Position numbers and translations under genes: made by a program. Positions 1 to 64,000 of a stretch of 64,000 bases of DNA are shown piece after piece. Every line of letters begins with the position of its first letter. The first letter of the stretch is position 1. The DNA lies in contig NZ_AUAR01000003.1 of NCBI RefSeq assembly GCF_000428825.1, positions 62,001-126,000 of the forward strand, read 5' to 3'. Below the pieces are notes generated by a model. It saw only the letters and a program-made list of their open reading frames with translations. It did not search any database and was not told where the DNA came from. The DNA is from Desulfomicrobium escambiense DSM 10707 (GTDB lineage Bacteria > Desulfobacterota > Desulfovibrionia > Desulfovibrionales > Desulfomicrobiaceae).

Positions 1-749
1 GACGGCGGCGGCAGTTCCTCCAGCGGGGCCAGGTCGACGTCGTGTCCGAAGTGGAGCTGCATGCCCGGCACGTGCCCGGCGCCGACCACGGCCACGACGT
101 TCTCGCCCGGGGCCTTGCGGATCTTCTGGGCCAGATAGATGTCGCGCTCGTCGATGAGACGCTCCTTGATCTGGGGGAAGTTCTCGGCGAAGGCGCCCAT
201 GATGGCGGCCAGCTGGTCCTTCTTCTTCATGTCCTCGATGAGGGTCTTGTCCACGTCGTCATCGACGAAGATGCTGGTCAGCATCTGGGTCAGGAGCTGG
301 CACTTTTTCCAGAAGCCCAGGAACCCCCAGACCCGCTTCAAGGTGACCTGCACGTCGCGGTCGGCCAGGACCAGGATCGCCCCGGTCTCCTCGGCCAGAC
401 GCACGCCCTCCATCATCTCGGCGCCGGGCTGCACGCCCAGCTTGTCGCCGATCTTGCGGTAGAAGGCCTGCAGCACGAGCTGGATCATCAGGAAGACGGC
501 CTTGCCTTCCTTGATGACCTTGTAGATATCCATGCGCTTCCAGTCGTCGCGGCGGGTCATGGCCTGATGGCGGGCCGGGCAGAGTTCGACGCAGATGGAA
601 TCGGGCCGGACGATCTCCACCGTCCGCCGCACATCCTCGACGCTTTCCTGGGAAACGTGGGCCGTGCCGACGAGGAAGAAGCGCTTTCCCCCCTCCTCGA
701 CCACGGTCACGCTTTCGGGCAGATTTTCAAATTCCACGGAATACCTCAT
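1..749 (-). CDS. TraB-family protein, 3' end outside window
   Basis: The reverse strand from the ATG at 749 reads open to the window edge, so about 249 N-terminal residues are present and the C-terminus is missing. It starts MRYSVEFENLPESVTVVEEG and contains the TraB/PrgY signature GTAHVS near residue 28, a conserved ICVELCPAR segment and a later VVAVVGAGHVPG. The family (TraB/GumN/PrgY, PF01963) is named after a pheromone-shutdown protein. Its bacterial and archaeal members usually have this soluble N-terminal domain and a membrane C-terminal part, which would lie outside the window. The biochemical role is unsettled. Plus-strand reading frames over this stretch are only its shadow. It is transcribed divergently from the MATE gene. 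Confidence 0.82.
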   Translation of the reverse strand, partial: MRYSVEFENLPESVTVVEEGGKRFFLVGTAHVSQESVEDVRRTVEIVRPDSICVELCPARHQAMTRRDDWKRMDIYKVIKEGKAVFLMIQLVLQAFYRKIGDKLGVQPGAEMMEGVRLAEETGAILVLADRDVQVTLKRVWGFLGFWKKCQLLTQMLTSIFVDDDVDKTLIEDMKKKDQLAAIMGAFAENFPQIKERLIDERDIYLAQKIRKAPGENVVAVVGAGHVPGMQLHFGHDVDLAPLEELPPP

Positions 750-928
750 GGGCCAAGCCCCGGACAACGTCCCGGCCAGAGCCCTGTTGCGTGATCAGGA
801 TGGGTTCCGTTATCCGGCAGTCCGGGGGAATGCAAGCCCGCCGGGGGCCCGTTGCAGGTCCGCAACATTTTTCCTTGTCAAATCGCGCACCCTGAAGCAT
901 GCGGTCACATGCAGCACCCGGAGAAGAC

Positions 929-2314
929 ATGACCACGAGCGATTTCGACCGGCGCATGGAGCGCGCCCCCTACTCGACCATCTGGAACCTGGCCTGGCCC
1001 CAGGTGGTCATGATGTTCTTCCACTTCCTCATCGGCTTCGTGGACGTCTGGGTGGCCGGCCGCATCGGCCGCGAGACCCAGGCCTGCATGGGCGTCATGA
1101 GCCAGGCCATGTTCTTCTTCATGGTCGTGGCCATCGCCCTGGCCAACGGCAGCGTGGCCGCCATCAGCCAGAGCTCCGGAGCCGGGCTGCCGCGGCGCAT
1201 CCAGCGCTTCGTCGGCCTGGGCGTGGGCCTGGGCGTGGTCACGGGCCTGGCCATCCTGATCTTCGGACTGTGGTTCGACGAGCGCTTCCTGAACCTGCTA
1301 CAGATCCCGCCGGAGCTCATGCCCATCGCAGGGTACCTGCTGGAGGTCAGCCTGTACCTCATGCCGGCCTACTACGTCTTCACCATCACCAACGCCTTCT
1401 TCCGGGCCCAGAAGATCGTGACCCTGCCCCTGTATTCCATGATCCTGGTCACGGGCGTGAACACCCTGGGCGACCTGGGGCTGGGCCTGGGACTGTGGGG
1501 GCTGCCCGAACTCGGCTACAAGGGCATCGCCTGGGCCACCTTCGGCTCCGTCGTCTGCGGCACAATCTACAACGTCGTCATGCTGCACCGCTGCGGCCTG
1601 CTCTGCGCACAGTGTTTCGCCCCGTGGCGCTGGACGCGCCTGGCCCTGCCCTACCTGATCAAGGTCGCCTGGCCGGCCGGGCTCATGCAGCTGGTCTGGC
1701 ATTCGGCCTACATGGTCCTCTATGCCATCACCGCGAGCCTGCCCGAGGGCAGCGTCGTGGCCATGGCCGGCATGAGCGCCGGCGTCCGCGTCGAGGCCGT
1801 GCTCTTCCTCCCGGCCATGGCCTTCAACTTCACGGCCTCCATCCTCGTCGGCCACTACCTGGGCCAGGACCGCCGGGCCGAGGCCAAGCGCGTGGGCTAC
1901 CGCATCATGGCCGTCGGCGTGGCGGCCATCAGCGTCTTCACGGCGCTCCTGTGGACGGTCGTCGGGCCGGTCACGGCCTTCATCGCCCCCGACCCCGAGG
2001 TGCAGGCCGAGGCCGTGAACTACCTGGCCTGGAACATGACAGCCCAGCCGCCCATGCTGGCCGCCATGATCCTGGGCGGGGCCTTCACCGGCGCCGGCGC
2101 AACCATGTACCAGGCGATCATCTTCGGCACTTCGGCGTGGCTTGTGCGCCTGCCTCTGGCCTACGTGCTGGGGCACGTCGTGCTGCGCTCGTCCGACGGC
2201 GTGTGGATGGCCATGTTCGCCTCGGTGCTGGTGCAATGCGGCACCATGTTCTACTTCTACCAGTTCAAGGACTGGTTCCGCTTCACCCTGCGCAAGAACA
2301 GGAGGCCCGCGTGA
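929..2314 (+). CDS. MATE family multidrug/cation antiporter
   Basis: A 461-residue polytopic inner-membrane protein with roughly twelve hydrophobic segments in two related halves, as in MATE transporters, which export drugs or metabolites in exchange for Na+ or H+. It opens with a short cytoplasmic stretch and then WNLAWPQVVMMFFHFLIGF. The second half begins around IKVAWPAGLMQLVWHSAYM. The start at 929 is preferred over the in-frame ATG at 899 because a GGAG sits about 5 nt before it and the protein then starts MTTSDFDRRME. The stop overlaps the GTG of the next gene (GTGA), so the two are probably translationally coupled. The substrate cannot be told from the sequence. Confidence 0.9.
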   Translation: MTTSDFDRRMERAPYSTIWNLAWPQVVMMFFHFLIGFVDVWVAGRIGRETQACMGVMSQAMFFFMVVAIALANGSVAAISQSSGAGLPRRIQRFVGLGVGLGVVTGLAILIFGLWFDERFLNLLQIPPELMPIAGYLLEVSLYLMPAYYVFTITNAFFRAQKIVTLPLYSMILVTGVNTLGDLGLGLGLWGLPELGYKGIAWATFGSVVCGTIYNVVMLHRCGLLCAQCFAPWRWTRLALPYLIKVAWPAGLMQLVWHSAYMVLYAITASLPEGSVVAMAGMSAGVRVEAVLFLPAMAFNFTASILVGHYLGQDRRAEAKRVGYRIMAVGVAAISVFTALLWTVVGPVTAFIAPDPEVQAEAVNYLAWNMTAQPPMLAAMILGGAFTGAGATMYQAIIFGTSAWLVRLPLAYVLGHVVLRSSDGVWMAMFASVLVQCGTMFYFYQFKDWFRFTLRKNRRPA

Positions 2315-2607
2315 GCGAATTGCCCGGACACTACCTCGGCTCCGTAGCCAACTACGCAGCCGACACGCCCTGGGACCTGGAGTATTCCCTGACCCTCGAC
2401 GCCCACGGCCACTACCAATTCTATTCGCGCAATTCCGAAGGCCTAGTCCGCCTGCGCCATGCCGGGACATCGGGGCGCGCCTTCGCGCAGTTCGCCGTGC
2501 AGAACGGCTTCGACGTCGACGATCTCCAGCGGGACCTGCGCTACATCGACAGCGGTTTCGCCGCAGACTTCTCGTCCTTCATGGATCAGCGCAACGCCAG
2601 GGCCTGA
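2311..2607 (+). CDS. hypothetical protein, 98 aa, coupled to MATE gene
   Basis: A GTG start overlaps the MATE stop (GTGA at 2311-2314), with GGAGG about 6 nt upstream inside the MATE gene. The product is a soluble, aromatic-rich small protein (for example LPGHYLGSVANYAADTPWDL and HGHYQFYSRNSEGLVRL). It has no signal peptide, no membrane segment and no cysteines. I do not recognise a family. The coupled translation argues that it is real and co-expressed with the transporter, but no function can be assigned. Confidence 0.6.
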   Translation: MSELPGHYLGSVANYAADTPWDLEYSLTLDAHGHYQFYSRNSEGLVRLRHAGTSGRAFAQFAVQNGFDVDDLQRDLRYIDSGFAADFSSFMDQRNARA

Positions 2608-2611
2608 AGCC

Positions 2612-2767
2612 ATGACTGAAGCCATCGAAAGGACGCCCCCGACCGTCCCCGCCGTCAGGAACGAAGCTCCCCGCCGCGACCAGGACCGCTCGTCCCCGAC
2701 CCCGGCCGAACCCAGCCGCCCGACCCAAGATCCGCACAAGGGCTCCCTCGTAGACGTCTTCGTCTGA
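2612..2767 (+). CDS. small hypothetical protein, 51 aa, low complexity
   Basis: A short ORF begins 4 nt after the preceding stop and encodes a proline-, charge- and threonine-rich peptide that ends GSLVDVFV. No good ribosome binding site is visible beyond GCC at the start, and no family is recognised. Its position at the end of the MATE operon and before tRNA-Leu allows it to be a genuine small gene. It could equally be a chance reading frame in GC-rich DNA. Confidence 0.3.
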   Translation: MTEAIERTPPTVPAVRNEAPRRDQDRSSPTPAEPSRPTQDPHKGSLVDVFV

Positions 2768-2830
2768 CCCGCCCACGGCCAAGAAAGAATTGACGCTCCA
2801 GACAGCCCTGTATATTTGAAAAAACTCCCT

Positions 2831-2918
2831 GCCCGGGTGGTGGAATTGGTAGACGCCAGGGATTTAAAATCCCTTGTTCCTTGCGAGCGTGCGGGTTCGA
2901 GTCCCGCCCTGGGCACCA
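2831..2918 (+). tRNA. tRNA-Leu (anticodon UAA)
   Basis: An 88-nt class II tRNA with a long variable arm. The acceptor stem GCCCGGG pairs with CCTGGGC (one G-U), followed by discriminator A and an encoded CCA. The anticodon stem AGGGA/TCCCT encloses loop TTTAAAA, giving anticodon UAA. The D-arm (GGTGGAATTGGTAGAC) and the T-arm GCGGGTTCGAGTCCCGC are canonical. Confidence 0.97.
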
Positions 2919-2933
2919 TGACAATTCATAAAA

Positions 2934-2976
2934 AAAACGGATGGTTACCAAATGGTAAGCATCCGTTTTGTTTTTT
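2934..2976 (+). terminator. rho-independent terminator after tRNA-Leu
   Basis: A stem of about 14 bp (AACGGATGGTTACC with GGTAAGCATCCGTT, one mismatch, loop AAAT) is followed by TTTTGTTTTTT. It begins 16 nt after the tRNA 3' end, the expected position for the tRNA transcript terminator. Confidence 0.9.
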
Positions 2977-3020
2977 CACCAGAAAAAACAACCATCCTAA
3001 AATACCCTATTTAGGCACTA

Positions 3021-3072
3021 TGGCCTGCCGAGCCGTTTCGAACCACTCAATCTCTTAGGATTACACGGCAGG
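3021..3072 (-). other. tRNA-like stem-loop remnant
   Basis: On the reverse strand a 7-bp terminal helix (CCTGCCG with CGGCAGG, followed by CCA) encloses a small hairpin AATC-CTAAGA-GATT and a T-arm-like segment GTGGTTCGAAACGGCT. The total is only about 52 nt, so there is no room for a D-arm, and the T-stem has a mismatch. It looks like a decayed or minimal tRNA-like element rather than a working tRNA. The resemblance could be accidental. Confidence 0.25.
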
Positions 3073-3185
3073 ACATGAGGAACAATAAAGCCATCCCTGA
3101 AGCGTACACTGTCCTCAGGGTACTGATCATACGAAAACTGGAACGTTATGCGGTGACCAAAAAATCGCCGTTTCGGGGCGTCAGG

Positions 3186-3344
3186 CTAACGCCAACGCAT
3201 GCACATCACTCCGCCGCTGTAAAGGATGAGGGAACCTCCCAGGCCCATGCTGGACGCCGTGCCTGCGCAACAGCCAATCAATCCGATGGTTGCAATGACA
3301 AGGGGAAATGGCTTGTAGATGAAATCCGGCAACCAGACTCGCAT
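3186..3344 (-). CDS. small membrane protein, 52 aa
   Basis: Starting at the ATG at 3344, with GAGG about 6 nt upstream, this encodes MRVWLPDFIYKPFPLVIATI followed by a glycine-rich hydrophobic stretch and a basic end. That is enough for one or two short membrane segments. The opening RVWLPD-IY-PLP pattern resembles short uncharacterised membrane proteins I have seen in Proteobacteria, but no function is known. A longer in-frame start at 3407 is possible but has no visible ribosome binding site. Confidence 0.45.
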   Translation of the reverse strand: MRVWLPDFIYKPFPLVIATIGLIGCCAGTASSMGLGGSLILYSGGVMCMRWR

Positions 3345-3427
3345 CGAAGACCTCACTGATTCGTTTCGCCCGGTTTGGACATGACGTTTTCCACTCTCCG
3401 TCATCATGTTATGATCGATTCAGGCAT

Positions 3428-3964
3428 TCATTCCGACAAGCACGACAAAACCATCACGGAATCCCATACAGAACAACAGGCTATTTTATCAAGCATAAAA
3501 TAATATTTTCGAATGTTTTTTCGCGGAACATTTATACAGATCAGAATTGTTTGATTACTGATTCCGGTGACAGAAAATTTCTCGATAATCAAATCGGTCA
3601 CGCCGGGGTACACCGTGGACTCGAAGACCACCACGGCCCCCGGCTTCAGGTTGCGCCCCACGATCCTGCTCGCGCTCTCCACCGGCGAAAGGTCGGGCCG
3701 CCTGTTCCGGCCGATGGGAGTCGGCACGGCCACGATGACGAAATCCGCATCCTTCAGGCGCGAGGCATCCGTAGTCGGCTCGAAATGCACGGCCGCCGCA
3801 AACCCGGCGGCGTCCACTTCGCCCATGGTGTCGATATGCTTTGTGTAATTGGCGACCTTCTGCTCGGACAGGTCGAAGCCGATGGTCTTGAATTTCTTGC
3901 CAAACTCGATGGCCAGAGGCAGGCCGACGTATCCTAGGCCGATGACGGCGATGGTTTCTTTCAT
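3428..3964 (-). pseudogene. truncated UDP/GDP-sugar dehydrogenase (WbpA/TviB-like)
   Basis: The first ~125 residues are the NAD-binding domain of a nucleotide-sugar dehydrogenase: MKETIAVIGLGYVGLPLAIE with a GxGxxG Rossmann motif, DADFVIVAVPTPI, then RPDLSPVESASRIVG and FESTVYPGVT. Family members (UDP-N-acetylglucosamine/galactosamine 6-dehydrogenases used for acidic sugars in capsule and O-antigen) are about 420-430 residues. Here homology stops after YPGVTD (around 3600) and an unrelated AT-rich tail runs to a stop at 178 residues. The catalytic-cysteine and C-terminal domains are missing, so it should be inactive. The sharp change in base composition at the breakpoint suggests a deletion or insertion joint. 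Confidence 0.8.
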
Positions 3965-4375
3965 ATGTGCGCGTGGTGAAGCGTGAATGATATGAGGGGT
4001 AAAGGCGGGATGCTTTCGTGAACCCTTTCGCCCGCCGGCCGTGCGTCCGGCAAAAACCGACGCTCCCCCGATTTCCAATCAAACCGCCGGGATAATACAA
4101 ATCCCGTGCCAGCAACTCCCAGCCTCCAGGCAGCCGGAAAGCCGCGCCACGAGCGGGTTTTGCGCTTCATTTCGGCCGGGCGCGAGACGCTCGGCCAGTC
4201 TGATTTGATTGGACTGGGCGAGAAAGGCAGTGGCGGGAAGGCGGAGGCGGCGGGGAAGGCAGCGACTCGATGACGTCTTCACGCATCGCTGCCGCTGCAT
4301 CTGTCGATGGTCCGCGCTCCCCTGGAGCGGTTTCGTCGCGGCCTTCGATGTTTGTGTCCTGAGGCGGGGCCGTGG
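3965..4375. other. intergenic region, no gene seen
   Basis: About 410 bp between the dehydrogenase fragment and the end of the PEP-CTERM gene. Reading frames here are short, arginine-rich and show no family resemblance, no good ribosome binding sites and no signal peptides. It may hold leftovers of the polysaccharide locus suggested by its left neighbour, but nothing specific is recognisable. Confidence 0.5.
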
Positions 4376-5032
4376 TCAGCGGCGAATTTTTCTCCCGAAA
4401 CCCAGCAAACCGAGCAGTCCGATGCCGAGCAGAAACACGGAGGACGGCTCCGGGACGGCGTTCACAGGCGGCGCCGACGATATGGCCCCGATCGCATCTA
4501 TGTCGGCCCCGACCGTCTCGCCGGTCTGAGCGCCTTCATTGCCGTCATCCGTCAGTCGAACGTATGAGAAATAGTCCGTCTGATCCCATCCGAAAAAATC
4601 GATGTCGATTCCTGAAATGCTGCCGAATACCTTGCCGACGTCATACCACATAATGCTGTCTTTGCTGATTGCGACGAACGTATCCTCCACGTCCGGCCCG
4701 ATTTCGAATATCCACAAATCCAGGTTCGCGTCTCCGCTCCCGGTCAGGGAATTGTCCGTGAATCGAAGCGTTATGCTCCCCCCGTCACCGAGCGAGACAT
4801 AACCGAGCGTGGGGCCTTCCGGATAGTCCGGAATGCCTACGGCTTCCAACGGTTCGAGATAGGCCGCCCCCGGTTGCCCGCTATTCACGACGGGATCGAA
4901 GGAGAACACCGCGTCCGCGAATGATGCCGCACCGTCGGGGAACTCTACCCCGTGATAGAGCGCTGACCACGCGACACCCGTGACACCGAGCACGAATATG
5001 AGTGTCGCCAGAAAAAACGATACCTTTTTCAT
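4376..5032 (-). CDS. PEP-CTERM sorting-domain exported protein
   Basis: A 218-residue secreted protein. The start at 5032 follows GGAGGGGGCC. A signal peptide (MKKVSFFLATLIFVLGVTGV, cleavage near WSA) leads into a beta-rich body with acidic, glycine-rich segments (LGDGGSITLRF, ANLDLWIFEIGPDVEDTF). The C-terminus is a textbook PEP-CTERM signal: VPEPSS, a hydrophobic LLGIGLLGLLG helix, then GRKIRR. Such proteins are processed by exosortase (EpsH/XrtA) and are typically surface or exopolysaccharide-associated. No exosortase gene lies in the window. A perfect -10 hexamer TATAAT sits at 5130-5135 on this strand, about 95 nt upstream, though no good -35 accompanies it. Confidence 0.88.
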   Translation of the reverse strand: MKKVSFFLATLIFVLGVTGVAWSALYHGVEFPDGAASFADAVFSFDPVVNSGQPGAAYLEPLEAVGIPDYPEGPTLGYVSLGDGGSITLRFTDNSLTGSGDANLDLWIFEIGPDVEDTFVAISKDSIMWYDVGKVFGSISGIDIDFFGWDQTDYFSYVRLTDDGNEGAQTGETVGADIDAIGAISSAPPVNAVPEPSSVFLLGIGLLGLLGFGRKIRR

Positions 5033-5336
5033 GGCCCCCTCCTTTGAGGAAAATGGAAACATGCCGGGAAATTCCACCCTCTGCGCATCAATAACCATAC
5101 CGATTTGCAACGCACCGACATGATTCACAATTATAAGAACAGCGCAGAACGCGCATCGAGCATCTGTAAAAATTCACGACCGACGGCCATGCGCGCTTTC
5201 ACGGCCATGTTCTGTAACCGCTCAAGAGATACAGCGTGTTAGGATATGCGGGACGGGAAATGGCCCTGGATATGCCTGAAAAAGAGGCCCCGACCGATTG
5301 TAAGATTTTCGATACGGATTCTTGGAAGATATGCCT
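5033..5336. other. intergenic region with candidate -10 for PEP-CTERM gene
   Basis: About 300 bp without a convincing gene. On the minus strand a TATAAT hexamer at 5130-5135 is the likely -10 of the PEP-CTERM gene. The right half borders the HigA-like fragment, but no HigA N-terminal coding sequence is recognisable in any frame. Confidence 0.4.
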
Positions 5337-5495
5337 ATGCGCCTCTCCCGCGCCTTTGGCACTTCTCCCGACCTGTGGATGAACATGCAAAAGACTCGGG
5401 ATCTATGGGAAGCAGAACACGAGCGCACCGTCCGGGAGACCTTGAAGCCTTTGCCCGGAGTGCACGGTGTCAGCGCCGAGACTGTTATAACGTAG
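5337..5495 (+). pseudogene. HigA-family antitoxin, C-terminal fragment
   Basis: This frame encodes MRLSRAFGTSPDLWMNMQKT followed by RDLWEAEHERTVRETLKPLPGV and a short tail. It matches the end of the helix-turn-helix domain and the C-terminal helix of HigA-type antitoxins (typical pattern ALRLSRAFGTSPELWLNLQ). The usual N-terminal half (about 45 residues, with the first HTH helices) is missing: reading upstream in frame reaches a TAA at 5301-5303. It is therefore a decayed gene, and no matching HigB toxin is adjacent in frame. Identification rests on motif memory only. Confidence 0.6.
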
Positions 5496-5681
5496 CCAGA
5501 GGGTCTTCCTATCGGCGCAACGGTCTGAAGGGGATGGGAGAGTGACATATCTCAACCGTTATCCTCGCCTCCATCCCAAATACGTACCAAGCCGAATTTC
5601 CTCACATTGCGGACTGTGGCAACTCCCGAATCTGGCCTGAGCACATTGACACGCACTAAAAAAAAGTACAGAGAGGGCTAC

Positions 5682-5960
5682 ATGGCATGGTCGGTTACCT
5701 TTACCGCGAAGGTGGCAAAAAAATGCAGGACGTTGCCTTTAGGAGTCAGGAAATCCCTAGTGCTGCTGGCGGCAGAGATCGAAGAGCGCGGCCCTGTCCG
5801 CGGCGATTGGCCCAATTATTCAAAACTCGGTCCCAGACGCCACCATTGCCACATAAGAAGAGGACGACCAACTTACGTTGCGGTGTGGGAAGAGTGTGAC
5901 GGAAGCGTTAACCTTATCGAGATCACTTATGTTGGCACACACGAAAAAGCCCCTTACTGA
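5682..5960 (+). CDS. RelE/HigB-like toxin of a type II toxin-antitoxin system
   Basis: A 92-residue basic protein beginning MAWSVTFTAKVAKKCRTLP, with a GAGAGGG ribosome binding site a few bases upstream. The layout fits the RelE/ParE fold: an N-terminal strand and two helices (VRKSLVLLAAEIEERGP), then strands with the basic patch KLGPRRHHCHIRRGRPTYVA and a final strand NLIEITYVGTHEKAPY. Members are usually ribosome-dependent mRNA interferases, here neutralised by the overlapping downstream gene. The toxin-first order is typical of HigBA-like and related RelE/XRE modules. The exact subfamily and catalytic residues are not certain. Confidence 0.75.
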   Translation: MAWSVTFTAKVAKKCRTLPLGVRKSLVLLAAEIEERGPVRGDWPNYSKLGPRRHHCHIRRGRPTYVAVWEECDGSVNLIEITYVGTHEKAPY

Positions 5961-6291
5961 AAGCATCACGATCTGCCTGACCGGCCCTGTACGTAGAAAA
6001 GAAGAACTCCTGAACAAAATTGCGGACACGGGATTTTCGGTTCGAGAGGATTCCGCATCCGTCCCCTGGCGCGAAGCCCTGAACGTATCGCAGCAGGATC
6101 TCCCGGGCGCATTTCTTGCCGGGGCCAGGTTCAGGGAAGGGTTGACCCAGGAGCAACTGGCCGCCGCAACGGGAATCCCCAGACGGCATATTTCGGAAAT
6201 GGAGAACAACAAGCGCCCCATCGGAAAGAAGAACGCCCGCAAGCTGGCCGAAGCGCTCCATGTCGATCCGAGGGTCTTCCTGTCTGCGTAA
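5929..6291 (+). CDS. XRE-family antitoxin partner of the upstream RelE-like toxin
   Basis: A 120-residue protein starting at 5929 inside the toxin gene (32-bp overlap), so the pair is co-translated. The C-terminal half is a Cro/CI-type helix-turn-helix: GLTQEQLAAATGIPRRHISE followed by MENNKRPIGKKNARKLAEAL. The N-terminal ~60 residues (LTESITICLTGPVRRKEELL) would be the toxin-binding part. It should neutralise the toxin and autoregulate the operon. The DNA-binding domain is intact, unlike the HigA fragment just upstream. Confidence 0.78.
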   Translation: MLAHTKKPLTESITICLTGPVRRKEELLNKIADTGFSVREDSASVPWREALNVSQQDLPGAFLAGARFREGLTQEQLAAATGIPRRHISEMENNKRPIGKKNARKLAEALHVDPRVFLSA

Positions 6292-6710
6292 CGGAGGAGA
6301 GGGGATGGAGGCAGAGTCTAAGCGCGAGGGAGTCTACTATCATTGCTGTCGTTGTCTCTCTCGAGGAAGAGGTAGGCAGGTCAGTTGTTCCTTGCCGACA
6401 ATCAGCCCGGGTCTCTGAGACCAAAAACCAACCAATTATTATATTCAATAGCATGACATCTTTAACAAAAAAATCATACTGAGATCCCTCGAAATCCCCA
6501 ATCCGCCATATTCCCGGCATCCTGCAGTCCGTACCTGGCCGGCTCTTCGGCGAGCGCATGGCTTGCCGGCCTTACCACTGGGGCATACCCGCCGCCTGAA
6601 CAGCCCTGATAGATGCACTGTCATGTAATGACCCGCCTTCGCTATGGCAGCCCCCACAGCGAACTTCAGTCCGTCAACCCGCGGGAGCCGCAGGGGGAGC
6701 CCCGCCGCGG
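6292..6710. other. intergenic region, no gene seen
   Basis: About 420 bp between the antitoxin and the end of the CorC-like gene. It contains an AT-rich patch (6430-6480) and an imperfect inverted repeat GGCCGGC...GCCGGCC at about 6538-6572 without a T-tract. Open frames here are extensions of shadow frames and look non-coding. Confidence 0.4.
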
Positions 6711-8042
6711 TCATTCCCGCCCGGTGTTTTCCCCCGTGTCCCCGAGCGGCTCGGCAGGGACTTTCGAAACCAGGATCTTGTCGATCCGCTGCCCGTCCAT
6801 GTCCACGATCTCGAAGCGGAAGCCCTTGTGGATGAAGGAATCGGCTTCGACCGGGACCCCGTCGAGGTGGTGGAGCATGAAGCCGCTGACGGTGTTGAAG
6901 GACTGAACTGCCCGGTCCCCGTGCACGTCGAGGCCGAGCCTGTCGAAGACGTCGTAGAGCGGCGCGTGGGCATCGACGAGATATGAGCCGTCCTCGCGCT
7001 CCAGGATTTCGGGGTGATCCAGGGGGTCGTCCCGGATCTCTCCCACCAGGGATTCGAGGATGTCCGTGGGCGTGACGAGCCCCTGGATGTCCCCGTACTC
7101 GTCGATGACGATGGCGATCCTGTTGCCGGTTTCCTTGAAGCTCCGGAGGAGGGACAGGGCCGGGAATGACTCCTGGATGAAGATCGGCTCCTGCAATGCG
7201 CTGCGCAGGCCCTCCGCGTCGGCTCCGCACCCGTAGAGATCCTTCACGGCGACGAAACCGGCCAAATTGTCCGGGGAGCCGTCGACCACAGGGTAGTACG
7301 AGTGGTTGGCCTCGCGCATGACATCCCCGTTCTTCTCCGTCCCGTCGTTCAGGTCGAGGTGCACGATGCGCGAGCGGTGGGTCATGACGGCCGACACCCG
7401 CAGGTCCGCGAAGCGCATGACGCGGTGGAGCATGTCCTTCTCCTGCGCCTCGATGACGCCGCGCACCCGCGCCTCGTCGATGACGGAGCGGACGTCGTCG
7501 TCCGTGAACGCGTGCCCGTCGTCGCGAATCCCGAACAGCCGGCTCAGGGCCCGGACATTGTGCGAGATGACGGCCACGACGGGCCTGGCCGCAATCTGCA
7601 CGACCCTGATGACCGGGGCGATGGCCTTGGCCGACGCGTTCGGGGAAAAGAGGGCGATCCGCTTGGGCAGAAGCTCCCCGAAGATGAGCGTCAGATAGGT
7701 GATGGCCGAAACCGTGACGAAAACGGCCACGCCTTCGGCCATTTCCGTGGACAGGCCGGCGGCCCCGGCGATGCGCGCCGCGAGAAGCTCCGAAATCGTC
7801 GCGCCGCTGAACACGCCCGTCAGAATGCCGATAAGCGTGATGCCCACCTGGACCGCCGACATGAAGCCCTCGGGGTGTCCGGCCAGTTCGAGGACCATGG
7901 CCGCCCTGGCGCTTCCCCTCCTGGCCTCCTTCTTGAGCTGGTGCCGCCGGGCCGTCAGCACGGCGATCTCGGACATGGAGAAGACCCCGTTGATCCCGAT
8001 CAGCAGGACGATAAAGCATATTTCGAAAACGAGAACGGACAT
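6711..8042 (-). CDS. CNNM/DUF21-CBS-CorC_HlyC membrane protein (hemolysin C family)
   Basis: A 443-residue protein with the standard family architecture. An N-terminal DUF21/CNNM transmembrane domain (about residues 1-180) contains GINGVFSMSEIAVLTARR, SAVQVGITLIGILTGVFSG and LTLIFGELLPKRIAL. It is followed by a pair of CBS domains (about 205-335, with VMTHRSRIVHLD and IVIDEYGDIQGLVTPTDILE) and a C-terminal CorC_HlyC domain (about 350-430, FNTVSGFMLHHLDGVPVEAD). Relatives (CorC/YtfL/PaeA/TlyC) are linked to Mg2+/Co2+ or polyamine efflux; the old name hemolysin is not a reliable function. It stands alone, with no obvious operon partners. Confidence 0.92.
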   Translation of the reverse strand: MSVLVFEICFIVLLIGINGVFSMSEIAVLTARRHQLKKEARRGSARAAMVLELAGHPEGFMSAVQVGITLIGILTGVFSGATISELLAARIAGAAGLSTEMAEGVAVFVTVSAITYLTLIFGELLPKRIALFSPNASAKAIAPVIRVVQIAARPVVAVISHNVRALSRLFGIRDDGHAFTDDDVRSVIDEARVRGVIEAQEKDMLHRVMRFADLRVSAVMTHRSRIVHLDLNDGTEKNGDVMREANHSYYPVVDGSPDNLAGFVAVKDLYGCGADAEGLRSALQEPIFIQESFPALSLLRSFKETGNRIAIVIDEYGDIQGLVTPTDILESLVGEIRDDPLDHPEILEREDGSYLVDAHAPLYDVFDRLGLDVHGDRAVQSFNTVSGFMLHHLDGVPVEADSFIHKGFRFEIVDMDGQRIDKILVSKVPAEPLGDTGENTGRE

Positions 8043-8512
8043 TCGTCAGCCTCACTGTTGCAGTGCTTGAACCGCCCCTCGTGGGCGCCGCAACCCTACA
8101 TATGACCTCTCCCGGATTTCGAGGCAAGACGCACCCCACCGCACGGACGGCATTGCCGGGCCGCGACGGCGCTCACGGGCCCGCATCCGGCGAAACGTCT
8201 CACACGGGCCCCGGCGTCACAGCACCTCGGCCCGGTTCACGCGATGCGACGTCGCGAACGACGCTCGCACACCGCATGCAATACAGCGGGCATTTCTCAA
8301 CAAATCTCTTGTGTGCGGATTTTCGCTCGTGTACACATCGCAAAATTAATTTCCCATATCGATCATCATGCAGCGCTGAACGATAACGCATCACATTTTA
8401 CGTCATTGCGCCGCAAAACGATCATCATTACCAATACACAACCAGCGAAAATGCTCCCGGCGAAAACAACACCTCTTTCAGCAACATCATTCAGCGCACA
8501 ACCGGCAAACTC
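8043..8512. other. divergent intergenic region upstream of chemoreceptor
   Basis: About 470 bp between two divergent genes. The right part (8320-8500) is AT-richer and must hold the chemoreceptor promoter. A CGATAA at 8380-8385 recalls the flagellar sigma-28 -10 element (GCCGATAA), but no properly spaced TAAA -35 is present, so no promoter is called. No convincing coding sequence is present. Confidence 0.35.
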
Positions 8513-10189
8513 ATGAACATGAAAATCAGAACCAAACTCATCCTTGTTGTGTTCCTTCTGTGGCTCTTCGGGTCGGCGCTTCTTGTCCTACTGTCATACG
8601 ACACCGCCAGGAAACAGCAGATAGAAAGCATACGGACCCGTGTCCGCGACTATGCCGCCCTGGGCGCCATGAGCATCCCGGCCGAAGAGCACGCCCGGCT
8701 TCTCGCGCCGGAGGACGAACAGGGCGAGGCCTACGCCCGGATCGCCGATACGCTCCGCGGCATCAAGGCCAACAGCTCGGACATCCAGTTCGTCTACACG
8801 TTCAGGCGCAGCGCCGACGGGTCCATCGTCTTCGTCGTCGATGCCGACGAGGAGGAAAAATCCCACCTGGGCGACGTCTACGACGACCCCACCCCCCTCA
8901 TGGAGCAGGCGGCCCAGAGCCTTGCCGCGCCGGAGGTGGAAAAGGACTTCTACGAAGACCAGTGGGGGACGTTCCTGAGCGCCTACGCGCCCATCAAGAC
9001 CCCGGACGGCAGGCTGGACGCCGTCCTCGGCGTGGACATCTCCGCCGGGAGCGTCCGGGCCATGTCCATGACCCTGCTTTGGCACATGGCCCTGTGTTTC
9101 GCCATCATCACGGCAGCCATGATCCCCGGCATCATCTTTTTCGCCAGGAGAATGGTCCGGCCCATCGCCGACTGCGTGGATTTCACGGGCCACCTCGCCC
9201 AGGGGGATTTTTCCCGGGACGTCCCGGACACGCTCCTGGCACGCATGGACGAGATCGGCGACTTGGGGCGGGCCTACGGGTCCATGATAGCCAATACCCG
9301 GGGTCTGCTGCGCAACATGCAGGAAGGGATGCAGACCCTCGCCGCCTCCGTGGAGAACTTCTCCGCCTTTGCCGCCCAGACCACCTCCGGCATCCACGTT
9401 CTGTCCGACAATACGACGGCCGTGACGGCCGCGGCCCGTGAAATGAACGCCGGCACCGTGTCCGTGGCCGCGAGCATGGAACAGACATCGACCAACCTAG
9501 CCTCCGTGGCCGGCGCCACCGAAGAGATGACCTCGACCATCGCCGAGATCGCGGCAAACTCCGAACGGGCCCGCGTGACGACCGATAGCGCCTCCGCCCA
9601 GGTCGAAAGTTTCGCCAGGGTGCTGCGGGAGCTCGGCGCTTCGGCCGACGAAATCGGCAAGGTCACGGCGACCATCGCCGACATCTCCAGCCAGACCAAC
9701 CTGCTGGCGCTGAACGCCACCATCGAGGCGGCCCGGGCCGGCGACGCCGGCAAAGGTTTTGCCGTGGTCGCCAACGAGATCAAGGAACTGGCCCGCCAGG
9801 CCGCGCAGGCCACGGACGACATCAGGGCCAAGATCGAGTCGATCCAGGGCGCGACGGGCAGCGCCGTGGCCAACATCGAGGGCATCGTGCGGATCATCGA
9901 CGACGTGAACAGCTTCGTGGTGTCCATCGCGGCGTCCATCGACGAACAGTCGGCCGTGACCCGCGAACTGGCCACGAACATCGCCGAGGCAACGGGCGGG
10001 GTCCGGGACGCCAACAAGCGCACGGCGAACATGTCGGCCGCCTCGGGCGAGATCGCCGCGGACATTGCCGCGGTGGACGCCGTCGCCTCCGACATCCGCT
10101 GCGGCTGCTCGCAGGTCCAGGACAACCTGGCGAATCTGACCAGGCTGGCGGCGCAATTGCGCGAAATGGTCGCACGCTTCACCATCTAG
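8513..10189 (+). CDS. methyl-accepting chemotaxis protein
   Basis: A 558-residue transmembrane chemoreceptor. TM1 is near the N-terminus ([20 protein letters not shown]). A periplasmic sensor of about 150 residues follows ([27 protein letters not shown], Cache-like), then TM2 ([20 protein letters not shown]), a HAMP domain ([20 protein letters not shown]) and a cytoplasmic signalling domain. Its hairpin tip reads [20 protein letters not shown] followed by [17 protein letters not shown], the hallmark of MCPs that bind CheA/CheW. There is no C-terminal NWETF-type pentapeptide for CheR. An alternative start at 8519 would lose only two residues. The ligand is unknown, though Cache-type folds often bind small organic acids or amino acids. 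Confidence 0.93.
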
Positions 10190-10199
10190 GCAGCGGGCT

Positions 10200-10246
10200 C
10201 AAAAAACGTACGCCGCGTCCGGTCATACAATGACTGGACGCGGCGT
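10200..10246 (-). terminator. terminator of psp operon
   Basis: A 16-bp stem (10210-10225 with 10231-10246, one G-T pair, loop of 5) is followed on the minus strand by TTTTTTGAG. The U-tract orientation fits the psp operon. The hairpin may also stop transcripts from the convergent chemoreceptor gene. Confidence 0.85.
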
Positions 10247-10295
10247 CATGCGTGTCCGCAACAAGAAATTCCTGTCGAGCGAGACCCAAGCGGGA

Positions 10296-10865
10296 TCAGA
10301 CGGCCGTTTCCTGGGGCTTGTCCTGCGGCTGGGGCTTCGGGGTGGGCCCGGTCCCGTTGTGCGGCTCGACCATTTCGAGCCATTCCAGAAACGGCATGAG
10401 AAAGCGCATGAACTCCCCGACAGGCACGCCCTTGTCCTGCAGCCAGCGAAAGAAGGCTTCGGGGATACCGGTCAGCTCGGCAGCCATGCGGATACCGTCC
10501 TCGCGCCAGCCTTCGAGCTTCGCATCCTTTTCCGGGTCGGCTGCGGCCAGGACGATCAAGCCGTCCAGGCCTGTCCGGCTCGCCCCGGAGGCACGTTCAC
10601 CCCAAGACCAGGACTCGGACACGGCCTGCGAAAAAGCGCCCAGCGCAGCTTCAGGCACGATGCGTGGAACGGGTTGACCGCGTTCCGCCTGGCCGCCTGA
10701 AGCAGCCATCGGCTCCCCGGAATCGTCCCAAGACACGGCCGCAACGCCCACGCAGGCGACGATGAGCGCGCCGGCGAGCAGACGTCTCGGCCAGCCCGCA
10801 CCGCCATGTCGGTGGGAGATGTTGTATTCCTGCAACGGGCCGCCTTGGCGGGGTGTCTCCTTCAT
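10296..10865 (-). CDS. hypothetical membrane-anchored protein, last gene of psp operon
   Basis: A 189-residue protein with a basic N-terminus, one membrane segment (LLAGALIVACVGVAAVSW, about residues 29-46) and a mostly extracytoplasmic region. That region contains a helical stretch (GIPEAFFRWLQDKGVPVGEF, MRFLMPFLEWLEMV) and ends in a proline-rich PTPKPQPQDKPQ tail. It starts 24 nt after pspC and is followed by the operon terminator, so it is very probably co-transcribed with pspABC. I do not recognise a family. The context suggests an accessory part of the envelope-stress response, which is inference only. Confidence 0.7.
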   Translation of the reverse strand: MKETPRQGGPLQEYNISHRHGGAGWPRRLLAGALIVACVGVAAVSWDDSGEPMAASGGQAERGQPVPRIVPEAALGAFSQAVSESWSWGERASGASRTGLDGLIVLAAADPEKDAKLEGWREDGIRMAAELTGIPEAFFRWLQDKGVPVGEFMRFLMPFLEWLEMVEPHNGTGPTPKPQPQDKPQETAV

Positions 10866-10889
10866 GCTTCCTCCGGTGTTGAACGATGC

Positions 10890-11330
10890 TCAGCTCCGCA
10901 TGCGGCGCTCCCACTGGAAATCGCGGCTGGTGACCACGTCTTCCATGCGCCGAAGCCTCCGGTCCAGGCTCTCGAACTTGCGTTTGATGCGCTCCAGGGC
11001 GCCGGTTCTGGAGGTGGAATAGGAATCGTAGAATTCCTGCTCGTCGGTGTTGCGGATGGGCACCACGGGCTCCATCTTCATAACCAGGGCCGCGATGAGG
11101 TACAAGAGCCCGACGGGCCAGATGCCCGTGATGAGGAACAGGACGACCACGATGGCGCGCAGGAGTCCCACCGACAGGTCGAACTGCCTGGCAAGCCCCG
11201 AACACACGCCCAAAAACATCCCGTCGCGCGCGCGGTACAGCCTGCGCCGTTCCTCGATGGGCCGACGCCAGCGCGAGCCGAAGCCCCTCTCGCGGCCCAT
11301 GCGGCGGCCTCCGTATCCGTATGCCTTCAT
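10890..11330 (-). CDS. pspC: phage shock protein C
   Basis: A 146-residue PspC-domain protein. An arginine/glycine-rich N-terminal extension of about 30 residues precedes the family core RRLYRARDGMFLGVCSGLAR and QFDLSVGLLRAIVVVLFLIT. That core has an amphipathic helix and a transmembrane segment ending PVGLLYLIAALVM. A C-terminal tail (ERIKRKFESLDRRLRRMEDV) is predicted to form a coiled coil. PspC is an inner-membrane sensor that, with PspB, relieves PspA inhibition of PspF under membrane stress. Its ATG overlaps the pspB stop by 4 bp. Confidence 0.92.
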   Translation of the reverse strand: MKAYGYGGRRMGRERGFGSRWRRPIEERRRLYRARDGMFLGVCSGLARQFDLSVGLLRAIVVVLFLITGIWPVGLLYLIAALVMKMEPVVPIRNTDEQEFYDSYSTSRTGALERIKRKFESLDRRLRRMEDVVTSRDFQWERRMRS

Positions 11331-11548
11331 GACTGCTTCTCCTTCTCCAGCAGGATCGTCTCAAGGGTCTCGATGCGCTCTTCCATGCGCGCCAGGCCCT
11401 GATACATCTCCTGGATCATCTGCGCCTCGCTTTCGCCCCCTTCGCGGCCAGTGCGCGTGAACAGACGGATGATCCCGAAGATCACCGCGCCGATCAGCAG
11501 CAGGCCAGCCGCCATGAGGATGACGAAAAAGCTCAAGAGATGTTCCAT
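11327..11548 (-). CDS. pspB: phage shock protein B
   Basis: A 73-residue small membrane protein. The ATG at 11548 is preceded by AAGGAG with a 7-nt gap, favouring it over the longer frame from 11575. One N-terminal transmembrane helix (LLSFFVILMAAGLLLIGAVI) is followed by a charged coiled-coil tail (MYQGLARMEERIETLETILL), as in PspB proteins. It works with PspC in sensing and transducing envelope stress. Confidence 0.88.
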   Translation of the reverse strand: MEHLLSFFVILMAAGLLLIGAVIFGIIRLFTRTGREGGESEAQMIQEMYQGLARMEERIETLETILLEKEKQS

Positions 11549-11621
11549 GCGCGTACTCCTTGGGTGTTCGTTCATGCGTAGCCGAAGCCGCCGCCCGAGC
11601 CAAACACATTTTCACGAACCG

Positions 11622-12281
11622 TCATTTCTGTCTGGAGGAGCGCATGGCCGCCAGCTGCTCCTCGATCTCGTCCCCGCCTTCGAGCAGCGCGAACGCCTGT
11701 TCCAGATCGCGCCCGCGGCGCGGCGCCGCCAGCTCGGCCTCGGCCTCCATGCGCTCGATGCGCTGCTCGAACTGGTCGAAGCGCATGAGCACCCCGGCGG
11801 ACTGCGCGCGGGTGGCGTTGGCGCGGGCCTTCAGGCGCTGATCGGCGCGGACCACGCGCTTGGCCAGGCTGCGCTGCCGCTCCTTGGCCGATTCGAGCTT
11901 GGCCTCCAGAAGATCGATATCCTCGCGGGCCTGCTCGATGAGCACGGAAAAGCGTTCCACTTCGCGCTCCAAGCCGTCGCAGGCGCGCTCGGCCGCGAGC
12001 TTTTCGGCCAGGGCCTCGCGGGCCAGATCCTCGCGGCCCCGGTCCATGGCCAGGCGGGCCCGCCCATCCCAGAGACCGACGCCGGTGCGAGCCTGATCCT
12101 GCTCGCGCACGATGCGCTTCTGATCGGCCATGAGGCCGGCGCAGGAGGCCTTCAAATCCACAAGGGTTTCCTCCATCTCCTGGATCATCAGCCGGATCAT
12201 CTTTTCGGGCTCTTCGGCCCTGTCCAGCATGGAATTGATGTTCGCGCTGACGATATCCTTGAACCGGGTGAAAATGCTCAT
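11622..12281 (-). CDS. pspA: phage shock protein A (PspA/IM30 family)
   Basis: A 219-residue, almost entirely helical protein, close to the ~222 residues of E. coli PspA. The N-terminal amphipathic helix and the PspA signature MSIFTRFKDIVSANINSMLD, RAEEPEKMIRLMIQEMEETL are followed by long coiled-coil helices (LEREVERFSVLIEQAREDID). PspA is an ESCRT-III-like membrane-repair protein and the negative regulator of PspF. It is the first gene of the operon, behind the sigma-54 promoter at 12330-12344, with GGGAGGACGAG before the ATG. Confidence 0.95.
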   Translation of the reverse strand: MSIFTRFKDIVSANINSMLDRAEEPEKMIRLMIQEMEETLVDLKASCAGLMADQKRIVREQDQARTGVGLWDGRARLAMDRGREDLAREALAEKLAAERACDGLEREVERFSVLIEQAREDIDLLEAKLESAKERQRSLAKRVVRADQRLKARANATRAQSAGVLMRFDQFEQRIERMEAEAELAAPRRGRDLEQAFALLEGGDEIEEQLAAMRSSRQK

Positions 12282-12329
12282 CTCGTCCTCCCATGATGCC
12301 AGTTGCTGTCTTCGATCGCATCTGACTGA

Positions 12330-12344
12330 GCATGGCTCGTGCCA
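12330..12344 (-). promoter_or_regulatory. sigma-54 promoter of pspA operon
   Basis: The minus strand reads TGGCACGAGCCATGC. The -24/-12 consensus TGGCACG-N4-TTGC is matched with exact spacing and a single mismatch (ATGC for TTGC). It lies about 50 nt before the pspA ATG. The adjacent divergent gene is pspF, whose product is the sigma-54 activator of psp promoters. AT-rich sequence with an inverted repeat GGCTaaataAGCC (about 12427-12439) is a candidate PspF-binding upstream site. Confidence 0.85.
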
Positions 12345-12446
12345 TGGCCGGCTTATTCGCAACACCCTGGAATCACGTTACTCCGGAGAATCATCCGCAA
12401 GGACGAGCGGCGATTTATTGCAAAATTTGGCTAAATAAGCCATCAT

Positions 12447-13469
12447 ATGGTCATGAGTACCATATTGAGACATCCGCCTCTGGAAGCCCTCGGACAATCC
12501 GACGCGTTCCTGCACTTCCAGGAACGCCTGTCCAAGGTCGCGCGCGTGGACCGGCCCGTTCTCATCATCGGGGAGCGCGGGACCGGCAAGGAACTCGCCG
12601 CGGCGCGGCTGCACTACCTGTCGCCGCGCTGGCAGGCCCCCCTCGTGACGCTCAACTGCGCGGCCCTGGCCGGCTCGCTCCTGGACTCCGAACTGTTTGG
12701 GCACGAGGCCGGGGCCTTCACAGGCGCCGTGTCCAGGCGCAAGGGACGCTTCGAGAACGCCGACGGCGGCACCCTCTTTCTGGACGAGATCGCCAACCTG
12801 TCCATGGAGGCCCAGGAAAAGATACTGCGCGTAGCGGAATACGGAACCTTCGACCGCGTGGGCGGCGGCGCGCCCGTCGAGGTCAGCGTCCGCCTGATCG
12901 GCGCGACCAACGCCGACCTGCCGGCGTTGGCCAGGGAGGGGAAATTCAAGGAGGACCTGCTGGACCGGCTGAGCTTCGAGGTCCTGACCATCCCGCCCCT
13001 GCGCGAGCGCGAGGGGGACGTGGAACTGCTGGCCGGACACTTCGCCACGCGCATGGCCGTGAACCTGGGCCTGCCGGAGCGCCCCGTCTTCTCGGACGAG
13101 GCCATGGCGGCGCTGCTGCGCCATGCCTGGCCGGGAAATGTGCGGGAGTTGCGCAACGTGGTGGAGCGGGCCGTCTACCGGGCCGAAGACATGGCAGTGA
13201 CCGATGTGGACTTCAACCCGTTCGGTTCGGGCACCAGGGCAACGGCGCACAGGCCGTTGCCGACGCCCCCGGATCACGCCGCCGGCAACGAGCCGCGCCT
13301 TGCAGACCTTGGCCTGCCGTTGCCGGAGGCCCTGCGCGAGGTCGAGGCATCCTACCTACGCACCGCGCTGGAACGCAGCCGTCACAACCAGAAACGCGCC
13401 GCGGAACTTCTCGGGCTGACCTACCACCAGTTCCGGGGCTTGTTCCGCAGACTCAGGGATACGCTGTGA
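12447..13469 (+). CDS. pspF: psp operon transcriptional activator, sigma-54 dependent
   Basis: A 340-residue enhancer-binding protein consisting of an AAA+ domain plus HTH, without an N-terminal receiver or sensor domain, as in PspF. Visible motifs are Walker A GERGTGKE, the sigma-54 contact loop GAFTGA, Walker B GGTLFLDEIA, and WPGNVRELRNVVERAVYRAE. A C-terminal Fis-type HTH reads NQKRAAELLGLTYHQFRGLF. It is divergent from pspABC. PspA is expected to inhibit it by direct binding, as in enterobacteria. An alternative ATG lies at 12453; neither has a clear ribosome binding site. Confidence 0.93.
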   Translation: MVMSTILRHPPLEALGQSDAFLHFQERLSKVARVDRPVLIIGERGTGKELAAARLHYLSPRWQAPLVTLNCAALAGSLLDSELFGHEAGAFTGAVSRRKGRFENADGGTLFLDEIANLSMEAQEKILRVAEYGTFDRVGGGAPVEVSVRLIGATNADLPALAREGKFKEDLLDRLSFEVLTIPPLREREGDVELLAGHFATRMAVNLGLPERPVFSDEAMAALLRHAWPGNVRELRNVVERAVYRAEDMAVTDVDFNPFGSGTRATAHRPLPTPPDHAAGNEPRLADLGLPLPEALREVEASYLRTALERSRHNQKRAAELLGLTYHQFRGLFRRLRDTL

Positions 13470-13586
13470 CCGCCCGCGCCGCCGGACCCAAAATGCTCAT
13501 CAGGCGAGAGCGCACAGGCTATCACCCGAGCACACTGACGTCGCTGACCGTTGAGCACGGGACATCCCCACAGGAGTCCCGTCACC

Positions 13587-13710
13587 GTCATCGCGAGCGC
13601 AGCGCGGCCTGGTCGGGCAACGCGCGAGATCCATCTTCGGCTTGCAGCGAAATTTCAACCAAAAAACAGTGAAAAACTGGATTGCCGCGTCGACGACTTC
13701 TCGCAATGAC
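13587..13710. repeat. MITE/REP-like element with GTCATtGCGAG ends
   Basis: The left end reads GTCATCGCGAGCGCAGCGCG and the right end CGACTTCTCGCAATGAC region reads, in reverse, GTCATTGCGAG, so the termini are inverted repeats differing by one base. The 124-bp interior has no gene. GTCATTGCGAG-type palindromic elements ending in CGCAATGAC are widely dispersed between genes in many bacterial genomes, so this is probably a non-autonomous mobile repeat. It sits in the otherwise gene-free 13470-13888 gap between pspF and pal. Confidence 0.6.
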
Positions 13711-13800
13711 TGGCGTCCACGATGAGCCATCCCAACTGAACGAGTCCAAAAGCCGACCTGTCGCGACGCACAAGCCCATGGACGCGCGACCCGGTTGCCA

Positions 13801-13831
13801 AAAAAAAACCGCCCCCATGAGGGGGCGGTTT
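13801..13831 (-). terminator. terminator of pal
   Basis: A perfect 11-bp stem (AAACCGCCCCC with GGGGGCGGTTT, loop of 4) is followed on the minus strand by a run of eight or more T. It begins 57 nt after the pal stop codon. Confidence 0.93.
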
Positions 13832-13888
13832 GAAACTCGTCCTGGCATTCCGGCCGGGATCGAAGAACCTGGCCGGAAACAGCGGGAA

Positions 13889-14395
13889 CTAGTTGGCGGT
13901 AGCCTTGAACTCGCAGCGTCTGTTCTTGGCCCAGGCTTCTTCGTTGGCACCGGCGACAGCGGGACGCTCTTCGCCGAAGCTCATGATGGTCAGCCTGGTG
14001 GGCTCGATGCCCATCATGACCAGGTAGTCATAGGCAGCGCGGGCGCGGCGCTCGCCGAGAGCCATGTTGTATTCGTTGGTGCCGCGCTCGTCGCAGTGGC
14101 CTTCGACCAGCAGGGACAGGGCCGGGAAAGACTTCAGCAGTTCGGACTTCTCGGTCAGGATCTGGCGGGATTCCTCGGTCAGATCGCTCTTGTCGAAGGC
14201 GAAATAGATGCGGTCGGCGCCGATCTTGTCGATGGCCTTGAGCTGGGCGTCATTCACGCCGCTCGGAGCGGCGGCGGAACCTTCGCCGGCGCCGGAGGCG
14301 GTGGTGCCCGCCGGGGTGGAGGCAACTTTCTTCGCACAACCGCCGGCCATGGCCAGCGCAAACACCAGCATCAACAGTACAGTCAACTTCCTCAT
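13889..14395 (-). CDS. pal: peptidoglycan-associated lipoprotein Pal
   Basis: A 168-residue outer-membrane lipoprotein. The lipoprotein signal MRKLTVLLMLVFALAMAGGC puts the acylated cysteine at 20. An alanine/glycine-rich linker follows, then an OmpA_C peptidoglycan-binding domain with IYFAFDKSDLTEESRQIL, VEGHCDERGTNEYNMALGER and RAxAAYDYLV. These are the conserved Pal motifs, including the TDxRGT-like D-E-R-G-T loop that binds meso-diaminopimelate. Pal normally works with TolQRAB in envelope constriction, but no tol genes flank it here. It is monocistronic, with its own terminator. Confidence 0.95.
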   Translation of the reverse strand: MRKLTVLLMLVFALAMAGGCAKKVASTPAGTTASGAGEGSAAAPSGVNDAQLKAIDKIGADRIYFAFDKSDLTEESRQILTEKSELLKSFPALSLLVEGHCDERGTNEYNMALGERRARAAYDYLVMMGIEPTRLTIMSFGEERPAVAGANEEAWAKNRRCEFKATAN

Positions 14396-14700
14396 GAGAT
14401 TCCCCTTTTTGCAAAAACAGTTTAAATTGTGAGAATGGAATAAATCGATGCGTGGGAAAGTACACTATTTCTTTTTCGTTGAATAGATGGAATCTGCATG
14501 GTTGCCGCATTTTTTTGTCCGGGATGGCCCGCAGGCGCACGACCCGGGCCAGTCGGGCGGGGGAGATGGACAAACTGCCCGGCAATGAGGGCTCGCCGTG
14601 TTTTCGGCAGCTCATCCTTGCAATGATTTTCAGCTGTGGTAATTTCTGTGCATGGAACAGACCATACACACAAATGAAATAATTACCGGGAGGTAGAGCC
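14396..14700. other. divergent intergenic region pal / universal stress gene
   Basis: About 305 bp holding the promoters of two divergent genes. The pal side is AT-rich (14405-14500). No gene is supported. The only clear signal is the GGGAGG ribosome binding site of the stress protein at 14689-14694. Confidence 0.45.
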
Positions 14701-15141
14701 ATGAGCATGTTCAAGAGAATTCTCTGCCCTGTGGATTTTTCGGACGCCAGCGCGGCCATCGCCAGGACGGCCCGCGAGTTCGCCCTCAAGTTCGGCGCCG
14801 ACGTCCTCGTGGTCTACGTGGCGCCGTCCATGATCCAGTACGAGATCTTCGACCTGCCCGCGGCGTCCCTGCCGCAGCTCGTCGGCGACATCGTCAGCGG
14901 CGCGGAGAAGACCATGGGGGACTTCGTGGCCAAGCACTTCGAGGGCGTCAGCGCCACGGGCAAGGTCGTCAGCGGCGACGCGGCCGAGGCCATCGTCAAC
15001 CTTGCGGAAGCGGACAAGGCGGACATCATCATCATGGCCACCCATGGCCGGCAGGGCCTGAACCGTCTCCTTTTCGGCTCCGTGGCCGAGAAGGTGGTCA
15101 AGACATCCCCCGTGCCGGTCATGACCCTGCGCCCCGAATGA
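14701..15141 (+). CDS. universal stress protein (UspA family)
   Basis: A 146-residue single Usp domain. The start follows GGGAGG with a 7-nt gap. The N-terminal strand FKRILCPVDFSDAS holds the conserved Asp of the nucleotide pocket. Near the end, the ATP-binding loop ATHGRQGLNRLLFGSVAEKV and the final strand PVPVMTLRP match ATP-binding Usp proteins. A likely cytoplasmic stress or energy-status protein; the specific role is unknown. It is followed directly by a terminator and is probably transcribed alone. Confidence 0.93.
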   Translation: MSMFKRILCPVDFSDASAAIARTAREFALKFGADVLVVYVAPSMIQYEIFDLPAASLPQLVGDIVSGAEKTMGDFVAKHFEGVSATGKVVSGDAAEAIVNLAEADKADIIIMATHGRQGLNRLLFGSVAEKVVKTSPVPVMTLRPE

Positions 15142-15147
15142 TTTCCA

Positions 15148-15180
15148 CCCTGCGGCCTTCGGGCCGCAGGGCCCCTTTTC
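15148..15180 (+). terminator. terminator of universal stress gene
   Basis: A perfect 10-bp GC stem (CCCTGCGGCC with GGCCGCAGGG) with a TTCG tetraloop is followed by CCCCTTTTCC. It lies between the Usp stop and the next start. Confidence 0.85.
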
Positions 15181-15181
15181 C

Positions 15182-16003
15182 ATGGACACCGGCTCTCCGC
15201 TCTCCCGCCTGCGCTGCCGCTGCGGCACGCCCTGCGCCGTCTGCGCGTATGTCCTGACCATGCTCGGCGTGGCCTGGGCCGTACTCGGCGGCGCGGAAAC
15301 CATGGGCTATAACTGGCAGTGGTACCGTGTCCCGCGGTTCATCCTGCTGCCCGACGGGAGCCCCGGACCGCTGCTGCAGGGGGCGGGCGTCACGCTGCTG
15401 GTCTCGGGCCTGGGCCTAGCCGGCGCCGCGGTCCTCGCCCTGGGCACGGCGCTGCTGCGCCTGTCCGGCTCCCTGGTCGGCCGGGCCCTGGCCCGCGTCT
15501 ACCTGGAACTGATCCGCAACACGCCCCTGCTGGTCCAGATCTTCTTCATCTACTTCGTCCTCGCCCCGGCCGTGGGCCTCGGTCGCATGGCCTCGGCGGT
15601 GCTGGCCCTGTCGCTGTTCGAGGGGGCCTACGCCTCCGAGATCATCCGCGCCGGCATCCTCGCCATCCCGCGCGGGCAGTGGGAAGGCGCCCTGAGCCTG
15701 GGCATGACCAGGGGCGCCATCTACCGCCAGGTCATCCTGCCCCAGGCCCTGCGCAACATCCTGCCGCCGCTGACCAGCCAGGGCGTGTCCCTGATCAAAG
15801 ACTCCGCCCTGGTCTCGACCATCGCCATCTACGACCTGACCATGCAAGGCCAGGCCATTGTGGCCGAAACCTTTCTCAGCTTTGAGATCTGGTTCGTCGT
15901 TGCCGCCATTTACCTGCTTTTCACCGGCATCCTGTCGTCGCTGGCCAGACTTCTGGAAAGGCAGTCACCTACACCCCATCTGGAGGACTCATGTACAGAA
16001 TGA
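15182..16003 (+). CDS. polar amino acid ABC transporter permease
   Basis: A 273-residue inner-membrane permease of the His/Glu/Gln type. It has about five to six transmembrane segments, the family entry sequence YLELIRNTPLLVQIFFIYFV, and the EAA loop EGALSLGMTRGAIYRQVILP QALRN that docks the ATPase. The N-terminus resembles glutamate/aspartate permeases (YNWQWYRVPRF). The ATG lies straight after the usp terminator with no good ribosome binding site, so the true start may be a little downstream. It overlaps the binding-protein gene by 13 bp. Confidence 0.9.
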   Translation: MDTGSPLSRLRCRCGTPCAVCAYVLTMLGVAWAVLGGAETMGYNWQWYRVPRFILLPDGSPGPLLQGAGVTLLVSGLGLAGAAVLALGTALLRLSGSLVGRALARVYLELIRNTPLLVQIFFIYFVLAPAVGLGRMASAVLALSLFEGAYASEIIRAGILAIPRGQWEGALSLGMTRGAIYRQVILPQALRNILPPLTSQGVSLIKDSALVSTIAIYDLTMQGQAIVAETFLSFEIWFVVAAIYLLFTGILSSLARLLERQSPTPHLEDSCTE

Positions 16004-16797
16004 TCCTTATACTGCTGTGCAGCCTGATTCTCGGAACGTTTCCCGCAGACGGGCGGGCCGCAGAAAAAAGCGTACTCGACCAGGCCCTTGAGCGCGGGGT
16101 ACTGCGCGTGGGCTTCGACACCTTCGTGCCCTGGGCCATGAAGGACAAGAACGGCGAGTACATCGGCTTCGAGATCGACGTCGCCCGGCGCCTGGCCGCG
16201 GACATGGGCGTGCAGGTCGAGTTCGTGCCCACCAAGTGGTCGGGCATCATCCCGTCGCTGCTGACCGGAAAGTTCGACATCATCATCGGCGGCATGGGCA
16301 TCCAGCCGGCCCGCAACCTCAAGGTCAACTTCAGCAACCCCTACGAGTTTTCGGGCATGTCCATGGTCGCCAGCACGGCGGCCGCGCCGGGGCTGTCCGC
16401 CCTGGCCGACTTCGATAAGCCCGAGATCGTCCTGGCCGCCAAGACCGGCGCCACGTCCGTAGCCGCGGCCAAGAAGCACATGCCCAGGGCTACGGTACGC
16501 ATGTTCGACGACGAGGCCCAGGCCCTGCAGGAGGTCCTGAACGGCCGGGCCCACGCCATGGTCGCCTCGGCCCCCTTCCCGGAACAGCAGGCCATCCGCA
16601 ACAAGGACAAGCTCTACCTGCCCCTGGCCGGGGATACGTTCACCAAGGAACCCATCGGCTTCGCCGTGCGCAAGGGCGACGCCGACTTCCTGAACTTCCT
16701 GAACAACTGGATTCTGGTGGCCGAGTCCGAGGGCTGGCTGGCCGAACGCTATGACTACTGGTTCAAGACCGTGGACTGGGAAGCGCAGATCAAGTGA
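15991..16797 (+). CDS. amino acid ABC transporter periplasmic binding protein
   Basis: A 268-residue family 3 solute-binding protein. GGAGG with a suitable gap precedes the ATG. A signal peptide (MYRMILILLCSLILGTFPAD) is followed by the family signature GYxIGFEIDVARRLAADMGV-like segment (here GEYIGFEIDVARRLAADMGV), then PSLLTGKFDIIIGGMGI. A conserved arginine in QPARNLKVNFSNPY probably binds the amino-acid carboxylate. It delivers a polar amino acid to the two flanking permeases; the exact ligand is not predictable. Confidence 0.92.
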   Translation: MYRMILILLCSLILGTFPADGRAAEKSVLDQALERGVLRVGFDTFVPWAMKDKNGEYIGFEIDVARRLAADMGVQVEFVPTKWSGIIPSLLTGKFDIIIGGMGIQPARNLKVNFSNPYEFSGMSMVASTAAAPGLSALADFDKPEIVLAAKTGATSVAAAKKHMPRATVRMFDDEAQALQEVLNGRAHAMVASAPFPEQQAIRNKDKLYLPLAGDTFTKEPIGFAVRKGDADFLNFLNNWILVAESEGWLAERYDYWFKTVDWEAQIK

Positions 16798-17711
16798 GGC
16801 CAGCAACGCGCCCGGATTCCGCAGGCGCGCCCCGCTCGGGGGGGCGCCGCCGGCCGGGCCTGAACCGGCTTGATTTCGTTTTGCTGGGGCTGCTGACGGC
16901 AGGTCTGGCGTTTGTAGTCTGGCGGGTGCAGGCCCTCGGCGGCGCGGCCTGGGAATGGCACGTGCTCGGGCACTACCTGCTGCGGGAGGACGGACGTCCG
17001 GGCCTGCTGCTCCAAGGCGTGTTCACGACCATCCGTCTGACATGCTGGTCCGCCGTCATCGCCCTGTTCCTGGGCGTGTGGGCCGGCATGGCCCGAACAA
17101 GCCCCAGCCTGTACCTGCGTCTGGTGGGCGGCACCTATGTCGAACTGTGCCGCAACCTGCCGCCCCTGGTGCTCGTCTTCCTGTGCTATTTCTTCCTGGC
17201 CGACCGGATCGCCCCGGCCATCGGCTTGCAGGACGCCCTGCGCACGGCCCCGGAGTGGGTCAAGGCCATCGCCGGCGTGCTCGTCGGGCGCATCGATCAG
17301 GTCGACGCGTTCGTCACGGCGGCGTTCACCCTGGGGCTCTACGAAGGCGCCTACGTCGCGGAAATCGTGCGCGGCGGCGTGTCCTCGGTCGGCGCGGGAC
17401 AGTGGGAGGCGGGGCGCGCCCTGGGTTTCCCGCGCCCGCAACTGCTGCTGTTCATCATCATGCCCCAGGCCGTGCGGAACATGATCCCGCCCCTGGCCGG
17501 CCAGATCATCTCCACCATCAAGGACTCGGCCATCGTCTCGGTCATCTCCATCCAGGAACTGACCTTCCAGGGCATGCAGCTCATGGCCACGACCTACCTG
17601 ACCATGGAGGTCTGGACCTGCGTGGCCCTGCTGTACTTCGCCCTGACCTTCTCCTGCTCCCTGGCCGCAACCCGTCTGGAACAGCGCCTGCAAAGAAGAT
17701 ACACGGTCTGA
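16794..17711 (+). CDS. second polar amino acid ABC transporter permease
   Basis: A 305-residue permease that starts with GTG inside the previous stop (GTGA overlap). It carries the same hallmarks as the first permease (YVELCRNLPPLVLVFLCYFF; EAA loop EAGRALGFPRPQLLLFIIMP). It has a basic ~25-residue N-terminal extension and an inserted stretch (QDALRTAPEWVKAIAGVLVG) between membrane segments. With the first permease it would form a heterodimeric channel. No ATP-binding subunit is encoded in this operon, so one must come from elsewhere. Confidence 0.9.
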   Translation: MRPATRPDSAGAPRSGGRRRPGLNRLDFVLLGLLTAGLAFVVWRVQALGGAAWEWHVLGHYLLREDGRPGLLLQGVFTTIRLTCWSAVIALFLGVWAGMARTSPSLYLRLVGGTYVELCRNLPPLVLVFLCYFFLADRIAPAIGLQDALRTAPEWVKAIAGVLVGRIDQVDAFVTAAFTLGLYEGAYVAEIVRGGVSSVGAGQWEAGRALGFPRPQLLLFIIMPQAVRNMIPPLAGQIISTIKDSAIVSVISIQELTFQGMQLMATTYLTMEVWTCVALLYFALTFSCSLAATRLEQRLQRRYTV

Positions 17712-17819
17712 TCGCCACCCCTCGCTCATGGGTTGGCGAAGAACGGCGGCAGTCCAAAACCCGCCCGGATGTAAGGCAAGCGATCAAAGCCCCTCTGCTG
17801 CCCATGAGGATGAACCGAC

Positions 17820-17853
17820 CGGCGGCCGTCCAGAACGCGTTCTGAACGGCCGC
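17820..17853 (-). terminator. palindromic probable terminator of TonB receptor gene
   Basis: A near-perfect 33-bp palindrome (GGCGGCCGT-CAGAACGCGTTCTG-ACGGCCGCC with one asymmetric pair) abuts the stop codon of the receptor gene. There is no U-tract on the minus side, so termination is likely but not certain. It may also separate this gene from the convergent ABC operon. Confidence 0.5.
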
Positions 17854-20358
17854 CTAGAATTCGCAGCGGACGCCGGCGTAGTACCCGCGCCCGCTCACGA
17901 ACCCCTGCAGGCCCGCCGCATCGGCGACACCCGTGTGCGGATCCGCACTGAAGACGTTGTACACATCAAGCAGTAAGCTCACGGTCAGGAGCTCTTCCTT
18001 GAGGACATCGAACTCCAGGGAGACATCCGTGATAAGTCCGCCGGATATGACGCCCCCCCTGTAGGCCTGGTTGTAACCGCCATCGGCGTTGAGCCACTGG
18101 GAACTCTCGGTCGTCGGCTTGGACGCCGTGGTCCCGTAGGGCGTGTCTGCCGCGACGCGCTTGTCGGCCACCAACCCGGTTGTGGAATCCCGCCACCGGG
18201 AAACGCAGTTGAGGCGCAGGCGCTCGTCGTAGAAGCTGCCGAGCCAGTCCAGCGTCACGACCAGCGGCGCATTGAAATCATCCGCCGGCAGGTCGCTACG
18301 GGCGATAAGCTGGCCTTCGTAGTAGACCCTGTCGTAATCGTACGGATAGCCGCCAGAGATCAGATTGACATTCGTGTCGCCGTCGTACGCGCCATCGAAC
18401 GTCTTCAACCGTGACTTTGTGGCGCCGAGTGTCACCGTATGCGTGCCAAAGCGCTCCGTTTCGAACGCCCGGGACAGGCTGGCGGTTATGCCGTCATACG
18501 TGCTCTTGCCGTCATTGGTCAGCTGGTAGGTCTCCTTGTCTTCTGTCTTACTGACCAGCTGATCCCGGTGATCGCGGTGCACCAGTTCAAGCGAGTAGTC
18601 GAATCCTGCCGCCATGCCGCCGAATCCGCCCATGAGCTCATCCGAATGGGGGGTATCCAGCCCCCTGGCCTCGTAGTTCCGGTCATTGCCGACGACAAGG
18701 CGCTGGATGCCCGTAACGCGGTTGGTCGACGTGGTGTAGTTCGGCCTGTAGCGGTCAAATGCGTAGGCCCTCAACTGGCCGCCGTAATAGCGGCTGGCTC
18801 CGGCCACCAGGGTCAGGGTCCCGTCGCCCATCGTGTCGAGTTCCGCCTTGAAACGGGGAGCGAAGTTCCTGTTGAACGAGAAATCGTCGTAGTCGAGCCG
18901 CAGGCCAGGAGTGAGGGTCAGCCGCCCCCATTCAACTTCGGCCTGGAGATAGCACCCGACGGTGTTGAGCGTATTTTCTTGGTTATACTCGAAATAGTCG
19001 ATGACCGTCGCGGTCTTCGCGGTCAATCCTTCGACTCGGGCGGCCTCGTTCCACAGGTTCGTCGTCACGTTGGCGACGTCAACTCCTGTCGATAGGCGCC
19101 AAAAAACATCGCCAGTGGCCAGTTCCGGCAGTTCGAGTTCCAGGCCCGCATCCAGATTGCGGTCCCGGGAGGTGCCATCCCCCACCCCTCCGCGCTTCTC
19201 GTTCGTCAGCCCGTCGCTGTACCAGACGTTGCTCTTGGAGTCGCGGCTGAACCCGCTCTGCGCATATGCGACCCGCCCGGTCAGGGTGCCCCAGTCCGCA
19301 CGCACCTTGGCCGAGCCGCCCAGACGCAAGGCTTCGTTCCCCATCGCCCAGTCGCTGTCGAGCCATGACGGTCTCCACCGGGCCTCGGAATACGGGGCGT
19401 AGGTTGCGTCCAGCGTGATCGTCAGATCCGACGCGGGCTCCAGGAGCGCCTTGGCGAAAAAATTCTCGCTCGTGCGATGCTGGGAGCGTTCGCTGTACCC
19501 GTCAGCCTCTTCGTATCGCAACGGGATGTCCGACCATCTTCTGGCATAGGCGAACAAAAGGGACAAACTGTCCGTCACCGGCCCGTCGGCCGACGTCTGC
19601 AAACTGTGGATACGGAACTTGGGCTGATTCTCCGCCGAATCCGAATCCTCATCCACCCCCCTGAGATCGAACCATTCACTGCGCGTATGGCGTCCCTCGA
19701 CAAGAGCGTGCCACCTGTCCGTACGAGGCCGTCTGGTTTCGGCGTCCACGACTCCGCCGATGAAATTGCCGTATTTTACCGGCACGTTGCTCGTGTACAC
19801 CGTCACGGAATCAAGCAGGAGTTCGTCATGAAAAAACGTCTGGTCCGCGCCGCCCACGTCCAGGTTCGTCCAGCTCGGGACATCACCGTACTTGTCGATC
19901 CCGGACGGATCGAACGTGTTGCTGACGCTCATGCCATCGACACGAAAGTTGTTCTCATAGGGTTTGGCGCCGGAAATGGAGACTCGCGGCGGCCTGACCT
20001 CACCCATGGTCAAGGAACCGGATTCCTCGTTGGAAAACTGCACGTTCGGCAGGACCTTGAGGGCTTCCGTGATGGTGCCCGTTCTCGAGGGCATGGACTG
20101 CAGTTCAACCCCCTCGATGGTCGATTTGCCGACCACGGGCCTGTCCGCGACGACATTGACCGCATCGAGCCTGTACACAATGCCCACATCACCTGTTCGA
20201 TTCTGCCCCCCCTCCGTGTCGGGGTCTTCCACGTTGTCCGCTCCGGTCCCCCCCCCCTGAACCGGGAGGGGCGACTCTTCGGAAAATGCGGTTGCAACAG
20301 GTCCGGCCACGGCAAGCAGCCAAAGCGCCAGAAGTGCCGCACCGAATTTTTTACGCAC
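17854..20358 (-). CDS. TonB-dependent outer membrane receptor
   Basis: An 834-residue outer-membrane protein. I place the start at the GTG at 20358, preceded by TGGAG about 6 nt upstream, because it gives a clean signal peptide (KKFGAALLALWLLAVAGPVA). A longer frame from 20472 would bury that signal. A plug domain follows (about residues 65-190: DAVNVVADRPVVGKSTIEGV, ALKVLPNVQFS, RVSISGAKPYENNFRVDGMS, GGVVDAETRRP). The long C-terminal barrel has alternating aromatic strands and ends in VRCEF with terminal Phe. Ligands of this group (siderophores, cobalamin, sugars, metals) cannot be assigned. It is divergent from a GGDEF sensor gene. Confidence 0.9.
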   Translation of the reverse strand: MRKKFGAALLALWLLAVAGPVATAFSEESPLPVQGGGTGADNVEDPDTEGGQNRTGDVGIVYRLDAVNVVADRPVVGKSTIEGVELQSMPSRTGTITEALKVLPNVQFSNEESGSLTMGEVRPPRVSISGAKPYENNFRVDGMSVSNTFDPSGIDKYGDVPSWTNLDVGGADQTFFHDELLLDSVTVYTSNVPVKYGNFIGGVVDAETRRPRTDRWHALVEGRHTRSEWFDLRGVDEDSDSAENQPKFRIHSLQTSADGPVTDSLSLLFAYARRWSDIPLRYEEADGYSERSQHRTSENFFAKALLEPASDLTITLDATYAPYSEARWRPSWLDSDWAMGNEALRLGGSAKVRADWGTLTGRVAYAQSGFSRDSKSNVWYSDGLTNEKRGGVGDGTSRDRNLDAGLELELPELATGDVFWRLSTGVDVANVTTNLWNEAARVEGLTAKTATVIDYFEYNQENTLNTVGCYLQAEVEWGRLTLTPGLRLDYDDFSFNRNFAPRFKAELDTMGDGTLTLVAGASRYYGGQLRAYAFDRYRPNYTTSTNRVTGIQRLVVGNDRNYEARGLDTPHSDELMGGFGGMAAGFDYSLELVHRDHRDQLVSKTEDKETYQLTNDGKSTYDGITASLSRAFETERFGTHTVTLGATKSRLKTFDGAYDGDTNVNLISGGYPYDYDRVYYEGQLIARSDLPADDFNAPLVVTLDWLGSFYDERLRLNCVSRWRDSTTGLVADKRVAADTPYGTTASKPTTESSQWLNADGGYNQAYRGGVISGGLITDVSLEFDVLKEELLTVSLLLDVYNVFSADPHTGVADAAGLQGFVSGRGYYAGVRCEF

Positions 20359-20447
20359 GTTTTTCTCCACGAGGCCGGGGGGGCCTGGATTTGGCCACTC
20401 GACACGCCCTGTTGCTTGAGGCATGAGTAGAAAATTCACAATTACGA

Positions 20448-23400
20448 ATGTCATACAAAATATCAATAGCAATGCGCACCCTGATTTTTGCCCTCGTCCT
20501 GATCATTTCGCCCATCGCCGCAGGCGCGTTTGAGGACATACCCTTAGGCGTGGACCAAATCGATGTGTCCGCGAAACGCGCCAGTTTCAACACCGTCATT
20601 GGCGCCGCGCAGGATTCCGACGGCTATGTCTGGCTCGCGGCCCTTCCCGGATTGTACGTGTATGACGGCAATCTCGTGCGTCCCGTCCTGGAGGACATTC
20701 TCGGGGGCACCCGCATCCGATCCCTGCATATCGACTCCGGCGACACGCTCTGGCTGGGCACCAACTCAGGGGTTCTCGCGTATTCGCTGAAGACACAGAC
20801 CGCCCGTTGGCATCGCGCGACGAACTCGACCTACGGCCTCACCTCGGACATCGCCCACACCATGTACGAGGACTCGAGGGGGACACTGTGGGTCGGAACC
20901 GCTGACCGGCTCGCCAAAGCCGGCCAGCAGGGGGCGGAGGCGCCCTCTACACTCCACCGCTACGAGCCGTCCTTCGGCAGGTTTGAACGTGTCCAGGGCC
21001 TTGGCTTTTCCGCGGACACCAGCCCGGCCATCCTGGATATAGCCGAAGACGCCCACCGCAACATGTGGCTGGCCACGGACCGGGGACTCTTCCGACTCAA
21101 CGGGAACCAGGGACCGGCCACGTTCGTGCCCCTGTCTTCACACGAAGAGTATTCCGCAAAAAAGATCGGCTTCGATTACGCCGGCAACCTCTGGGTCAGC
21201 GTCTCGAAACGCGGCCTGTGGACGCTTCCGGCCGATGCGCCCATGACGGAACTCCACAGGGAGACCGAAATCCCGGCGGATCATATCCAGGATCTTCTCG
21301 TCGATTCGGACGGCGACGTCCTGATTTGCAGCAACAAGGGGCTGTTCCGCTATGCGGCCAAGGAAAGGAGTTTTTACCGGCATCCATTCGTTTTTCCGGG
21401 ACAACCGCGCCAGAATCCCGAATACATCATGTCCATCCTGGAAACGTCGTCCGGCAACCTCTGGATCGGGACCATCAACCAGGGCGTCCTGCGTCACACG
21501 GCGCATCCCGGCGCCAGGATCACAAAGCTGACCGCGCAGGCCCGGGGTGCAGGACAACCCCCCGCAGAGCTTTCCGACATCATTCATGTCACCTCCGCTC
21601 GGGACGCCAGGATGTATGTCAGCCCCAAGAGCGGAGGCATTTTCAGGTCGAGTGGCCCCGTCACGCTCAACAGGCTGAACTATTCATCGAAGATCGAATT
21701 CGAAACGGTCCTGGCAAAGTCCAGGGTCAAGTCCATGGACTGGGCCCCGGACGGCTCGCTTGTTTGCGGGCTGCACAACGCCGTGCTGCGCATAGCGCCG
21801 GATGGCGCCAGGGAAAACCTCCAGGTCGAGCCCAACCCCGAAGCCAGCTTCTCCGACAAGGATATCGAACACCTGGCCTGCATGGGCGACGGACGCGTCT
21901 GGTTCGCCACGAAATTCAAGCTTTTTTCTTGGAAACCAGGCACTTCTGAAGAAAATCCAGAGGACCTGGATCTTGAAGGCGGGTCGATCACCTGCCTGCA
22001 ACGCTTCCAGGACAGCGTCTGGATTGGCCACGGCCGAAACGTCACCGTCATCGACACGGTGTCCGGAAAGCGGACCAGGCTTGACGTCCCCCCGGCAGCC
22101 TGGGCCGACAATGCCACCATCAAGGGCATCCTGGTCGAAAACCCTGCAACGGTCTGGCTCGCCACGACAAAGAACGTCATGCGTTTCGACATGCGCACCG
22201 GCAGTCTGACGCCCATACTTACGGCAGCCCAGCAACGGATCCCCATGGCCCTGTCCCTGTGGCGAAACCCCGATGGCGCCATCTGGCTGCATACCCAGGA
22301 AAAAGTATACAGGATTTCGCCGGGCTCGGAACGGGGCGAAGAAGTGCTGCTCGGCGCGGACCACCCGTCCGTCAGCATTTCCGCCGGCCCGGCGCTCGTG
22401 GCCGGACAGGTCCTCGCCTACGGGCACTCCGACGGGCTGCTGCTCATCGACCCCCAAAGAATCGACAGGAGCGCGCGAATCGCCCCGAAAATATCCGATG
22501 TCCGCATTTTCGGCACGTCGCTGCCGGCGACGCGGCTCGGCAGAATACCCGAGCACCTCGATGTCGACCATTACCAGAACTATCTGACCTTCACCTTCAC
22601 GCTGCCCGAAGCGAGCGCGTTCCGGCCTCCCCGCTTCTTCTACTTCCTGGAGGGCGTGGATTCCGCCTGGAACGACGCCGGCTCCCAGACAACCGTCAGC
22701 TACGCCCACCTCAAGCCCGGCCGCTACACCCTGCATGTCAAAGACGGATTCGACGGTGAGCACATCTCTTCCCTAGGCATCGACATCCGAGCGCCGTGGT
22801 GGATGACCACCTGGGCCAAGGCAGGGTACGCCCTGGCCTTCGTCCTGGCCCTGCTCACGGCCTCGCGCGTGTTCACCCACGTGCAGACAACGCGGATCCG
22901 CAAGGAGATGCTCGAAACCCTCGTCATGCAGGACCCCCTGACCGAGGTGCCCAACAGGCGCAAGTTCAAGGAGGTGCTGGCCGCGGAAAAGAGCCGCTGC
23001 AAGCGCAGCAACCATCAGATCTCCGTGCTCATGATCGACATCGACTTCTTCAAGGGGTTCAACGACCGTTTCGGTCATCAGGCGGGGGACAAGGCTCTGA
23101 AACGGGTGGCGCAGACCGTGAGTTCGACCCTCAGGCGGCCAGAGGATTTCGTGGCCAGGTTCGGCGGTGAGGAGTTCGTGGTGGTGCTGCCGAGTACGAA
23201 CAGGACGGGGGCGGAGCGCGTGGCCCAGAAAATTCAGGACGCCATCTTCATGGCCGACATCCCCTACCCCGGATCACCGCTCTCGGACAGGATCACCCTG
23301 AGCATCGGAATTTCGACCTTCAGTCCGCAAAGCGACCTGCACATCGACTCGGGGCTCTTCTCGGCCGACCAGGCCCTCTACCAGGCCAAGCGCAACGGCC

Positions 23401-23456
23401 GCAACTGCGTCTTCTACAAGGACCACTGCCTGGCCCTAACGCCCGTGCGGCAGTGA
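20448..23456 (+). CDS. periplasmic-propeller GGDEF diguanylate cyclase
   Basis: A 1002-residue membrane sensor. After a signal sequence or first membrane segment (TLIFALVLIISPIAAGAF), about 650 residues carry repeated Reg_prop-type propeller blades (GYVWLAALPGLYVYD, DTLWLGTNSGVLAY, GTLWVGTADRLAK, GNLWIGTINQGVLRH). A Y_Y_Y domain follows (FFYFLEGVDSAWNDAGSQTT, YTLHVKDGFDGEH), then one transmembrane helix and a C-terminal GGDEF domain. That domain has DPLTEVPNRRKF, an active-site GGEEF and an RPED inhibitory I-site five residues upstream. It should make cyclic di-GMP in response to an extracytoplasmic cue. Its gene is divergent from the TonB receptor, suggesting a shared ligand or regulon. The last 21 bp overlap the convergent radical SAM gene. 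Confidence 0.9.
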   Translation: MSYKISIAMRTLIFALVLIISPIAAGAFEDIPLGVDQIDVSAKRASFNTVIGAAQDSDGYVWLAALPGLYVYDGNLVRPVLEDILGGTRIRSLHIDSGDTLWLGTNSGVLAYSLKTQTARWHRATNSTYGLTSDIAHTMYEDSRGTLWVGTADRLAKAGQQGAEAPSTLHRYEPSFGRFERVQGLGFSADTSPAILDIAEDAHRNMWLATDRGLFRLNGNQGPATFVPLSSHEEYSAKKIGFDYAGNLWVSVSKRGLWTLPADAPMTELHRETEIPADHIQDLLVDSDGDVLICSNKGLFRYAAKERSFYRHPFVFPGQPRQNPEYIMSILETSSGNLWIGTINQGVLRHTAHPGARITKLTAQARGAGQPPAELSDIIHVTSARDARMYVSPKSGGIFRSSGPVTLNRLNYSSKIEFETVLAKSRVKSMDWAPDGSLVCGLHNAVLRIAPDGARENLQVEPNPEASFSDKDIEHLACMGDGRVWFATKFKLFSWKPGTSEENPEDLDLEGGSITCLQRFQDSVWIGHGRNVTVIDTVSGKRTRLDVPPAAWADNATIKGILVENPATVWLATTKNVMRFDMRTGSLTPILTAAQQRIPMALSLWRNPDGAIWLHTQEKVYRISPGSERGEEVLLGADHPSVSISAGPALVAGQVLAYGHSDGLLLIDPQRIDRSARIAPKISDVRIFGTSLPATRLGRIPEHLDVDHYQNYLTFTFTLPEASAFRPPRFFYFLEGVDSAWNDAGSQTTVSYAHLKPGRYTLHVKDGFDGEHISSLGIDIRAPWWMTTWAKAGYALAFVLALLTASRVFTHVQTTRIRKEMLETLVMQDPLTEVPNRRKFKEVLAAEKSRCKRSNHQISVLMIDIDFFKGFNDRFGHQAGDKALKRVAQTVSSTLRRPEDFVARFGGEEFVVVLPSTNRTGAERVAQKIQDAIFMADIPYPGSPLSDRITLSIGISTFSPQSDLHIDSGLFSADQALYQAKRNGRNCVFYKDHCLALTPVRQ

Positions 23457-25094
23457 CAGGAAGTCGTCCATGCCGCACAGCCCGCAGGCCTGACAGCCGT
23501 CCTGCGGGCATGGCGGCGTGACCATGCCGCGCCGGTACTTGACCCACTCCGAATACAGAAACTTCCGCGACACCCCGATCTCCAGCCGGTCCCACGGGAA
23601 AACCGCATCGCGGTCGACGTGGCGGCTCAAAACGTCGTGGACCAGGGCATCGTGTTCCCGCATGGCCGCTGGCAAGCCGATTTCCGCAGCGCGTTCCAGG
23701 CAGGGGAAGATTTCCTCCCCGCCGCGGGCCAGAAACATCTGCACCCGGGCCTGGGCCGGATTTTCCCCGGCAAAGCGCATGCCCTTGTGCCGCCCCACGA
23801 TCGCCTTGAAGCGCTTCATGGCGGCCTTGAGCCGGTCTTCGTCGGGCGTGTCGGCCCACTGCAGGGGAGTCCAGGCCTTGGGCACCAGGCAGCTGACCGA
23901 AAGGGAGACAAGCTCCACACCCTTCTTGCGCGCGCCCTGGCCGGCCTTCCGCGCCGCGTCTATGCAGGACATGAACTCCTCGAACTCGGCCCAGTCCTCC
24001 TCGCCCTCGTCGGGCCAGCCCGTGATCATGTAGAGTTTCAGCGTCCCGAACTGCAGGCGGCTGATGCGGGCCACGGCCTCCAGGAAGGCCTCCTCGGAAA
24101 AGTGCTTGTTCATGGCCCGACGCAGACGGCGGCTCGCGCCCTCCAGGGCCAGGGTCACGGAGCGGGTCCCGGTGTGCCGCAGGAAACCGAGCAGCTCGTC
24201 CGTAAGGCCATCGGCCCGCAAGGAGGACAGGGAGAATTTGACCTTGCGCTCCGCCAGCCAGCGCAGGAAGGGGAGCAGGTCCGGCCAGTCCGTGAGCGCC
24301 GTGCCCACGAGGCCGACCTTGTGCGGTTCGCAGCGTTCGACAATGTCCTGCAGCACGGCCATCTCGGCGTGTCGGGGCGGCTTGTAGATGCTCCCGGCCG
24401 CGCAGAAGCGGCACCCGTACGGGCACCCGCGGTTGACCTCCAAGAGCAGCATGTCCCTGAACTGGGCTTCGGAACTGATGAAACAGGAAAAGGCCGGACG
24501 GCCCAGCACGTTCGATGAGCCGACGACGGCCCGCCGCACGGGCTCCGGGCTTTTGCCCGGAACCAGGACTCCCGGCAGGGGCGCGATGGCATCCAGGACG
24601 GAATCCTTCCCGCCGCCGTCGATCCATGTCCTGGCGATGCGCTCCACGACATCGTCAAGGCCGGCTTCGGCTTCGCCGACAAAAAGTCCATCCAGGGCGG
24701 GCAGCATGGGAAATGGGTTCAGAAAGGCCACGGGGCCGCCCGCCAGGACCACCGGCCAGGACGGGCGCTGCGCCGCGCGGACGGGGATGTCCGCATCCAG
24801 CAGCAGCTTGAGCGCATTGGGGAAGTCGCCTTCGAAATTGAGGCTGAAGAGAACAAGGGGGAAGAGGCCCAGATCGCGTCCGGAGTCGACGGACCTGGGC
24901 CTCGGGGAAGTGGAATCCCAGAAGAAACGCTCAACGGCCAACCGCTCGTTTGCCGCGAGCAGCCTGTAGACAACCTGCCACCCCAGGGTGGAGAGGCCGT
25001 GCTCCGCGGCCTCGGGGAACACGAGGGCCACGGGCAGCCGCCCGCCCCAATCCCTGAGCGGAGGGGACGAACGACCGCAGTACAGCTCGGACAC
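23436..25094 (-). CDS. radical SAM protein with N-terminal B12-binding-like domain
   Basis: A 552-residue iron-sulfur enzyme. The GTG at 25094 has AGGAGG with a 5-nt gap and is preferred to the GTG at 25100. The N-terminal ~190 residues (VALVFPEAAEHGLSTLGWQV, VVLAGGPVAFLNPFPMLPAL, DGLFVGEAEAGLDDVVERIA) resemble a cobalamin-binding-type Rossmann domain. The radical SAM core begins LLEVNRGCPYGCRFCAAGSI with CxxxCxxC. The C-terminus has an extra cysteine cluster CPQDGCQACGLCGMDDF, perhaps a second Fe-S site. It resembles the TIGR03960-type group often seen in Desulfovibrio; the reaction is unknown. It lies 42 bp downstream of ftsZ and could be the last gene of that transcript. Confidence 0.85.
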   Translation of the reverse strand: MSELYCGRSSPPLRDWGGRLPVALVFPEAAEHGLSTLGWQVVYRLLAANERLAVERFFWDSTSPRPRSVDSGRDLGLFPLVLFSLNFEGDFPNALKLLLDADIPVRAAQRPSWPVVLAGGPVAFLNPFPMLPALDGLFVGEAEAGLDDVVERIARTWIDGGGKDSVLDAIAPLPGVLVPGKSPEPVRRAVVGSSNVLGRPAFSCFISSEAQFRDMLLLEVNRGCPYGCRFCAAGSIYKPPRHAEMAVLQDIVERCEPHKVGLVGTALTDWPDLLPFLRWLAERKVKFSLSSLRADGLTDELLGFLRHTGTRSVTLALEGASRRLRRAMNKHFSEEAFLEAVARISRLQFGTLKLYMITGWPDEGEEDWAEFEEFMSCIDAARKAGQGARKKGVELVSLSVSCLVPKAWTPLQWADTPDEDRLKAAMKRFKAIVGRHKGMRFAGENPAQARVQMFLARGGEEIFPCLERAAEIGLPAAMREHDALVHDVLSRHVDRDAVFPWDRLEIGVSRKFLYSEWVKYRRGMVTPPCPQDGCQACGLCGMDDFLSLPHGR

Positions 25095-25136
25095 ACTCAC
25101 CTCCTGGCGCGCAGGCGTCTCGGGTCGGGGAGGACC

Positions 25137-26390
25137 CTAGTCGGCCTGCATGCGGATGAAGGAGGGAATCTCGAATTCCTCCTCCTCGAACAGGAACTCG
25201 GCGTCATCGCCGCCGTTGACGATCTTGCGCGGCTCGTGGCGGCGATCTTCGACACCGGGCTGGCTTCTGGCCGCGCGGATGTAGGTCGGGACGCTCAGGT
25301 CGGCGGCGTCGTTGACCGAGATCTTGCGGGTGCGCGGGCGGATGATCAGGCCCTCGCTTTCGGCGGACTGCCGCCCTCCGGCGGGCGCGGGACTGATGAC
25401 CGAAATCTTGCCACCCTTCTCCACCGGCACGTTGCCGTCCTGGATGCCGGTGGCGATGACGGTGATGCGCATCTCGTCCACGCAGTCCATGTCGAAGACC
25501 GTGCCGAAGTAGATCTTGGCGTCCTCGTGGGCGGCTTCATGCACGATGCTGGCCGCCTCGCTGACTTCCTCGATGGTCAGGTCCGGGCCGCAGGTGATGT
25601 TCATCAGCACGCCGCGGGCGCCGTCGATGGTCACGTCCTCCAGCAGCGGGCTGGTGATGGCCTTCAATGCGGCCTCGCGGGCGCGTCCGTCGCCCGAGGC
25701 GATGCCCGTGCCCATCATGGCCAGGCCCATCTCTTCCATGACGGCCTTGACGTCGGCGAAGTCGAGGTTGATGAGGCCGGGCACCATGATCAGGTCGGAG
25801 ATGCCCTTTACGGCGTGAAAGAGGACCTCGTCGGCCTTGCCCAGCATGTCGACGAAGGAGGCCTTCTTGGAGGCCAGGGTCAGCAGGCGGTCGTTGGGGA
25901 TGGTGATGATGCTGTCGACGATGTCGCGCAGTTCCTTGATGCCCCGCTCGGCCTGCTGCTGGCGGCGCTTGCCTTCAAAAAAGAACGGTTTGGTCACGAC
26001 CGCCACGGTCAGGGCGCCCATGTCCTTGGCCACCTGGGCGATGACCGGGGCCGCGCCGGTACCCGTGCCGCCACCCATGCCGGCGGTGACGAAGACCATG
26101 TCGCAATCGCCCAGCACGTCGCGGATCTGGGACTGGCTCTCCAGCGCCGCGTCGCGCCCCATGTCGGGGTTGGCGCCCGCGCCCAGGCCCTTGGTCAGCT
26201 TGTCGCCGAGCTGGATCTTGAACTCGGCCTTGGAGTGCTTCAGTGCCTGCATGTCCGTGTTGGCCGCGATGAAGGTCACGCCCTGCATGGCGGCCTTGAT
26301 CATGTTGTTGACCGCGTTGCCGCCGCCTCCGCCCACGCCGATGACCTTGATCAAAGCATTGTCTTCGCGTTCGATTTCCAGGAAATCCAT
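25137..26390 (-). CDS. ftsZ: cell division protein FtsZ
   Basis: A 417-residue tubulin-like GTPase that forms the division ring. Visible are the N-terminal [26 protein letters not shown], and the tubulin signature loop [11 protein letters not shown]. The catalytic T7 loop is represented by DFADVKAVM (the NxDFADV motif, here NLDFADV). A variable linker precedes a conserved C-terminal peptide [12 protein letters not shown], which binds FtsA. It is the last division gene of the dcw cluster, 62 bp after ftsA. Confidence 0.98.
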
Positions 26391-26452
26391 ACTTCCCCCT
26401 AAAACGTTGACGTTGTTCCCTGTCTCCGATTTCCCCTTGTCCCCGATGCCAC

Positions 26453-27682
26453 TCAACTGATGTCGGCGAACCACTTCTTCATGCGCGCCAGAATGGAGTG
26501 GAAGATGTTCTTGTCGCGGATGCGGATCTTGTTGTCCCGCCCGTGCTTCTCCGCGCCGTAGAGCAGGAGTCCCACCGCCGTCGCGTACATGGGACTGTCC
26601 ACCACGTCCTTGAGCCCGCCGACTCCGGCAGGCGAGCCCGTTCTGGTCGGCAGGTTGAAGACCTGCTCCGCCAGTTCCTGTATCCCTTCGATGCGCGACG
26701 CGCCGCCCGTCAGGACAACGCCCGCGCCGATGAGCTTCTTGTACCCGGACCGGATCAGCTCCTGGTCCACCAGCGCCAGGAGCTCCTCCATGCGCGGCTC
26801 GCAGATCTCGGCCAGGACCTGCCTGGTGAGTTTGCGCGGCTCGCGCCCTCCGACGCTGGGTACTTCGATGATCTCGTCCTTCCTGACCAGCTCGGCCAGG
26901 GCGCACCCGTACTTGATCTTGATCTTTTCCGCCGCCTGGGTCGGCGTGCGCAGACCGAAGGCGATGTCGTTGGTCAGGTTGGTCCCGCCCAAGGCGATGA
27001 CCCCCGTGTGCTTGATTGAATTGCCGTGAAAGATGGCGATGTCCGACGTGCCGCCGCCGATGTCGACCAGGGCCACGCCGATCTCGCGCTCCTCGTCCGT
27101 CAGCACGGCCTTGGAGGAAGCGAAGGCCTCCAGCACGATGTCTTCGACGTCGAGACCCGACTTGTGGCAGGACTTGACGATGTTCTGGGCGCTGGTCACC
27201 GCACCGGTCACGATGTGCACCTTCACCTCCAGGCGCACTCCGGCCATGCCCAGAGGATCGGCGATGCCCGACTGGTCGTCGACGATGTACTCCTGGGGCA
27301 GGATGTGGATGACCTCGCGGTCCAGGGGGATGGCCACGGCCTTGGCCGCGTCGATGACGCGCTCGATGTCGCGCGCCGTGACCTCGCCGCCCTTGACCGC
27401 GATGACGCCGTGGCTGTTGAAGCCCTTGATGTGGCTGCCGGCGATGCCGGCGTACACGGCCCTGATCTCGCAACCGGCCATGAGCTCGGCTTCTTCGAGG
27501 GCCTTCTTGATGGACTGCACGGTCTGCTCGATGTTGACCACCACGCCCTTGCGCAGGCCCGTGGACGGGCTGGTGCCGATGCCGATGATGTCCACCACCC
27601 CGTCGGTGCCCACTTCGCCCACGACGGTGCATATCTTGGTCGTTCCGATGTCCAGACCGACGATCAATTCAGACTTGCCCAT
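26453..27682 (-). CDS. ftsA: cell division protein FtsA
   Basis: A 409-residue actin-like ATPase that tethers FtsZ to the membrane. It has the phosphate-1 loop [15 protein letters not shown], phosphate-2 [15 protein letters not shown], the adenosine motif [14 protein letters not shown], and a C-terminal amphipathic membrane-targeting helix [16 protein letters not shown]. The start at 27682 gives the conserved [14 protein letters not shown] opening and is preferred to the longer frame from 27715. Confidence 0.97.
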
Positions 27683-27721
27683 ACTTTCCCTCGTCTCCCG
27701 GCGCAGGGCCGGCATGAAATC

Positions 27722-28567
27722 CTAGAGTGTTTGATCCGCGTTCAACCTGACCCAGGCCCGTTCCGGCGTGACGAACATCAGGGCCGCGCGGCCGAGCTCG
27801 CCCCGACCGTCCAGGTCGGTCCACAGTTTTCCCAGGCACGCCAGGGTGGCGCGCAGATCCGTCCCATCCAACTGTACGAGAACCCTCGGTCTTTCCAGAA
27901 AAATGCTGAACTGTTCGTCGCTGTCCTGACGAAGCCAGGCGATCTGGCTCATGCCGAAGGGCAGCGCGTTCCGCGAAACTTCCTCCACCAGCCGGCGCAC
28001 GCCCGGCCCCACCGGGACGCCTTCCTCCTTCTCCAGAAGGGGCAGGGAGATGAACTTCTCCACGCCCACGGCCACGAAGGGCTGCCCGCTCGCGTCGGCG
28101 TAATAGAGCTGCTCGTCGCGGCGGACCAGGAAGGCCGGTTCGTGCTCCCTGATCTCGATGGTCAGGCCGTCGGGCAGGATCCGCGTCACGGACACGCTCT
28201 CCACCCACTCGCTGGCTGCAATGCGGCGCTGCACCTCGGCGATGTTGATGCCGAGCACGTTCTGTCCAGCGCTTACGCCGCCCAGGGCGGCGATTTCATC
28301 GGAACTCAGACGCCGGCCGCCCTCGATGTGCAGGTTGGCAAGGGCAAAGAACTCATGGGCCGTGACCCAGCGGTAGGACAGCAGGATGGCGAAGCTGACC
28401 GCCAGGACAAGGGAAATGCCCAGCGACCACTGAATCAGCGCGAACACGGTGCGTCCCAGGCCCAGGAATACGCCGCCGACCACCGCGCCCGTCTGCACGG
28501 GTTTGCGACGCTCGGTCCTGCGGTGTACGTTCCTGCGTACTTTCTTGCCCAGTACGGCCGTGCTCAT
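27722..28567 (-). CDS. ftsQ: cell division protein FtsQ/DivIB
   Basis: A 281-residue bitopic division protein. A basic cytoplasmic N-terminus (KKVRRNVHRRTERRKPV) and one transmembrane helix (WSLGISLVLAVSFAILLSY) precede a POTRA domain (FALANLHIEGGRRLSSDEIA, GVSAGQNVLGINIAEVQRRI). The FtsQ domain follows (WVESVSVTRILPDGLTIEIR EHEP), with the usual R-x-x-P-x-x-L-x-I pattern. It scaffolds FtsB/FtsL at the septum. The ATG at 28567 lies 4 nt after the murC stop; an in-frame TTG at 28588 is less likely. Confidence 0.93.
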   Translation of the reverse strand: MSTAVLGKKVRRNVHRRTERRKPVQTGAVVGGVFLGLGRTVFALIQWSLGISLVLAVSFAILLSYRWVTAHEFFALANLHIEGGRRLSSDEIAALGGVSAGQNVLGINIAEVQRRIAASEWVESVSVTRILPDGLTIEIREHEPAFLVRRDEQLYYADASGQPFVAVGVEKFISLPLLEKEEGVPVGPGVRRLVEEVSRNALPFGMSQIAWLRQDSDEQFSIFLERPRVLVQLDGTDLRATLACLGKLWTDLDGRGELGRAALMFVTPERAWVRLNADQTL

Positions 28568-28571
28568 GTCC

Positions 28572-29939
28572 TTATGCCTTGTCCTCAAGATAGTTCTGCC
28601 CCACGGTCCAGATGCTGCCTGCGCCCAACGTCAGAAAAAGGTCGCCCTCGCGCAAAATCCCGCCAAGGGCGGCCTGCATGCTCGCGAAGTCCTCGAAAAA
28701 CTGCACCGGCGTGGAGGTCACCTGCCTGATGGCCTGCGCCAGGCTCTGGCCGCTGACCCCGGGGATGGGCGATTCGCTGGCCGGGTAGATCTCCGTCAGC
28801 AGCAGCTGGTCCACGCCTTCAAACACCTTGGAGAACTCGCCGAACAGGGCCTTGGTCCGGGTGAAGCGGTGGGGCTGGAAGGCCACCACGAGCCGCTTGT
28901 GCGGATAGCACAGCCGCGCCGTCTCCAGGGTGGCGGCGATCTCCGTGGGGTGGTGCCCGTAGTCGTCGACCACGAGTACGCCGCCGCGCTCGCCCTTGTG
29001 CTCGAAGCGCCGCCCGACACCGCCGAAGGCGCCAAGGCCCCGGATGATGTCTTTTTTGGGCACTCCCGCCTCCATGGCCACCCCGATGGCGGCCAGGGCG
29101 TTCAGCACGTTGTGCCGCCCGGGGTGGGTCAGGGAGACCTCGCCCCAGAGGTCACCTCGATTGTAGACCCTGAAGCGCGACCCCGCCTCGCAGGTGATGA
29201 TCTCGGCCCGCAGAGCGTTGCCCTCCTCGAACCCGTAGGTCAGCACCGGCCGGCGCACGCGCGGCAGGACGGACTGCACGCCCGGGTCGTCGCCGCAGAC
29301 CACGTTCAGCCCGTAGAAGGGGACGCTGTTCATGAAGTCGACGAAGCTGTCGCGTATCTCATCGAGATCCTTGTAGTAGTCGAGATGGTCCGCATCGATG
29401 TTGGTGACGATGGACATGCGCGGCAGCAGGCACAGGAAGGACCCGTCGGATTCGTCGGCCTCGGCGATGAGGTAGCGGCCCTGGCCGAGCATGGCGTTGG
29501 TGCCGTAGGCGTTGAGGCGGCCGCCGATGATGACCGTGGGGTCAAGGCCGGCCTCCATGAAGATGGTGGCCAGAAGCGACGTGGTCGTGGTCTTGCCGTG
29601 TGTGCCGGCCACGGCCACGCCTGTCTTGAGGCGCATGAGCTCGGCCAGCATCTCGGCCCGCGGGATGATGGGCACGCCTTTGGACCGGGCCTCGACCAGT
29701 TCGGGGTTGTCGTCGCGCACCGCCGTGGAGCGGACCACGACCTGCGCGTCGCGCACGTTCTCACGGGCGTGGCCGGCGTGCACCGTCGCGCCTAGGGATT
29801 CGAGCCGCTGGGCCGCCGGACCCTTGACCAGGTCGGAGCCCGAAACCTCGTAACCCAGGGTCAGGAGCACCTCGGCGATGCCACACATGCCCGCGCCGCC
29901 GATCCCCACCATATGTATTCTCTTGATCTTCGATTTCAT
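28572..29939 (-). CDS. murC: UDP-N-acetylmuramate--L-alanine ligase MurC
   Basis: A 455-residue ATP-dependent ligase that adds L-Ala to UDP-MurNAc, the first peptide step of peptidoglycan synthesis. It has the N-terminal UDP-binding motif [19 protein letters not shown], the Mur P-loop [32 protein letters not shown] and the C-terminal [14 protein letters not shown]. It is immediately downstream of murG (2-bp gap). Unlike in many dcw clusters, no murB follows it. Confidence 0.97.
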
Positions 29940-29941
29940 GC

Positions 29942-31027
29942 TCACCTGTGTCCGCCTCTCTGCCCGGCAAGTTCCAGGAGCTGCTTCACCACTCGCTCGC
30001 CGGCGTCGGGGATGCCCATGTCGCGCGCGGCCCGGGCCATTCTGGCCAGGGTTTCGGGCATCTGGAAGAGATCGCCCACCGCCGCGGAAAGATTCAGTTC
30101 GTCCAGCTGCCGCTGCTGAAAGACCAGGGCCGCGCCCGCCTTCTCCAGCGACCTGGCGTTGTTGAGCTGATGGTCGTGGGTGGCGTAGGGGAACGGCACC
30201 AGGATGCTCGGTTTGCCCGCGGCCGTCAGCTCGGCGATGGTCGTGGCCCCGGCCCGGCAGATGACGAGGTCGGCGAACCGGTAGGCCTCGTGCATGTCGG
30301 AGATGAAGGGCTCCACCCGCGCCTGCGGGTACTTCTGCGCGTAGGCCGCCTTCACGGTCTCGAATTCGTCCTTGCCGGTCTGGTGCCAGATGCCCAGTCC
30401 CAGGTTCTTCAGCCCGTCGAGCTCCCGCAGCATGAAGCTGTTCAGGGCCGATGCGCCCTGGCTCCCGCCGACGACCAGGATGTTGCGGCCGAGCACCCGC
30501 GGTTCGTCCCGCAGACGGCGGATCTCCGCACGCACGGGGTTGCCCGTCAGCACGGCCGGGGGCGTCGAAAAAGCGGGGGCGTCCATGTCCTTGAAGCTGA
30601 CCAGGACGCGACCCACCCTCTTGGCCAGCACCCGGTTGGTCACGCCCGGCACGCTGTTCTGCTCGTGGATGGCCGCGGGGATGCCCATGAGGGAGGCGGC
30701 CAGCGTGCAGGAGAAACCGGCGTACCCGCCAAGCCCCAGCACGACGTCGGGCCGGAAGGACCGCAGAAGCTTCCAGGAACGCAGCAGGCTGCGGCCCAGC
30801 CACCAGGCCGTGGACACGCTCTTCAGGCCCCTACCCACGACGCCTTGGGCCGGCAGGGCCACGAACTCGATGCCCGCCCTGCGCACCCACTGTCCCTCGG
30901 GACCCTTGGTGCCGCCGACGAACAGCACTTCGCAGCCCGGGACCATCTCGCGCACGGTTTCGGCCACGGCCAGGGCCGGAAAGATGTGGCCGCCCGTGCC
31001 GCCGGTTGTCAGGATGAGCCGCTTCAT
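29942..31027 (-). CDS. murG: MurG N-acetylglucosaminyltransferase
   Basis: A 361-residue GT-B glycosyltransferase that converts lipid I to lipid II on the cytoplasmic face. It has the glycine-rich loop 1 [18 protein letters not shown], loop 2 [27 protein letters not shown], the G-loop [12 protein letters not shown], and the UDP-GlcNAc site [24 protein letters not shown]. It overlaps ftsW by 4 bp, so the flippase/polymerase-type and lipid II synthase genes are coupled. Confidence 0.97.
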
Positions 31028-32145
31028 GCCTTCACCTTTCGCGACAGGTTGAGCAGCACGCCCGCGCAGAAGAAACCCGCGACCAGGTGACTGCCGCCGT
31101 AGCTGACGAAAGGCATGGGCACGCCCTTGGGCGGAATGGCGCCCATGACCACGCCCATGTTCAGGATGCTGCCGATGACCAGGATCGCGCCCATGCCGAA
31201 GGCCGTGATGCGGTCGTGCATGGACTCCTGCCGGATGCTGATCAGGATCGCCCGCCACAGGATCACCCCGACGAGGATGATGACCAGGGAGATGCCCACG
31301 AAGCCCAGTTCCTCTCCGATGACCGACATGATGAAATCGTTGTGCGCCTCGGGCAGGAAGAAGAGCTTCTGCTTGCCTTCGCCCAGACCCTGGCCAAGCC
31401 AGCCGCCCGAACCCAGGCCGTAGAGGGACTGCACGAGCTGGTAGCCGGAGTTCTGCGCGTCCTTGAACGGGTCGAGGAATGAGAAGACGCGCCGGAAGCG
31501 GTACGGAGAGTTGACCACCAGCAGCGCGGCCGACACGAGCCCGAGCATACCGGCCGAGGCCAGGAAGATGATCCGCGTTCCGCCCACCAGGCACATCAGG
31601 AAAAGCAGGGCCGACAGGAACACCGCGCCGCCGAAATCAGGCTGCAGGAGGAGCAGGAAGCACAGGCCGCCGGTCATGATGATGGGCGGCAGGAATCCCA
31701 CGCTGAAGGTTTTGACCAGCTCCTGCTTATTGGCGAAGAAATAGGACAGGTAGAAGACGAGCGCGATCTTGGCCGCCTCAAGGGGCTGAATGGAGAACGG
31801 CCCGAGCCTGAGCCACCGGCTTGCGCCGCCCGCCGTGGTCGAGAAGGGCGAGAAGATCGTCAGGATCAGCAGGCCTGCGGCCAACAGCAGCCAGATGTAC
31901 GTGTTGCGGTAGAAGAACGCCATGTTCGAGCGCGCGGCGAAAATCAGCACCGAGAACCCGGCGCTCATGAACAGGACCTGCTTCCAGAACAGGGCGTACT
32001 TGTCGCCATAGACCTTCTCGGCCATGATCCCGCTGGCGCTCAGGACCATGATCAGGCCCAGGGACGCCAGGCTGATGACCGCGCCCAGCAGGACGATGTC
32101 GTAACTCATGAGCTGCTTCGCCGCTTCGCGTTGGGTGATCTTCAT
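31024..32145 (-). CDS. ftsW: septal peptidoglycan glycosyltransferase FtsW
   Basis: A 373-residue SEDS-family membrane protein with about ten transmembrane helices. Typical SEDS segments are [58 protein letters not shown] and [19 protein letters not shown]. The last is the signature ending of FtsW/RodA. It polymerises glycan strands with the class B PBP FtsI, encoded in the same cluster. Confidence 0.96.
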
Positions 32146-33434
32146 GCCGTTCCCTCCACCCATTCGCGCACGGCGCGCTGGAAGGCCTTGCCCCGCTCCT
32201 TGTAGTTGGCGAAGAGGTCGAAGCTGGCCGTGGCCGGGGACAGGAGCACGCACTCGCCCGGCCTTGACTCTGAAGCGGCCCGGAACACCGCCTCTTCCAG
32301 CGTCGGATCCCAATGAATCTCCAACCCGCAGCCGGACCAGGCTTTTTCGAAAATTTCCCGCGACTTCCCGAACAGGTAGATGCCGCGCACGCGCTCGCGG
32401 ATATGCGGCAGCACCGCGCCCAGGTCCCCGCCCTTGAACACCCCTCCGGCCAGCAGGCGCACGGGGCGGTCCTGGCTCTTCAGGGCGGCGATCATGGAAT
32501 CGATGGTCGTGGACTTGGAGTCGTCGACGAACGTGACATCGCGATGCTCGGCCACGGCTTCCAAACGGTGCGGCAGGGACGCGAAGCCCTCGATGCCGTG
32601 GCGCACGTCGTCCTCCCTGAGGCCCAGGTGACGGCAGGCCAGGTATGCGGCCGCCATGTTCTCGCGGTTGTGCTCGCCGGGCAGGCCGGGGCAATCGAAC
32701 CTCCGGCTGGCCACGAAATAGACCCGGTTCGCCTTGGTGAAGGAGCGCCCTTCCAGCTCGTCCTTCATGGACAGAGGCGCCACGGCCAGGTCCCGCGCGT
32801 CCATGTGCCCGAACATGCTGAGCTTGGCGTCGAGGTACTCCTCCATGGTCTCGTGGTAGTCCAGGTGGTTGGCCGAAAAATTGAGCAGCACGGCGACATG
32901 GGGGTGGAAGGATGGGGAGTTCTGGAGCTGGAAGCTCGACACCTCGAGCACCAGGACATCGGCCCGATCCCCACCCATGACATAGTCGCTGAGCGGAGTG
33001 CCGATGTTCCCGCCGACGAAGACGCTGCGGCCGTTTTGTTCCAGAATGCGGCCGATGAGCGTGGTCGTGGTGGTCTTGCCGTTGGTTCCGGTCACGGCGA
33101 CGATGGGCTCGGACACGAACCAGCTGGCCAGTTCCAGTTCAGACACCACCTGCGCGCCCTCGGGCAACAGGGGGGCGACCTTGGTCCGGGGGATGCCGGG
33201 GCTCAGCACGACGAGGGTCGCGCCCTGGAAATCTTCGGGCCTGTGCTGCCCGCCGCGGACTTCGAAACCCTGGTCCGCCGGGACGGAGGCGGCCACGGAC
33301 TCGCTGCGCTCAAGCAGCCGCACCGTGGCGCCGAGGCGGACCAGCAGGCGCGCGGCCGCGATCCCGGACGAACCCGCGCCAAGCACCACTGCCGTGTGCC
33401 CGCGAAGCTGATCGCCGTGAATGAACTCGCGCAT
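32142..33434 (-). CDS. murD: UDP-N-acetylmuramoylalanine--D-glutamate ligase MurD
   Basis: A 430-residue Mur ligase that adds D-Glu to UDP-MurNAc-L-Ala. It has an N-terminal Rossmann segment [29 protein letters not shown], the P-loop [16 protein letters not shown], the LEVSSFQLQ loop, [11 protein letters not shown] and the C-terminal [17 protein letters not shown]. It overlaps ftsW by 4 bp and is 7 bp downstream of mraY. Confidence 0.97.
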
Positions 33435-33441
33435 GACCGTC

Positions 33442-34518
33442 CTACCTCAGCTTGAGCGTTCCCAGAGCCATGACCGCCAGGAGCAGCGACAGGATCCAGA
33501 AACGGATGATGATTTTCGACTCGTGCACACCCTTCTTCTCGAAATGGTGGTGCAAGGGGGCCATGCGGAAAATGCGTTTGCCGCCGCTGACCTTGAAATA
33601 GCCGACCTGCAGGATAACCGACAGGGTCTCGACCACGAACAGACCGCCCACGACGACCAGCAGCAGTTCCTGCTTGCACAGCACGGCGATGAACCCGAGG
33701 GTGCCGCCGATGCTCAGGCTGCCCACGTCGCCCATGAAGACCTGGGCCGGGAACGCGTTGAACCACAGGAACCCGAGGCCCGCCCCGACCATGGCCCCGC
33801 ACAGGACCGCCACCTCGCCCACGCCGGCGATGTAGGCCACCTGCAGGTAGTTGGCCATGTTCACATGCCCGGCCACGTATACGAAGACGGCGAAGCACCC
33901 GGCCGAGACCACGGCGGGTCCGATGGCCAGACCGTCCAGGCCGTCGGTCAGGTTCACGCCGTTGGAGGCGCCGATCATGACGAACACGCCGAAGGGCACG
34001 TAGAACCAGGACAGGTCGGGGTTCACGTTCTTGAAGAACGGCACCATCAGCTTGGCGGAATATTCCGGGAAGGAGACCAGGAGCGTCACCGCGCCGATGC
34101 TGACCACGAGCTGGCCCAGCAGTTTGGCCCGCGCCGAGAGGCCGTCGTTGTGCTTGCGCACGACCTTCAGGTAGTCGTCGGCGAAACCAACGGCCCCGAA
34201 GCCCACGAAGACCAGGATCGTCAGCCAGACGTACTTGTTGGTCAGGTCGCTCCACAGCAGCACGCTCAGCAGCATGCAGAACCCGAAGAGCAGCCCGCCC
34301 ATGGTCGGGGTGCCGCTCTTGGCCTGATGGTCCGGCCCTCCCTCCTTGATGTACTGCCCGAACTTCAGGCGGCGCAGCCAGCGGATGCACAGGGGGCCGA
34401 TGATGATCGACAGGATGAGCGCCGTCAGCATGGCGTAGATGGAGCGGAACGTGATGTAGCGGAACACGTTCAGCATGCTGATCTGGTCGCTCAAGGGGTA
34501 CAGCAGATGGTAGATCAC
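33442..34518 (-). CDS. mraY: phospho-MurNAc-pentapeptide transferase MraY
   Basis: A 358-residue membrane enzyme that makes lipid I from UDP-MurNAc-pentapeptide and undecaprenyl phosphate. It begins with a GTG inside the murF stop (GTGA), giving [20 protein letters not shown] and the family's usual length. It has GTPTMGGLL, the catalytic aspartate pair [39 protein letters not shown] and [12 protein letters not shown], all MraY signatures. Confidence 0.97.
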
Positions 34519-35873
34519 GCCCAGGCCCTCTCCATGAAAGAATAGTATTGCTCCATCCTGCACCCGCGCGAACCCTTGAAGAGCATCACGCCGCCCTCGC
34601 CGCGCAGAGACGCGACGGCCTGCAGCAGTTCCTCTCCGGAGTTCACGGCCGAAAACACGCCATGATGCTCACCCAGGCCGGACTGCACGTCCGACACGTG
34701 GCGGCCATGAAAAAAACAGTGCGTGGCCGAGGTGGAAGCCACGAGGGCGCCCAGTTCGCGGTGGGCCCTGGCGCTGTCTTCGCCGAGTTCGCGCATCTCG
34801 CCCAGGACCAGGACCAGCCGCTGCCCCTGGGCGATCCGCTCGGCCTCGCGGATGGATTGCGCCATGGAAACGGGGTTGGCGTTGTAGGTGTCATCAATAA
34901 ACAGCCACGCACCCACCCGATTCTGCACGAAACGCTGCGCCACAGGGCTGAAGGCAGCCAGGCCGGCCTCGATGGTCCGCGTCGGGACGCCGAGTTCCAG
35001 AGCCATGGCCGTGACCGCGGCCACGTTCTCGGGCACGTGCACCGTGGCCGAGACGTGCAGGCGGATATCCCGGCCCTTGGCCCGCAGGGCGTAGAGAATG
35101 CCGTCCGGGGTGTTCTCCTGACCGGTGCAGGAATAGTCGGCATCCGCGCCGCAGCCCGAGAATGTGAACTGCCGCAGGGAACGTTTCGCGCACTCCGTGG
35201 CCAGGAGGGGGTAGTCGGCGCTGACGCAGGCGAACCCGCCGGGCCTGACGTGGTCCAGCAGAACGCTTTTCTGTTCGGCCACGCCGTGAAGACTCCCCAG
35301 ACCCTCCAGGTGACACCCGCCGATGTTGATCAAGAGCGCTGCGTCCGGGGCAAGGATGTAGCCGAGTTCATCCATGTCGCCGGGACGGCTGATGCCAAGC
35401 TCCAGAACCCAGAAATCTTCCTCGCCAGACATTTCGAGGATGGACAGGGGCAGGCCGATCTGGTTGTTCAGGTTGCGGAAATTCTTGGACGCCGAGCTGT
35501 GCAGGGACAGGACCTGCGCCAGCATCTCCTTGACCGTGGTCTTGCCGGCCGAACCGCTCACGCCCACGACCCGGGCCGCGGTGCGCTCGCGCCAGCTGCG
35601 GGCGAGGCGCCCAAGGGCCAGTGTCGTGTCCCGCACCAGGAGTACCGGCACGGGCAGTTCCAATGGTGTGCTGGCAACCACGGCGACAGCGCCGTTGTCC
35701 ACGGCCTGGCGGGCGAACTCGTGCCCGTCGAGCTTCTGGCCGACGATGCAGAAAAAGAGGTCGTCCGGCTGCACGGCGCGGCTGTCGATGCTGACCCGCC
35801 GGATCACGCGCTCGTGATCCTGGTCGATGCTCGCGCCCATGGCGGCGGAGATATCCTGCAGGGTCATATTCAT
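34515..35873 (-). CDS. murF: UDP-MurNAc-tripeptide--D-Ala-D-Ala ligase MurF
   Basis: A 452-residue ligase that adds D-Ala-D-Ala to complete the stem pentapeptide. It has the N-terminal substrate domain [34 protein letters not shown], the P-loop [26 protein letters not shown], and [20 protein letters not shown]. Its ATG overlaps the murE stop by 4 bp. A ddl gene to make D-Ala-D-Ala is not in the cluster. Confidence 0.96.
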
Positions 35874-37288
35874 GCCAGGTGCTCCAGAACTGCTTCGAAA
35901 TCCGAAAAATGCCGCTTCTCCGTGCCCACGATCTGATAGTCCTCGTGACCCTTGCCGGCGATGAGCAGCGCGTCGCCGGGCCGCATGGTGTCGATGGCCA
36001 GCCCGATGGCCTTGCGGCGGTCGGCCTCGCGCAGGACCTGTCCGGCGCCGTTCAGCCCCGGTTCGATCTGGTCGAGAATGGACTCCGGGTCTTCGGTCCT
36101 CGGGTTGTCCGAGGTCACGACCACCACGTCGGCGTGACACGCCACGGCCCGGCCCATGAGAGGACGCTTGGTGGCGTCGCGGTCCCCGCCGCAGCCGAAG
36201 ACCGTGATGAGACGAGCGAAGCCCATGGCCTTCAGGGCCACGGACACCTTTTCCAGCGCGTCGGGCGTGTGGGCGTAATCGACGAAAATATCGAGGCCGC
36301 GATCGTTGGGCACCCGCTCCAGCCGCCCGGGAGCGCCGACGGCGTGAGCCAGGCATTGCAGCGCTTCGACGTCCAATCCCAGCAGGAGCCCTGCACCCAT
36401 GGCCGAGAGCAGGTTGTAGGCGTTGTGCCGGCCGACTAGGGGAGTCTTCAGCTCGAACCCCGCATCGCCGTGGCTCACGGCCAGCTGCATGCCCCACGAG
36501 CCGAAAGACCTGATCTCGGCCCGCAGCTGCGCGTCAGCGGCCTCGATGCCGAACCCGAGCAGGTCGGGACGCGCAGCCTTGAGGCGTCGGCCGTACTCGT
36601 CGTCCATGTTGACCAGCCCCGTGGCGCAGCGTTCCTCGCCCAGGAACAGGCGGGCCTTGGCCTCGAAATACCGCTCCATGTCGCCGTGGTAGTCCAGATG
36701 GTCCTGGGTCAGGTTGGTGAAAATGCCGACTTCCACGGGCAAACCCGCCAGGCGCTGCTGATCCAGAGCATGGGAGGACACCTCCATGACCAGGCACTCG
36801 ACGCCGTCGCGCGTCATGCGGCCGACCAGTTCGTGCAGGTTCAGACAGTCCGGGGTGGTCATGGACGCCGCAATGTCCGTGCCCGGCCAGGAACAGCGCA
36901 CCGTGCCGATGAGGCCTGCGGGGATGTTGTTTTCCCCCAGCAGGTGATGCACCAGATGGGCTGTAGTCGTCTTGCCGTTGGTGCCGGTCACGCCGATGAC
37001 CCGCGGCAGGCGGTCTTCCGTACCGAAAGCCGCGCGCGCCAGCAGGCCGAGGGCCTTGGCCGGGTCGGCCACAGGCACAAAGGCCACGCCCTCGCGCGGC
37101 GCCACTGCGGCGGCCGGGCCGTGCACCACGACGCGCGCGCCGCGGGCCACGGCGTCGTCGATGAAGCGCGCGCCGTCAACCTTCGTGCCGGAAAGCGCGA
37201 CAAAGACGTCGCCGGCCTGCACCCTGGCCGAGTGGGTGCGCAGGCCGGTTCCGTTTCTGAGCTTGTCCAGCACGTCTTCAAAATTCAT
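35870..37288 (-). CDS. murE: UDP-MurNAc-L-Ala-D-Glu--meso-diaminopimelate ligase MurE
   Basis: A 472-residue Mur ligase for the third stem-peptide residue. It has THSARVQAGDVFVALSG, the P-loop [17 protein letters not shown], a TTPD motif in the UDP-MurNAc site, MEVSSHALDQQRLAG and VDYAHTPDALEKV. The DNPRTEDPE motif near residue 400 is characteristic of enzymes specific for meso-diaminopimelate, consistent with a Gram-negative wall. It is 9 bp downstream of ftsI. Confidence 0.97.
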   Translation of the reverse strand: MNFEDVLDKLRNGTGLRTHSARVQAGDVFVALSGTKVDGARFIDDAVARGARVVVHGPAAAVAPREGVAFVPVADPAKALGLLARAAFGTEDRLPRVIGVTGTNGKTTTAHLVHHLLGENNIPAGLIGTVRCSWPGTDIAASMTTPDCLNLHELVGRMTRDGVECLVMEVSSHALDQQRLAGLPVEVGIFTNLTQDHLDYHGDMERYFEAKARLFLGEERCATGLVNMDDEYGRRLKAARPDLLGFGIEAADAQLRAEIRSFGSWGMQLAVSHGDAGFELKTPLVGRHNAYNLLSAMGAGLLLGLDVEALQCLAHAVGAPGRLERVPNDRGLDIFVDYAHTPDALEKVSVALKAMGFARLITVFGCGGDRDATKRPLMGRAVACHADVVVVTSDNPRTEDPESILDQIEPGLNGAGQVLREADRRKAIGLAIDTMRPGDALLIAGKGHEDYQIVGTEKRHFSDFEAVLEHLA

Positions 37289-37297
37289 GTCGATGTC

Positions 37298-39244
37298 CTA
37301 ACCTGGTTGATAGGCCAGCCAGAGCTGACACTGCTTGTCCGCCGGCCATTTCTCGCCGGGGAGGGGTTTCTGTTTGCCGACGATGACGCCCTGTCCGCTG
37401 ATCCTGGGCACGATCCCGTGCCCCACCAAAATTTCCAGCGCTTCGCGCACGGTGGCGCCCTGCAGGTCGGGCATGGCTTCGGCGTCGGCCGCGATGATCG
37501 GCTGGCGCTCCACTGGGGCCGCGAAACGCTGCGACTGGGCGTGCGCCTGGGCGACCTGTACCGCCGGCGGTTCCGCCGGGGCCGTCAGCATGCCCGTCGC
37601 GGTCAGGAGCTGCACGCCGACGTTGCGCACCTCCGGGGCCACCAGCACGCCGCCGTAGTGCCCGGCCTGCGGCTCGTCAACGAGCATGTAGACCAGGTAG
37701 CGTGGCTTCTCGGCCGGAAACACCGCGACGAAGGAGGCCACGTACTCCCCGCCGTAACCGCCCGTGGGGCTCGCCTTCTGGGCCGTGCCCGTCTTGCCGG
37801 CCATGCGCACGCCATCGATGCGCGCCTGGGTGCCGGTTCCATCCATCTGCACCACCTCTTCGAGCATGGCCATGACCTGGGAGGTCACTTCCCGATCAAA
37901 AACGCGCACGCCCTCGACGGGGCGGTCGGGCTCGTACAGCAGGCGCAGCGGGATGCGCACGCCGCCGTTGGCGATGCACAGGTAGGCCCCAGCCATCTGC
38001 AGCATGGTCACGCCAAGCCCCTGCCCGAAGGCCATGTTCGCCAGTTCGACTTCGCGCCACTGACGGGCAGGCCTGAGCAGTCCCGCCGACTCCCCGGCCA
38101 GGGGCAGGCCCATGGGCCGACCGAAACCAAGCGCCTGCAGGTACCGGCTGTATTTCTCCGCCCCCATGGCCAGGCCGATCTTGGCCGACCCGATGTTGCT
38201 GGAGTAGCGGACGATCTCGTTCACGGTCAGGTTTTCGTACTTGTGCGTGTCCTTGATGCGGCGGCCCTTGAGGCTCCACTTTCCGTTCTCGCAGTAGAAC
38301 CTGGTGGTGGGCTGGCAGACCTTTTCCTGCAGCGCCGCCGCGACCATGATGGGCTTCATGGTCGACCCGGGCTCGAAGATGTCCACGGCGATGCGGTTCT
38401 TCCACTCCCCGCTGGCCTTCTGCACCGAGTTGGGATTGAAGAGCGGGTAGTGCACCCAGGCCAAAATCTCTCCCGTGGGCACGTTGACCACCAGGGCCAT
38501 GCCGGTCTTGCCCTTGGCCCTGGCCACGCTGCGGGCCAGGGCGTCCTCGGTGGCCAGCTGCACCTGGCTGTCGATGGTCAGCCGCAGGTCCTGGCCGTCG
38601 AAAGATGCCCTGTCCTCCCCTTCGATCGAGGACAGGCGGTTGCCGGCGGCGTCGCGCTGGACCGTGTACTTGGTCGAGGACGGGGTGAGATGGTCGTTGA
38701 AGGCCTTCTCCAGACCCTCGATGCCCTTGCCGTCCATGTTCACGAAACCGAGCAGCTGCCCGGCCATGTGCCCCTGCGGGTACTGGCGGGAATTCTCGGC
38801 CTCGAGGTACACGCCGGGCAGGCCTTCCTCGCGCACGGCCGAGGCCTGCGCGTCGCTGATCTTCCTGGCCACCCACACGAAGCGCTTCTTGGTCTTGAGC
38901 TGTCCGGCCACGTCGCCGGGGTTCAGGCCGAGAATCTTGCCCAGTCGCTGGGACACCGCCCAGACGTCGCCGACCTCGTTCGGCCGCACGTAGACCGACG
39001 GACTGGCGATGGACTTGGCCAGCAGCAGGCCGTTGCGGTCGAAGATCTCGCCGCGCTTGCCCGACACCGTCTCCGAGGCCCAGTACTGCCGGTTGGCCAT
39101 CTTGGCATATTCAGGCCCCTTGATCACCTGCACGTGGTAGGCGCGCGCCCAGAGTCCCATGAGGGCCAAAGCGAAAAGGACCCCGGCAAAGATGATCTTG
39201 CCGCGGCTCCAGTCCCTGGGTGGTTTGCTACCTGTCTTGGCCAC
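37298..39244 (-). CDS. ftsI: class B penicillin-binding protein FtsI (PBP3) with C-terminal PASTA domain
   Basis: A 648-residue septal transpeptidase with a GTG start. An N-terminal transmembrane helix (IIFAGVLFALALMGLWARAY) is followed by the dimerisation domain (RGEIFDRNGLLLAKSIASPS) and the transpeptidase domain. That domain has active-site serine motif EPGSTMKP, YSSNIGS and MAGKTGTAQ. The last ~65 residues (MPDLQGATVREALEILVGHG IVP to the end) form a single PASTA domain, more usual in Gram-positive PBPs but also seen in deltaproteobacterial FtsI. It partners FtsW. Confidence 0.96.
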   Translation of the reverse strand: MAKTGSKPPRDWSRGKIIFAGVLFALALMGLWARAYHVQVIKGPEYAKMANRQYWASETVSGKRGEIFDRNGLLLAKSIASPSVYVRPNEVGDVWAVSQRLGKILGLNPGDVAGQLKTKKRFVWVARKISDAQASAVREEGLPGVYLEAENSRQYPQGHMAGQLLGFVNMDGKGIEGLEKAFNDHLTPSSTKYTVQRDAAGNRLSSIEGEDRASFDGQDLRLTIDSQVQLATEDALARSVARAKGKTGMALVVNVPTGEILAWVHYPLFNPNSVQKASGEWKNRIAVDIFEPGSTMKPIMVAAALQEKVCQPTTRFYCENGKWSLKGRRIKDTHKYENLTVNEIVRYSSNIGSAKIGLAMGAEKYSRYLQALGFGRPMGLPLAGESAGLLRPARQWREVELANMAFGQGLGVTMLQMAGAYLCIANGGVRIPLRLLYEPDRPVEGVRVFDREVTSQVMAMLEEVVQMDGTGTQARIDGVRMAGKTGTAQKASPTGGYGGEYVASFVAVFPAEKPRYLVYMLVDEPQAGHYGGVLVAPEVRNVGVQLLTATGMLTAPAEPPAVQVAQAHAQSQRFAAPVERQPIIAADAEAMPDLQGATVREALEILVGHGIVPRISGQGVIVGKQKPLPGEKWPADKQCQLWLAYQPG

Positions 39245-39255
39245 GATTGCCTCGC

Positions 39256-39531
39256 CTATTCCTGCAGAGTGCGGATCTGGTCGCGGTGCGGCGGACGCAG
39301 CCCGGCCCCTTCGGCCCTGGCGCGCAGCGTCGGCGGCGCCAGCAGATACTGGCGCTCCACCTGCAACTTCGAATGCTGATCCCGCTTTTCCTGAAGTTCG
39401 CGCTCCAGGGTCTTGAGCTCATAGGCCAGGTCGACCCTCTCGATGTTGACCCAGACAAGCCCCAACCCCAGAACGATGGTCATCACGAACACGAGTCCCA
39501 GGCCCAGATACCCCGAGCCCAAGCCCTTCAC
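39256..39531 (-). CDS. ftsL: cell division protein FtsL
   Basis: A 91-residue small bitopic protein between rsmH and ftsI, the standard place for ftsL. The GTG start overlaps the rsmH stop (GTGA). It has one transmembrane helix (LGLGLVFVMTIVLGLGLVWV) followed by a heptad-like coiled coil (LAYELKTLERELQEKRDQHS). FtsL joins FtsB and FtsQ to activate FtsWI. FtsL proteins are poorly conserved, so the call rests on position, size and topology. Confidence 0.85.
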   Translation of the reverse strand: MKGLGSGYLGLGLVFVMTIVLGLGLVWVNIERVDLAYELKTLERELQEKRDQHSKLQVERQYLLAPPTLRARAEGAGLRPPHRDQIRTLQE

Positions 39532-40490
39532 TCTCCACCCCCTGCGATACGCTCGGCCACGCGCAGCTTGGCGCTGCGGCTGCGGCTGTTGGCCCGCATC
39601 TCCTCGTCTCCCGGCAGCTGGGGCTTGCGGAAAGGCAGGCGGAGCCTCTTCTCGTGGCCGCACGTGCAGACGGGATACTCCCGCGGACACAGGCAGCCGG
39701 TGCTCTCCGTACGGAAGGCGCGCTTCACGATGCGGTCCTCCAGGGAGTGGAAGGAAATGACGCAGATGCGCGCGCCCGGGCGCAGGTAATCGACGACGCG
39801 CGCCAGAAAATTCTCGACCTCTCTCAGTTCCTGGTTGACTTCCAGGCGCAGGGCCTGGAACGTCTTGGTCGCGGGGTGGTTGCGGGCCAGGGCGCGGCGC
39901 TTGGCCGGGTAGGCCGCGGCCACGATGCGGGCAAGCTCCAGGGTTGTCTCGATGGGGGCCTTTTCCCTGATCTCGACGATGGCGCGTGCGATGCGCCCGG
40001 CCATGGGCTCCTCGCCGTAGTCCCACAGGAGCTGGCGCAGACGTTCGAAGGAGGCGCCGTTGACGATGTTCGACGCGGGCTCACCGCCTGACCCCGGATC
40101 CATGCGCATGTCAAGGGGCCCGTCGTGCAGGAAGGAAAACCCCCGTTCGGGGCTGTCGAGTTGCAGGGACGAAACCCCGAGATCGGCCACGACGCCGTCC
40201 AGGAAGTCCCAGCCGACCTCCCGCAACGCGCCGGAAAAATTCTGAAACGAGGTGTGCGCCAGATGCACGTTCTCCCCGTAGCGGGAGAGCCGCTCGCCCG
40301 CCTTCTGCAGGGCCTGCCTGTCGCGGTCCAGGCCCAGAAGGTGCGCCTGGCCGCCGGTCATTTCCATGAGCCGCGACGCATGGCCGCCAAGGCCAAGGGT
40401 GGCGTCCATGTAGAAGCCGCCCGGCTTGGGGTCGAGCCAGTGCATGACCTCGTCGATCATGACCGGGATGTGTTCGGAGTATGCGTCCAT
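39528..40490 (-). CDS. rsmH: 16S rRNA (cytosine(1402)-N(4))-methyltransferase RsmH
   Basis: A 320-residue SAM-dependent methyltransferase (formerly MraW) that modifies C1402 of 16S rRNA. It has HIPVMIDEVMHWLDPKPGGF, the SAM loop MDATLGLGGHASRLMEM, VADLGVSSLQLDSPERGFSF, the RIARAIVEIRE segment, and VISFHSLEDRIVKRAF. The ATG at 40490 follows AAGGGGCCC and starts MDAYSEHIPVM, more plausible than the in-frame TTG at 40520. Confidence 0.97.
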   Translation of the reverse strand: MDAYSEHIPVMIDEVMHWLDPKPGGFYMDATLGLGGHASRLMEMTGGQAHLLGLDRDRQALQKAGERLSRYGENVHLAHTSFQNFSGALREVGWDFLDGVVADLGVSSLQLDSPERGFSFLHDGPLDMRMDPGSGGEPASNIVNGASFERLRQLLWDYGEEPMAGRIARAIVEIREKAPIETTLELARIVAAAYPAKRRALARNHPATKTFQALRLEVNQELREVENFLARVVDYLRPGARICVISFHSLEDRIVKRAFRTESTGCLCPREYPVCTCGHEKRLRLPFRKPQLPGDEEMRANSRSRSAKLRVAERIAGGGE

Positions 40491-40503
40491 GGGCCCCTTC
40501 GGA

Positions 40504-40959
40504 TCAGAACCGGAGTTCAAAGCCGTTGCCGGCCAGATCGTCCATGACCTGGTCGAAATTCTCCTGCATGGCCGTGCGCTGCGCCTCGAACCGCCCCAGG
40601 TCCCAGATCTCGAACTTGCGGCCCACGCCGGCCAGGACGATGTCCTTCTGCAGTCCGGCGTAGCTGCGCAGATGGGGCGGGATGAGGACGCGGCCCTGCT
40701 TGTCCAGGGTCACCTCGACGGCTCCGGAGATGAAGAACCGGTGGAAGTCCCGCACGCGACGGTCGGCCATGTTCAGCTTGGAAAAACTCTGCTCGATCTG
40801 CTCCCACTCGGGCAGGGGGTAGGCGGCCACGCAGTCGTCGAAATTCGTCAGGATGAGCTTGCCCTCGGGCGACTGGGCGAACACCTCGTCGCGAAACTCC
40901 GGGGGCAGCATGAGCCGCCCCTTCGGGTCCTGCGTACGATGTGAATGCCCTCTGAACAT
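40504..40959 (-). CDS. mraZ: transcriptional regulator MraZ
   Basis: A 151-residue protein with two AbrB-like/MraZ repeats. The first is FRGHSHRTQDPKGRLMLPPE FRDE, the second SGAVEVTLDKQGRVLIPPHL RSYAGL; each has the conserved DxKGR-(L/V)-xxP core. In other bacteria it forms a ring that binds tandem repeats upstream of its own gene and represses the dcw operon. Exactly such repeats lie just upstream (40973-41002). It is the first gene of the cluster. Confidence 0.96.
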   Translation of the reverse strand: MFRGHSHRTQDPKGRLMLPPEFRDEVFAQSPEGKLILTNFDDCVAAYPLPEWEQIEQSFSKLNMADRRVRDFHRFFISGAVEVTLDKQGRVLIPPHLRSYAGLQKDIVLAGVGRKFEIWDLGRFEAQRTAMQENFDQVMDDLAGNGFELRF

Positions 40960-40972
40960 GCCCAGCCCTCAC

Positions 40973-41002
40973 CTTTTTCCACTTTTTACCACTTTTTACC
41001 AC
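40973..41002 (-). promoter_or_regulatory. MraZ-box tandem repeats upstream of mraZ
   Basis: On the minus strand three consecutive 10-bp units read GTGGTAAAAA, GTGGTAAAAA, GTGGAAAAAG, followed by a fourth weak GTGAGGG. GTGG at an exact 10-bp period is the arrangement known for MraZ operators (TGGGN5-type repeats in E. coli). A TTGACT at 41026-41031 could be the -35 of the promoter, though its -10 partner is poor. The boxes start 14 nt before the mraZ ATG, so bound MraZ would block the transcription start or early transcript. Confidence 0.75.
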
Positions 41003-41482
41003 CCTTACTCACGCACCTCCCGGAGAGTCAAGCCATTCCACCACTTTTTGCTCAAGTCGGGAGCGAAAAAATGCGGCCATCTCCCTGCGCCGATGCGGCG
41101 CGCTTTCGCGGGCTAAGCGGGATACGCCGCACCGCGCCCCTTCGCCGCGCCCAGCCTTCGGCGAGGCGCGCCTGACACTTGCGTCGGGATGCGACCGTTC
41201 GTGACGGTCGACGCAAAAATTTCCGCCGCTCCCACTCAATTCCTTGACTCGCAATTTTGAGAGGCATATCCACTGGAGTGGAAAAGATAACCTATGCTCT
41301 GCGGTCAGAAATACCAGATCCATCGCAGTTCATGATTTTCGACATGCACGAATGCAGATTCGGACATGCCGAGAGGATGCAATGCGTCACATGATGGACT
41401 CTTCCACAAGCCATCCTGAAATGACGCAACGCAATTCTTCGAATAAATAGAACAAACAGGACATTGTTCCCGACGTACACGA
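41003..41482. other. divergent promoter region dcw / Ehr operons
   Basis: About 480 bp between divergent operons. On the plus strand TTGACT (41244-41249) with a 17-nt spacer and TATCCA (41267-41272) is a weak promoter candidate for the Ehr operon. A GC-rich hairpin (CGACCGT-TCGTG-ACGGTCG, about 41188-41206) has no U-tract. Minus-strand frames here look non-coding. No gene is supported. Confidence 0.4.
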
Positions 41483-43435
41483 ATGGACATCGCTGTTCTT
41501 CTCTCTTGCGCAGCAGCAGGGATGCTTGCAGGAATCGGTGCAAGTCATTCCTTTCCACGCGGGTGGCTGACCGCCACTCTCGGAGGCACAGTGTGCGCCC
41601 TCCTTGCCGCGGGTCTGGTCCTGTCCGGACAACCCGTTTGGGAGTGGCGCAGCGCATGGGCGGTCGGGGGCGAGCGTCTGCTCGTGCGACTCGACGAAAT
41701 CAGCGCCTTTTTTCTGCTCCTGCTCGGCGTCGTCGGATTTGCGGGCGCAATCTACAGCCGTGGATACTGGAACGAAGGCCGTCACCCGCGCTCGGCCCGC
41801 TCCGGGCGGCTGTGGTGGAACGCGATGCTCATGAGCATGGGGCTGGTGCTGACGGCCGGCAACGGCCTGCACTTCCTCCTGGCCTGGGAATGCTTCGCCG
41901 TGAGCGCCTATTTCCTCGTCACCCTGGACCGCGCGAATCCCGAGGTCCGCGCCGCAGGCTGGATCTACCTGGCCGCCTCCCACGCCGGTACCCTGGCGCT
42001 CTTCGCCCTTTTCTCCACCCTGGCCGCGCGCACGGGGACCTGGGAACTGGGGCCCGTCCGCCATCTCGCGGACCTTGCCCATCTCTTCTGGCTTGCGCTG
42101 CTGGGTTTCGGCATCAAGGCCGGCGTCTTCCCCCTGCACATCTGGCTTCCCTCGGCCCACGCCAACGCCCCCAGCCACGTTTCCGCCCTCATGTCCGGCA
42201 TGGCCCTCAAGATGGGCGTGTTCGGCCTGGTCCGCTTCGGGTCCTGGCTGCCCATGCCCATGGGCGCGGGCTGGGTCGTGGCCGGACTGGGCTGCGCCAG
42301 CGCCGTCCTCGGGGTCGCCTTCGCCCTGGGGCAGCACGACCTCAAACGACTGCTGGCCTACCACAGCGTGGAGAACATCGGCATCATCCTCATGGGCCTG
42401 GGCTTCGCCATGATCGCCGCATCCCAGGGCCGACCGGAGTGGGGCGTCCTGGCCCTGGCCGGCGGCCTGCTCCACGTCTGGAATCACGGACTCTTCAAGG
42501 CCCTGCTCTTCCTGGGGGCCGGCTCGGTGCTCCATGCCGTGGGGACGCGCGAAATGAGCCGTCTGGGGGGCCTGTGGAAGGCTATGCCCTGGACGGCAGG
42601 ATTTTTCACCCTCGGGGCCATGGCCATCTGCGGCCTGCCGCCCCTGAACGGCTTCGTCAGCGAATGGCTGGTCTTTTCGGGCCTGTTCGACGCAAGCCGG
42701 CATCAGACCGGGGCGATCCTGGGCGCGGTGCCCGCGGCCATCCTGCTGGGGGCCACCGGCGCCCTGGCCCTGGCCTGCTTCATCAAAGTCTGCGGGGTCG
42801 TCTTCCTTGGCGCGCCCCGGACCGAGGCCGCCGGAAAGGCGCACGAATGCGGTCCCGGCATGCGCGGGGCCATGGCCGTCCTGGCGGGCGGGTGCCTGGT
42901 CATCGGCCTCGCACCGGCCCTCCTCTGGCCGACGCTCATGCGCGTGGCCACGGCCTGGTTCGGACTCGCGGCGCCCCTGGACATCCCCAACCGTCTGACG
43001 CCGCTGGGCACGGCCCATGTCCTGATCGCCCTGCCCGCCCTGGCTGCCGGGGCCCTGGCCTACCGGCTCCTGCGGCAACGCACGGCCCGGGCCCTGACCT
43101 GGGATTGCGGCTACGCCGAACCCACGCCGCGCATGCAGTACACCGCCGGGTCCTTCGCCGGCATCATCACCGGCTGGTTCGACTGGATTCTACGGCCCAT
43201 GGTCCACGAGGACCCGCCCGCGGATTTCTTTCCGGCCCATGCGTCCCGGACCTCGCACACGCCCGAGACGGTCCTCGAACGGGTCGTCAGCCCCTTCGGG
43301 CTGGCCATCCTCAGGCTTTCGGATCTGGTCAGGGGCTTCCAGCACGGCAGGACCCAGGCCTACATTCTCTACCTGTGTGCGGCCATCCTCGCGCTGGCCC
43401 TGGCCATCCCCTTCAGCGGCGGGACGGCGCCCTGA
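41483..43435 (+). CDS. hyfB: HyfB/NuoL-like proton-translocating subunit (first copy)
   Basis: A 650-residue polytopic protein of the complex I antiporter (Proton_antipo_M) family, closest in pattern to HyfB/HycC of group 4 hydrogenases. The core contains NGLHFLLAWECFAVSAYFLV, the lysine-bearing helix GFGIKAGVFPLHIWLPSAHA NAPSHVSALMSG, and HDLKRLLAYHSVENIGIILM. A second conserved region is NHGLFKALLFLGAGSVLHA. The C-terminal part has TWDCGYAEPTPRMQYTAGSF AGIITGWF, typical of HycC/HyfB. It should pump H+ or Na+ as part of the membrane arm. It is paralogous to the gene at 44164, and the two flank the EIIA-like gene. Confidence 0.92.
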   Translation: MDIAVLLSCAAAGMLAGIGASHSFPRGWLTATLGGTVCALLAAGLVLSGQPVWEWRSAWAVGGERLLVRLDEISAFFLLLLGVVGFAGAIYSRGYWNEGRHPRSARSGRLWWNAMLMSMGLVLTAGNGLHFLLAWECFAVSAYFLVTLDRANPEVRAAGWIYLAASHAGTLALFALFSTLAARTGTWELGPVRHLADLAHLFWLALLGFGIKAGVFPLHIWLPSAHANAPSHVSALMSGMALKMGVFGLVRFGSWLPMPMGAGWVVAGLGCASAVLGVAFALGQHDLKRLLAYHSVENIGIILMGLGFAMIAASQGRPEWGVLALAGGLLHVWNHGLFKALLFLGAGSVLHAVGTREMSRLGGLWKAMPWTAGFFTLGAMAICGLPPLNGFVSEWLVFSGLFDASRHQTGAILGAVPAAILLGATGALALACFIKVCGVVFLGAPRTEAAGKAHECGPGMRGAMAVLAGGCLVIGLAPALLWPTLMRVATAWFGLAAPLDIPNRLTPLGTAHVLIALPALAAGALAYRLLRQRTARALTWDCGYAEPTPRMQYTAGSFAGIITGWFDWILRPMVHEDPPADFFPAHASRTSHTPETVLERVVSPFGLAILRLSDLVRGFQHGRTQAYILYLCAAILALALAIPFSGGTAP

Positions 43436-43465
43436 TCCATCAACCTCCACGCATCGATAACAGAC

Positions 43466-44167
43466 ATGTATCTCAACCTCATTCAGATCGCCGAGTCCTT
43501 TGGGGTCTCGGAACAGCTCGTCCTCGAGTGGGTCAGAAACGAAGGCATGCCCCACGTGCATGACCGCGACCGCATCCTCTTCGAGCAGGACCAGGTCATG
43601 ACCTGGGCAGCCCGCAACGGGCTGGCGGCCAACACGGGCTTCCTCGCCCAGCCGACGCCCGCTCTGGCCTCGAACCTGGACCTCGCCGCATTGGCGCGGC
43701 GCGGCGGAATCTGGCGCGACGTTGCGCCGGACGGCCTCACAGGCGTGCTCAAACGCATCGTCCGCAGCCTGCCGGGCGTCCAGCCCGCAGTCCTCGACAT
43801 GCTCGCCCACCGCATCTGCACCCCGGAAGGGCTGACCATGGCCCCGACCGGCGGGGGCTTCGCCCTGCCCCACCCGGCCCGCGGCGTCTTCCTCGGCGAA
43901 GCCTGCGCCCTGGTCGCGGTCATCCTGCTGAACGCCCCTCTCGAAGGGACCAAGGGACCGGACAAAATCCCCGTCACCCGGCTGCTCTTCTTCATCTCGC
44001 CCACGCCGCGCCTGCATGTGGACATGCTCGGCCTGCTGGCCCGCAGCATCGCCTCGGGCGTGTTGAGCGCGGCGCTGGACCAGGCTGCCGACGACGAGGC
44101 CCTGCAGCAGGCCCTCATCGAAGGCAGCGGACACGCCGTGCCCTTGAGATCCGGAGGGAGACGATGA
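43466..44167 (+). CDS. DNA-binding (excisionase-type HTH) / PTS EIIA-Ntr fusion protein
   Basis: A 233-residue two-domain protein. Residues 1-55 (LIQIAESFGVSEQLVLEWVR, NEGMPHVHDRDRILFEQDQV) form a MerR/excisionase-type winged helix-turn-helix. Residues 80-225 match the PTS_EIIA_2/PtsN fold, with the phosphorylatable histidine H136 in GGGFALPHPARG (PtsN: xxAIPHxK). There is no EIIB/EIIC or sugar-binding part, so it is regulatory rather than a sugar transporter. The gene sits inside the Ehr operon and overlaps the next antiporter gene by 4 bp (ATGA). It may couple nitrogen/energy PTS phosphorylation state to operon expression or complex activity; that role is inference. Confidence 0.82.
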   Translation: MYLNLIQIAESFGVSEQLVLEWVRNEGMPHVHDRDRILFEQDQVMTWAARNGLAANTGFLAQPTPALASNLDLAALARRGGIWRDVAPDGLTGVLKRIVRSLPGVQPAVLDMLAHRICTPEGLTMAPTGGGFALPHPARGVFLGEACALVAVILLNAPLEGTKGPDKIPVTRLLFFISPTPRLHVDMLGLLARSIASGVLSAALDQAADDEALQQALIEGSGHAVPLRSGGRR

Positions 44168-46101
44168 TCTCCGCATTGCTCGGAACGGCCGCCCTGGCCC
44201 TGGTCCTGGCCTGCGCCCTGGGGGCGCGTCCGCGCCTCTGGCTTGCGCTCAACAGCCTCGGCGCCCTGGCCGGCCTGGGCTCGGCGGCAACGGTCCTGAC
44301 AGGCGGCCGGGGATGGGCCTTGAGGAGTGCCCTGACCCTGGGCGGGGAAAACGTCTTCTTGACCCTCGACGCCTTGAGCGCCCTCTTCCTGACGCTGGTC
44401 TGCCTGGTGGGCGGACTCGGGGCGCTCTATGCCTCGGAATACTGGCCCGACGAACACTTTCCGCGCTCCGCACCCCGGGGGCGGTCGTGGTGGAGCGCCC
44501 TCGTGCTGTCCATGGGCCTGGTCCTGACCTGCGCCAACGGGCTGCACTTCCTCTTCGCCTGGGAAGCCTTCGCGCTGAGCGCCTACTTCCTCATCACCCT
44601 GGACCGGGAGCGCTCCGAAGTGCGCCGGGCCGGCTGGCTCTATCTGGCCGCCTCCCACGCCGGGACCATGGCCCTCTTCGCGTTTTTCTCGGCCCTGGCC
44701 GCTGGCGTCGGGACCTGGGACCTGGGACCCCTGCGCGACCGGCCCGACCTGGCCCCGCTCTTCTGGCTGGCGCTGGTGGGCTTCGGGGTCAAGGCGGGCA
44801 TGTTCCCCCTGCATATTTGGCTGCCCTCGGCCCACGCGGGCGCGCCGAGCCACGTCTCGGCCATCATGTCCGCCGTGGCCGTCAAGATGGGCGTGTACGG
44901 CATCGTCCGCTTCTCCGGCTGGCTGCCCGTGCCCGACGACGCGGGTTGGGCGGTGCTCGGCATCGGCTGCGCAAGCGCCCTGATGGGCATCGTCTTCGCC
45001 ATGGCCCAGAACGACATCAAGCGCCTGCTGGCCTACTGCACCGTGGAAAACGTCGGCATCATCCTCATCGGCCTGGGCCTGGCCCTGCTGGCCGCTGCCC
45101 ACGGACACCCCGCCTGGGGGCATGTCGCCCTGGCCGGGTCCCTGCTGCACGTCTTCAACCACTGTCTGTTCAAGACCCTGCTCTTCTTCGGCGCAGGCTC
45201 GGTCCTCCATGCCACGGGCACCCGCGACATGAGCCGCCTGGGCGGGCTGTGGCGAACCATGCCGTGGACTGCGGCCCTCTTCGCCGTCGGCGCGGCCGCC
45301 GTGTCCGGCCTGCCGCCGCTCAACGGCTTCGTCAGCGAGTGGGCCATCTACCAGGGCTTGCTCAAAGCCGTGGCCCAGAAGGGCGAGACCTTCGGCGTGC
45401 TGCCGGCCGTCATCGTCCTGGCCGGGACCGGCGCCCTGGCCCTGGGCGCGTTCGCCAAGGCTTCAGCCATCGTCTTTCTCGGCGCGCCCCGCGGCAAGAC
45501 CTCGGGACACGCTGCCGAATTCGGCTTCGCCATGCGCGCGGCCATGGTCGTACCGGCAGCCATCATGCTCTGCGTCGGCCTCATGCCCGGCTATTTTTTT
45601 AATATGGTGCAAGCATGCATCGCGGCCTGGACGCCGCAGTGGGCCCCTGCCGCGCCCCCCATCCCGGTCCGGGCCATCGGCGGGGCGCACACGGCCCTGG
45701 CCTGCGCCCTGGCCGCCGCCGCGATCATCGCCCTGCGCAAGGTGCGGGCGGGCGGCATCCGCCGGGGACCGACCTGGGACTGCGGCTACGCAGCTCCGAG
45801 TGCGCACATGCAGTACACCGGCGGGTCCTTCGCCGGCATCGTGACCGGCTGGTTCCGGTGGGCCCTGCGCCCCGAAAGGCGCATCCGCCGGGTCCGCGGC
45901 TATTTCCCGGAATCGGCCCTGGCCCTGGAGAGGGTCCCGGAAACCGTTCTGGAAAAGGGGATCGAACCCGCCGCCAGAACCGTCATGCTTCTGGCCGACG
46001 CGGCGCGGAGCCTGCAGCACGGACGACTGCACCTTTATATTCTGTATGTATTCCTCGGGGTCACGGCGCTGGGGATGCTGGTCTTCCAGGGAGGGATGTG
46101 A
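44164..46101 (+). CDS. hyfB: HyfB/NuoL-like proton-translocating subunit (second copy)
   Basis: A 645-residue paralogue of the 41483 gene with the same antiporter motifs: FAWEAFALSAYFLITLDRER, GFGVKAGMFPLHIWLPSAHA, NDIKRLLAYCTVENVGIILI, NHCLFKTLLFFGAGSVLHAT. It also has the same HycC-like tail (TWDCGYAAPSAHMQYTGGSF AGIVTGWF). Both copies keep the key membrane lysine region and neither is truncated, so two pumping modules are predicted per complex. A 1-bp overlap joins it to the HyfC-like gene. Confidence 0.92.
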   Translation: MISALLGTAALALVLACALGARPRLWLALNSLGALAGLGSAATVLTGGRGWALRSALTLGGENVFLTLDALSALFLTLVCLVGGLGALYASEYWPDEHFPRSAPRGRSWWSALVLSMGLVLTCANGLHFLFAWEAFALSAYFLITLDRERSEVRRAGWLYLAASHAGTMALFAFFSALAAGVGTWDLGPLRDRPDLAPLFWLALVGFGVKAGMFPLHIWLPSAHAGAPSHVSAIMSAVAVKMGVYGIVRFSGWLPVPDDAGWAVLGIGCASALMGIVFAMAQNDIKRLLAYCTVENVGIILIGLGLALLAAAHGHPAWGHVALAGSLLHVFNHCLFKTLLFFGAGSVLHATGTRDMSRLGGLWRTMPWTAALFAVGAAAVSGLPPLNGFVSEWAIYQGLLKAVAQKGETFGVLPAVIVLAGTGALALGAFAKASAIVFLGAPRGKTSGHAAEFGFAMRAAMVVPAAIMLCVGLMPGYFFNMVQACIAAWTPQWAPAAPPIPVRAIGGAHTALACALAAAAIIALRKVRAGGIRRGPTWDCGYAAPSAHMQYTGGSFAGIVTGWFRWALRPERRIRRVRGYFPESALALERVPETVLEKGIEPAARTVMLLADAARSLQHGRLHLYILYVFLGVTALGMLVFQGGM

Positions 46102-47006
46102 TGTCCGCGATCATGGATATTTTGCTGCGCCTGCTGGCCTGGCTGGTCCTGGCGCCGCTCGTTCCCGGCGTCATCAACAAGGTCAAGGCCTGGGTGGCCT
46201 GCAGGCAGGGACCGCCCGTGCTCCAGCTCTACTACGACCTGGCGCGCCTGTGGCGCAAAGGCGTGGTCGTCAGCACCCTGGCCTCGCCCGGCTTCGTCAT
46301 CGCACCGGCCGTGGCCTGGGTGGCGGTGGTCGGCGCAGCCCTGCTGCTGCCCCTGGCCGGGGCCGGGACGCCCGTATCCTTCGACGGCGACGTGCTGCTC
46401 CTGATCTACCTCTTGGCCCTGGCCCGCTTCTGCACGGCCTGGGGCGCCATGGAAACGGGATCGGCCTTCGAGGGCATGGGCGCGGCCCGCGAGGTCAGCT
46501 ACGCCGTGCTGGCCGAGGTCGGCATCATCACCGCCGTCCTGACCCTGGTGGTGCAGTCGGGCAGCATCTCCCTGTCGTCCATGTTCGCGCCGCTGCCCGG
46601 CCCCAGCGCGGCCCTGCTGGCCGTGGGGCTCTTCATCATCCTGCTGGCCGAAAACTGCCGCGTGCCCTTCGACGACCCCAATACGCACCTGGAGTTGACC
46701 ATGATCCACGAGGTCATGGTCCTGGACCACAGCGGGCCGCCCCTGGCCATGATCCTGCACGGCGCGTCGATCAAGCTGATGCTCTTCGCCGCCCTCCTGG
46801 CCCAGACCGTGCTGCCCCTGGCGGAACTGCCCCTGGCTGCGTCCGTCGCCGTCCTGGCCCTGGCCGTCCTGCTGACGGCCGTGGCCGTGGGTCTGGTGGA
46901 GTCCCTGACGGCTCGCCTGGCCTTCCGCCGGGTGCCGCTCCTGCTGACCATCGGTTTCCTGTTCTGCCTCTTTCCGCTGCTGCTGACATGGATGGGTGAC
47001 ATATGA
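46101..47006 (+). CDS. hyfC: HyfC/NuoH-like membrane subunit
   Basis: A 301-residue member of the complex I subunit 1 family (HycD/HyfC/EchB), which links the hydrophilic arm to the membrane. It has PLVPGVINKVKAWVACRQGP PVLQLYYDL, SAFEGMGAAREVSYAVLAE, ENCRVPFDDPNTHLELTMIHE and VLDHSGPPLAMILHGASIKL. The acidic and polar loops that form the quinone-side or electron-transfer interface in this family are present. Confidence 0.93.
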   Translation: MSAIMDILLRLLAWLVLAPLVPGVINKVKAWVACRQGPPVLQLYYDLARLWRKGVVVSTLASPGFVIAPAVAWVAVVGAALLLPLAGAGTPVSFDGDVLLLIYLLALARFCTAWGAMETGSAFEGMGAAREVSYAVLAEVGIITAVLTLVVQSGSISLSSMFAPLPGPSAALLAVGLFIILLAENCRVPFDDPNTHLELTMIHEVMVLDHSGPPLAMILHGASIKLMLFAALLAQTVLPLAELPLAASVAVLALAVLLTAVAVGLVESLTARLAFRRVPLLLTIGFLFCLFPLLLTWMGDI

Positions 47007-47647
47007 ACGATTCCCTCAATCTCCTCATCGGCCTGGCCATGGGCCTCAACCTCCTGGCCCTGGGCACCAGCCGGCTGCCCGTGCTGATCCGCGCCGTGGG
47101 CGCCCAGGGCGTGCTCTTGGGGCTGGTGCCGCTGGTCCTCGAAGCCCACGAACTGGACTGGCGCCTGGTGCTCATCACCCTGGCCACCGTGGCCGGCAAG
47201 GGCTTCCTCATCCCGGGGCTGCTGCACCGCGCCATGCGCACGGCCAACATCGCCCGCGAACTGGAACCCTACATCGCCTACATCCCGTCCCTGCTGCTGG
47301 GGGCCGGGGCGACCATCGCGGCCGTGTCCCTGGCCCGCCACCTGCCGCTCCTGCCAGAGCACGCCGGGACCCTGCACGTGCCCGGGGCCATCGCCCTGAT
47401 CCTGACCGGCTTCATCCTGCTCATCGGCCGGACCAAGGCCATCTCGCAGGTCTGCGGCTACCTGATCCTGGAAAACGGCATCTACCTCGCCGGCCTCCTG
47501 CTCATCCGCTCGACCCCGATCCTGGTGGAGTTCGGCATCCTGCTCGACGTCACCGTCGGCATCTTCGTCATCGGCATCATCGTCGACCGCATCCAGCGGG
47601 CCTTCGATTCCCTGGACACACGCAAACTCACGGCGCTGCACGAATGA
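47003..47647 (+). CDS. hyfE: HyfE-like membrane subunit
   Basis: A 214-residue membrane protein with about six hydrophobic segments. Placement between HyfC- and HyfF-like genes, and segments such as VGAQGVLLGLVPLVL, AGKGFLIPGLLHRAMRTANI, GYLILENGIYLAGLLL and LVEFGILLDVTVGIFVIGII, match HyfE of hydrogenase-4; the C-terminal half resembles NuoK. It overlaps both neighbours by 4 bp. Confidence 0.9.
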   Translation: MNDSLNLLIGLAMGLNLLALGTSRLPVLIRAVGAQGVLLGLVPLVLEAHELDWRLVLITLATVAGKGFLIPGLLHRAMRTANIARELEPYIAYIPSLLLGAGATIAAVSLARHLPLLPEHAGTLHVPGAIALILTGFILLIGRTKAISQVCGYLILENGIYLAGLLLIRSTPILVEFGILLDVTVGIFVIGIIVDRIQRAFDSLDTRKLTALHE

Positions 47648-49080
47648 ACTCCATGCTCCTGATCCTCATCCCCGTGGTCGGCGCGGCCCTGGCGGCCATC
47701 TGGCCCGACAGGCGCACGCGCCCCCTGCTGCTGCCCGCGGTCGGCGCCGCGCACTTCGCCCTGTGCCTGTGGCTCATGGCCGCACCGGCGGCCGTGGACC
47801 CGGCCGCGTGGCTGGCCTTCGACCCCCTGGCCCGGGCCATCCTGCCCGGCGTGTCCCTGCTCTTCCTGGTCTGCGCCTGCTACGCGGCCAGCTACCTCCG
47901 GCTCAAGGAGCAGGGAAACAGGGTCTTCGTCGCGGCCCTGCTCCTGGTCCTGGGCCTGCTGAGCGCGGGGCACCAGGCCCGGCACCTGGGCATCCTGTGG
48001 ATCGCCACCGAGGCCGTGACCCTGGCCTGCGTGCCCCTGATCCATTTCACGGGCACGCCGCGCGCCTTCGAGGCGACCTGGAAATACCTGCTGGTGGGCG
48101 GAACGGGCATCGCCCTGTCCCTGCTCGGATCCATCTGCCTGGGCTACGCCTCCCTGCACGGCGGCGGGTCCGGCGACATCACCTTCACGGCCCTGCTGGC
48201 CCACGGCCCGAGCCTGTCCAAAACCTGGGTCCTGACGGCCTGGGTCCTGCTGCTGGTCGGGTACGGCACCAAGATGGGCCTGGCCCCCATGCACACCTGG
48301 AAGCCCGACACCTACGGCGAGAGCCCCGGCCTGGTCGGCGCGCTGCTGGCGGGCGGGGTCACGTCCGTGGCCTTCACGGCCATCCTGCGCGTCAAGTCGG
48401 TCATCGACGCGGCCGGGGAAGGGGCCATGGCCGACCGCAGCCTTCTGGCCCTGGGCCTCTTCTCGACCCTGACCGCGGCCCTCTTCCTGCTGCGCACACG
48501 GGATTTCAAGCGCATGCTCGCCTATTCGAGCATCGAGCACATGGGCATCCTGTGCATCGCCTCGTCCTTCGGCAGCGCCGGGGTCTGGGCGGCCCTCTTC
48601 CATGTCTGGAGCAATGGCCTGACCAAGGGCACCCTCTTCCTGAGCGCCGGCAACCTGCAACGGGCCGCGGGGTCGGCCTCCATGGACGACGCGCGGGGCA
48701 TGTCCAAAATCCTGCCGCACAACTCCAGGCTCTTCGTCGCGGGCATGTTCGCCATCACGGCCTGCCCGCCCTTCGGCCCCTTCTTCAGCGAACTGCTCAT
48801 CGTCCGCACCGGCCTGGCGGGCGACCACCCATGGGCCATCGGCCTTTTCCTGGTCTGCCTGCTGCTGGCCTTCTTCGGGCTGTCCCACGTGGTTTTCGCC
48901 ATCGTCGACGGCCGGCCGCGCCTGAAGAAGCCCGACCCGGCCCACATCCGGGAGACCGCAGGCCTCGTCCTGCCGCCGCTGGCGCTGCTTGCCGCATCGC
49001 TCTGGCTCGGCCTCTTCACCCCGGCCATCCTCAAGGATGCCTGGTCCGCAGCAGTCCTTCAACTCTTCCCACTGCCATGA
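47644..49080 (+). CDS. hyfF: HyfF/NuoN-like proton-translocating subunit
   Basis: A 478-residue third antiporter-type subunit, shorter and distinct from the two HyfB copies. It has RHLGILWIATEAVTLACVPL, ATWKYLLVGGTGIALSLLGS, LVGYGTKMGLAPMHTWKPDT YGESPGLVGALLAG, and RDFKRMLAYSSIEHMGILCI, all HyfF-like. In all, the operon encodes three antiporter-type subunits. The ATG overlaps the hyfE stop (ATGA) and its own stop overlaps the next start. Confidence 0.92.
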   Translation: MNSMLLILIPVVGAALAAIWPDRRTRPLLLPAVGAAHFALCLWLMAAPAAVDPAAWLAFDPLARAILPGVSLLFLVCACYAASYLRLKEQGNRVFVAALLLVLGLLSAGHQARHLGILWIATEAVTLACVPLIHFTGTPRAFEATWKYLLVGGTGIALSLLGSICLGYASLHGGGSGDITFTALLAHGPSLSKTWVLTAWVLLLVGYGTKMGLAPMHTWKPDTYGESPGLVGALLAGGVTSVAFTAILRVKSVIDAAGEGAMADRSLLALGLFSTLTAALFLLRTRDFKRMLAYSSIEHMGILCIASSFGSAGVWAALFHVWSNGLTKGTLFLSAGNLQRAAGSASMDDARGMSKILPHNSRLFVAGMFAITACPPFGPFFSELLIVRTGLAGDHPWAIGLFLVCLLLAFFGLSHVVFAIVDGRPRLKKPDPAHIRETAGLVLPPLALLAASLWLGLFTPAILKDAWSAAVLQLFPLP

Positions 49081-50558
49081 ACACACTCGCACCGTTTTTC
49101 TCCTTCGCCAACGCATCCAGAGTCTCCTGGGCCTCGGTCCCGGTCTTTTCGGTGACCAAGCTCGTCCGCCTGACCGGCGAACTGATCCGGGGCGGCGCGC
49201 GCCTCGTGGCCTGGTTCGGGGTCCCGGACCATGACGAGACGACCCTGGTCGCCATCCTGGCCATGGACGACGACAGCATCCTCGGCGTGGCCCGCAGCGA
49301 ACCCGTCAGCGGCTCGTACCCGTCCCTTACGCCCAAATACCCCCAGGCCCATCTTTTCGAGCGCGAGGCCTGGGAACAGCACGGGCTGGTCCCCGTCGGC
49401 CACCCGTGGCTCAAGCCCGTGCGGCACACCAACGGCGACGCGCCGGCCAACGCGCCCTTCTTCCGCGTGGAAGGCGGCGAGGTGCACGAGGTGGCCGTGG
49501 GGCCGGTCCACGCCGGAGTCATCGAACCCGGGCACTTCCGCTTCCAGTGCGCCGGCGAGGAGGTCATGCATCTGGAGATCGCCCTGGGTTACCAGCACCG
49601 CGGCGTGGAGGATGCCCTGGCCGGCGGTCCCCACCGCGGCACCGTGTTCCAGATGGAGGCCGTGGCCGGAGATTCGACCATCGCCCATGCCACGGCTCAC
49701 GCCATGGTCATGGAGGCCCTGGCCGGCGTCGAGGCACCCCTGCGCGCCCAGTGGCTAAGAGCCGTGGCCCTGGAACTCGAACGACTGGCCAACCACACCG
49801 GCGACATGGGCGCCCTGGCCATGGACGTGGCCTTTCTGCCGACCTCATCCGCCTGCGGCAAGATCAGGGGCGACTTCCTGAACCTCACGGCGCTGCTGTG
49901 CGGCAACCGCTTCGGCCGCGGCCTGGTCCGTCCCGGCGGGTGCATGCACGACCTGGAGCCGGAGCGCCTGGCCACCCTAGTCGAACGGCTGAAAACCCAC
50001 ATGGCGGATGTCGAGCAGGCCATGGCCTGGTTCTGGGACGCGGCCTCGGTGCGCGTACGCTTCCGTAACGTCGGCGTCGTGCACCCGCCCCAGGCCGTAA
50101 ACATAGGGCTGGTCGGCCCCGCGGCGCGGGCCTGCGGGCTGGTCCGGGACGTGCGCTTCGACCACCCGGCGGGTTGGCACCGCTTCTCCCAGGCCCCTGT
50201 GGCGGTCTGGCCCAGCGGCGATATCTTCGCCCGGGCCCGCGTGAGGTCCCTGGAAGTGCAGCGTTCGGGCCGCTATCTTTTCGAACAGCTGGCCGAACCC
50301 GTGGACGGCGAACTGCGCACCGCACTTGGAGCACCCCAGCCCGAAGCCCTGGCCGTGGCCCTGGTGGAGGGATGGCGCGGCGAGGTCTGCCACGTGGCCC
50401 TGACGGGCCATGACGGACGCTTCCGGCGCTACAAGATCAAGGACCCGTCCTTCCACAACTGGTCCGGCCTGGCCCTGGCCCTGCGCGGCACGGCCGTCTC
50501 GGACTTTCCCATCTGCAACAAGAGCTTCAACCTGTCCTACTGCGGGTTCGATCTGTAA
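49077..50558 (+). CDS. hyfG: HyfG/NuoD-like large subunit lacking most NiFe-ligand cysteines (Ehr type)
   Basis: A 493-residue fusion of a NuoC-like N-domain (about 1-120; TPKYPQAHLFEREAWEQHGL) and a NuoD/hydrogenase large-subunit domain (GHFRFQCAGEEVMHLEIALG YQHRGVE). In true group 4 hydrogenases the NiFe site uses CGxC near the start and CxxC near the end of the latter. Here the first motif reads VAGDSTIAHATAH (A197, S200 in place of Cys; H204 kept). The C-terminal motif reads FNLSYCGFDL (L486 in place of Cys, C489 kept). Three of four ligands are gone, so a NiFe centre should not assemble. This fits energy-converting hydrogenase-related (Ehr) complexes, which are known from comparative work to lack NiFe ligands and whose substrate is unknown. 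Confidence 0.9.
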   Translation: MNTLAPFFSFANASRVSWASVPVFSVTKLVRLTGELIRGGARLVAWFGVPDHDETTLVAILAMDDDSILGVARSEPVSGSYPSLTPKYPQAHLFEREAWEQHGLVPVGHPWLKPVRHTNGDAPANAPFFRVEGGEVHEVAVGPVHAGVIEPGHFRFQCAGEEVMHLEIALGYQHRGVEDALAGGPHRGTVFQMEAVAGDSTIAHATAHAMVMEALAGVEAPLRAQWLRAVALELERLANHTGDMGALAMDVAFLPTSSACGKIRGDFLNLTALLCGNRFGRGLVRPGGCMHDLEPERLATLVERLKTHMADVEQAMAWFWDAASVRVRFRNVGVVHPPQAVNIGLVGPAARACGLVRDVRFDHPAGWHRFSQAPVAVWPSGDIFARARVRSLEVQRSGRYLFEQLAEPVDGELRTALGAPQPEALAVALVEGWRGEVCHVALTGHDGRFRRYKIKDPSFHNWSGLALALRGTAVSDFPICNKSFNLSYCGFDL

Positions 50559-50569
50559 GGGGAGCGCTC

Positions 50570-51361
50570 ATGTACATTTTCGACACCCTCATGAACCGCA
50601 TGCGCCGCGGCTGCCAGACCATGGCCTACCCCCACGGCCCGGCCCCGGCCCTGCCCGACCGCCACGGCGGCGCCCTGCGCCTGGATGCCTCGGCCTGCCC
50701 GGCAGGCTGCGACGCATGCGCCGAAGTCTGCCCCACGGGCGCCATCTCGCGGCAACCCGGATCGAGCACGACATTGGACCTCGGCCGCTGCCTGTTTTGC
50801 GGGGCCTGCACCAAGACCTGTCCCCACGGCGCCGTGACGCGCACAAGCGACCACCGCCTGGCGGTGCGTCGCCGGGACGACCTGCTCCTGGGCAAGCCCG
50901 GCGAGGAGGAGCTGCGCCTGGCCGAAGCCCTGGACAAAAAGATGAAGAGCCTCCTGGGACGCTCCCTGCGCCTGCGGCAGGTCAGCGCCGGCGGGTGCTG
51001 CGCCTGCGAGGCGGACATCAACGTGCTCGGGACCATCGGCTGGGACCTGGGCCGCTTCGGCATCCAGTACGTGGCCTCGCCGCGCCACGCCGACGGCGTG
51101 CTCATCACCGGCCCCGTGACCAAGGGCATGGAGCTGGCCCTGCGCAAGACCTGGGAGGCCGTACCCGAGCCGCGCATCGCCATCGCCCTGGGCGCCTGCG
51201 CCATCAGCGGCGGGCCCTTTATCGGCCACCCGCAGCACAACGGCGGGGCCGACCCGGTGGTGCCCATCGACCTCTACATTCCCGGCTGCCCGCCTCACCC
51301 CCTGACCATCCTCGACGGGTTCCTGCGCCTGCTGGGGCGCCTCGAAGAACAGAAAGGCTGA
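50570..51361 (+). CDS. hyfI: ferredoxin-NuoB fusion, small electron-transfer subunit of Ehr complex
   Basis: A 263-residue protein joining two usual subunits. Residues 40-90 form a two-[4Fe-4S] ferredoxin (CPAGCDACAEVCP, cysteines 43/47/50/54; CLFCGACTKTCP, cysteines 74/77/80/84), like HyfH/NuoI. Residues 135-260 are a NuoB/HyfI domain with the N2-type cluster ligands C143, C146 (GGCCACEADINV), C210 (LGACAISGG) and C240 (IPGCPPHP). The electron path to the large subunit is therefore intact even though the NiFe site is lost. Separate HyfH and HyfI genes are absent, consistent with a fusion. It is the last gene before a terminator. Confidence 0.9.
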   Translation: MYIFDTLMNRMRRGCQTMAYPHGPAPALPDRHGGALRLDASACPAGCDACAEVCPTGAISRQPGSSTTLDLGRCLFCGACTKTCPHGAVTRTSDHRLAVRRRDDLLLGKPGEEELRLAEALDKKMKSLLGRSLRLRQVSAGGCCACEADINVLGTIGWDLGRFGIQYVASPRHADGVLITGPVTKGMELALRKTWEAVPEPRIAIALGACAISGGPFIGHPQHNGGADPVVPIDLYIPGCPPHPLTILDGFLRLLGRLEEQKG

Positions 51362-51395
51362 TCTTTCGGGACGCAACTCCCTGGAAAAAGGGCGC

Positions 51396-51429
51396 AAAAA
51401 AGGGCCGGGATCGCTCCCGGCCCTTTTTT
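51396..51429. terminator. bidirectional terminator between Ehr operon and groEL
   Basis: The stem AAAAAGGGCCGGGA / TCCCGGCCCTTTTT with loop TCGC has A-tracts on the left and T-tracts on the right, so it can stop transcription from both the Ehr operon (plus) and groEL (minus), which converge here. Confidence 0.93.
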
Positions 51430-51447
51430 GGGCTATGGCAAATCTGC

Positions 51448-53097
<1,650 letters not shown>

Positions 53098-53112
53098 TTA
53101 TGTAATGAAAGA

Positions 53113-53403
<291 letters not shown>

Positions 53404-53450
53404 GTTTTCCTCCAAGATGTTTAAGAATTGCTTCCGAATAGATAAAATTT

Positions 53451-53477
53451 CTGGCACTCTTCACCAACAAGTGCCAA
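53451..53477 (-). promoter_or_regulatory. CIRCE operator of groESL (HrcA binding site)
   Basis: On the minus strand TTGGCACTT-N9-GAGTGCCAG matches the CIRCE consensus TTAGCACTC-N9-GAGTGCTAA in 14 of 18 positions with the exact 9-bp spacer. The A-to-G change in the left arm is matched by T-to-C in the right, keeping the symmetry. It lies about 48 nt before groES. HrcA should repress here and be released by heat or misfolding stress. Confidence 0.85.
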
Positions 53478-53702
53478 CACGCGGGCCTGTTCGTTCCTCG
53501 CCGGTCCGCGCAAGACAGAGGCCCAAATAATCCCTGCCCCGGTGAAGTCAAGGGCGACCGCGCAAAAAAATTTCATGTTCATCCGGATTTTTCCGCGGCC
53601 GGCCTGCGCGTCTTGTGATTCCGGCCGAGGCAGGCTATGGATTTCGCCTTGAAAACGCGTCCCGATTCGATCAGGGACGACACCGCAGACAAGGACACGC
53701 CC

Positions 53703-54986
53703 ATGCTCGACATCAAATTCGTTCGCTCCAACACCGACGACGTCAAGGAAGGCCTGCGCAAGAGGCGCAGCAAGCTCGACCTCGACGAGTTCCTGGCCAT
53801 CGACCAGAAGCGCCGCGACCTCCTGCTGGAGGCCGAGGAGCTCAAGGCCCGCCGCAACCAGGCCTCGGGCGACATCGCCCGCATGAAGAAAACCGGCGAG
53901 AACGCCGACGCCCTTCTGGCCGAGCTCGGGGCCATGTCCACCCGCATCAAGGCGCTGGACGAGGAACTCAAGGACATCGACGGCCAGACCGAGCAGTGGG
54001 TCATGTCCATCCCCAACGTCCCGCACCCCTCGGTCCCCGAGGGCGTGGACGACTCGGACAACGTGCAGGTCCGCACCTGGGGCGCCAAGCCCGAGCTGGA
54101 CTTCGCCCCGAAGGAACACTGGGAACTGGGCACGGCCCTGGGCGGCCTGGACTTCGAGACCGCGGCCAAGATCACGGGCAGCCGCTTCGTCCTCCTGAAG
54201 GGCTGGGCCGCGCGCATGGAACGGGCGCTCATCAGCCTCATGCTCGACGTGCAGACCATGGAGAACGGCTACGACGAGGTCATGCCCCCGGTCATCGTCA
54301 ACCGCGAGAGCCTCATGGGCACCGGCCAGCTCCCGAAATTCGAAGAAGACCTCTTCCGCCTGGGCGACTCCAACTACTACCTCATCCCCACGGCCGAGGT
54401 CCCGGTGACCAACATCTACCGCGACACGACCCTGGCCGAAGGCGCCCTGCCCATCGCCCACTGCGCCTACACGGCCTGCTTCCGCTCCGAAGCCGGCTCC
54501 TACGGCAAGGACACCAAGGGCATGATCCGCCAGCACCAGTTCGACAAGGTGGAGCTGGTGCGCTTCGTCCACCCCGACACTTCCTACGACGAACTGGAAA
54601 AGCTGCTGGGCCACGCCGAGAGCATCCTGCAGAGGCTGGGTCTGCACTACCGGGTGGTCACGCTGTGTGCCGGAGATTTGGGCTTTTCATCCGCGAAAAC
54701 TTACGATATAGAAGTTTGGTTGCCCGGTCAGGACAAGTATCGCGAGATCTCGTCCTGCTCCAACTTCGAGGACTTCCAGGCCCGCCGGGCCGGGATCCGC
54801 TTCAAGCCGGTGGCCTCGAAGAAGAGCAGACTGGTGCACACCCTGAATGGCTCTGGTCTGGCCGTCGGCCGAACAATGGTAGCGATTCTGGAGAATTACC
54901 AGCAGGCCGACGGGTCGGTCATCGTCCCCGAAGCACTGCGTCCGTACATGAACGGACAGGAAAGGATCGAACTGAAAAAAGGATGA
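53703..54986 (+). CDS. serS: seryl-tRNA synthetase
   Basis: A 427-residue class II synthetase. The start at 53703 (AAGGA upstream, opening [20 protein letters not shown]) is the usual SerS N-terminus and is preferred over 53637. The N-terminal antiparallel coiled-coil arm (about 30-105) grips tRNA-Ser. The catalytic core has motif 2 [46 protein letters not shown], and motif 3 [20 protein letters not shown]. It lies just upstream of a tRNA cluster that does not include tRNA-Ser. Confidence 0.98.
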
Positions 54987-54995
54987 CTTTCCGGC

Positions 54996-55022
54996 TTGAC
55001 AAGCAGATGGCCCGACTATAGA
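54996..55022 (+). promoter_or_regulatory. promoter of tRNA cluster
   Basis: TTGACA (54996-55001) is a perfect -35, and TATAGA (55017-55022) is a good -10. The spacer is short (15 nt), as allowed for some stable-RNA promoters. It starts 10 nt after the serS stop and 16 nt before tRNA-Lys. Confidence 0.55.
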
Positions 55023-55037
55023 AGCGTCTTCTCTTTC

Positions 55038-55113
55038 GGGCCGTTAACTCAGACGGTAGAGTATCTGCCTTTTAAGCAGAGAGTCGAAGGTTCGATCCCT
55101 TCACGGCCCACCA
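55038..55113 (+). tRNA. tRNA-Lys (anticodon UUU)
   Basis: A 76-nt tRNA with acceptor GGGCCGT/ACGGCCC, discriminator A and encoded CCA. The anticodon stem TCTGC/GCAGA with loop CTTTTAA gives UUU. The T-arm GAAGGTTCGATCCCTTC is canonical. Confidence 0.96.
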
Positions 55114-55122
55114 AAACCTTGC

Positions 55123-55198
55123 GTCCCCATCGTCTAGTGGCCTAGGACGGCGGCCTCTCACGCCGCTAACAGGGGTTCAAACCCCCTTGGGGACGCCA
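55123..55198 (+). tRNA. tRNA-Glu (anticodon CUC)
   Basis: A 76-nt tRNA with acceptor GTCCCCA/TGGGGAC, discriminator G and CCA. The anticodon stem GCGGC/GCCGC with loop CTCTCAC gives CUC. Apart from the anticodon arm and a D-loop two bases shorter, it closely resembles the two Glu-UUC genes downstream. Confidence 0.95.
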
Positions 55199-55221
55199 CT
55201 TTTTTTTCTGACGCGGTTCGC

Positions 55222-55299
55222 GTCCCCATCGTCTAGCTAGGTCCAGGACACCGGCCTTTCACGCCGATAACAGGGGTTCAAATCCCCTTGGGGACGCCA
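55222..55299 (+). tRNA. tRNA-Glu (anticodon UUC), first copy
   Basis: A 78-nt tRNA with acceptor GTCCCCA/TGGGGAC, discriminator G and CCA. The anticodon loop CTTTCAC gives UUC. It is identical over its whole length to the copy at 55382-55459. Confidence 0.96.
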
Positions 55300-55306
55300 A
55301 ATATTT

Positions 55307-55380
55307 TGGGCGATCGTTCAACGGCAGGACAGCGGACTCTGACTCCGTCAATCTTAGTTCGAATCTAAGTCGCCCAGCCA
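55307..55380 (+). tRNA. tRNA-Gln (anticodon CUG)
   Basis: A 74-nt tRNA with acceptor TGGGCGA/TCGCCCA (U-A first pair, typical of bacterial tRNA-Gln), discriminator G and CCA. The anticodon loop CTCTGAC gives CUG. It lies between the two identical Glu-UUC genes. Confidence 0.95.
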
Positions 55381-55381
55381 C

Positions 55382-55459
55382 GTCCCCATCGTCTAGCTAG
55401 GTCCAGGACACCGGCCTTTCACGCCGATAACAGGGGTTCAAATCCCCTTGGGGACGCCA
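55382..55459 (+). tRNA. tRNA-Glu (anticodon UUC), second copy; island attachment site
   Basis: An exact copy of the tRNA at 55222-55299. Its last 44 bp (55416-55459, anticodon loop to CCA) recur at 59911-59954, the pattern left when a mobile element integrates into a tRNA 3' end and restores it. This gene is intact and should be functional. Confidence 0.96.
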
Positions 55460-55470
55460 CAAGAAAGCAA

Positions 55471-55505
55471 GGTCTTTCAGCGCACGCTGGAAGGCCTTTT
55501 TCTTT
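55471..55505 (+). terminator. terminator downstream of tRNA cluster (island side)
   Basis: A 12-bp stem GGTCTTTCAGCG / CGCTGGAAGGCC (two G-U pairs, no mismatch; apical loop just CA, so the top pairs probably open) is followed by TTTTTCTTT. It lies 11 nt after the last tRNA and would end the tRNA transcript despite the insertion. Confidence 0.8.
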
Positions 55506-55884
55506 GGCTCACATCGCAGCCACATTTTCCAAAAGTCGTCGTCGCTCGTTCCCGAAAATCCGCCAGAAGCCGTCTCGACACCGAAGCCGGACCAGGACGC
55601 CCCCCCCTTCCGGCCGGGCAAGAGCTATCGGTCTCCCTCACGGTTACGCAACAAAACCCTCCTCCCTCGTACAGCGCGGCCCTTTGGCCGGCACAGGCCT
55701 TACGCCACCTGCATTCTCCGCTCGACGCCAAGTCCCCCATGGCGTATGTAAGGAGATTCGTTTCGTTCCCGATGGTTCGCCCTGAAACTTGCCCACGAAA
55801 ATCAGGCAATCTCCGGGCGTCATGGCCACACCCAAACCATGCAGGCCGCTCTGGCGGCTTTGCCCAAAACAAAGCGAGGCAACC
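55506..55884. other. island leader region, no gene seen
   Basis: About 380 bp between the tRNA terminator and the PP-loop gene. I looked for a small precursor-peptide gene with a ribosome binding site on both strands and found none that is convincing. Minus-strand frames here run into the tRNA and are artefacts. The promoter of the downstream cassette must lie here, but no clear -35/-10 pair stands out. Confidence 0.4.
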
Positions 55885-57363
55885 GTGCACAACATGCCGA
55901 CACATCCCGTACTGCAACACCGATGGGCGGTGCGGGATGGCCGCGAGGGAAAGGCCCTTGTCTACTATGGGCTGCGCAATCCTCCCTATCATCACGAAAC
56001 GGTCTTGGTCGTGCCGGACGCTTTGGGCGACGCCCTGACAGGACTTGACGGTACAAAAACTCTGGACAGCCTACCGGGAATCGTGCGCGAGAGCGACGAA
56101 TTCCGCTACCTGCTCACGCAGGGGATCGTGGTGGATAAAACGGACCAGCGACAACCATCCACGGCCGAGCGCAAACGGGTCTGCACCCGCTGCGTAACCG
56201 ACGACCATCTCCTGCCAGGGCTGGAATTCGATGCCCGCGGCGTATGCGCCTTCTGCCAGTGCTATGAACAGGCCGAACGGGAAGGGGGGACCGCCGGACC
56301 TCGCAACGCGGTGGATGAGGAGACGTTGCTGTCCATCGCCGCCAAGAACAAGGACTCCCGTTTCGACGTCATGGTCCTTTGCACCGGAGGCAAGGATTCC
56401 ACCTATCTGCTCTGGTATCTGGCCAAAAAGCTTGGGCTGCGCGTTTTGGCCGCATCCTGGAACATGCCCTACACCAACGACACCTGCCGCAGAAACATCC
56501 GCCGCGCCCTTGAACTGCTGCCGGATGTCGAACTGGTGGAACGGACCCTGCCCGCAAACGCCATCCGTGACGCCATGCGCTCCCAGTTCGGCCACGTGGG
56601 GGTACCGTGCCTTTGCCCGACCGTGGCCCACATCCTCTTTTTCCCTCTTGCCGCCGAAGAACGGATTCCGATGGTCATGCAGGGCGTCGAAGAAGTCCAA
56701 CTGGCGGTCATGAGCTACGTCATGCGCAACCTGCAAAACGAAAACGGGCAGTCCAGTCCAACTCTGTCCATTCGCGAGCAGACCCTGCAGTTCCTGGAGA
56801 TGGTGGCAAACACTCCCGAACCAACCGCGCCTTTTTCCCTGACTGCGGATTTTCTCCACTATCAGCGCGCTATCCGAAACAGCCTCGGCTCGATTTACGC
56901 TCCCCTTGATCGCCTGCTCACGCGGGCCCGGCAGGACGAATCCGCTTTTGTGCCGCAATTCCTCCGTTTAAAGACAAATGCACTGTATGGTTCATGGAGC
57001 GAGGTGGCCGCGCTCATGCACAAGGAAATGGACTGGGAAATGCCTCCGGGACAGAAAGGATTGCTGCATACCAGCTGCCGCATCGAAAAAGTCAAGGACT
57101 ATTGCCAATTCATGCGTTTTCAGAACATGCGCACCACCTCGTTCCCGCAATCCATCGTGGAAGTTGGCGCAGGGGTCTATTTCGGCCTGCTCTCCCGCGA
57201 GGAGGCGCTGGGCGAGTTAAAGGAACTCGGCTACTGTCGTGAACCCCAGGTGATGACCGAACTGCTCGATGATCTGGGCATGACCGATGACGATCGTCAC
57301 AATCATGGGGAAACCGTTTTCTCCCTCTGCAACTGCGTAGCGGGCCTTCGGAGTAAAGTATGA
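55885..57363 (+). CDS. PP-loop ATPase, N-acetyl sugar amidotransferase-like (WbpG/PseA-type)
   Basis: A 492-residue protein. The GTG at 55885 with GAGG 5 nt upstream is the likely start (an ATG at 55894 is alternative). From about residue 100 it has the amidotransferase signature CTRCVTDDHLLPGLEFDARG VCAFCQCY, with a four-cysteine knuckle. The PP-loop MVLCTGGKDSTYLLWYLAKK LGLRVL follows, which binds ATP and adenylates a substrate. WbpG/PseA relatives install an amidine on surface sugars, but those lack the ~95-residue N-domain here (ALTGLDGTKTLDSLPGIVRE, LLTQGIVVDKTD), which resembles PqqD-like winged helices. The stop overlaps the ThiF gene by 4 bp. The substrate is unknown. Confidence 0.75.
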   Translation: MHNMPTHPVLQHRWAVRDGREGKALVYYGLRNPPYHHETVLVVPDALGDALTGLDGTKTLDSLPGIVRESDEFRYLLTQGIVVDKTDQRQPSTAERKRVCTRCVTDDHLLPGLEFDARGVCAFCQCYEQAEREGGTAGPRNAVDEETLLSIAAKNKDSRFDVMVLCTGGKDSTYLLWYLAKKLGLRVLAASWNMPYTNDTCRRNIRRALELLPDVELVERTLPANAIRDAMRSQFGHVGVPCLCPTVAHILFFPLAAEERIPMVMQGVEEVQLAVMSYVMRNLQNENGQSSPTLSIREQTLQFLEMVANTPEPTAPFSLTADFLHYQRAIRNSLGSIYAPLDRLLTRARQDESAFVPQFLRLKTNALYGSWSEVAALMHKEMDWEMPPGQKGLLHTSCRIEKVKDYCQFMRFQNMRTTSFPQSIVEVGAGVYFGLLSREEALGELKELGYCREPQVMTELLDDLGMTDDDRHNHGETVFSLCNCVAGLRSKV

Positions 57364-58163
57364 CCGCGGAATTTTTAAACCGGGCCGAACCCATTTTTAC
57401 CGAGGCGGGCTTGGAAATCCTGCGGAACAAAGTTGTCGCCATCGCCGGCCTGGGCGGCGTGGGGGGCGGCGCATTCCTGGCGCTGGTCCGCTGCGGGGTG
57501 ACCCGCTTCAGGTTGGCGGAAAACGGCGTGTTCGACCCGCCGGACATGAATCGACAGGCCGGAGCCTTTGGCCAGACCCTCGGATGTTTCAAGCTCGATG
57601 TGTACGTGGAGCTGGCCCGATCCATCAACCCCAGCCTGGAACTGGAATGCTTTCCGGAAGGAATCACCGGAGGCAACCTCGACACATTCCTGGCCGGCGC
57701 CGACGTGTATGTCGGCGTCATCGACGTGGAAAAAGGCTCTGACGTCAAGGCGATGACCCCGCCTCTGCTGCACAAGCACGGTCTGCCCATGTTTACTTGC
57801 GGGGCCATCGGCTTTGGCGCGCTGCTGGTAGGCCACGAGCCGGGCGGCATGATGCCGGAAACCTTCTGGCAGCTCGTACAGGAACAGTCCAACGGCAGCC
57901 AGGGTTTGCTGCCGCCTTTTTTGGGACGCCTGTTCAACCGTTCGGTCATGGATCGCATCGCCGAGGGCAACGCGTCCGGCATTGTCCCCACAACGGCCAT
58001 CGGAGGATTGGCGGCGAACACCCTGCTGGCCTGCGAGGTCCTCGTCTGTCTGCTGCGGGGAACCGGCCTTGTAGACCGCGAACCGGTGTTTGCCCCGCAG
58101 TTTACCATGGTGGATTTCCTCAACCAAAAACTGGTCGTGGGCGATGTGCGGCCAGGAGCATGA
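57360..58163 (+). CDS. ThiF/MoeB/E1-like adenylyltransferase
   Basis: A 267-residue soluble protein of the ThiF superfamily. The nucleotide loop VVAIAGLGGVGGGAFLALVR CGV and the downstream NRQ motif in DPPDMNRQAGAFGQTLG supply the ATP-binding and adenylation residues of E1-like enzymes. The zinc-binding CxxC pairs of MoeB/ThiF and an obvious catalytic cysteine loop are absent, placing it in a divergent branch. Its ATG overlaps the PP-loop stop (ATGA), so the two enzymes are co-translated and probably act in one pathway, perhaps activating a carboxylate or carrier-protein C-terminus. No small carrier protein is encoded nearby. Confidence 0.82.
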   Translation: MTAEFLNRAEPIFTEAGLEILRNKVVAIAGLGGVGGGAFLALVRCGVTRFRLAENGVFDPPDMNRQAGAFGQTLGCFKLDVYVELARSINPSLELECFPEGITGGNLDTFLAGADVYVGVIDVEKGSDVKAMTPPLLHKHGLPMFTCGAIGFGALLVGHEPGGMMPETFWQLVQEQSNGSQGLLPPFLGRLFNRSVMDRIAEGNASGIVPTTAIGGLAANTLLACEVLVCLLRGTGLVDREPVFAPQFTMVDFLNQKLVVGDVRPGA

Positions 58164-58220
58164 CGCCGGCACCTTCTCGTGCCGGGACAACGGATTCCGC
58201 TGGGAGCCAAGGAGGTGCAT

Positions 58221-59258
58221 GTGGGTCGCGAGGAGCTGATCCGAAATCTGCGCGAGTCGCACCGGATGATCGAACCCGGCCAGGACGTCACGATAGATTT
58301 TTTCCGTCCCGAGGACGCCCAGGGAGTGGCGCTGGCGTACTATGACACATATGGCGACACATTTCCGCTGGAACATGTCTACAACCCCGAGGAAATCACC
58401 CGCCGTAACGCCACGGACGACCACCACACCGTGGTCGCCCGGACACCGCGAGGAGAGATTGTCGGGCTGTTCGGGATATTTCGCCACGCCCCGAATCCCG
58501 GCGTATACGAAGCCGGGCAGCTTATGGTGCTGAAAAGTTATCGCAATAGGCACATCAGCACGCAATTCAACGCAATGGCCCTCGACACCCTGCCCAGGAA
58601 GCTGCGAATACCCGTGATCTTCCTGGAGGCAGTGAGCAACCATGTGATCTCCCAACGTTTCGCCCAAGACAGGGGCTTGGTGTTCACCGGACTCGAAGTA
58701 GAATGCCTGCCGGCCAAGGCCAACGGCGCATCGCGGAACATCTCGCTTTTCCCGATGTTCAAGGCGTTTGAAAACGCCGCCTGCGAGACGCACCTACCCG
58801 AAGCATACCACGCGTTGTGCACGGCATTGTATGCGGAGTTGGGCCTCCCCCGCACATTCGCGCCGTCGGTGGCTCTTGCGGGAGCCACGCTGGCGACTCC
58901 TTTTTGTCTCCCGGAGAGCGGCTTGCTGCGCCTGACGGTAACCCGGGCCGGCAGTGATTTTGACGAAGCCGTTCGCGCAGCAGAGGCCATCATCGATCCT
59001 CGCGGCGTGGTCCAGATCTTCGTGAACCTTGGCGACGCAGCCGCTCCCCAGGCTGTGAACGTTCTGCGACGTCGGGGGTATTTCCTTGGCGGACTGCTGC
59101 CGTACTGGTTCGGCTCAGACGGCCTGATCATGCAGAAAATCGGACAGGAACCTGACTGGGATACCATCCAATGCGCTGACCGCAACGCCACCGCCATGCG
59201 CGACATGGTCCGCAAGGATTACGAACGCGCTCAATGCCGGTGCCCCAGACAGGCCTGA
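58221..59258 (+). CDS. GNAT-like acyltransferase
   Basis: A 345-residue protein. GGAGG with a 5-nt gap supports the GTG at 58221 over the longer frame from 58179. The N-terminal half reads like an acetyltransferase (DVTIDFFRPEDAQGVALAYY, HHTVVARTPRGEIVGLFGIF, EAGQLMVLKSYRNRHISTQF). LMVLKSYRNRHI corresponds to the acetyl-CoA-binding strand/loop of the GNAT fold. The C-terminal half (about 200-345, GSDFDEAVRAAEAIIDPRGV, RRRGYFLGGLLPYWFGSDGL) may be a second degenerate GNAT-like domain. It lies 57 bp after the ThiF gene and probably completes the three-gene cassette. The substrate is unknown. Confidence 0.65.
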   Translation: MGREELIRNLRESHRMIEPGQDVTIDFFRPEDAQGVALAYYDTYGDTFPLEHVYNPEEITRRNATDDHHTVVARTPRGEIVGLFGIFRHAPNPGVYEAGQLMVLKSYRNRHISTQFNAMALDTLPRKLRIPVIFLEAVSNHVISQRFAQDRGLVFTGLEVECLPAKANGASRNISLFPMFKAFENAACETHLPEAYHALCTALYAELGLPRTFAPSVALAGATLATPFCLPESGLLRLTVTRAGSDFDEAVRAAEAIIDPRGVVQIFVNLGDAAAPQAVNVLRRRGYFLGGLLPYWFGSDGLIMQKIGQEPDWDTIQCADRNATAMRDMVRKDYERAQCRCPRQA

Positions 59259-59321
59259 CCTACGGATAGGCAAGAGTTTGTGAATCATCCATCCTTCCAT
59301 CACTGCAGGGAGAGATTCCAG

Positions 59322-59720
59322 ATGAAACGATTCGTCCTGATCACAGCGTTGTTTGCGTTCAGCCTGCTCGGGACTCATACTCCGGCTGGCGCGACAGGGA
59401 ATTTCAACCAGTTCATCGGATTTGGCGACAGCACACTGGACAGCGGGTATTTCCGGTATGCTTCATCGGGCAATCCGGCCGTGGATGCAGCACTTCTCTC
59501 CGCCATTGCGGCAGGAGCCCAGGGCGGATTCGCCGGGCCAGGGGTGATGACCTCCACCATGTTGGCCGGACGGTTTGGCTTGGACGCGGAGCCAATCAGC
59601 GCCGGTGGGAGCAATTACGCCAACGGGGCCACCTATACGGCGCCCCTGCGCTCCTCCGAAGGCGTCGCGTATGCTTCCGGCAGAATGTCAATTTTTGAAG
59701 ACATCCCTCTTTGCCATTGA
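59322..59720 (+). pseudogene. truncated SGNH/GDSL esterase (autotransporter-type N-terminus)
   Basis: A signal peptide (MKRFVLITALFAFSLLGTHT, Ala-rich cleavage site) is followed by FNQFIGFGDSTLDSGYFRYA, where FGDS is block I of the SGNH/GDSL hydrolase family with its nucleophile serine. A later SAGGSNYANGATY recalls block II/III. Full-length outer-membrane esterases of this type run to 400-650 residues with a C-terminal beta-barrel. Here the frame stops after 132 residues, without the catalytic Asp/His block V or barrel. The 3' part was presumably lost at the island's right border. Confidence 0.7.
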
Positions 59721-59910
59721 ACGAGAGTAGAGCGTTCCTGGGCTCTTCGCCGTTCAAAAAGGATCCCCTGGCGAACAGCAAAAAAACGGCTTTCAAGTCC
59801 ACACAAAAACCACACGTCCACAGGACTTTGGGGCGTTTTAGGACTCAAGGGTTTTTATTTTTTCAAAGTATTTGAAAGGATTATGAGAATCTGTTTCATC
59901 GGCTTGGCTT

Positions 59911-59954
59911 CTTTCACGCCGATAACAGGGGTTCAAATCCCCTTGGGGACGCCA
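59911..59954 (+). repeat. 44-bp direct repeat of tRNA-Glu 3' end (right attachment site)
   Basis: Identical to 55416-55459 (and 55256-55299), from CTTTCACGCC in the anticodon loop to the CCA end. There is no tRNA 5' half in front of it, so it is not a gene. It marks the right border of the island. Confidence 0.9.
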
Positions 59955-59967
59955 TCTTTTCTCTCGC

Positions 59968-59996
59968 AGGCCCCGGGCTACCGCCCGGGGCCTTTT
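59968..59996 (+). terminator. terminator beyond right attachment site
   Basis: A perfect 11-bp stem AGGCCCCGGGC / GCCCGGGGCCT with loop TACC, followed by TTT. Its distance from the tRNA-like repeat (14 nt) and orientation suggest it was the native terminator of the tRNA cluster before the insertion. Confidence 0.88.
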
Positions 59997-60142
59997 GCGT
60001 TCTCCGCCCGCCCCGAACCCTTCCCGACAGGCAGCGTCCGAAATCCCGGCAACTTTTGACGCGTACCGTCAAATTGTTTATCGTCGTCAGTGCCGGCGCA
60101 CCTGTCGCTGCCAGACCCGGACTTCAAACACGGAGAACAACC

Positions 60143-61207
60143 ATGGACCCAACCCGGCTCATTCCCCAATCCCTCCCCATCCCCGTGGAGTGGGGATGGT
60201 TCTACCTCTTCCAGGTATCGACCTTCATCCTCCACATCCTGGTCATGAACGTCATGCTCGGCGGGGCCATCATCGCCCTGGTCCACCATCTGCGCGGCAA
60301 GAAAGAAACGGAACCCCTGACCAGAACCATTTCCGTGAAACTGCCCTTCACCGTCGCCTTCGCCGTCAACTTCGGCGTGGCGCCGCTGCTCTTCATGCAG
60401 GTCCTCTACGGCCAGTTCCTGTACACGAGCAGCGTGCTCATGGCCGTCTACTGGCTGGCCGTCGTCGGACTGGTCATCGCCGCGTACGGGAGCGCCTACA
60501 TCTACAACTTCCGCTATGCATCGCTGGGCGGACTGAAGACGGTGTTCATCGGCCTGACGGCGCTGAGCCTGTTGGTCACGGGCTTCATTTTCACAAACAA
60601 CATGACGCTCATGCTGAACCCCGAGAGCTGGACGGCGTACTTCGACAACCCCGGAGGGACGATCCTCAACCTTTCGGACCCGACGGTGCTGCCGCGCTAC
60701 CTGCACATCGTAGCCTCGTCCACGGCCCTGGGCGGGCTGGCCCTGGCCCTGCTGTACCAGCGCCGCAAGGACGACCCGCAGGCCGGCCGCTGGGTGCGGC
60801 ACGGCATGAACTGGTACGCGTTCTCGACGGTGGCCCAGATGGCCCTGGGCCTGTGGTTCCTCACGTCCCTGCCCCAGCGCGTCTCGCACCTTCTGCTGGG
60901 CGGGTCCCTGCCCCACACCCTCATCTTCGCGGCGGGAGCGATTCTCGGGATCTTCAGCATCAGCAACGCGCTGCGCTACAACGTCCGCACCACCGCCATC
61001 ATCTCCGTGACCACCATCTCCCTCATGGTCTACCTGCGCGACATGGTCCGGGACGCCTACCTGAGCCCCTACTTTCAGGTCAGCGACCGCGTCGTGACCG
61101 GAGAATACTCGCCCTTCATCCTCTTCGTCCTGACCCTGGCGGCCGGGCTCGTCATCATCGCCTGGATGCTCAAGACGGCGTCCACCGACACGGAGGTGCG
61201 CTCATGA
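60143..61207 (+). CDS. cytochrome-bd-like (CydA-type) membrane subunit
   Basis: A 354-residue polytopic inner-membrane protein with about nine hydrophobic segments, starting at the ATG preceded by CGGAG. Segments such as VEWGWFYLFQVSTFILHILV MNVMLGG, LPFTVAFAVNFGVAPLLFMQ VLYGQF and LPRYLHIVASSTALGGLALA have well-placed histidines and the general layout of the cytochrome bd subunit I family. They do not match canonical CydA or CydB closely. The gene is coupled to the next by ATGA. The pair looks like a CydA/CydA'-type heterodimer that would oxidise or reduce quinone in the membrane. Which hemes it binds cannot be read from sequence alone. Confidence 0.7.
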   Translation: MDPTRLIPQSLPIPVEWGWFYLFQVSTFILHILVMNVMLGGAIIALVHHLRGKKETEPLTRTISVKLPFTVAFAVNFGVAPLLFMQVLYGQFLYTSSVLMAVYWLAVVGLVIAAYGSAYIYNFRYASLGGLKTVFIGLTALSLLVTGFIFTNNMTLMLNPESWTAYFDNPGGTILNLSDPTVLPRYLHIVASSTALGGLALALLYQRRKDDPQAGRWVRHGMNWYAFSTVAQMALGLWFLTSLPQRVSHLLLGGSLPHTLIFAAGAILGIFSISNALRYNVRTTAIISVTTISLMVYLRDMVRDAYLSPYFQVSDRVVTGEYSPFILFVLTLAAGLVIIAWMLKTASTDTEVRS

Positions 61208-63837
61208 ACTTTCCGATCTGGGACCTCCAATGGGCCGGCGGCGGCCTGCTCATCGCCATGATTTCCGTCTTCCACGTCTACATCGCACATTTCGCCGTGG
61301 GCGGCGGCCTTTTCCTCGTGCTCACGGAACTGCTGGCCTACCGGCGACAGTCTCCGGAAATCCTGGCCTACGCCAAACGGCACACCAGGTTCTTCCTGCT
61401 CGTGACCATGGTCCTGGGCGGCATCACGGGCGTAGGGATCTGGTTCATCATTTCGCTGGTCGCACCGGCAGCCACGTCGAGCCTCATCCACACCTTCGTT
61501 TTCGGGTGGGCCATCGAGTGGGTCTTCTTCCTGGGCGAAATCGTGTCCCTGCTCATCTACTACTACACCTTCGGCAGGATGGGCAGACGCAACCACCTCG
61601 CCATGGGCTGGATCTATTTCTTCTTCGGATGGATGTCGCTCTTCATGATCAACGGCATCATCGGCTTCATGCTCACTCCCGGCGACTGGCCGGCCACAAG
61701 GAGCTTCTGGGACGGCTTCTTCAACCCGACCTTCTGGCCTGCCCTGGCCTTCAGGACCTTCATCGCCGTGATGTTCGCCGGGCTTTACGGCTTCGTCACT
61801 GCCACATGGGAGAAGGACGCCCCGACCCGCGAGGCCATGGTCCGCTACAGCGCCCTGTGGCTTCTCCTGCCTTTCGCCCTGCTGCTTCTGTCGGGCTGGT
61901 GGTACATCCAGGTCCTGCCCGCAGGCCCCAAGGCCATGATCCTCGGGGCCAACCCCGAAATCGTCCCCTTCCTTGAGGGTTTCGTCCAGATCTCGGCCAT
62001 CCTCTTCGTCGGCGGCCTGATCATGGCGATCAAGATGCCGGCCACTGTCAAACGGCCCATGGCCGTGGCCCTGCTCGTCGTCGGCCTCATGTACATGGGC
62101 TGCTTCGAGTGGATGCGCGAGGCCGGACGCCGCCCGTACCTCATCCACGGGCACATGTACTCCAACGCCATCCTGGCCGGGACCGAGGACGCCATCGCCG
62201 CGCAGGGCTTCCTGGCGACCTCGGGCTGGAACCGCTACCAGGAGGTCACCCCCGAGAACGCCGTGGAAGCCGGGCGGGAGATCTTCCGCGGCCAGTGCTC
62301 GTCCTGCCATTCCATCGGCGGCCCACTGAACGACATCAAGCCCCTGACGGCGGCATTCGACCAATTCGGCATGGAGTCCATGATCCGGGGCATGGGCACG
62401 GTCCACGCCTACATGCCGCGCTTCGCGGGCACGGCCCGGGAGCGGGAAGCCCTGGCGTCCTTCATCGTGCAGAAACTGAACAGCCGGACGCCCGCAGCCG
62501 ATCCTCCCGCGCCGCCAGCTTTGGCAGGGCCGGAAATTCCGCCCTTTGATGCGGAAAACGGGGAATATGTGCTGCTGGCGTGGTGCACGCTTGGCGAAAA
62601 GTGCATCTCGGACTGCGACGCGCATTTCTCCTTTCTCCCGCCCGGCAGCGTCCTGACGGCCCAACTCGTGCGTCGCGACCCGCGTCCGGAGATCGTGACC
62701 CAGGGCGTGAAGATCTCCTACATCCCGCCCGCGGGCTTCGAAAACCCGAGCAAGCACGTGGACTTCTGGAAATACGCGCCGTCGCTGGTCGGCAAGGAAC
62801 TCCCGGAAAACGTCAGCGCCAAGGGGCTCGGCCTGTCCGGGGACATGAAGCTCAACGAAAAGAACCTGACCTTCGTGGCCGACGGCATCCCTGTGCTGCC
62901 CTACACGGACGACGGCGGCGTCAACCCGTACCCCGTCTTCACCATCGAGGCCCGGGACGCCGCCAGCGGCGAACTCCTGGCCACGACCAGGGTCGTGGCG
63001 CCCGTGTCCACGGAGATCGGGTGCAAGCACTGCCACGGCGGCGAGTGGAGACGCGACGACGTCACGGGCATCTCCGCCGCGACCGCCTCGGACGTCCTGG
63101 CCCGCCACGACCGCCGGCACAAGACCGACCTCCAGGCCCAGGCCGCGAGCGGCCGGCCCGTGCTCTGCCAGAGCTGTCACCCCGACCCGCTGCTGAACGC
63201 CGCAGGCCGCCCGGAACTGCTCAACCTGCCGACGGCCATACACGGGTTTCACGCCAATTACATGACCGGCATGGAGGGGGCTCAGGCCTGCCGCGCCTGC
63301 CATCCGGAAAGCTTCACCCGTTGCGCCCGCGGCGTGCATGCCACGCAGGCCGGGCTGACCTGCGTCAACTGTCACGGCACCATGGAGGACCACGCCCTGT
63401 CCCTGCTCAAGGCCGAAAAAGAGGCGGGCAAGGCCAAGGCCGAACGGCTCATGCGGCACGTCAGGCCCAGACTCGTGGCCACGGTGGATGAAATCGTGCC
63501 GCGCCAACCCTGGAAGGACGAGCCCGAGTGCCTGACCTGCCACGTGGACTTCGCCCCCCCGCAGGGCGACCAGGCCTTCAACCAGTGGGTGCGCGGCCCC
63601 GAGGGGCTCTACCGTACCCGCACCGACGACGCGGGGCTGATGTGCGAGGCCTGCCACGGGCCGACCCACGCCGAATACCCGGCCGTGAACCCGTTCCACC
63701 CCGACCTCGACGCCATCCAGCCCCTGCAGTACCAGGGCGCGCCCGGCCCCATCGGCTCGGGAGGCAACTGCGCCGTGTGCCACACCGAGGAAATGCTGGA
63801 CGAGTTCCACCACCCCAACATCCTGGGCGGCAACTGA
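61204..63837 (+). CDS. CydA-like membrane domain fused to octaheme c-type cytochrome
   Basis: An 877-residue fusion. Residues 1-330 are membrane-embedded and CydA-like (FGWAIEWVFFLGEIVSLLIY YYTFGRM, with glutamates placed like E99/E107 of E. coli CydA; GWMSLFMINGIIGFMLTP). Residues 345-425 are a monoheme cytochrome c (CSSCH at 365). Residues 440-600 match a beta-rich domain found in multiheme cytochromes (EYVLLAWCTLGEKCISDCDA). Residues 600-877 carry seven CxxCH motifs at 607, 655, 696, 720, 776, 814 and 856. In all there are eight c-type hemes on the periplasmic side. It probably moves electrons between the quinone pool and periplasmic or extracellular carriers. The ATG overlaps the previous stop. 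Confidence 0.85.
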   Translation: MNFPIWDLQWAGGGLLIAMISVFHVYIAHFAVGGGLFLVLTELLAYRRQSPEILAYAKRHTRFFLLVTMVLGGITGVGIWFIISLVAPAATSSLIHTFVFGWAIEWVFFLGEIVSLLIYYYTFGRMGRRNHLAMGWIYFFFGWMSLFMINGIIGFMLTPGDWPATRSFWDGFFNPTFWPALAFRTFIAVMFAGLYGFVTATWEKDAPTREAMVRYSALWLLLPFALLLLSGWWYIQVLPAGPKAMILGANPEIVPFLEGFVQISAILFVGGLIMAIKMPATVKRPMAVALLVVGLMYMGCFEWMREAGRRPYLIHGHMYSNAILAGTEDAIAAQGFLATSGWNRYQEVTPENAVEAGREIFRGQCSSCHSIGGPLNDIKPLTAAFDQFGMESMIRGMGTVHAYMPRFAGTAREREALASFIVQKLNSRTPAADPPAPPALAGPEIPPFDAENGEYVLLAWCTLGEKCISDCDAHFSFLPPGSVLTAQLVRRDPRPEIVTQGVKISYIPPAGFENPSKHVDFWKYAPSLVGKELPENVSAKGLGLSGDMKLNEKNLTFVADGIPVLPYTDDGGVNPYPVFTIEARDAASGELLATTRVVAPVSTEIGCKHCHGGEWRRDDVTGISAATASDVLARHDRRHKTDLQAQAASGRPVLCQSCHPDPLLNAAGRPELLNLPTAIHGFHANYMTGMEGAQACRACHPESFTRCARGVHATQAGLTCVNCHGTMEDHALSLLKAEKEAGKAKAERLMRHVRPRLVATVDEIVPRQPWKDEPECLTCHVDFAPPQGDQAFNQWVRGPEGLYRTRTDDAGLMCEACHGPTHAEYPAVNPFHPDLDAIQPLQYQGAPGPIGSGGNCAVCHTEEMLDEFHHPNILGGN

Positions 63838-63843
63838 TGAACC

Positions 63844-63882
63844 CGTCTGCCCGGACCGGACACGGTCCGGGCAGACGCCTTT
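63844..63882 (+). terminator. terminator of cytochrome operon
   Basis: A perfect 14-bp stem CGTCTGCCCGGACC / GGTCCGGGCAGACG with a 6-nt loop is followed by CCTTTCC. It begins 7 nt after the stop codon. Nothing further is recognisable to the window end. Confidence 0.85.
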
Positions 63883-64000
63883 CCGGAAAGGTGCGACTCC
63901 AGCGCACCTGCCGCCGCGAATCAGAATTTCCTTTACCCTCCCGCGGCCTTGGGTTAGCCTTCGCGCAAGGTTCCACCGGAATCCCGTCGCGCCCGACGCT

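Follow-up and report, generated by a model that had tools for sequence, protein, structure and literature searches.

Which chemistry is carried out by three adjacent genes of Desulfomicrobium escambiense DSM 10707, encoding a PP-loop ATPase, an E1/ThiF-like adenylyltransferase and a GNAT-like protein, is the question raised by the 64,000-nucleotide stretch of DNA analyzed here (the window). A sequence-only reading had proposed an undescribed modification cassette. The three predicted ORFs are present and intact (Table 1), and the literature searched gave no description of the trio or of the wider locus found in relatives. Since relatives carry the trio within larger sensor-switch clusters, it looks like a modification pathway without earlier description, in which the three enzymes probably act jointly to activate and modify a small molecule. 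More specifically, and with slightly less than even confidence, the trio is taken to be the carboxyl- or amide-activation module of a small-metabolite pathway under a partner-switching sensor.

Table 1. Features of the island and its genes (positions in the window)
Feature	Position	Strand	Basis or remark
tRNA-Glu(TTC), insertion target	55382..55459	+	ARAGORN
Left direct repeat, last 44 bases of tRNA-Glu	55416-55459	+	Repeat search
Genomic island with trio	55460..59954		Flanked on both sides by a perfect 44-bp repeat of the tRNA-Glu 3' end
PP-loop ATPase bearing an RRE-like N-domain	55885..57363	+	492 aa, GTG start; alternative ATG 55894
N-domain (residues 1-95), modeled as an RRE/PqqD-type winged helix	55885..56169	+	AF2 pLDDT 84.4, Foldseek, VIA
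Tetracysteine C100/C103/C121/C124 of the zinc-knuckle type, also seen in NASAT	56182..56256	+	Invariant in 20/20 homologues
PP-loop TGGKDS, residues 167-172	56383..56400	+	Invariant in 20/20 homologues
C242-x-C244, family-specific invariant cysteines	56608..56616	+	Homologue alignment
C398, third family-specific invariant cysteine	57076-57078	+	Homologue alignment
E1/ThiF-like adenylyltransferase	57360..58163	+	267 aa; ATGA overlap with PP-loop gene
GNAT-fold protein with C-terminal extension	58221..59258	+	345 aa; ORF opens at 58179; CoA loop degenerate (YRNRHIS)
Truncated ORF for a secreted GDSL/autotransporter-like protein, remnant of island cargo	59280..59720	+	ORF translation; no Pfam match
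Right direct repeat, matching the last 44 bases of tRNA-Glu	59911..59954	+	Repeat search

The tRNA-Glu island and its three genes

The trio lies on an acquired, tRNA-targeted genomic island of 4.5 kb. The insertion site is empty in two relatives (G014 and G009), and the PP-loop gene is missing from 15 congeners. No integrase was found among the ORFs of 55460-59954, and searches for an origin in phages and plasmids (by tblastn) and in viral contigs gave no match. Neither this tRNA-bounded island nor the wider partner-switching biosynthetic locus had been noticed in the sequence-only reading.

Comparison with 22 distinct loci elsewhere indicates that the trio is co-inherited to an extent beyond chance, because the distances of the three proteins co-vary (Mantel r 0.97-0.98, 12 loci), dN/dS against distant orthologues is 0.15-0.29, consistent with purifying selection, and the PP-loop and E1 genes share one gene run in 19 of the 22 loci. 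Synteny of the trio is seen in G088, G073, G081, G115, G148, UBA4079, S. alcoholivorans and G631; G073 has a frameshifted GNAT gene, and G031 carries the PP-loop gene alone. The three genes are presumably read from one transcript. Assignment of the trio as a defence system was rejected, PADLOC giving just weak E1-domain matches to E1-E2.

The E1-like protein matches PF00899 (E 4e-19) and retains the invariant adenylation residues (GxGGVG, D59-P-x-D-M-N-R-Q, K78 and D122). It had been described as zinc-less and coupled to the PP-loop gene by an ATGA overlap, and inspection agreed on both counts: zinc-type CxxC pairs are absent from it, as is any invariant cysteine, and the overlap lies at 57360. 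The nearest PDB structures are TcdA and ThiF, and the nucleotide loop, D-x-NRQ and the lysine and aspartate of the adenylation site are common to TcdA, ThiF and MoeB; in contrast to these, the protein lacks the zinc cysteines, an invariant Cys and a ThiS/MoaD/Ubl partner gene, and it scores below the cut-off of every NCBIfam equivalog, those of ThiF, MoeB and TcdA proper included.

The GNAT-like protein matches PF00583 (25.7 bits; cut-off 20.7). Its start is likely the GTG at 58221 rather than 58179, because homologues begin at MGREEL and a Shine-Dalgarno sequence, AAGGAGG, is present at 58209-58215. An internal duplication within this protein was considered and received no HHalign support.

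The N-terminal domain of the PP-loop protein

An extra N-terminal domain of RRE/PqqD-like pattern had been proposed for the PP-loop protein. Its length (∼95 residues) and fold were borne out, whereas the “DG” motif proved frequent but not invariant. Structural matches of the model comprise PqqD and the RREs of PbtF, MccB, TbiB1, TruD, SuiB and TigE, the PbtF RRE (8t19) being the best by Foldseek; VIA returned PqqD, TruD, MccB and TigE, all with Z under 8. Because the predicted structure matches these winged helices, the RRE idea holds at the level of the modeled PqqD/RRE-type fold, and the outcome in which the domain would show no such fold was not observed. Sequence profiles only weakly favor the assignment: HHalign against a set of 25 PqqD sequences gave an in-register alignment at 9% probability (E 0.0036), where an RRE-Finder-style threshold is at least 90%, and no Pfam or PDB profile matched the domain except PaaA-like_N, in 1 of 20 members (E 0.11). 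Across 247 genomes of the order the domain occurs solely inside PP-loop proteins, with no stand-alone copy. Its most conserved residues, YYGxRN, seem suited to a structural or catalytic role and not to binding a leader.

These resemblances, the PaaA-like_N match and the weak register with PqqD are what a RiPP pathway with an unlinked precursor would draw upon. Here, the N-domain would grip the leader, the PP-loop enzyme would make a backbone or terminal amidine, amide, nitrile or thioamide, the E1 would activate a carboxylate and the GNAT-like protein would acylate the product. The adenylating RiPP enzymes MccB, PaaA, PbtF and TruD likewise bear this fold on an ATP-activating enzyme, and an E1-like partner is present here; however, the RRE-like domain of the trio sits on the PP-loop protein rather than on an E1 or YcaO. 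AS-like PP-loop enzymes are also known to convert the C termini of RiPPs to nitriles or amides (PMC13060819). Against this stand the character of YYGxRN, the occurrence of the same fold in the non-RiPP enzymes NovN, GdmN and NO66, the neighbors (HisC, Mo-hydroxylase, carboxylase and an NMT1 sensor), which are not RiPP-like, and the lack of room for a precursor ORF in the compact operon of locus L084. The sequence-only reading had seen no precursor or carrier nearby, and neither a carrier nor a conserved small ORF was found there, the small ORFs being compared across 20 loci. The case for a conventional ribosomal-peptide pathway is therefore not upheld, and the version with an unlinked precursor is unlikely.

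Two precursor candidates were discarded. Strong matches among the small ORFs of the 20 loci linked same-genus genomes only and either fell at different positions or lay in DNA that itself aligns, and none was shared across genera. The Cys-rich C-terminal tail of the PP-loop protein, as an in-cis core peptide, is confined to the close clade and missing in divergent homologues.

Fold and invariant cysteines of the PP-loop protein

On motif and profile comparison, the rest of the PP-loop protein is N-acetyl-sugar-amidotransferase (NASAT)-like, outside that family's curated cut-off (TIGR03573, 90.3 bits; cut-off 203). NASAT is defined by a PP-loop together with the tetracysteine CXXC..[GN]XCXXC (PMC10607449), to which TGGKDS and C100xxC103..GVC121xxC124 correspond; the Cys4 knuckle had already been recognized in the earlier reading. 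NASAT is also the nearest PDB fold (Foldseek; TM 0.46/0.57), followed by TtuA, NcsA, LarE and YcfA, with ArtA also among the matches. Relative to WbpG, WbuX and LpNASAT (8wex), with which it has the PP-loop Rossmann domain and tetracysteine in common, the protein adds the RRE-like domain and invariant C242, C244 and C398, and it is found outside sugar loci. By analogy, the use of a PP-loop to activate a carboxylate or amide may be shared with the ATP-dependent nitrile/amide synthetases QueC, ArtA and PesC, whose accessory domains differ.

The three additional cysteines, missing from two canonical NASAT-like proteins, bear on sulfur insertion by an enzyme like TtuA, LarE or YcfA, in which they would form an Fe-S site or supply sacrificial sulfur while the E1 makes a thiocarboxylate or activated donor. 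C242 lies ∼75 residues past the PP-loop, a spacing similar to that of the first cluster cysteine of TtuA; the Foldseek ranking and the pairing of an E1 with a PP-loop protein, which is thiolation logic, point the same way. That the cysteines are arranged as CxC, not CxxC, that the loci are without a sulfur carrier or desulfurase, and that NASAT is clearly the better fold match make this improbable.

Partner-switching loci and the proposed pathway

The loci of relatives constitute a larger locus type without earlier description. In addition to the trio, annotation of the neighbors, including Pfam searches, identified an NMT1 periplasmic protein, a Cache-HAMP-SpoIIE phosphatase, STAS, HATPase-GNAT and HisC-like aminotransferase proteins, a xanthine-dehydrogenase-like Mo-hydroxylase, an AMP-ligase and efflux genes (DHA2 type among them); the Desulfobacterota loci carry MFS and a xanthine-dehydrogenase-like trio. 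Locus L084 is a single unbroken run, NMT1-SpoIIE-HATPase/GNAT-HisC-PP-E1-GNAT. The SpoIIE phosphatase, STAS and HATPase occur in L084, L082 and L075 and, in the genome of the window, on a separate contig, C1, where HisC, HATPase-GNAT and the sensor form a second cluster away from the trio.

This separation, the truncated GDSL-like ORF and the GNAT frameshift of G073 would suit an island copy that is a functionless, eroding remnant, split from its sensor and HisC. Such a reading is also improbable, given that the three ORFs are intact, with low dN/dS to distant orthologues, and that this genome retains a partner module (37-62% identity). Surface-sugar amidination in the manner of WbpG, WbuX or LegG is very improbable, as NASATs are the nearest PDB and NCBIfam relatives but the protein scores far below their cut-off, has the extra N-domain and cysteines, and is accompanied in none of the 22 loci by HisH/HisF partners or by genes for sugars or polysaccharides, none of its homologues lying in the legionaminic- or pseudaminic-acid loci that the sequence-only reading had named.

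In the favored activation module, the E1 would adenylate a carboxylate of the substrate, and the PP-loop enzyme would adenylate an amide or carboxyl oxygen and swap in nitrogen (amidine or amide) or sulfur. The RRE-like domain may grip the tail of a partner or a substrate resembling a peptide, and the GNAT-like protein would move an acyl group. A periplasmic ligand would be sensed by the SpoIIE/STAS/HATPase switch, which would bind HATPase-GNAT at its HATPase-derived domain and in this way gate production; partner switching of an acyltransferase is what we infer. Relatives of the window GNAT carry an RsbW-like HATPase domain, and the C-terminal part of HATPase-GNAT is homologous to the window protein (HHalign 97%). 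The HATPase-GNAT gene is present in 8/8 trio-type genomes and 22/63 others (p about 5e-4 ignoring kinship, which inflates the association). With RsbU/RsbV/RsbW the loci share the Cache-HAMP-SpoIIE phosphatase, STAS and HATPase_c_2 kinase, but their apparent output is a HATPase-GNAT/acyltransferase pathway, an NMT1 periplasmic protein is added and no sigma factor was seen.

This explanation is supported by trio synteny, the unbroken L084 run, the neighbor assignments, co-variation, purifying selection, HATPase-GNAT co-occurrence and homology, the N-domain fold and the NASAT-like PP-loop fold. It is weakened by the distance between trio and sensor genes in the window genome, the kinship-inflated statistic and the PP-only G031, as well as by two lost motifs: the CoA-binding loop R-x-x-G-x-G/A is missing in the window GNAT while canonical in HATPase-fused relatives, and the N-box Asn is lost from the HATPase-like domain of HATPase-GNAT, so that both proteins could be non-catalytic. 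It is possible, although doubtful, that the loci form a new class in which an NMT1/Cache-SpoIIE switch gates, via a pseudo-HATPase-GNAT, a pathway with an interchangeable activation module (RRE-PP-loop and E1; AMP-ligase and carrier; or AMP-ligase-GNAT-ammonia-lyase fusions), perhaps producing a diffusible signal of its own and responding to it.

RRE-type domains have led to the discovery of new peptide chemistries. With an RRE-like domain fused to an amide-activating PP-loop enzyme and an E1 free of cysteines alongside, the trio suggests a new ATP-dependent modification, and the small, contiguous L084 locus opens the question to heterologous expression. Partner-switching regulators tied to acyltransferase-type proteins would, if true, be an unusual output for such signaling.

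Trio genes on a tRNA-Glu island

The genes for the PP-loop ATPase (PP), the ThiF-like adenylyltransferase (E1) and the GNAT-like protein, which a sequence-only reading took for a candidate undescribed modification pathway, are present and intact in the window, and the ATGA coupling of E1 to PP was confirmed. GTG 58221 is the likelier GNAT start because homologues begin at MGREEL and a perfect AAGGAGG lies five bases ahead of it. Downstream of the right repeat, a terminator is followed by cytochrome-bd-like genes, which tRNA-Glu directly abuts in two congeners with empty sites (G014 and G009). Other congeners carry unrelated sensor-like cargo there, and cargo differs in G007, G010, G013 and G015. 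Given the repeats, the empty sites, the alternative cargo and a PP gene in 0/15 congeners, the segment is an acquired island at an insertion hot spot, in which no integrase remains.

Features of the trio and its island (window positions)
Feature	Position	Size	Remark
Left direct repeat	55416-55459	44 bp	last 44 bases of tRNA-Glu(TTC)
Island holding trio	55460-59954	4.5 kb	
PP-loop protein	55885-57363	492 aa	GTG start; or ATG 55894
E1	57360-58163		start overlaps PP stop (ATGA)
GNAT-like	58221-59258		likelier gene; ORF opens at 58179
Secreted GDSL/autotransporter-like ORF	59280-59720	146 aa	truncated; second island cargo
Right direct repeat	59911-59954	44 bp	copy of tRNA-Glu 3' end

Orthologous trios in the same order, with PP and E1 at 72-83% identity, occur in genomes G115, G088, G073, G081 and G148, S. 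alcoholivorans and Desulfovibrio sp. UBA4079, flanked by genes unlike those in the window. Distances of the three proteins co-vary across 12 loci (Mantel r 0.965-0.98), and dN/dS is 0.15-0.29 (versus three or four relatives). Conserved linkage, co-varying distances and low dN/dS argue for an association beyond chance; a rival reading takes the trio for eroding cargo. PP homologues are rare (2/395 sampled genomes of the phylum; 12/247 of the order); outliers turned up in assemblies of Lentisphaerae and UBP16. The neighbourhood search proposed with the sequence-only reading placed E1 in the same gene run as PP in 19 of 22 distinct PP loci (exceptions L044, L079 and L080; E1 is truncated at the contig end in L078) and a GNAT-family protein, separate or fused, in at least 18. 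In G073, a near-complete genome, the GNAT gene of the trio carries a frameshift (L022 6061-7124); in two same-genus genomes a conserved secreted protein of 107 aa directly follows the trio's GNAT (L040 11057-11380; L021 5188-5511).

Two predicted activating enzymes

Pfam gave no match to PP, and NCBIfam gave WbuX at 90 bits, far under the cut-off of 203. The AlphaFold2 model (20 homologues aligned; pLDDT 86.9) was closest in the PDB to Legionella N-acetyl sugar amidotransferase (NASAT) 8wex (E 6e-10, TM 0.46/0.57), followed by TtuA, LarE, YcfA and the nitrile synthetase ArtA. NASATs are defined by a tetracysteine and a PP-loop (PMC10607449), both invariant among the 20 homologues. PP thus resembles NASATs in motifs and best fold match but differs in its sub-threshold score and in C242, C244 and C398, which are invariant in 20/20 homologues and missing from two canonical NASAT-like proteins; the score and the cysteines count against sugar amidination, one rival reading, another being sulphur insertion.

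Modelled alone (pLDDT 84.4), the N-domain runs from three strands through a short strand and helices to a last strand. Foldseek ranked the RiPP recognition domain (RRE) of PbtF first (E 0.042, probability 0.93); next came those of SuiB, ThcOx, MccB and lasso B1. VIA matched PqqD (Z 6.3), TruD (6.4) and TigE (6.5), but also NovN (7.2), Rv2067c (6.7), GdmN (6.5) and NO66 (5.3), all below Z 8 and some not RiPP enzymes. The modelled fold is RRE-like on these matches, as the sequence-only reading had supposed; its PqqD-like sequence pattern fared less well, HHalign to 25 PqqD sequences being in register but weak (E 0.0036, probability 9%; best of 40 column shuffles, 4%), as was a PaaA-like_N match in 1/20 members (E 0.11). 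A ribosomal peptide with an unlinked precursor, a further rival reading, would accommodate this fold, but no precursor was found in the 20 loci compared, in agreement with the earlier reading.

E1 matched ThiF in Pfam (E 4e-19), and its nearest PDB relatives are TcdA and ThiF. Compared with these, it keeps the adenylation residues, invariant among homologues, but lacks the zinc cysteines, as noted previously, and any invariant cysteine. E1 probably acts as an adenylating enzyme, with no sign of thioester transfer.

GNAT relatives and the wider locus

The family of the GNAT-like protein (Acetyltransf_1, 25.7 bits) contains proteins of 500 aa that bear HATPase_c_2 at the N-terminus (E 5e-23 in L083), as well as a 430-aa HATPase-GNAT; the C-terminal part of the latter aligns with the window GNAT over 242 columns (HHalign 97%). 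The N-box Asn is retained in free HATPases and some fused forms but gone from the 430-aa proteins, which suggests a pseudo-HATPase. Whereas HATPase-fused GNATs have a canonical CoA loop, that of the trio GNAT is degenerate (YRNRHIS), which casts doubt on its donor and even on its catalysis. HATPase-GNAT genes occur in 8/8 trio-type genomes versus 22/63 others (nominal p 5e-4, weakened by kinship). An 810-aa HATPase-GNAT fused to a HisC-like aminotransferase lies beside an E1 and a GNAT in L026 (8948-11380), and TadA-like deaminase genes lie within HATPase-GNAT/HisC/GNAT loci (L068 7628-8158; L071 8682-9173).

Locus L084 holds, in a single run, an NMT1 periplasmic protein, Cache-HAMP-SpoIIE-HATPase, HATPase-GNAT, HisC-like aminotransferase and the trio. 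Desulfobacterota loci L074-L077 carry the trio genes together with one for DHA2-type efflux and a xanthine-dehydrogenase-like trio, L075 additionally with NMT1, SpoIIE and STAS; divergent loci add carboxyltransferase, biotin carboxylase and AMP-ligase. Within the window genome, another contig, C1, has a second cluster (L085 11708-17499 and L070 1-9669): it holds HisC (62% identity), HATPase-GNAT (37%), HATPase, STAS, SpoIIE and NMT1 genes, the sensor among them, and a xanthine-dehydrogenase-like trio, AMP-ligase, ACP, GNAT and MFS genes. Loci with GNAT relatives only carry other activation modules in place of PP and E1: AMP-ligase plus carrier on C1, or a 1330-aa AMP-ligase-GNAT-ammonia-lyase fusion. 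Such fusions with aromatic-amino-acid ammonia-lyase, of 1330-1350 aa, lie beside other GNATs in L065 (6000-10034), L066 (6533-10585), L067 (8081-12091) and L069 (7959-11945).

The component folds are already known. In the literature searched, which covered few subscription journals, no description was found of an RRE-like domain fused to a PP-loop enzyme, of such a protein paired with a cysteine-free E1, or of their coupling to SpoIIE/STAS/HATPase regulators. The theme common to the loci is acid or amide activation, transamination, oxidation, acyl transfer, export and periplasmic sensing. Together they may constitute a partner-switch-gated small-metabolite pathway, of which PP and E1 would form one exchangeable activation module.
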